IMG/VR virus record: IMGVR_UViG_3300042691_009557
Coordinates: 1-20,447 of that record
Length of the DNA: 20,447 nt
DNA from: a virus
Reading direction: 5' to 3' (one strand)
Each line of letters starts with the position of its first letter. The first letter of the stretch is position 1. Of the stretch, positions 1-20,447 are shown in pieces. Made by a program: the position numbers and the translations under genes. Below the pieces are notes generated by a model. That model had not been told where the DNA came from. It saw nothing but the letters and a program-made list of their open reading frames with translations, and ran no database searches.

Positions 1-1122
1 AATATTAGTCACGTCGCACCGACTTTGACTATTGACTATACTGGTGCTTCTTATGATAATTTACAAGTCGCCCAACTGTTCACTTCTGGTGTAACAAATA
101 CTGGTAATGAAAGCATTTCTGGAACATTAGGTGTTACTGGAGCAACTACCCTTACTGGTGTTCTTGCTGCAAATGGTGGTATCACAGTTGATACTTCTAA
201 TTTTATTGTTGACGGAACAACAGGTGAGATTACTACCTTATCTTCTTTACATCTTGGCCATGCTAGTGATACTACACTTGCTCGATCTGCAGCTGGTGTA
301 GTGACTATTGAAGGTGTTGAGATTGTCACACTTTCTAGAGCACAGACATTAACAAATAAAACACTAACTGCTCCAGTTCTTGGAACTCCAGCTTCTGGAA
401 CTTTGACTAACTGTACTGGATTACCAAACTCTGGATTAGTAAACTCTACAATCTCTGGTATTTCTCTTGGTTCTAATCTAGCAACTTTAACAATTGGTAC
501 TGGTCTTTCTGGTACATCTTATAATGGTTCAACTGGTATTACTATTGCCAATACTGGTGTTACATCAATAACAACTAACACTGGTTTAAGTGCAAATTCA
601 TCTGCTACTGGTGCAGTTACTATTACTAATACTGGTGTTACTTCTCTTACTGCTGGTACTGGTATTAGTATTTCTGCTGCTACTGGTGGAGTAACAATTA
701 CCAACACTAATTCTATTGGTAGTAGCACTAATTTGCAAATTCAGTCTCTTGGTGTTGGTACTGCTGCTTCTGGTACTACAGGTGAAATTAGAGCCATTAG
801 TAATATTACATCTAACTATTCTGATGATAATCTTAAAGATAATCTTGGCAATATTCCAAATGCTCTTGAAAAAGTTTTATCGCTTAATGGATTCTATTAC
901 GAGCCAAATAAAACAGCACAGGATCTTGGATACGCAGTTAAGAGAGAGGTCGGAGTTTCTGCTCAGCAAGTTCAAGCTGTCCTTCCAGAGATAGTTGTTG
1001 CTGCTCCAATCGATGACAAATATTTAACTGTTCACTATGAACGTCTTGTTCCTTTACTAATCGAAGCTATTAAAGAACAACAAAAACAAATCGATGAATT
1101 AAAATTAAAGTTAGGAAACTAA
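1..1122 (+). CDS. Tail fibre-like protein with C-terminal S74 self-cleaving chaperone (5' partial)
   Basis: The reading frame is open to the left edge, so the gene starts outside the window; the TTG at 25 is in frame but need not be the start. The visible part is low-complexity and rich in Thr, Gly, Ser and Ala, with phage-fibre phrases such as LTNKTLTAPVLGTP and three units resembling VTITNTGVTS at about 535-714, as expected for a trimeric beta-structured fibre. The last 100 residues match an endosialidase-type intramolecular chaperone (peptidase S74): SDDNLKDN begins at 820, followed by GVSAQQVQAVLPEIV and YERLVPLLIEAIKE, then a short C-terminal coiled coil. In this family the chaperone trimerises the fibre and cuts itself off before the Ser; Ser (820-822) and Lys (835-837) have the expected five-residue spacing. 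The gene occupies the place of gp12/wac (fibritin) upstream of gp13 in T4, so it could be a short tail fibre or a whisker-like fibre. The S74 assignment is firm; the exact fibre type is not. Confidence 0.85.
   Translation, partial: NISHVAPTLTIDYTGASYDNLQVAQLFTSGVTNTGNESISGTLGVTGATTLTGVLAANGGITVDTSNFIVDGTTGEITTLSSLHLGHASDTTLARSAAGVVTIEGVEIVTLSRAQTLTNKTLTAPVLGTPASGTLTNCTGLPNSGLVNSTISGISLGSNLATLTIGTGLSGTSYNGSTGITIANTGVTSITTNTGLSANSSATGAVTITNTGVTSLTAGTGISISAATGGVTITNTNSIGSSTNLQIQSLGVGTAASGTTGEIRAISNITSNYSDDNLKDNLGNIPNALEKVLSLNGFYYEPNKTAQDLGYAVKREVGVSAQQVQAVLPEIVVAAPIDDKYLTVHYERLVPLLIEAIKEQQKQIDELKLKLGN
535..714 (+). repeat. Degenerate TITNTGVTS-type repeats in the fibre shaft
   Basis: Three consecutive units share a pattern close to G-x-x-TI-x-NTGVTS-x-x-x-x-TG-L/I-S (ITIANTGVTSI, VTITNTGVTSL, VTITNTNSIGS). 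The DNA is similarly repetitive (actattgccaatactggtgt and actattactaatactggtgt). Such units are typical of beta-helical or triple-beta fibre shafts. Repeat number can change by recombination, which would change shaft length. Confidence 0.7.
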
Positions 1123-1123
1123 A

Positions 1124-2089
1124 ATGGCTGTCGCATCTAGAGACCAATTAAAACAATACGCACTTCGTGCGTTGGGTGCACCAGTACTTGAGATTAACGT
1201 AGATGAAGATCAATTAGAAGATCGTCTTGATGAGGCATTAGAATATTGGAGACAGTATCATTCAGATGGTACAGAACAGATTTATATGAAAGCACAAATC
1301 CGTGCTTCTGAAATTAATCTTACAACTTCTGTTGCAGCAAACTTTGTTCTTGCGGAAAGAGTGACTGGTTCTACCTCTGGAGCAATCGCTGAAGTCACTC
1401 GTGAGACAAACAGAACATCAACAGGAACTTTACTATTAGTTAAGAAAGTTACTGGAACATTTGTAGCAGGAGAAACGATTACTGGTTCTGTTTCTGGTAC
1501 GACAGCAATACTTGGAACGACTCCAGTAGTTCTCCGTGAATACGATCTTCAGTATATTGATATTCCAGATTTAGTTTATGGTATTACAAAAGTACTTGCA
1601 ATCGGTCAAGCATCTTCGTCAAAGAACATCTTTGATTTACAGTATCAGTTACGATTAAATGATTTGTATGATCTAACATCTACATCGTTAATTTACTACA
1701 AAACTGTAATGAGCCACTTGGCTCTACTAGATTTAGAATTAAACGGACATACATTGTTTAGATTTAATCGTCGCATGAATCGTTTGTACTTAGATATAAA
1801 TTGGGAGAGCGATGTTTCGTTTGGTGATTATATCATCGTTCAAGGATATCGTGCGTTAGATCCATCACAGTTCACTAAAGTGTGGAATGAGCCTTGGTTA
1901 AAACATTATACCACTGCACTGTTTAAGAAACAATGGGCAACCAACATTAAAAAGTTTTCTGGTATCCAGCTTCCAGGTGGTGTTACCTTAGATGGTGATA
2001 AACTATATGATGAAGCCACTACAGAAATTAAAGAATTAGAAGATGAATTAATGTCTAAGTCTGCACCTCTAGACTTTTTTATAGGTTAA
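1124..2089 (+). CDS. 13: Neck protein gp13
   Basis: This is a head-completion/neck protein. In T4, gp13 with gp14 closes the filled head below the portal and provides the tail joining site. The N-terminus (RDQLKQYALRALGAPVLEIN, followed by LEDRLDEALEYWRQYHSDG) and the C-terminal half (LNGHTLFRFNRRMNRLYLDI, then a YRALDP segment and KQWATNIKKFSG) fit the gp13 family, and the length of 321 aa is close to T4 gp13. Residues 62-136 form an extra Thr/Ser/Gly-rich segment with two similar units (ERVTGSTSGAIA and ETITGSVSGTTA) that looks like an insertion in the core fold. The start ATG has AGGA at 1113-1116, and gp14 begins two bases after the stop, so translation is probably coupled. Identification rests on recognised sequence plus gene order and is firm. 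Confidence 0.92.
   Translation: MAVASRDQLKQYALRALGAPVLEINVDEDQLEDRLDEALEYWRQYHSDGTEQIYMKAQIRASEINLTTSVAANFVLAERVTGSTSGAIAEVTRETNRTSTGTLLLVKKVTGTFVAGETITGSVSGTTAILGTTPVVLREYDLQYIDIPDLVYGITKVLAIGQASSSKNIFDLQYQLRLNDLYDLTSTSLIYYKTVMSHLALLDLELNGHTLFRFNRRMNRLYLDINWESDVSFGDYIIVQGYRALDPSQFTKVWNEPWLKHYTTALFKKQWATNIKKFSGIQLPGGVTLDGDKLYDEATTEIKELEDELMSKSAPLDFFIG
1307..1531 (+). repeat. Two-unit ET/RVTGS-SG repeat insert within gp13
   Basis: Residues 62-136 of gp13 contain two related units about 39 residues apart: FVLAERVTGSTSGAIAEVT and FVAGETITGSVSGTTAILGTT. The consensus is F-V-x-x-E-x-(I/V)-TGS-x-SG-x-x-A. The flanking protein resumes recognisable gp13 sequence on both sides. The unit is predicted to be short beta strands and turns. 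It differs from the GSGY repeats in gp14 and gp18. Confidence 0.7.
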
Positions 2090-2090
2090 T

Positions 2091-3005
2091 ATGCCAACCA
2101 ATGTGTATTTTTCTCATGGTACTCGCAACGAGCAGTACCTAGTTGAAGATCTTATTATCGAATCGTTAAAGATTTACGGTAATGAGTTCTTCTACATTCC
2201 AAGAACATTGGTATCAAAAGATAACATTCTGGGAGAAGATCGTCTTTCAGAATTTAAATCATCATTCCCAATCGAAATGTACTTTGAAAACGTAGACTCT
2301 TTAGATGGTCAGGGTGCGTTTATTCAAAAGTTTGGTTTAATGATGGAACAATCTGCAACTCTAGTGGTTGCACGTAGACGTTGGGATCAACTTGTTGGTC
2401 GTTATGGTCAAACAATACTTCCATCTCGCCCATGCGAGGGAGATCTAATCTATTTTCCATTATCAAAAGGTTTGTTTGAAATTAAGTTTGTGAAACATCA
2501 AGATCCTTTCTATCAGTTAGGAAAACTTTATGTTTACAAATTACAAATAGAATTGTTCCAGTATAGTTCTGAACGAATTGATACTGGTATTAGAGAGGTT
2601 GATGTATTTGAAACACTAAAAACATTCAGCACGAACTCTACTAGAAATCCAACTTCACGGATTCTAAAAGTAAATGTCACAAATAGAGGTTCTGGATATA
2701 CATCTGCGCCAACAGTGCAATTTATTAGTGCCACTGGATTTGGTGCCACTGCTACAGCGGTTCTTGGAACTGGGGCAAATGCAGGTAAAGTTATTTCTAT
2801 TACAGTTACAGAGGATGGTCAAAATTATCAAACTGCTCCAACAATAAGTTTTGTAGGTGGCGGTGGAACAGGTGCTGCAGCTACTGCAACTCTAGAAATT
2901 GATATTGACAAAGTCGAATCATTTGGTGACAATAACTCATTTAAAGAAGAAGCTAAAGATACTGTGTTTAGTGAAACGAATCCATTTGGAGAGGTTGGCG
3001 AATAA
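2091..3005 (+). CDS. 14: Neck protein gp14
   Basis: This is the second neck/head-completion protein, expected to assemble with gp13 below the portal. The N-terminal 180 residues are typical: YFSHGTRNEQYLVEDLIIES, FYIPRTLVSKDNILGED, IEMYFENVDSLDGQGAFIQK, RRRWDQLVGRYG and YQLGKLYVYKLQIELFQYSSE. The protein is 304 aa, longer than T4 gp14 (about 256 aa as recalled), and the excess is a Gly/Thr/Ala-rich repeat segment at residues 189-271. A conserved-looking acidic tail with NPFG follows it. The segment therefore sits between the core and the tail rather than at the end. The stop overlaps the gp15 start by one base (TAATG), which suggests coupled translation. Confidence 0.92.
   Translation: MPTNVYFSHGTRNEQYLVEDLIIESLKIYGNEFFYIPRTLVSKDNILGEDRLSEFKSSFPIEMYFENVDSLDGQGAFIQKFGLMMEQSATLVVARRRWDQLVGRYGQTILPSRPCEGDLIYFPLSKGLFEIKFVKHQDPFYQLGKLYVYKLQIELFQYSSERIDTGIREVDVFETLKTFSTNSTRNPTSRILKVNVTNRGSGYTSAPTVQFISATGFGATATAVLGTGANAGKVISITVTEDGQNYQTAPTISFVGGGGTGAAATATLEIDIDKVESFGDNNSFKEEAKDTVFSETNPFGEVGE
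2655..2903 (+). repeat. GSGYxxAPT repeat insert within gp14
   Basis: Residues 189-271 of gp14 hold two units: VTNRGSGYTSAPTVQF followed by a GATATAVLG segment, then VTEDGQNYQTAPTISF followed by GGGGTGAAATATLE. The consensus is V-T-x-x-G-x-x-Y-x-(T/S)-AP-T-(V/I)-x-F, then a Gly/Ala/Thr loop. The same unit recurs four times in the gp18 sheath protein of this window. The DNA ggttctggatatacatctgc is close to the gp18 copies. Confidence 0.8.
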
Positions 3006-3751
3006 TGCTTAATAATAATGTATTCTATCATGGCATTATTCGTAAGAGTATTGTAGCATTTGGACGTTTGTTTAGTGACATTTATATTGATCGTAAATCT
3101 GGTGACTCTGTTACTGGAACAACTATTCAACGTCTACAAATTCCGTTGGCATATGCACCAAAAGAAAAATGGTTAGTTCGTTTAGAGCAAGATCCAAATT
3201 TAGAAAATAATACATATACATCACTACCAAGAATGTCGTTTGAAATTCTTGCATACAACTACGACCCTGCTCGTAAAGTGAATCGTATGCAACAGATTAA
3301 GTGTGGTGATGGCACTGGCTCGGTTTCTACAATGTATACCCCTGTCCCATATAATATCGATATTTCTTTATACATTCTAACTAAAACACAAGAAGATGGG
3401 TTACAGATTGTTGAACAAATTCTTCCTACCTTCACACCAGAATATACAATGACTATCAATGCTGTCCCAGATATGAATGTTAAGTTGGACGTTCCTATCA
3501 TTTTAAATAGCGTTGCAGTAAATGATGAGTATGATGGCGATTTTCAAACTAGAAGATTTGTTACACATACTCTTAACTTCCAGATGAAAGTTAATCTGTT
3601 TGGACCAATTACTGGTAAGAATGTTATTGACACTGTTAATGCTAATGTTGGAACTAATGAAAACTTTAGCAATCCAAATAGAGTTTATACGGCAGAGGGT
3701 GATGTAACCACTGCAACAGTTGATAGCGAAAGTTGGTTAGACGGGTTTTAA
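3005..3751 (+). CDS. 15: Tail terminator / sheath stabiliser gp15
   Basis: In T4, gp15 forms the ring that caps the assembled tail, stabilises the sheath and connects the tail to the neck. The sequence shows family blocks: N-terminal VFYHGIIRKSIVAFGRLFSD, then IQRLQIPLAYAPKEKWLVRL, LPRMSFEILAYNYDPARK, YNIDISLYILTKTQEDGLQI VEQILP split around residue 135, and the C-terminal VTHTLNFQMKVNLFGPI. The 248 aa length is near that of T4 gp15. The ATG overlaps the gp14 stop by one base. Only three bases separate its stop from the gp17 start, so the gp16 gene found here in T4 is missing. No odd features are seen inside the gene. Confidence 0.9.
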   Translation: MLNNNVFYHGIIRKSIVAFGRLFSDIYIDRKSGDSVTGTTIQRLQIPLAYAPKEKWLVRLEQDPNLENNTYTSLPRMSFEILAYNYDPARKVNRMQQIKCGDGTGSVSTMYTPVPYNIDISLYILTKTQEDGLQIVEQILPTFTPEYTMTINAVPDMNVKLDVPIILNSVAVNDEYDGDFQTRRFVTHTLNFQMKVNLFGPITGKNVIDTVNANVGTNENFSNPNRVYTAEGDVTTATVDSESWLDGF

Positions 3752-3754
3752 ATT

Positions 3755-5332
3755 ATGGCAGAAATTTATAATGCGAATTCGAACTTAAAAGCTGCTGGGG
3801 TTACGGTTGAGTTTACTCCCGAAAACATCCAAGAGTATATTAAATGTTCGCAAGACCCAATTTACTTTATTGAGAATTATTGTTATATTGTAACGATTGA
3901 CCATGGTCTACAGTTGTTTAAATTGTATGATTGTCAAAAGAATAAAGTAAACGTAATCCATAATAATCGTCGTGTGATTCTTATGGAAGGTCGCCAGCAG
4001 GGTAAGACAACTACTTCTGCTGCATACATTCTTTGGTATACATTATTTCAAGCGAATAAAAACGTGGCGATTTTAGCGAACAAAGCAACTGCTGCTCGAG
4101 AAGTTCTAGATCGTTATCAAACAATGTATGAGATGCTTCCGCAGTGGATGCAACAAGGTGTTACTACTTGGAATAAAGGTGACATCGAATTAGAAAATGG
4201 TTCAAAGGTATTTACTGCAGCAACAGGTAAGTCAGGTATTCGTGGTAAGACAGTAAACTTACTTTACGTTGACGAAGCTGCAATTATTCCAAACAACGTG
4301 GCAGAAGAATTCTTTACATCAGTTTATCCTACAATTTCTGCTGGACAAACTTCTAAGATTCTTTTAAGTTCTACACCACTTGGTTACAATCACTTCTGGA
4401 AGTTCTGGAATGATGCCGAAAAAGGTAGAAACGGATTCGTTCCGCTATTCATTCCTTACTGGGAAATTCCTGGAAGAGATGAAGCGTGGGCTGAGGAACA
4501 AAAGAAACAACTTGGTGAACTTAAATATACTCAAGAAGTTCTTTGTAATTTCCTTGGTTCTTCTTTAACACTTATTAAAGCAGATGTGATTGCTAGAATG
4601 AGTCCAGATGTTATTATCCACTCGAAAGATGGATTGGACATCTATGAAAAACCAAGTGCAGGACATACATATGTAATGGTATGTGACGTGGCTAAGGGTG
4701 TTGGTGGTGACTATTCGTCATTTACAATTGTTGATATTACGGAAGTTCCTTATCGTATGGTAGGAAAATACCGTGATAATCAAATTAGCCCTATTCTTTA
4801 TCCAAGCGTAATCTTTAAAGTTGGTAAAGAATATAATCACGCTTATGTGTTACTTGAGATTAACATCTCAGAACAAGTTGCCCATATTTTATACTCTGAA
4901 ATGGAATACGAAAACATATTATTTGTAACAAGACATACTAATGGACAAACCGTATCTGGCGGTTTTGGTGGAGGTAAGACGCAATTAGGTGTGGTGACCG
5001 ATAAGAAAATTAAACGTATCGGATGTCACAATTTTAAAGCATTAGTTGAAGAGAACAAACTTATTATTAACGATGCCGATACGATTTCTGAGATTTCGAC
5101 CTTTATCGAAAAGAAGGGGTCATATGAAGCAGACGAAGGTTATCACGATGACTTGGTTATGCCGTTAGTTTTGTTTAGTTGGCTAACGACTAACTCGTAT
5201 TTTAAAGACCTAAATAATGTAAACCTTAGAGAAATTATGTACAAGAAACAAATGCAGGCGATTGAAGAGGAATTGACACCATTTGGGTTCTATGATGATG
5301 GTGGTCCAGAAAAACCACCCCTAAACTTTTGA
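3755..5332 (+). CDS. 17: Terminase large subunit gp17
   Basis: This is the DNA packaging motor: an N-terminal ATPase pumps DNA through the portal and a C-terminal RNase H-like nuclease cuts the concatemer. The Walker A motif GRQQGKTT lies at residues 79-86 and Walker B (LLYVDE) ends at D173-E174, an 89-residue K-to-D spacing as in T4 gp17. A coupling-motif-like LLSSTPLG follows. The nuclease acidic residues are D311 (MVCDVAKG), E368 (LLEIN) and D465/D466 (YHDDLV). At 525 aa it lacks roughly 80 N-terminal residues relative to T4 gp17 (610 aa). The sequence reads cleanly without an intron, intein or frameshift, and no small-terminase gene adjoins it. The ATG at 3755 has no strong ribosome site, and coupling to gp15 is likely. 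Confidence 0.96.
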   Translation: MAEIYNANSNLKAAGVTVEFTPENIQEYIKCSQDPIYFIENYCYIVTIDHGLQLFKLYDCQKNKVNVIHNNRRVILMEGRQQGKTTTSAAYILWYTLFQANKNVAILANKATAAREVLDRYQTMYEMLPQWMQQGVTTWNKGDIELENGSKVFTAATGKSGIRGKTVNLLYVDEAAIIPNNVAEEFFTSVYPTISAGQTSKILLSSTPLGYNHFWKFWNDAEKGRNGFVPLFIPYWEIPGRDEAWAEEQKKQLGELKYTQEVLCNFLGSSLTLIKADVIARMSPDVIIHSKDGLDIYEKPSAGHTYVMVCDVAKGVGGDYSSFTIVDITEVPYRMVGKYRDNQISPILYPSVIFKVGKEYNHAYVLLEINISEQVAHILYSEMEYENILFVTRHTNGQTVSGGFGGGKTQLGVVTDKKIKRIGCHNFKALVEENKLIINDADTISEISTFIEKKGSYEADEGYHDDLVMPLVLFSWLTTNSYFKDLNNVNLREIMYKKQMQAIEEELTPFGFYDDGGPEKPPLNF

Positions 5333-5346
5333 GAAAACTCACAAAA

Positions 5347-5354
5347 ACTAAATA
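5347..5354 (+). promoter_or_regulatory. Late promoter motif (ACTAAATA) upstream of gp18
   Basis: The intergenic sequence contains ACTAAATA, close to the T4 late promoter TATAAATA read by gp55-programmed polymerase. Similar motifs precede gp19, gp22 and the tube-like gene at 14729. By T4 spacing the start of transcription would fall near 5360. The motif is short and also occurs by chance in AT-rich coding DNA, so the support comes from its intergenic position before a late structural gene. Confidence 0.6.
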
Positions 5355-5359
5355 AAATG

Positions 5360-5379
5360 TAGACACGATTTTTTGTCTA
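5360..5379 (+). other. Hairpin in the gp18 mRNA leader
   Basis: TAGACA (5360-5365) and TGTCTA (5374-5379) form a perfect 6-bp stem around the 8-nt loop CGATTTTT. No T-run follows, so it does not look like a terminator. It lies between the late promoter motif and the ribosome binding site AAGGAG (5395-5400). The stem begins at the predicted transcript start, so it could be a 5'-terminal mRNA-stabilising hairpin. Confidence 0.45.
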
Positions 5380-5407
5380 GGTAAACTTATTAACAAGGAG
5401 AATTACA

Positions 5408-7594
5408 ATGCCGTTTCAATTATCTCCAGGCGTTGCAGTCGTAGAAAAAGATTTCACTTCTATCGTTCCAGCAGTTTCATCATCTATTGGTGCTTTTGCT
5501 GGCGCATTCCCATGGGGTCCAGTAATGGAGCCTAATACTGTTGGTTCTGAGAACGAATTAGTTCGTCGCTTCGGAAAACCAAACGATAGCAACTTTCAGT
5601 CTTTCTTTACTGCAGCAAACTTCCTATCATATACAAACAACTTATTACTAGTTCGTGCAGACGCTGGACACTTGAATGCTGTAGCAAACAGATCTGGTGC
5701 TGTTACTAGTACAGCTATAACAGTGGGCGGTTCAGGATATTCTTCTACTTCTGCTCCTCCTGCTGTAACATTCAGTGCTTCAGATATTTCTGGTGGTATT
5801 AGAACAACTGGTACTGCAGTTCTTTCTGGTGGTGCTATTACTGCGATTGCTATCACTACAGCAGGTTCTGGCTATTCAAATGCCACAGTAACCATTACTC
5901 CAGCTAATGGCGATACTGGTACTGGTGCTACTGCAACAGCTACAATCACTGGTGGTGCTGTTACTGCTATCGTTATTACCAATGGTGGTTCTGGCTATAA
6001 AGCTGTTCCAACAGTTTCTATTTCTGGTGATGGTACAAACGCTACTCTTGGCGCAGTTACTGTTGGTTCTTCTTCAGTTACTGGTATTAACATTGTACAA
6101 GCTGGTACTGGTTATACTACTGCACCGAGCATTACAATTGCAGCACCAAACACTGGTGTCACTGCTACTGCTACTGCAACAATTACTATTGCTGGTGTTA
6201 AAATCGCTAATAGCGAAGTGTATCTTTCTACCTTCGCCAATGGTGCTGGTGTAGTTGGTCCATTCGCTGCTAAGTATCCAGGATCGATCGGAAACTCACT
6301 AAGAGTTTCTATGGCAGACTCAGCTACATTTACTGCATGGCCATACGCTGTAGAATTTGATGGTGCTCCAGGAACTTCTACTTTCGCTGCTTCAGTTAAT
6401 CCTGCTGGAACATCAGTTAACGACGAATTACATATTGTTGTTATTGATCAAGATGGTTTATTTACTGGAACACAAGGTGCTGTTCTTGAAAAGTTTGCAT
6501 TTGTTTCAAAAGCCAGCGATGGTAAAAAGCCAGATGGCACAAACAACTATTACAAAAATGTTTTAAATGCTCGTTCAGAGTACGTTTATTGGATGGATCA
6601 TCCAACAGGTGTTGCTGATTGGGGTACTAGTGCTGCTGCAAATATATTCGATTCATTATCTGCAGCCATCACATCCGACCTTGATGGTGGTACTGATGAT
6701 TTTGCATTAACTGAAGCAGAAAAACAAAATGCATTTGCTCTGTTTGCAAATGCAGAGCGGTTTGATATTAGTCTAGTTATGTTGGGCAAAGCATCTGCTC
6801 CAACTGCACAGTATGTAATTAGCAACATTTGCGAAACACGTCTTGATTGTATCGCTTTAATATCTCCAGAAAACGTATTAACTGGTGATGTTATTATCGG
6901 TTCTACATCTACTGAGATTAGCCAAATTACTGCATACCGTGATGCTTTGTCAAGCACTTCTTATGCTGTTATGGATTCTGGTTATAAGTATCAATACGAT
7001 CGCTACAATGACGTATACCGTTATATTCCATTGAATGGTGACGTTGCTGGTTTATGTGCTCGTACAGACTTCACTAACGATCCATGGTTCTCTCCAGGTG
7101 GTTTAAATCGTGGTCAGATTAAGAATGTTGTACGTCTTGCAGTTTCACCAACTAAGACACAGCGTGATACACTTTACAAGAAAGGTGTTAACCCTGTTGT
7201 AACATTCCCAGGAGAAGGTACTGTTCTCTTCGGTGATAAGACTTTGTTGGCTAAGCCATCTGCGTTTGATCGTATCAACGTGCGTCGTCTATTCATCGTT
7301 ATGGAAAAAGCAATCGCTACTGCTGCTAAGTTCCAGTTGTTTGAATTCAACGATGGTTTCACTCGTGCTCAGTTTAAGAACTTAGTAGAGCCATTCTTAC
7401 GTGATGTACAGGGTCGTCGTGGTATTACTGATTTCGTTGTTAAGTGCGATGAGTCTAACAACACTGGTGAAGTTATCGATCGCAATGAGTTTATTGCAGA
7501 TATCTTCGTTAAGCCAAATCGTTCTATCAACTTTATCACTCTGAACTTCGTTGCTGCTCGTTCTGCGATTAACTTCTCAGAAATCGGTGCGTAA
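5408..7594 (+). CDS. 18: Tail sheath protein gp18
   Basis: This is the contractile sheath subunit that surrounds the gp19 tube and shortens to drive the tube into the cell. The N-terminus (LSPGVAVVEKDFTSIVPAV) and the C-terminal region (FEFNDGFTRAQFKNLVEPFL, then DVQGRRGITDFVVKCDESNN and INFITLNFVA) are characteristic of T4-type sheaths. It is 728 aa against 659 in T4. The extra length is a Gly/Thr/Ala-rich block at residues 98-262 with four GSGY-type units, starting where the outward-facing domain I of T4 gp18 begins (about residue 98, as recalled). A strong AAGGAG (5395-5400) precedes the ATG, fitting a very abundant protein. It is preceded by its own late promoter motif and leader hairpin. 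Confidence 0.95.
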   Translation: MPFQLSPGVAVVEKDFTSIVPAVSSSIGAFAGAFPWGPVMEPNTVGSENELVRRFGKPNDSNFQSFFTAANFLSYTNNLLLVRADAGHLNAVANRSGAVTSTAITVGGSGYSSTSAPPAVTFSASDISGGIRTTGTAVLSGGAITAIAITTAGSGYSNATVTITPANGDTGTGATATATITGGAVTAIVITNGGSGYKAVPTVSISGDGTNATLGAVTVGSSSVTGINIVQAGTGYTTAPSITIAAPNTGVTATATATITIAGVKIANSEVYLSTFANGAGVVGPFAAKYPGSIGNSLRVSMADSATFTAWPYAVEFDGAPGTSTFAASVNPAGTSVNDELHIVVIDQDGLFTGTQGAVLEKFAFVSKASDGKKPDGTNNYYKNVLNARSEYVYWMDHPTGVADWGTSAAANIFDSLSAAITSDLDGGTDDFALTEAEKQNAFALFANAERFDISLVMLGKASAPTAQYVISNICETRLDCIALISPENVLTGDVIIGSTSTEISQITAYRDALSSTSYAVMDSGYKYQYDRYNDVYRYIPLNGDVAGLCARTDFTNDPWFSPGGLNRGQIKNVVRLAVSPTKTQRDTLYKKGVNPVVTFPGEGTVLFGDKTLLAKPSAFDRINVRRLFIVMEKAIATAAKFQLFEFNDGFTRAQFKNLVEPFLRDVQGRRGITDFVVKCDESNNTGEVIDRNEFIADIFVKPNRSINFITLNFVAARSAINFSEIGA
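5699..6193 (+). repeat. Four-unit GSGY repeat module within gp18
   Basis: Residues 98-262 of the sheath protein contain four related units marked by GGSGYSS (about 108), AGSGYSN (153), GGSGYKA (194) and AGTGYTT (233). They are separated by GAT/ATATIT and GGAVTAI strands. The consensus is I-x-(T/V)-x-x-G-(S/T)-GY-x-x-x-P-x-(V/I)-(T/S)-I, then a Gly-rich loop, then TATATI-x-GGAVTAI. The DNA copies share ggttctggctat. This is the same unit as in gp14. It is probably a surface-exposed all-beta module. Confidence 0.85.
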
Positions 7595-7599
7595 TCTAG

Positions 7600-7607
7600 G
7601 ATAAATA
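7600..7607 (+). promoter_or_regulatory. Late promoter motif (GATAAATA) upstream of gp19
   Basis: GATAAATA differs from the T4 late consensus only at its first base. It lies just after the gp18 stop. By T4 spacing transcription would start near 7613, leaving a leader of about 18 nt with AAGGAG at 7619-7624. This would let the tube protein be made independently of, and in addition to, read-through from gp18. Confidence 0.65.
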
Positions 7608-7630
7608 AGAAAGAACACAAGGAGATTTAA

Positions 7631-8218
7631 ATGGCAAATATTGCTGATTTTAAGGCACAAATGATTGGTGGCGGTGCTCGCCCTAATCAATTCCGTGTCG
7701 AACTAGTATTCCCATCATACGTTACATTGGGTGTGGTAGCAGGACAGCGTGCGCAATTCTTGTGTAAAGCTGCTCAGTTACCAGCTTCCACTATCGAAAC
7801 TCTACCAGTTTTGTATCGTGGTCGTCCAGTAAACTTTGCTGGTGAACGTACATTCCAACCATGGACTGTATCAATCTATAACGATACTACTTTTGGTATT
7901 CGTAATGCATTGGAACAGTGGCAATCTGGTATTCAGAACTATAACACTACTGATGGTCGTGTTAATCCTACTGACTATCAAGTTGACTTGAACGTACATC
8001 AGTTAGATCGTAACGGAGCAATCATTAAGAGTTACAAATTCGTTGACGCATTCCCAACTCAAATTTCTGCTATTGGTTTGGATTACGAACAACAAAATGC
8101 AATTGAACAATTTGACGTAGAGTTTACTTACAACTTCTTCACTTCAAATACTGGGGCAGCTTCTGGATTCGGTGTCAATGTTTCTATCGACACACCAGTT
8201 GGTTCTTTCCCACTTTAA
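7631..8218 (+). CDS. 19: Tail tube protein gp19
   Basis: This is the major tail tube subunit, forming the inner tube through which DNA passes. The pattern is typical: NQFRVELVFPSY, QFLCKAAQLPASTIETLPVL, YRGRPVNFAGERTFQPWTVS and the C-terminal FVDAFPTQISAIGLDYEQQN followed by EQFDVEFTYNFF. At 195 aa it is longer than T4 gp19 (163 aa), with a short Gly/Ser-rich C-terminal extension after the last strand. It has a strong AAGGAG ribosome site and its own late promoter motif. A second protein with the same layout is encoded at 14729-15262. Confidence 0.93.
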   Translation: MANIADFKAQMIGGGARPNQFRVELVFPSYVTLGVVAGQRAQFLCKAAQLPASTIETLPVLYRGRPVNFAGERTFQPWTVSIYNDTTFGIRNALEQWQSGIQNYNTTDGRVNPTDYQVDLNVHQLDRNGAIIKSYKFVDAFPTQISAIGLDYEQQNAIEQFDVEFTYNFFTSNTGAASGFGVNVSIDTPVGSFPL

Positions 8219-8241
8219 TAATTAACTGAGGTTTTTACATT

Positions 8242-9891
8242 ATGCAATTATTTGGCTTTGAAATAAAGCGTAAAGAAGAACAGGATTTACCAAGCGTAGT
8301 AACTCCTAATTCTTCTGCTGATGGATCTACTGTAATAAACACTGGTGTAAATGCTGGTGGTTATTACGGTATGGTCATGGATCTTGAAGGTGTCATCAAA
8401 AACGAAAACGATCTTATTAGACGTTATCGTGAAGTGTCGCAGTACAGCGATTGCGATGGTGCCATTGAGGATATTGTTAATGAAGCCATCGTTGCTGATG
8501 AAGATAAGAAACCAGTCGAGATTGTTCTTGACGAAGTTAAGGTTTCTGAACCAATTAAGAAAAAGATTCGTGAAGAATTCGGTAATGTTTTAGACCTTCT
8601 TAAGTTTGACGAAAGAGCACATGAGACTTTCCGAACTTGGTACATCGATGGTCGATTGTATTACCAAATTCTTATTAATCAAGAAAATATTAAAGACGGT
8701 ATTGTAGAGTTACGATTTATCGATCCTCGCAAAGTCCGTCGTATTAAAAATATTAAAAAAGAAAAGCAAGGTGCTACTGGCATTGAAGTTGTAAAAGAGA
8801 TCGAAGAATACTATCTTTACAATGACAAAGGTATTACAGAGCAAACGACACAAGGTGTTAAACTTGCATTAGATTCAGTTGTTTACTGTCCATCAGGATA
8901 TGTAGACCAAAACACTGGAATGATGATGTCTTATTTACATAAGGCAATCAAACCAGTAAATCAGTTAAAGATGATCGAAGATGCTTTGGTCATTTATCGC
9001 ATTAGCCGTGCACCTGAACGCAGAATTTTTTATGTTGATGTAGGTAATTTACCTAAGTTGAAAGCTGAGCAGTATGTTACGGATATTATGAATAAGTTCC
9101 GTAACAAGATTGTTTATGATGCAACAACTGGTGAGACAAGAGACGATCGTCGTCACTTATCAATGATGGAAGATTTCTGGATGCCACGTCGTGAGGGTGG
9201 TAAAGGCACAGAGATAACTACTCTTCCAGGTGGACAAAACCTTGGGGAGATTCAGGATATCGAATACTTTCAACAGAAACTTTATCATTCATTGAATGTC
9301 CCTATCAGTCGTTTGCAACAACAGCAAGGATTCTCGATTGGTCGTTCAACAGAGATTAGTCGTGACGAAGTTAAGTTTAACAAATTTATCGTTAGACTTC
9401 GTAAGAAATTTAGTATGTTGTTCTCTCAAGCATTAAGAGTACAACTAATTGCAAAGAATATTATCAAACCAGAAGAGTGGGATGGTATTTCATCTAAGAT
9501 TAAGTATGATTATCTAGAAGACAATCATTACTCAGAATTAAAAGATGCAGAGATTTTAACACAGCGTGTTCAAATTCTTCAACAGTTAGATCCATTTGTT
9601 GGTAAATATTACTCTCAAGCATGGATTCGTAAAAATGTTTTACGTCTTGATGATGAAGACATTGAGCAGATTGAAAAAGAGATCGAAGAAGAAAAAGACG
9701 ATCGTCTTGAAGACGCTGAACAAGTTGGTACGTTGGCTGGTGTTACACAAGCTGCACAACAGAATTACTTGCAACAAAATGCTCCGCAAGCACAAGAAGC
9801 ACCTGCTGATGGACAAGCACCACAAGACGCACAAAGTGGTTCAGCACCAGCTGCACAAGATGAACAGGCACCAACAGGTTGGCCAAATTAA
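8242..9891 (+). CDS. 20: Portal vertex protein gp20
   Basis: The dodecameric portal at one capsid vertex initiates head assembly and is the channel for packaging by gp17. Recognisable segments are GYYGMVMDLEGVIKNENDLI, YREVSQYSDCDGAIEDIVNE, FRTWYIDGRLYYQI, ELRFIDPRKVRRIK, YRISRAPERRIFYVDVGNLP and VPISRLQQQQGFSIGRSTEI. The length of 549 aa compares with 524 in T4. The last 48 residues (502-549) are a Gln/Ala/Pro-rich tail after an acidic helical stretch (IEQIEKEIEEEKDDRLEDAE) and look disordered. The ribosome site is TGAGG at 8227-8231; no late promoter motif is obvious in the 23-nt gap after gp19, so the two genes may share a transcript. Confidence 0.95.
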   Translation: MQLFGFEIKRKEEQDLPSVVTPNSSADGSTVINTGVNAGGYYGMVMDLEGVIKNENDLIRRYREVSQYSDCDGAIEDIVNEAIVADEDKKPVEIVLDEVKVSEPIKKKIREEFGNVLDLLKFDERAHETFRTWYIDGRLYYQILINQENIKDGIVELRFIDPRKVRRIKNIKKEKQGATGIEVVKEIEEYYLYNDKGITEQTTQGVKLALDSVVYCPSGYVDQNTGMMMSYLHKAIKPVNQLKMIEDALVIYRISRAPERRIFYVDVGNLPKLKAEQYVTDIMNKFRNKIVYDATTGETRDDRRHLSMMEDFWMPRREGGKGTEITTLPGGQNLGEIQDIEYFQQKLYHSLNVPISRLQQQQGFSIGRSTEISRDEVKFNKFIVRLRKKFSMLFSQALRVQLIAKNIIKPEEWDGISSKIKYDYLEDNHYSELKDAEILTQRVQILQQLDPFVGKYYSQAWIRKNVLRLDDEDIEQIEKEIEEEKDDRLEDAEQVGTLAGVTQAAQQNYLQQNAPQAQEAPADGQAPQDAQSGSAPAAQDEQAPTGWPN

Positions 9892-9903
9892 TAGGAGAAT
9901 GAC

Positions 9904-10614
9904 ATGAGTGAAACTACATACAATTTAATTCAAGCTATCGCCAATGGTGATGCAATGGAAACTGAACAAGCATTTGCAACTGCAATGGCAGAAAAGTTAT
10001 CTGTTAAATTAGACGATATGCGTGGTGGTATTGCACAAAGCATGTTTAACCAAGAACAACAAGAAACATTTGTTGAAGAAGATTTTCAATGGATCACAGA
10101 AGAAGAATACCTACAATTAACTGAAGAAGAAAAAGAAGAATATCTTAATGAAGAGCAGTTGAATGAATTGGTGGGTAAAGGTTCTATTGGCGCAATTCGT
10201 GATAAGCATCATGATGCTGCTTATAATTCAGGAAAACAAACTGCTAGAACACGGTTTCATGGTACTCAAGCTGCTCGTGCTGGTCATATAGCAAGCAAAA
10301 TTTCAACTAGATCAAAGTATGGAAAAGATTCTCAACATTATCATGAATACGGATATAATAGTAAAAAAGCAAAAGGATTATATGCTCGTTTAAGCCCTGA
10401 TGCTAAGAAAAAAGTTACAAAAACTTTAGGTAAAGAATACACTGGTAAAGATATATCACCTAATATTTCAACTAAAGGTAAAACTACAATTGATAATCCA
10501 CACACTAAAGCACAACAGCATGATAGCGCAGTTGATCGTACGAAAACTCGTTCAGAATATGGATTAAAACAATTACCTCAAGATGAAAAAACTATCAAAG
10601 GTGGAAGAGATTAA
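9904..10614 (+). CDS. Putative prohead core protein (gp67/gp68 position)
   Basis: This lies directly after the portal gene, where T4 carries the small prohead core genes 67 and 68. The N-terminal 50 residues (YNLIQAIANGDAMETEQAFA, then AMAEKLSVKLDDMRGGIAQS) resemble the N-terminus of small head-core proteins in T4-like phages: short amphipathic helices with an AMAEKLS-x-x-LDDMR pattern. The protein is split by charge. Residues about 58-90 are very acidic (many Glu), and residues about 95-236 are basic, rich in Lys, His, Ser and Gly (KSTRSKYGKDSQHYHEYGYN-like composition, SPDAKKKVTKTLGKEYTGKD). No catalytic motif, signal peptide or membrane segment is seen. AGGAG (9893-9897) precedes the ATG, and the stop overlaps the next gene by one base. 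The role in the scaffold core is inferred from position and N-terminus; the basic C-terminal half could alternatively bind DNA. Confidence 0.6.
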   Translation: MSETTYNLIQAIANGDAMETEQAFATAMAEKLSVKLDDMRGGIAQSMFNQEQQETFVEEDFQWITEEEYLQLTEEEKEEYLNEEQLNELVGKGSIGAIRDKHHDAAYNSGKQTARTRFHGTQAARAGHIASKISTRSKYGKDSQHYHEYGYNSKKAKGLYARLSPDAKKKVTKTLGKEYTGKDISPNISTKGKTTIDNPHTKAQQHDSAVDRTKTRSEYGLKQLPQDEKTIKGGRD

Positions 10615-11159
10615 TGTTCTACTCAGAGTTTTCTAAATCCTTAAAGAAACCTAATGTGGTTGAAAGCATTAGGTCTTATCGTCAGTTAATCGAAAGAACT
10701 GAAGATGGTAAAATCTTAATTAATGGATTAGAAACAGAATTACAAAGTATAGAAGAAGCAAGGCAATACATTAAACAAGACTACATTTCGCATCAATTAG
10801 AAGAACAAATATCAAAACAAACATACGAAGAACTATCTGAGCATACTGTCGCTAATATTATTAAAGAATATCACGATATTAAAGTTACAGATACATTAAT
10901 CGAAAATTATATACAACTTGCTTCTTCTAACATGTTTAGTGTAGACCCTGTTGTTCAAGACATTCGTGCTTTGAACAAACTTGATAGACTTGTTGAAGGT
11001 AAACTTCATTATGTGTTAAATGATAATACAATTGTAGCAATTAATGAAGGTACTCAAAGTCGCCTAAATAACTTATTACAGAACCAAACAGAAATTATCG
11101 AGTATATGAGAGAGTCAAAAGAAAACTTCTTTCATGTGCTTGAACAAATAGAGGAATAA
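10614..11159 (+). CDS. Hypothetical protein, candidate prohead core component
   Basis: I do not recognise this 181-aa protein. It is predicted to be mainly alpha-helical and acidic, with long charged helices (ETELQSIEEARQYIKQDYIS, HQLEEQISKQTYEELSEHTV, DIRALNKLDRLVEGKLHYVL) and no visible catalytic motif, signal or membrane segment. It lies between the gp67/68-like gene and gp21, within the head-assembly cluster, and overlaps the preceding stop by one base (TAATG). Three sites fit the gp21 protease rule L/I-x-E followed by a small residue: E48-A49 (IEEA), E128-G129 (LVEG) and E145-G146 (INEG). Together these suggest a core protein degraded during head maturation. It might alternatively be a late-acting head protein or an unrelated small gene. 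Confidence 0.55.
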   Translation: MFYSEFSKSLKKPNVVESIRSYRQLIERTEDGKILINGLETELQSIEEARQYIKQDYISHQLEEQISKQTYEELSEHTVANIIKEYHDIKVTDTLIENYIQLASSNMFSVDPVVQDIRALNKLDRLVEGKLHYVLNDNTIVAINEGTQSRLNNLLQNQTEIIEYMRESKENFFHVLEQIEE

Positions 11160-11161
11160 AG

Positions 11162-11623
11162 ATGCCAGTCGCAAAGACAATTCTTAAAAATACAAACCAA
11201 GAAACAATCATTAAGATTGCTGGTACTGCTGCTGCATCCACTATCGATTTACAAACTGATTGTTTAGCAGGTTCTCAAGCATTAGATGGTGCCACTCAAA
11301 GAGTTAATATTGCTGGTGTCCAGTGGGTCGGTTTACCTAATGCTACAATTACTATTGCCAGAAACTCAGTTAATATTTTAACACTTCCAGGTGGCGGTGC
11401 AGACTATATGGAATTTGCAGCAGGTTCTGGATTTGTTGACACTATTGAAAATGCCAGTGACATTGTTGTAACAATTGCTGGCGCAGAAGCACAATGTTAT
11501 CTTACGCTACGTAAAGTTGGTGGTTATGCAACTAAGGTTGAGACTGCTGTTTATGGTGCTTATGATGACGAAACTCGTGTTGGCGCATCAACCACATTAA
11601 GTGGTTCACCAGATAAGGTATAA
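11162..11623 (+). CDS. Hypothetical beta-rich virion protein
   Basis: This 153-aa protein is small, Ala/Gly/Thr-rich and apparently all-beta: alternating strands such as ETIIKIAGTA, RVNIAGVQWVGL, NATITIARNSVNILTLPGGG and DIVVTIAGAEAQCYLTLRKV. There is no signal peptide or membrane segment. It sits between head-core candidates and the prohead protease, so a head decoration or head-neck structural role is plausible. I recall similar small structural proteins in this position in T4-like phages of aquatic bacteria but cannot name the family. It has no gp21-type cleavage site, which fits a protein that stays in the mature virion rather than a core protein. AGAGG at 11150-11154 precedes the ATG. 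Confidence 0.55.
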   Translation: MPVAKTILKNTNQETIIKIAGTAAASTIDLQTDCLAGSQALDGATQRVNIAGVQWVGLPNATITIARNSVNILTLPGGGADYMEFAAGSGFVDTIENASDIVVTIAGAEAQCYLTLRKVGGYATKVETAVYGAYDDETRVGASTTLSGSPDKV

Positions 11624-11625
11624 AA

Positions 11626-12279
11626 ATGAAACTCATTAGAGAAGTAACTGAATCTACTAACCTTATTGTTGAGAACAAACTCGGCAAAGGTAAAGAATAT
11701 TTTATTGAAGGTATCTTCCTTCAATCTGAACTCAAGAATCGTAATGGTCGCATGTATCCAGAATCAGTTATGGATCGTGAAGTTGCTCGTTACATGAAAG
11801 AGTCCGTTGATAATAATCGTGCTTATGGTGAACTAGGTCATCCAGATACTCCATCAATTAACCTTGATAGAGTTTCACACATGATCGTTTCTTTGAAAAA
11901 AGAAGGCACGAATTATATTGGTAAGGCAAAGATTCTAGAAACCCCAATGGGTATGATTGCACGTGGTCTTTTAGATGGTGGTGCAAATCTTGGTGTTTCT
12001 AGCAGAGCACTTGGGTCTCTCAAGGCAAATAATGAGGGTGTCCAAGTAGTTCAAGACGATTTTATGCTGTCCACTGCAGCTGACATCGTTGCCGACCCTT
12101 CTGCTCCTGACGCATTTGTGCGTGGTATTATGGAGTCAAAAGAGTGGGTTTTCGTTGATGGAAAGTTTGTGGAAAAACATATTGAAGAAGTTCAATCTTT
12201 TATTAAGAAGACTTCATCAAAGAATTTACAGGAAGCCAAAATTAAGGCATTCCAACATTTTCTGAGTAAAATCAGATAA
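11626..12279 (+). CDS. 21: Prohead core protease gp21
   Basis: This is a serine protease of the T4 prohead protease/herpes assemblin type. It is activated inside the prohead, digests the scaffold and trims the capsid protein before DNA packaging. The sequence has the typical start YFIEGIFLQSELKNRNGRMY, the His motif AYGELGHPD (H72), the Ser motif LGVSSRALG (S125/S126) and the downstream TAADIVADPSAPDAFV segment. The length of 217 aa matches T4 gp21 (212 aa). An L-Q-E-A site near the C-terminus (E203-A204) fits its own cleavage rule and may be a self-processing site. It is followed by a clear late promoter for gp22. The assignment is firm. Confidence 0.95.
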   Translation: MKLIREVTESTNLIVENKLGKGKEYFIEGIFLQSELKNRNGRMYPESVMDREVARYMKESVDNNRAYGELGHPDTPSINLDRVSHMIVSLKKEGTNYIGKAKILETPMGMIARGLLDGGANLGVSSRALGSLKANNEGVQVVQDDFMLSTAADIVADPSAPDAFVRGIMESKEWVFVDGKFVEKHIEEVQSFIKKTSSKNLQEAKIKAFQHFLSKIR

Positions 12280-12281
12280 GT

Positions 12282-12289
12282 TATAAATA
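12282..12289 (+). promoter_or_regulatory. T4-type late promoter (TATAAATA) upstream of gp22
   Basis: TATAAATA is an exact match to the T4 late promoter consensus and begins three bases after the gp21 stop. By T4 spacing transcription would start near 12295, giving a leader of about 30 nt with AGGAG at 12314-12318. A second, weaker copy (TTTAAATA, 12291-12298) follows immediately. It would drive gp22 and gp23 up to the terminator at 14684-14712. Confidence 0.8.
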
Positions 12290-12324
12290 ATTTAAATAGA
12301 ACTATCCAGTTACAGGAGAAAACG

Positions 12325-13308
12325 ATGTCAATCGAACAAAAAATCGCTGAAATTTTAGCAGAATCAAAACTAGCAGGTGCTGAAGGTGGTAGCAAGACTA
12401 CTACTGAAAACGCACAAGCTGGCGACCAGTCAGTAATTCGTACTGGCAACCCAGTACCAAATGGTGGTGAAACACCTAACCCAGACAATGCTCGTAACAA
12501 CGTGGATGACGAAGATGAAGCTGCAAATGCTACATCCAAGAAACCTAATGTTGCTACTGCAAAAGCAGAAGCTGGTGATCAATCAGTTATCAAAGGTGTC
12601 AAAGAAGATGTTGACGCACTATTGAATGGTGAAGATCTTTCTGAAGAATTCAAACAGAAAGCAGAAACAATTTTTGAAGCTGCAGTAATGAACCGTGTTA
12701 AAGCGGAAGTTGCTCGCTTAGAAGAAGAATTCGAAGCAAAGCTCGAAGAGAGCGTTGCACAGAATGTAGAGGGACTCGTTGAACAAGTTGATGGATATCT
12801 CGGTTATGTAGCCGAGCAGTGGATTGCACAGAATGAAATTGCCCTTGAGCGTGGTATGAAGTCAGAAATCTTAGAAGGTTTCGTGAATGGATTGAAAGGT
12901 CTATTTGAAGAGCACTACATCGATGTTCCTGAAGAGCGTTTTGACGTTCTTGGTGAAATGGAACAGCGCATGGAAGAACTCGAAGCAAAACTTAACGAAC
13001 AAGTTGCTGCTAATATCGAATTAAGCAAGACTCTTGCTGAAGCGAAGCGTAACAAAATCGTTAGTCAAGTATGTGAAGGTTTATCTGATACTGAAACTGA
13101 AAAGTTTTTAGGCTTAGTTGAAGAATTAACATACGAAGATGCTGAAACTTTTGAGACAAAAGTGAAGACTATCCGTGAAAATTATTTCACAACCAAAGCG
13201 ACTGCAGAAGTTAAATCTGTAGTTACTGATGCTCCAGTAGAGGCACTGACAGAGGGTAAGAAGTTAGACCCTGTTATGTCAGCTTATCTATCAGCACTCA
13301 ACAAATAA
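12325..13308 (+). CDS. 22: Prohead scaffold (major core) protein gp22
   Basis: The scaffold fills the prohead and shapes the capsid, then is digested by gp21. The protein is acidic, mostly helical and coiled-coil-like from about residue 95 to 285 (for example VARLEEEFEAKLEESVAQNV, EERFDVLGEMEQRMEELEAK), with a QWIAQNEIALERGMKSEILE segment typical of gp22. Residues 20-95 are a low-complexity linker containing the direct repeat AGDQSVI at 32-38 and 83-89. At 327 aa it is longer than T4 gp22 (269 aa), largely through this linker. Six sites fit L/I-x-E before A, S or G: E13, E118, E142, E184, E239 and E310. Its position before gp23 confirms the call. Confidence 0.92.
   Translation: MSIEQKIAEILAESKLAGAEGGSKTTTENAQAGDQSVIRTGNPVPNGGETPNPDNARNNVDDEDEAANATSKKPNVATAKAEAGDQSVIKGVKEDVDALLNGEDLSEEFKQKAETIFEAAVMNRVKAEVARLEEEFEAKLEESVAQNVEGLVEQVDGYLGYVAEQWIAQNEIALERGMKSEILEGFVNGLKGLFEEHYIDVPEERFDVLGEMEQRMEELEAKLNEQVAANIELSKTLAEAKRNKIVSQVCEGLSDTETEKFLGLVEELTYEDAETFETKVKTIRENYFTTKATAEVKSVVTDAPVEALTEGKKLDPVMSAYLSALNK
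12418..12591 (+). repeat. Duplicated AGDQSVI motif in the gp22 linker
   Basis: The seven-residue motif AGDQSVI occurs at residues 32-38 (12418-12438) and 83-89 (12571-12591), in the contexts AQAGDQSVIRTG and AEAGDQSVIKGV. The two DNA copies differ at synonymous positions (ggcgaccagtcagtaatt and ggtgatcaatcagttatc), so the protein motif is kept while the DNA has diverged. The region between them is Asn/Asp/Pro/Gly-rich and likely disordered. Confidence 0.75.
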
Positions 13309-13327
13309 ATTTTAAAAGGAAATAAAA

Positions 13328-14641
13328 ATGACAATTCGTCAAGATTTAGTTAAAAAATGGGCTCCGATTCTCGAATCAGAATCTTGCTCACCAATCAAAG
13401 ATAACTATCGTAAAGAAGTTACTGCTGTTCTTCTAGAAAACCAAGAGCGTGAGATCCGTCGTGGTCACGAAGCTATGGGTGAGTTGAACGAAGCTGCTCC
13501 AGCTAACGCTGTTGGTAGCTATGGCGATACTAATGGTTTCGCTAAGTTCGATCCAGTTCTTATCTCTTTAGTTCGTCGTGCAATGCCACAGATGATCGCT
13601 TATGACGTTGCTGGTGTTCAGCCAATGACTCAACCAACTGGCTTGATTTTCGCAATGAAGTCACGCTATTCAACTCAAGGTGGTACAGAAGCGTTGTTCA
13701 ACGAAGCTGATACAGATTTCTCTGGTGCTGCTTCTCCTGTTCACTCTGGTGCATACGATTTCGGTGGTTCTGAAACTACTGGTACTGGCTTGCCTACTGC
13801 TGACGCAGAGCGTCTAGGTCAAGGCGGATCTGGTGATGGTGCTTTCGGTCAAATGGCTTTCTCAATCGAGAAGACATCTGTAACTGCTAAGACTCGTGCT
13901 TTGAAAGCTGAGTACTCAATCGAATTAGCTCAAGATATGAAATCTGTTCATGGTCTTGACGCTGAAGGTGAATTGAGCAACATCCTTTCAACAGAGATCC
14001 TTGCTGAAATCAACCGTGAAGTTATCCGTACAATCTACAAGACAGCTAAAGCTGGTGCTGCAGTTGGTACTACTACTGCTGGTACTTTCGACTTAGACAC
14101 TGACTCTAATGGTCGTTGGTCTGTTGAGAAGTTCAAAGGTCTAATGTTCCAAATCGAACGTGAAGCCAATGCTATCGGTCAACAAACACGTCGTGGTCGT
14201 GGTAACTTCATCATCACTTCAGCTGACGTAGCGTCTGCTTTAGCGATGGCTGGTGTACTTGACTACACTCCTGCTTTACAAGGTAACAGCAATCTAAACA
14301 TCGATGACACAAGCACTACTTTTGCTGGTGTATTGAATGGTAAGTACAAAGTATATGTTGACCCATATACATCAAACGTATCTAACACTCAGTTCTTCGT
14401 TGTTGGTTACAAAGGTCAGTCAGCATTTGATGCTGGTTTGTTCTATTGCCCATACGTTCCACTCCAGTTGGTTCGTGCAGTTGATCCTAACAGCTTCCAG
14501 CCAAAAATTGGCTTCAAGACTCGTTACGGTCTAGTTGCTAACCCATTCGTTAACTTGGATGACGGCACTTCTGGTCAGGACAACTTGACAGCTAACGCTA
14601 ACTACTACTATCGTCGTGTTAAGGTTTCTAACTTGATGTAA
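13328..14641 (+). CDS. 23: Major capsid protein gp23
   Basis: This is the HK97-fold shell protein. It is recognised from RQDLVKKWAPILESE at the N-terminus, FDPVLISLVRRAMPQMIAYD, VAGVQPMTQPTGLIFAMKSR, AEYSIELAQDMKSVHGLDAE, ILSTEILAEINREVIRTIYK and the C-terminal FQPKIGFKTRYGLVANPFV. It is 437 aa against 521 in T4. The site LNE-A at residues 53-56 fits the gp21 cleavage rule and the expected place for removal of the N-terminal delta segment, leaving a mature chain of 382 aa from A56; a second match (ILE-S, E16) lies inside the removed part. No gp24 vertex gene follows, unlike T4. The ribosome site is AAAAGGA (13314-13320). It is probably transcribed with gp22 from the late promoter at 12282 and ends at the terminator after the gene. 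Confidence 0.97.
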   Translation: MTIRQDLVKKWAPILESESCSPIKDNYRKEVTAVLLENQEREIRRGHEAMGELNEAAPANAVGSYGDTNGFAKFDPVLISLVRRAMPQMIAYDVAGVQPMTQPTGLIFAMKSRYSTQGGTEALFNEADTDFSGAASPVHSGAYDFGGSETTGTGLPTADAERLGQGGSGDGAFGQMAFSIEKTSVTAKTRALKAEYSIELAQDMKSVHGLDAEGELSNILSTEILAEINREVIRTIYKTAKAGAAVGTTTAGTFDLDTDSNGRWSVEKFKGLMFQIEREANAIGQQTRRGRGNFIITSADVASALAMAGVLDYTPALQGNSNLNIDDTSTTFAGVLNGKYKVYVDPYTSNVSNTQFFVVGYKGQSAFDAGLFYCPYVPLQLVRAVDPNSFQPKIGFKTRYGLVANPFVNLDDGTSGQDNLTANANYYYRRVKVSNLM

Positions 14642-14649
14642 TCCATCGA

Positions 14650-14667
14650 GTTGGCTACGAAGCCGAC
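14650..14667 (+). other. Hairpin between the gp23 stop and its terminator
   Basis: GTTGGCT (14650-14656) pairs with AGCCGAC (14661-14667) around the loop ACGA, a 7-bp stem with one G-U pair. No T-run follows, so it is not itself a terminator. It lies 8 nt after the gp23 stop and 16 nt before the terminator stem. It could stabilise the abundant capsid mRNA or block 3' exonucleases. Confidence 0.5.
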
Positions 14668-14683
14668 AAAGAAGCGGTAATTT

Positions 14684-14712
14684 AAAAGAGGGTCTTCGGA
14701 TCCTCTTTTTTT
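14684..14712 (+). terminator. Intrinsic terminator after gp23
   Basis: AGAGGGTC (14687-14694), the loop TTCG and GATCCTCT (14699-14706) form an 8-bp stem with one G-U pair, closed by the very stable C(UUCG)G tetraloop. A run of seven T (14706-14712) follows. Upstream A residues can extend the stem against the T-run. This is the strongest terminator in the window and separates the gp22-gp23 transcript from the next late gene. Confidence 0.9.
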
Positions 14713-14715
14713 ATT

Positions 14716-14723
14716 CCTAAATA
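14716..14723 (+). promoter_or_regulatory. Late promoter motif (CCTAAATA) next to the tube-like gene
   Basis: CCTAAATA lies between the gp23 terminator and the ATG at 14729. With T4 late promoter geometry (the eight bases at -13 to -6) transcription would start at 14729, the A of the ATG itself. No Shine-Dalgarno sequence is visible between the motif and the ATG. The terminator just upstream means that this gene needs its own promoter, which supports the motif. Confidence 0.6.
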
Positions 14724-14728
14724 ATTGT

Positions 14729-15262
14729 ATGACTACTACTATTACCTGTCCAATTCCGAGTAACATTAATCCATTATCTCCTAATGGGTTTATGTTTACC
14801 ATTCAAAAATTACCTGAGTTAAACTTCTTTGCTCAGACAGTTAATCTTCCAGGAATTACATTAGGTTCACCAGAATACGGTAACCCATTTCAAACACAAC
14901 CAATTCCAGGTGAGTCGTTAACCTATGATCAATTGACAGTTCAATTTTTAATTGATGAAACCATGACAAATTATCAAGCGATCTATAACTGGATCGTTGC
15001 TCTTGGTTTCCCGAATGACTACGAACAATATACAACATTTATTAGTGAAGACAATCGTGGTATAACTTCAGAGTTGGCAACAAACTACTCTGATGCAACA
15101 TTACAAATTCTTTCTGGTAATAATCAAATTGTAAAAACTGTGCAATTTGTTGATCTGTTTCCTATTGCATTAGATTCATTGCAGTTTGCAGGAACAAATA
15201 CTGACGTGCAATACTTAATCGGCAACGCTACATTCCGCTACGGATATTACAAATTCTTGTAA
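14729..15262 (+). CDS. Tail tube-fold virion protein (gp19 paralogue)
   Basis: This is a 177-aa structural protein with the same layout as gp19 in this window. NGFMFTIQKLPELNFFAQTV and NLPGITLG parallel NQFRVELVFPSY and QLPASTIE. ESLTYDQLTVQFLIDETMTN and YNWIVALGFP match the middle strands and helix. The C-terminal VQFVDLFPIALDSLQFAG, then DVQYLIGNATFRYGYY, aligns with KFVDAFPTQISAIGLDYE and FDVEFTYNFF. In T4 the tube fold is also used by gp48 and gp54, which start the tube on the baseplate, so it may be a tube-initiator or baseplate-tube protein. Some T4-like phages have gp3 near uvsY, so gp3 is an alternative by position only. A late promoter motif lies immediately upstream, and there is no ribosome site before the ATG. 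Confidence 0.75.
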   Translation: MTTTITCPIPSNINPLSPNGFMFTIQKLPELNFFAQTVNLPGITLGSPEYGNPFQTQPIPGESLTYDQLTVQFLIDETMTNYQAIYNWIVALGFPNDYEQYTTFISEDNRGITSELATNYSDATLQILSGNNQIVKTVQFVDLFPIALDSLQFAGTNTDVQYLIGNATFRYGYYKFL

Positions 15263-15269
15263 GACAAAC

Positions 15270-15298
15270 TTGATTTTTTTGTAAGATTACTGTATAAT
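15270..15298 (+). promoter_or_regulatory. Sigma-70-like promoter upstream of uvsY
   Basis: TTGATT (15270-15275) and TATAAT (15293-15298) are separated by 17 nt. The -10 is a perfect consensus and the -35 matches four of six. Transcription would start near 15305, about 20 nt before the uvsY ATG, whose ribosome site TGAGG is at 15315-15319. It would be read by the unmodified host polymerase, so it marks the change from late virion genes to early or middle genes. No strong terminator was found between the preceding gene and this promoter. Confidence 0.8.
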
Positions 15299-15324
15299 AG
15301 CAGTTATCTAAATTTGAGGTTATT

Positions 15325-15762
15325 ATGAATATTGAACAACTGCAAGAAGAGTGGGATAAAGACTGCGAGATTGATGACAACTATCTCGGAGAACATGCCA
15401 CAAAAACTCCAAAACTCCACGCTAAGTACATTCGATTTTTAGTCAATGTAAAACTCAAGCACACCAAACTCCAATCAGATTATAATCTTCTGCGTAAGAA
15501 TAAGTTTCGTTACTATCGTGGCGAACTATCACGTGAAGAATTACAAGCACTTAATTGGGCACAATGGCAAGGCATCAAGCCACTCAAGAATGAGATGGAT
15601 GAATTCCTGTCTGGTGATTCAGATCTAAATACATTAAGAGTCAAGATTGATTATCTTGAAACAATGATTTATTTTCTTGAGTCTGTTCTTGGTCAAATCA
15701 AATCTCGTGATTGGACTATTAAAACAGCTGTAGAATGGAAGAAGTTTCTAGCAGGGATGTGA
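15325..15762 (+). CDS. uvsY: Recombination mediator UvsY
   Basis: UvsY loads the UvsX recombinase onto single-stranded DNA coated with gp32, for recombination-dependent replication and repair. The protein is 145 aa (T4 UvsY: 137 aa), helical and charged. Family segments include IEQLQEEWDKDCEIDDNYLG, ATKTPKLHAKYIRFLVNVKL, NKFRYYRGELSREELQAL, LRVKIDYLETMIYFLESVLG and IKSRDWTIKTAVEWKKFLAG. It has its own sigma-70-like promoter and a TGAGG ribosome site. Its stop overlaps the preferred uvsW start (TGATG), so the two are probably coupled. No uvsX gene is in the window. Confidence 0.95.
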   Translation: MNIEQLQEEWDKDCEIDDNYLGEHATKTPKLHAKYIRFLVNVKLKHTKLQSDYNLLRKNKFRYYRGELSREELQALNWAQWQGIKPLKNEMDEFLSGDSDLNTLRVKIDYLETMIYFLESVLGQIKSRDWTIKTAVEWKKFLAGM

Positions 15763-17243
15763 TGGTAACCATTGAAAAATTAGATGAAGTATACATGCGT
15801 ATTTTCGCTGAGCCAAGTATTGAACAAGAACTGGCTGAGTTCTTCACGTATGAATATCCAGGTGCAAGATTCACACCACAGTTTCGTGCTAGACTTTGGG
15901 ATGGAAAAGTTCGTCTTTATGACCAAGTAAGAAAAACTCTTTACATTGGTTTGTTACATTATGTACAAGAGTTCTGTGAACGTAATAGTTATCCATTAAC
16001 TTTTAAAACAGAAATCACAACAAGCAACGGCATCACTCATGAACAAATTGAGCAGTATGCTGCATCGCTAAATCCACATGGTCGTGGTAAACCTATTGAG
16101 ATTCGTGACTATCAAGTTGAAGCAGTAAAGACTGCTCTCGATAAAGAGCGGACACTCCTATTATCTCCGACTGCTTCAGGAAAGTCATTTATAATTTACA
16201 CCACGTTGCGCTATCACCTTGAAGCAGATCGCAAGTGTATCATCATTGTTCCAACTACATCTCTTGTTGAGCAGTTGTATACTGACTTCGAAGATTATTC
16301 TTCTGCCAATGGTTGGAAAACATCTACACACGTACAAAAACTATACAGTGGTTTTACAAAAGAGTTTACCAAAGATGTTTTAATCACAACTTGGCAATCA
16401 ATCTATCTACAACCTAAGTCTTGGTTCAAACAGTTCGATGTTATTTTTGGCGATGAGGCACATCAGTTTAAGGCAAAGTCTTTAACAACTGTTATGGAAA
16501 AGATGGACAGCATTCGTTATCGTATTGGAACCACAGGTACACTCGATAACAAGAAGATTCATCGTTTAGTTCTTGAGGGTATCTTTGGTCCAGTACATCG
16601 AGTAACTACCACCAAAGCATTGATGGACTCGAACAAACTAGCTAACCTAAATATAATGTGTGTGATTCTGAAGTACTCAGAAGAGGTTCGTAAAGCAAGA
16701 AAGAATAATACTTACCAAGATGAAATGGATTTCATTGTAGGATTCGAACCAAGAAATAAGTTTATACGTAATCTTGCGATCAAATCAACTGGAAATACTT
16801 TAGTACTTTTCCAATACGTTGAGAAACATGGCAAGATTTTATATGAGTTAATTAAACAAAAGGCACACGACAAAAGAAAAGTTTTCTTTGTTTATGGTGG
16901 CACTGATGTTACAGATCGTGAAGCAATTCGCCATATTACAGAAAGCGAAAATGATGCAATTATTATTGCCAGCTTTGGAACTTTCTCAACTGGTATTAAT
17001 ATTCCTTCGATTGAAAATGTTATTTTTGCATCACCATCGAAGAGTAAGATTCGAAACCTACAAAGTATTGGACGTGGGTTAAGAATGAAAGATGGCAAGA
17101 CGACTTGTAATCTTTTTGATTTGGCAGATGACCTGCATTGGAAGTCTTGGAAAAACCATACTCTAAATCATGCAGCAGAGCGTTACAAAACTTATGCTGA
17201 AGAAGACTTTAAGACTAAAATAGTAGAGGTGGAATTATGTTAA
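15762..17243 (+). CDS. uvsW: Recombination DNA/RNA helicase UvsW
   Basis: UvsW is a superfamily 2 helicase that unwinds branched DNA and R-loops, ending origin-dependent initiation and favouring recombination-dependent replication. I chose ATG 15762 (TGATG overlap with uvsY) rather than the in-frame ATG at 15735. It gives an N-terminus that aligns from residue 1 with T4 UvsW as recalled, and it places the Walker A lysine (PTASGKS) at residue 141, the position of the known T4 K141 mutant. Other motifs are the DEAH box (FGDEAHQF, residues 231-234), GTTGTLDN (motif III) and SIGRGLRMKDGKT (motif VI). The N-terminal domain has ARLWDGKVRLYD. The length of 493 aa is near T4 UvsW (503 aa). The next gene starts inside its last codons. 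Confidence 0.95.
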   Translation: MVTIEKLDEVYMRIFAEPSIEQELAEFFTYEYPGARFTPQFRARLWDGKVRLYDQVRKTLYIGLLHYVQEFCERNSYPLTFKTEITTSNGITHEQIEQYAASLNPHGRGKPIEIRDYQVEAVKTALDKERTLLLSPTASGKSFIIYTTLRYHLEADRKCIIIVPTTSLVEQLYTDFEDYSSANGWKTSTHVQKLYSGFTKEFTKDVLITTWQSIYLQPKSWFKQFDVIFGDEAHQFKAKSLTTVMEKMDSIRYRIGTTGTLDNKKIHRLVLEGIFGPVHRVTTTKALMDSNKLANLNIMCVILKYSEEVRKARKNNTYQDEMDFIVGFEPRNKFIRNLAIKSTGNTLVLFQYVEKHGKILYELIKQKAHDKRKVFFVYGGTDVTDREAIRHITESENDAIIIASFGTFSTGINIPSIENVIFASPSKSKIRNLQSIGRGLRMKDGKTTCNLFDLADDLHWKSWKNHTLNHAAERYKTYAEEDFKTKIVEVELC

Positions 17244-17638
17244 GTGGTAACGAGTTATTTGTAATTCTTAAACTTGTTTCTGGTGAACAAGTTATGGCAG
17301 TCTTACGTTCTGAAGATGAGATGTTTATTGAAGTTGAATCACCAATGTGTATTCGAACCATCCCTGTTCTTGAAACCCACAAAGAACATATTACTGCTCA
17401 TCCTCTTTGCCAGTTTACTGATGATGTGAACTACGTGTTAGATAAAAAGGATGTGATGTTTATTAAAAAGATGCATCACATTTTCATTCCTCATTACTTG
17501 CGAATCGTTAAAGAGCATGAAGAGTTAGGTGTGATGGATACAAGCGAGAGAAGAACTGCAGAAGATCTTATTTGGGAAGAGGAACATCCAGAAGAGAGTT
17601 TTACTACTTTCGTTGAAGGAAACGATACGATAAACTAA
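17237..17638 (+). CDS. Conserved hypothetical protein, possible Sm-like fold
   Basis: This 133-aa protein overlaps the uvsW stop by 7 nt and has the ribosome site AGGTGG at 17227-17232. I recall close relatives after uvsW in T4-like cyanophages, without known function. The first 55 residues (LFVILKLVSGEQVMAVLRSE, then MFIEVESPMCIRTIPV) have the alternating pattern LKL-x-SGE-x-V-x-A-x-L, then (I/V)-x-V-x-x-PM-x-IR, which resembles the strand order of Sm/LSm-type small barrels. A conserved-looking block DKKDVMFIKKMHHIFIPHYL follows, then an acidic tail rich in Glu. No catalytic residues, signal or membrane segment are visible. The gene lies between a helicase and the late sigma factor, which suggests a nucleic-acid or regulatory role, but this is inference only. 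Confidence 0.7.
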   Translation: MLSGNELFVILKLVSGEQVMAVLRSEDEMFIEVESPMCIRTIPVLETHKEHITAHPLCQFTDDVNYVLDKKDVMFIKKMHHIFIPHYLRIVKEHEELGVMDTSERRTAEDLIWEEEHPEESFTTFVEGNDTIN

Positions 17639-17730
17639 TCTATCACCGATAAACCCTAACACAGTGATTATGTCTCAAGACAAATAAAAAAGCAAATATA
17701 TTTTAGTAGCAATCTTGCATACAGATAAAC

Positions 17731-17759
17731 TTGTCTTATGATTGAAGATGATGTATACT
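17731..17759 (+). promoter_or_regulatory. Sigma-70-like promoter upstream of gp55
   Basis: TTGTCT (17731-17736) and TATACT (17754-17759) are 17 nt apart; the -10 matches five of six and the -35 four of six. Transcription would start near 17766, about 30 nt before gp55. It shares AAACTTG at the -35 and TGTATA at the -10 with the promoter before uvsY. It lies in the longest gene-free stretch of the window (17639-17797, 159 bp), where I see no other clear signal beyond a weak ATCAC/GTGAT inverted repeat near 17643-17670. Confidence 0.7.
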
Positions 17760-17792
17760 TATGAATAACTTGAACTATAAGAAGGAAACCGC

Positions 17793-17813
17793 ATGGTATG
17801 GCACATTATGTAA
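17793..17813 (+). other. Six-codon ORF overlapping the gp55 start
   Basis: The ATG at 17793 lies 6 nt after AAGGA (17782-17786), a better spacing than for the gp55 ATG at 17798. It opens a reading frame for MVWHIM and stops at 17811-17813, inside gp55 and out of frame. Ribosomes starting here would stop just after the gp55 start and might re-initiate or be lost. It may be chance, but it could lower or tune gp55 translation. Confidence 0.35.
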
Positions 17814-18361
17814 ACAACAAAGATTTTCTAGCTGCAATCATCGAGATGAAAGACAAGGTCAAAGAAGCTGAGGAACTTGGCTTACCAAAACCTATTGTTA
17901 GCAACTACATCGGTGAGTGTATTCTAAAGATCGCCACGCACCTGTCATATAAACCCAATTTTATAAACTACTCTTATCGAGATGATATGATTCTTGATGG
18001 TGTAGAAAATTGCATTCAATATATTGATAACTTTAATCCAGATAAGTCTAGTAATCCTTTCGCTTACTTTACGCAGATTATCTACTATGCATTCCTCCGT
18101 AGGATTGCCAAAGAAAAGAAACAAAGTTATATTAAAGGTAAGTTGATTCAGGACATGCCGTTTGAGATGTTTGAGTTACAAGAACAAGATGAAACTGGTG
18201 AATTTAAAAATGCTTATCTAGATTTCATGCAACAGAATCATACATTCGATGATACGTTCATGGATCGTAAGAAAGATAAGAAGAAAAAGAAGTTAACCAA
18301 TTTAGATGATTTTATAGAAGGTGATATTGATGAGCAACTCGATAAGGGATTTGATTCGTGA
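17798..18361 (+). CDS. 55: Late-transcription sigma factor gp55
   Basis: gp55 binds host RNA polymerase core and directs it to TATAAATA-type late promoters; in T4 the sliding clamp activates this. The N-terminus HYVNNKDFLAAIIEMKDKV corresponds to the YVNNK-LLQAII segment of T4 gp55. The middle part (ILDGVENCIQYIDNFNPDKS, NPFAYFTQIIYYAFLRRIAK, EKKQ) is the sigma region 2-like core. The length of 187 aa matches T4 (185 aa). A Lys-rich run (residues 157-165) precedes LTNLDDFIEG (166-175), which resembles the hydrophobic clamp-binding motif at the C-terminus of T4 gp55 but is followed here by 12 more residues. Those last residues are encoded in the overlap with the next gene. A host-type promoter lies upstream. 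The ATG at 17798 is chosen because it gives the family N-terminus. Confidence 0.93.
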   Translation: MAHYVNNKDFLAAIIEMKDKVKEAEELGLPKPIVSNYIGECILKIATHLSYKPNFINYSYRDDMILDGVENCIQYIDNFNPDKSSNPFAYFTQIIYYAFLRRIAKEKKQSYIKGKLIQDMPFEMFELQEQDETGEFKNAYLDFMQQNHTFDDTFMDRKKDKKKKKLTNLDDFIEGDIDEQLDKGFDS

Positions 18362-19511
18362 CCTTAGCAATGGTAAAGTAAATTTCGCTCCAGAGTTAGC
18401 TTCGAAAGTTAGAAGCAGGTTAGCGAAGAAAAAGAAGACACGTAATAAAACACTTCTACGTAAGTTTACATGGGATGCTTACGACAATCAGTTTAATTTG
18501 AAAGAGATTATGAATAATAGTGATAACAAAATTTTCTTGGGTGTTTCAGATGTTGAAGATCTGATCACTTCAGAAATTATGAAGCGTCGTGCAGATACTG
18601 GTAAAACTACAGTTCAGCGTGAGACTACAGTTCTCTGCAATCGTGAACGCTGGGCAAAATGGGCTGAAGTTATTTTCCGCAAGCAACTCTACATTCAAAA
18701 CAATTCTTCTTCTGGTATGATTGTAGAAGAAGAAACAAACAACTTTGTTAAGTTTGATGTAAACTCAAACACAACCACTGTTCGTGCATATGGTGATTCA
18801 GAATATGCTGAAGATATGATTGAGATTGTTGAAGCATCTTTTGATGTTGTTACATCTTATATCGAATGGGTCTATTCCAGCGATGGCAATTCTGTTAACG
18901 TACCACTCAATCGAGATCGTCTTCCTGTTGAAGAAATGTATCCATTCCTCAATGGTGAATCTCTTAACGATTACTACGATCGTTACATGGCATCTTCTGC
19001 AAACATTCTCCTACTAATTGGACCTCCAGGAACTGGTAAGACTACATTCATTCGTGGTCTATTGGCTCATCGTAGCTGTTCTGCCATTGTTACATATGAT
19101 GCAGGTATTCTTGAGAAGGATGGTTTCTTTGCTCGCTTTATCGAGGATGATGCAGAAGTTATGGTTCTTGAAGACAGTGATGCATTCTTGAAGTCACGTA
19201 GCGATGGCAATACAATGATGCATCGTTTCTTAAACGTGGGTGATGGTCTTGTGACTACAAAAGGTAAGAAGATGATTTTCTCTACTAACCTTCCAAGCAT
19301 TCGTGACATTGACTCTGCATTGGTTCGTCCAGGTCGTTGCTTTGACATCTTAACTTTTGACGCATTGTCTCAGGCTGATGCAGATAAACTCGCTGCAAAA
19401 CTTGGTGTTGAAGTTGACAAAGACAAGAAAGATTACAGCTTGGCTGAGATCTTTAATAAACAAACACATGCTGGTGTTTCGTCTGCAAATAGAAAGGTAG
19501 GTTTCATTTGA
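18330..19511 (+). CDS. AAA+ ATPase of unknown function
   Basis: ATG 18330 is preferred over the in-frame GTG at 18321 because AAGGTG (18318-18323) is well placed; the gene overlaps gp55 by 32 nt. The 393-aa protein has an N-terminal region of about 220 residues that I do not recognise, with a basic stretch (residues 27-45, KVRSRLAKKKKTRNK). A single AAA+ module follows: Walker A GPPGTGKT (231-238), Walker B MVLEDSD (278-284), sensor-1 FSTN (317-320) and the arginine-finger-like RPGR (333-336). The C-terminal lid (LSQADADKLAAKLGVE) is short. The AAA+ part resembles the BCS1/FtsH/proteasome-ATPase branch more than the clamp loader gp44. There is no membrane segment. Its place between gp55 and gp47 suggests a role in replication, recombination or transcription control. 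I recall AAA+ genes at this site in some T4-like marine phages, without known function. Confidence 0.8.
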   Translation: MSNSIRDLIRDLSNGKVNFAPELASKVRSRLAKKKKTRNKTLLRKFTWDAYDNQFNLKEIMNNSDNKIFLGVSDVEDLITSEIMKRRADTGKTTVQRETTVLCNRERWAKWAEVIFRKQLYIQNNSSSGMIVEEETNNFVKFDVNSNTTTVRAYGDSEYAEDMIEIVEASFDVVTSYIEWVYSSDGNSVNVPLNRDRLPVEEMYPFLNGESLNDYYDRYMASSANILLLIGPPGTGKTTFIRGLLAHRSCSAIVTYDAGILEKDGFFARFIEDDAEVMVLEDSDAFLKSRSDGNTMMHRFLNVGDGLVTTKGKKMIFSTNLPSIRDIDSALVRPGRCFDILTFDALSQADADKLAAKLGVEVDKDKKDYSLAEIFNKQTHAGVSSANRKVGFI

Positions 19512-20447
19512 AGGTAGCAATTATTACAGACCAGCACTTCGGTGCTAGAAATGATAGTATCGCTTTCTTGGATTTTTTCCAAAAGTTTTATGATGATACT
19601 TTCTTTCCTAGTCTTGATGCAGCTGATATTAATACTGTTCTTATTCTTGGTGACACTTTCGATAGACGCAAATATGTAAACTTCTATGCACTGGATCGTG
19701 CCAAGAAAATGTTCTTTGACAAACTTGAAGAGCGTGGTATTCGTGTTCATATGCTTGCAGGCAATCACGATACATACTACAAGAATACTAATGATGTAAA
19801 CTCTCCTGACTTATTGTTGCGTGAATATAATAACATTGACGTTATTGATTCTCCAGAAACAATTGTCATTGATGGAACTAGCATCTGTATGATGCCGTGG
19901 ATTTGTCCTGAAAACTATCAAGAATCTCTTGATGAAATGAAAAACACTAAAGCAGAAATCTGTATGGGTCACTTTGAGATCGCAGGTTTTGCAATGCACA
20001 GAGGAATGGAATCCCATGAAGGTCTTTCTAAAGAAATATTTGACAAGTTTGATATGGTGTTTTCTGGTCATTATCATCATCGTTCAGATGATGGTCATAT
20101 CTATTATCTTGGCAACCCCTACGAACTTACTTGGCAAGATTACAAAGACACTAGAGGATTCCACTTGTTTGATCTTGAGCGAAGAGAACTCGAATTCATA
20201 CCAAATCCAAATACTATGTTTGAAAGAGTCGAATACGACGACAAAGAATCCGATCCCATCGATCTCGATTTAATTGATTTGTCTGGTAAGTATGTAAAGT
20301 TAGTTGTAGTTAATAAGACTGACTATTATAAATTTGACAAGTTCATTCAGAAGCTGTATAATAAGGGATGCTACGAGATTAAGATTATTGAAGACTTTTC
20401 TGAATTTGAAGAAGGTCAGATCGATGAAGAAATTAATCTTGAAGATA
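19508..20447 (+). CDS. 47: Recombination nuclease subunit gp47 (Mre11-like), 3' partial
   Basis: gp47 is the nuclease subunit of the gp46/gp47 (Rad50/Mre11-like) complex, which resects DNA ends for recombination-dependent replication. The frame is open to the right edge; 313 codons are visible and T4 gp47 has about 339. The start is TTG 19508, overlapping the AAA+ gene stop by 3 nt. It gives MKVAIITDQHFGAR at the family N-terminus, and AGGTAGG (19495-19501) lies 6 nt before it. No ATG lies near the N-terminus. Metallophosphatase motifs are D8-x-H10, GDTFD (D49), GNHD (85-88), MGHFE (H155) and SGHYHHR (H188, H190). The gp46 partner gene is expected just beyond the window. Confidence 0.93.
   Translation, partial: MKVAIITDQHFGARNDSIAFLDFFQKFYDDTFFPSLDAADINTVLILGDTFDRRKYVNFYALDRAKKMFFDKLEERGIRVHMLAGNHDTYYKNTNDVNSPDLLLREYNNIDVIDSPETIVIDGTSICMMPWICPENYQESLDEMKNTKAEICMGHFEIAGFAMHRGMESHEGLSKEIFDKFDMVFSGHYHHRSDDGHIYYLGNPYELTWQDYKDTRGFHLFDLERRELEFIPNPNTMFERVEYDDKESDPIDLDLIDLSGKYVKLVVVNKTDYYKFDKFIQKLYNKGCYEIKIIEDFSEFEEGQIDEEINLED

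Follow-up and report, generated by a model that had tools for sequence, protein, structure and literature searches.

Late transcription in bacteriophage T4 relies on promoters (gp55/gp33/gp45) with an 8-bp box located about one helical turn before the transcription start and spanning positions -13 to -6, the commonest T-to-A variant of this box being placed at -13 (PMC2988020). Promoters of the form NATAAATA are found in cyanophages, and the gp33 co-activator has been reported for cyanomyoviruses (PMC2984593). A distance of about 15-40 nt usually separates the box from the start codon in T4 and Syn9. In Gram-negative bacteria and the phages that infect them, leaderless mRNAs are generally regarded as exceptional. 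Leaderless messages in E. coli have been described as using a 70S route of initiation and as resistant to kasugamycin (PMC4929434). Our search of the literature on T4-like phages, cyanophages and pelagiphages, which covered few of the subscription journals, returned no description of a leaderless late mRNA apart from incidental mentions, such as the title of a reference or a passing comment, and no map of transcription starts in Syn9.

Here, we examine a 20,447-nt DNA fragment from an uncultured relative of T4 (IMG/VR record IMGVR_UViG_3300042691_009557), referred to as the window, in which a possible leaderless late mRNA had been proposed for a tube-like gene located downstream of gp23. As the window is a 20-kb fragment, statements on whole genomes rest on its relatives.

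Results

Gene identity and organization of the locus

The window contains a T4-like virion block running from gp18 to gp23, after which come the gene at 14729, uvsY and uvsW. The gene at 14729 matches a tail-tube family, and its cyanophage homologues are annotated as gp3, the tail completion and sheath stabilizer protein (Table 1). The succession of gp23, gp3 and uvsY is also seen in DSL-LC03, Mosig, Melnitz, HTVC008M and P-SSM2, in some cases with extra genes inserted. On the basis of the tube-fold family match, the annotated homologues and this synteny, the gene is assigned to gp3. The gene originally designated as tube-like is thus gp3, a paralogue of gp19, and not gp19 itself, which sits elsewhere in the window. 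Directly before uvsY, a sigma70-like TTGATT-N17-TATAAT sequence (15270-15298) suggests a separate, non-late promoter for that gene.

Table 1. Features of the window discussed in the text
Feature	Position	Strand	Remarks
gp18	start 5408		virion block
gp19	start 7631		tail tube
gp20	start 8242		
gp21	start 11626		
gp22	start 12325		
gp23, major capsid gene	13328..14641	+	phrog_138, E=5e-163; own AAGGA site; upstream neighbour of gp3
gp23 intrinsic terminator	14684..14715	+	11-bp UUCG-type hairpin (14684-14709) + U-run
Predicted T4-type late promoter box CCTAAATA	14716..14723	+	core TAAATA 14718-14723; expected -13 to -6
Five-nucleotide discriminator ATTGT	14724..14728	+	in relatives with the same spacing, length invariant, sequence variable, -1 always T at gp3
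AUG start codon, predicted +1 (putative leaderless 5' end)	14729..14731	+	predicted from the box position
gp3, tail completion and sheath stabilizer, gp19 paralogue	14729..15262	+	phrog_45, E=7e-38
Hairpin CCATTA/TAATGG in gp3 codons 14-21	14768..14790	+	downstream of the nearly unstructured first 40 nt
uvsY	start 15325		
uvsW	start 15735		

Promoter box, terminator and absence of an SD sequence

The sequence across the gp3 start reads ...AAAAGAGGGTCTTCGGATCCTCTTTTTTTATTCCTAAATAATTGT followed by ATGACTACT. As originally described, the TAAATA core ends 5 nt before the ATG and a strong terminator separates gp23 from gp3. The box matches the T4 consensus at 6 of 8 bases, with an exact six-base core but an initial CC where the consensus has TA; the orthologous gp3 promoters in other lineages read TATAAATA. 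While the TAAATA-N5-ATG arrangement (hereafter N5) is unique to gp3 within the window, TAAATA alone is not above chance (16 occurrences seen, 23.5 expected), and the case therefore rests on the comparison with relatives.

No ribosome-binding site is visible upstream of gp3, in agreement with the original observation. Indeed, its best anti-SD duplex (+1.8 kcal/mol) is the weakest of those computed for 18 gene starts of the window, the values being -8.5 for gp18 and gp19, -7.4 for gp22, -5.6 for gp23 and -6.3 kcal/mol for uvsY. The lack of an SD follows in part from the box itself, which occupies positions -11 to -6 before the ATG. The strong AAGGAG sites attributed to the neighbours are literally present at gp18 and gp19, but the immediate neighbours gp23 and uvsY carry AAGGA and GAGG.

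Predicted transcription start

With the first base of a T4 box at -13, as we read the published position, and its last A at -6, the transcription start would be the sixth base after the box, that is the A of the gp3 ATG. This sixth base is a purine in most leadered late promoters of Melnitz (18/18), Syn9 (16/17), Mosig (16/19) and T4 (19/26), a tendency that is weaker in two other genomes, G001 (8/12) and G002 (7/11). The proposal that the transcript begins with the A of the ATG is thus supported by the T4 box position, by the purine at position 6 and by the fixed spacing described below. As in the T4 system, homologues of gp55 (E=6e-16) and gp45 (E=3e-27) are encoded by a close relative, namely the 163-kb G001, whose gp3 is 97% identical to that of the window.

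Spacing among gp3 relatives

We compared 84 gp3 loci, including the window, made up of the closest IMG/VR loci and of loci fetched through gp23. The box-to-ATG spacing is 5 nt in 35 of them and 4 nt in one, and none falls at 6-8 nt; the remaining loci have spacings of 9-39 nt or, in 11 cases, no box. Among the 15 closest full gp3 loci of IMG/VR, 14 have the N5 arrangement, and the one exception (L006) shows candidate boxes at both 37 and 23 nt before the homologous ATG, together with an AGGA site, thus representing a natural leadered counterpart. Addition of Mosig and HTVC008M brings the N5 gp3 loci to 37, corresponding to 21 lineages at 80% protein identity and 8 at 60%, although these homologous loci are not fully independent since the gp23 tree needs just 3-4 changes of state. 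The promoter-to-ATG distance, which the original prediction proposed to compare in relatives, is therefore a fixed 5 nt across 21 lineages. The pentamers between box and ATG comprise 17 different sequences, every one of them ending in T, and the length from the gp23 stop codon to the box ranges from 56 to 84 nt, or from 278 to 1594 nt with inserted genes. The constraint at N5 loci is on the length of the spacer and not on its sequence, and the 5-nt spacing of gp3 is under selection.

These data bear on the possibility that the late promoter is real but fires 1-3 nt upstream of the ATG to give a tiny leader, or that an AU-rich, S1-type standby mechanism allows translation without SD. Initiation at nearby purines can occur at sigma-family promoters, a G is present at 14727, and start-site slippage to this G could give leaders of 1-2 nt. 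In addition, cyanophage-like gp3 genes (L047, L067, L074, L082, L101, L102 and others) display TCTAAATA followed by 9-15 A-rich nucleotides and no SD, which would imply very short leaders of 4-10 nt. The spacing at gp3 is however exactly 5 nt, with the gap at 6-8 nt noted above, and pentamers that share only the T at -1 leave no conserved alternative purine, so that we regard a tiny leader or standby translation as unlikely.

A second alternative is that gp3 is mainly translated from read-through mRNA begun at gp23 or further upstream, the TAAATA being incidental. Intrinsic terminators do leak, and transcription of gp23 should be very strong. On the other hand, the gp23 terminator combines a strong UUCG hairpin with a U-run, its position is conserved in close relatives, and a long transcript would offer gp3 no SD. 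Furthermore, the spacing of 5 nt is also observed in HTVC008M, L078 and L080, where neither the terminator nor gp23 directly precedes the box. We consider read-through as the main source of gp3 mRNA highly improbable. The persistence of the spacing without an adjacent terminator likewise led us to reject the idea that it is a by-product of the terminator.

The gp3 start codon and the 5' end of the coding region

An internal start at Met22 had been raised as a possibility to be checked against the ATG at 14729. Among relatives, the codons before Met22 show 509 synonymous and 215 nonsynonymous differences, and 661 of 923 changes affect the third position. This pattern indicates that the N-terminus from 14729 is translated and under purifying selection. 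Met22 was rejected as the start on account of these mostly synonymous upstream changes and of the SD-bearing L006, which uses the homologous ATG. Over its first 40-50 nt, the predicted gp3 mRNA has almost no structure (-0.6 kcal/mol), and an unstructured 5' end favours leaderless mRNAs. The hairpin found further downstream (Table 1) is stable and present in most close relatives, with CCGTT/AACGG in L026; it may reflect the codon constraint of a PLSPNG motif.

Other genes and genomes

TAAATA-to-ATG distances were scanned genome-wide for ORFs of at least 60 amino acids, called mechanically except where starts were checked against annotations. Spacing 5 was found 12 times in HTVC008M, 6 in Mosig, 4 each in G003 and G001, 3 in Melnitz, 2 in G002, once in T4 and never in Syn9, the single T4 case being a 62-aa ORF that we judged spurious. 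The cultured pelagiphages HTVC008M and Mosig show a genome-wide peak at this spacing, and the scanned T4 and Syn9 genomes show none. In HTVC008M, 12 of 18 short spacings are at 5 (binomial p 1e-9) and, in the pool without T4, 31 of 66 (p 1e-16), with 3, 3, 2 and 4 cases at spacings 3, 4, 6 and 7; these p-values count orthologues as independent and are indicative only. A similar scan of GTG and TTG starts gave no spacing-5 peak, as a requirement for a 5' AUG would predict. The original view that a leaderless message would be unusual for a T4-like virion gene thus holds against T4 and Syn9 but not within the phage's own clade and the pelagimyophages, where the arrangement is normal.

Ten HTVC008M starts that we checked in GenBank coincide with the N5 ATG, and the genes concerned include gp3, gp2 (DNA end protector), CsgF and the genes for head closure, the tail tube cap and the baseplate wedge. 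Spacing 5 is maintained between diverged genomes in orthologues that are roughly 30-60% identical. This is the case for gp3 (G001, G002, HTVC008M and Mosig), gp2 (HTVC008M, Mosig and Melnitz, with spacings of 6 in G001 and 4 in G002), gp25 (G001, HTVC008M and G003), a phosphoesterase gene (G001 and Mosig) and a 68-aa gene (G001 and G002). The latter (MMKAKLSQNLISFVTVRRG...; G001:104431 and G002:98138, both on the minus strand) is preceded in both genomes by a terminator-like GC run and CCTAAATACTTGT-ATG, and a PHROG scan with a 20-residue piece of it gave no match.

Among 15 anagram hexamers at spacing 5, TAAATA ranks first in five genomes and second in G002, and these controls led us to reject a chance A+T-rich hexamer. 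The least probable reading of the gp3 box, as a sigma70 -10 element or an A+T-rich motif held by shared descent, can point to a 4/6 match with TATAAT and to the chance-level frequency of TAAATA in the window, but no sigma70 -35/-10 pair was found at the gp3 promoter, where terminator sequence occupies the -35 place, the anagrams lack a comparable spacing-5 peak in five genomes, and the box persists while its flanks and the pentamer diverge.

Evolution of leaderless and leadered layouts

On the gp23 tree, the N5 state is confined to two groups, the clade of the window and a pelagiphage clade, and requires 4 changes, 3 of them forced by well-supported branches, compared with 27.8 when the states are shuffled. 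Within the clade of the window, a supported subclade (L006, L027, L028, L030 and L035) has leaders, with an SD in 4 of the 5 loci. The tree is compatible with either direction of change between the leaderless and leadered states. From this distribution, it appears that some T4-like phages have evolved leaderless late mRNAs as a recurrent alternative.

In Melnitz (L127, 1479-1505) and L098 (1896-1922), an ATG is kept at the position predicted as +1 from the late promoter. It opens an 8-codon frame (MKRENICL and MKRILTCQ) that overlaps the gp3 start out of frame and contains AAAAGG, possibly a leaderless upstream mini-ORF.

Discussion

Taken together, the sequence data make it very probable that late transcription of gp3 starts from a T4-type promoter of its own behind the gp23 terminator, with the A of the ATG as +1, and that the resulting mRNA is leaderless, with a leader of 0-2 nt at most, and translated via its 5'-terminal AUG and not via an SD. 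The analysis shows how the sequence is laid out, that the spacing of 5 nt is fixed across lineages and genes, that an SD is lacking, that the N-terminus is genuine and that homologues of gp55 and gp45 are present in a relative with 97% gp3 identity; we infer from these features the 5' end of the gp3 RNA and the mode of ribosome binding. A leader of 1-3 nt, read-through and a sigma70 promoter are weaker explanations than the leaderless one.

In the proposed scheme, a gp55-recognized late promoter immediately following the gp23 terminator would drive gp3, RNA polymerase would start at the A of the ATG to produce a leaderless mRNA separated from gp23 by the terminator, and the ribosome would recognize the 5'-terminal AUG instead of an SD. 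By analogy with E. coli, host ribosomes may use the 70S route for this message. The output of gp3 would likely be uncoupled from gp23 and from SD-based competition, which would suit a virion protein of which presumably only a small number of copies is required. As for the nature of the host, G001 and G002 gave no match to the photosystem reaction-centre family, and a cyanobacterial host is thus not supported.

The gp3 promoter resembles those of T4 and the cyanophages in its TAAATA core, its association with a late virion gene and its lack of a -35 element, but differs from those of T4 and Syn9 in that the predicted +1 coincides with the AUG. Similarly, it shares with leaderless mRNAs of the lambda cI type an expected 5'-terminal AUG, the lack of SD and an unstructured 5' end, but departs from them by its predicted T4-type late promoter, a combination found at virion genes and at several genes per genome. 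A further close counterpart is gp3 of the Pelagibacter phages HTVC008M and Mosig, where the same gene has the identical N5 layout, although the proteins are about 30% identical, the box reads ACTAAATA or GATAAATA and, in HTVC008M, a gene is inserted and no terminator lies just upstream.

It is probable that two clades of T4-like phages, the pelagimyophages and the window's clade, regularly express a particular group of genes from leaderless late mRNAs, that many of these genes encode virion proteins (gp3, gp2 and gp25, to which HTVC008M adds the tail tube cap and head closure), and that genes switch between leaderless and SD-leadered states in evolution. If true, leaderless initiation would be a regular part of the lytic late programme at core virion genes of Pelagibacter phages and of the window's clade. 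HTVC008M and Mosig are cultured systems with this layout, and Pelagibacter is an abundant ocean bacterium. SD-based scoring can misplace the starts of N5 genes, which matters for start-site annotation. Finally, one may ask from these observations how the ribosomes of the host deal with two kinds of mRNA late in infection.
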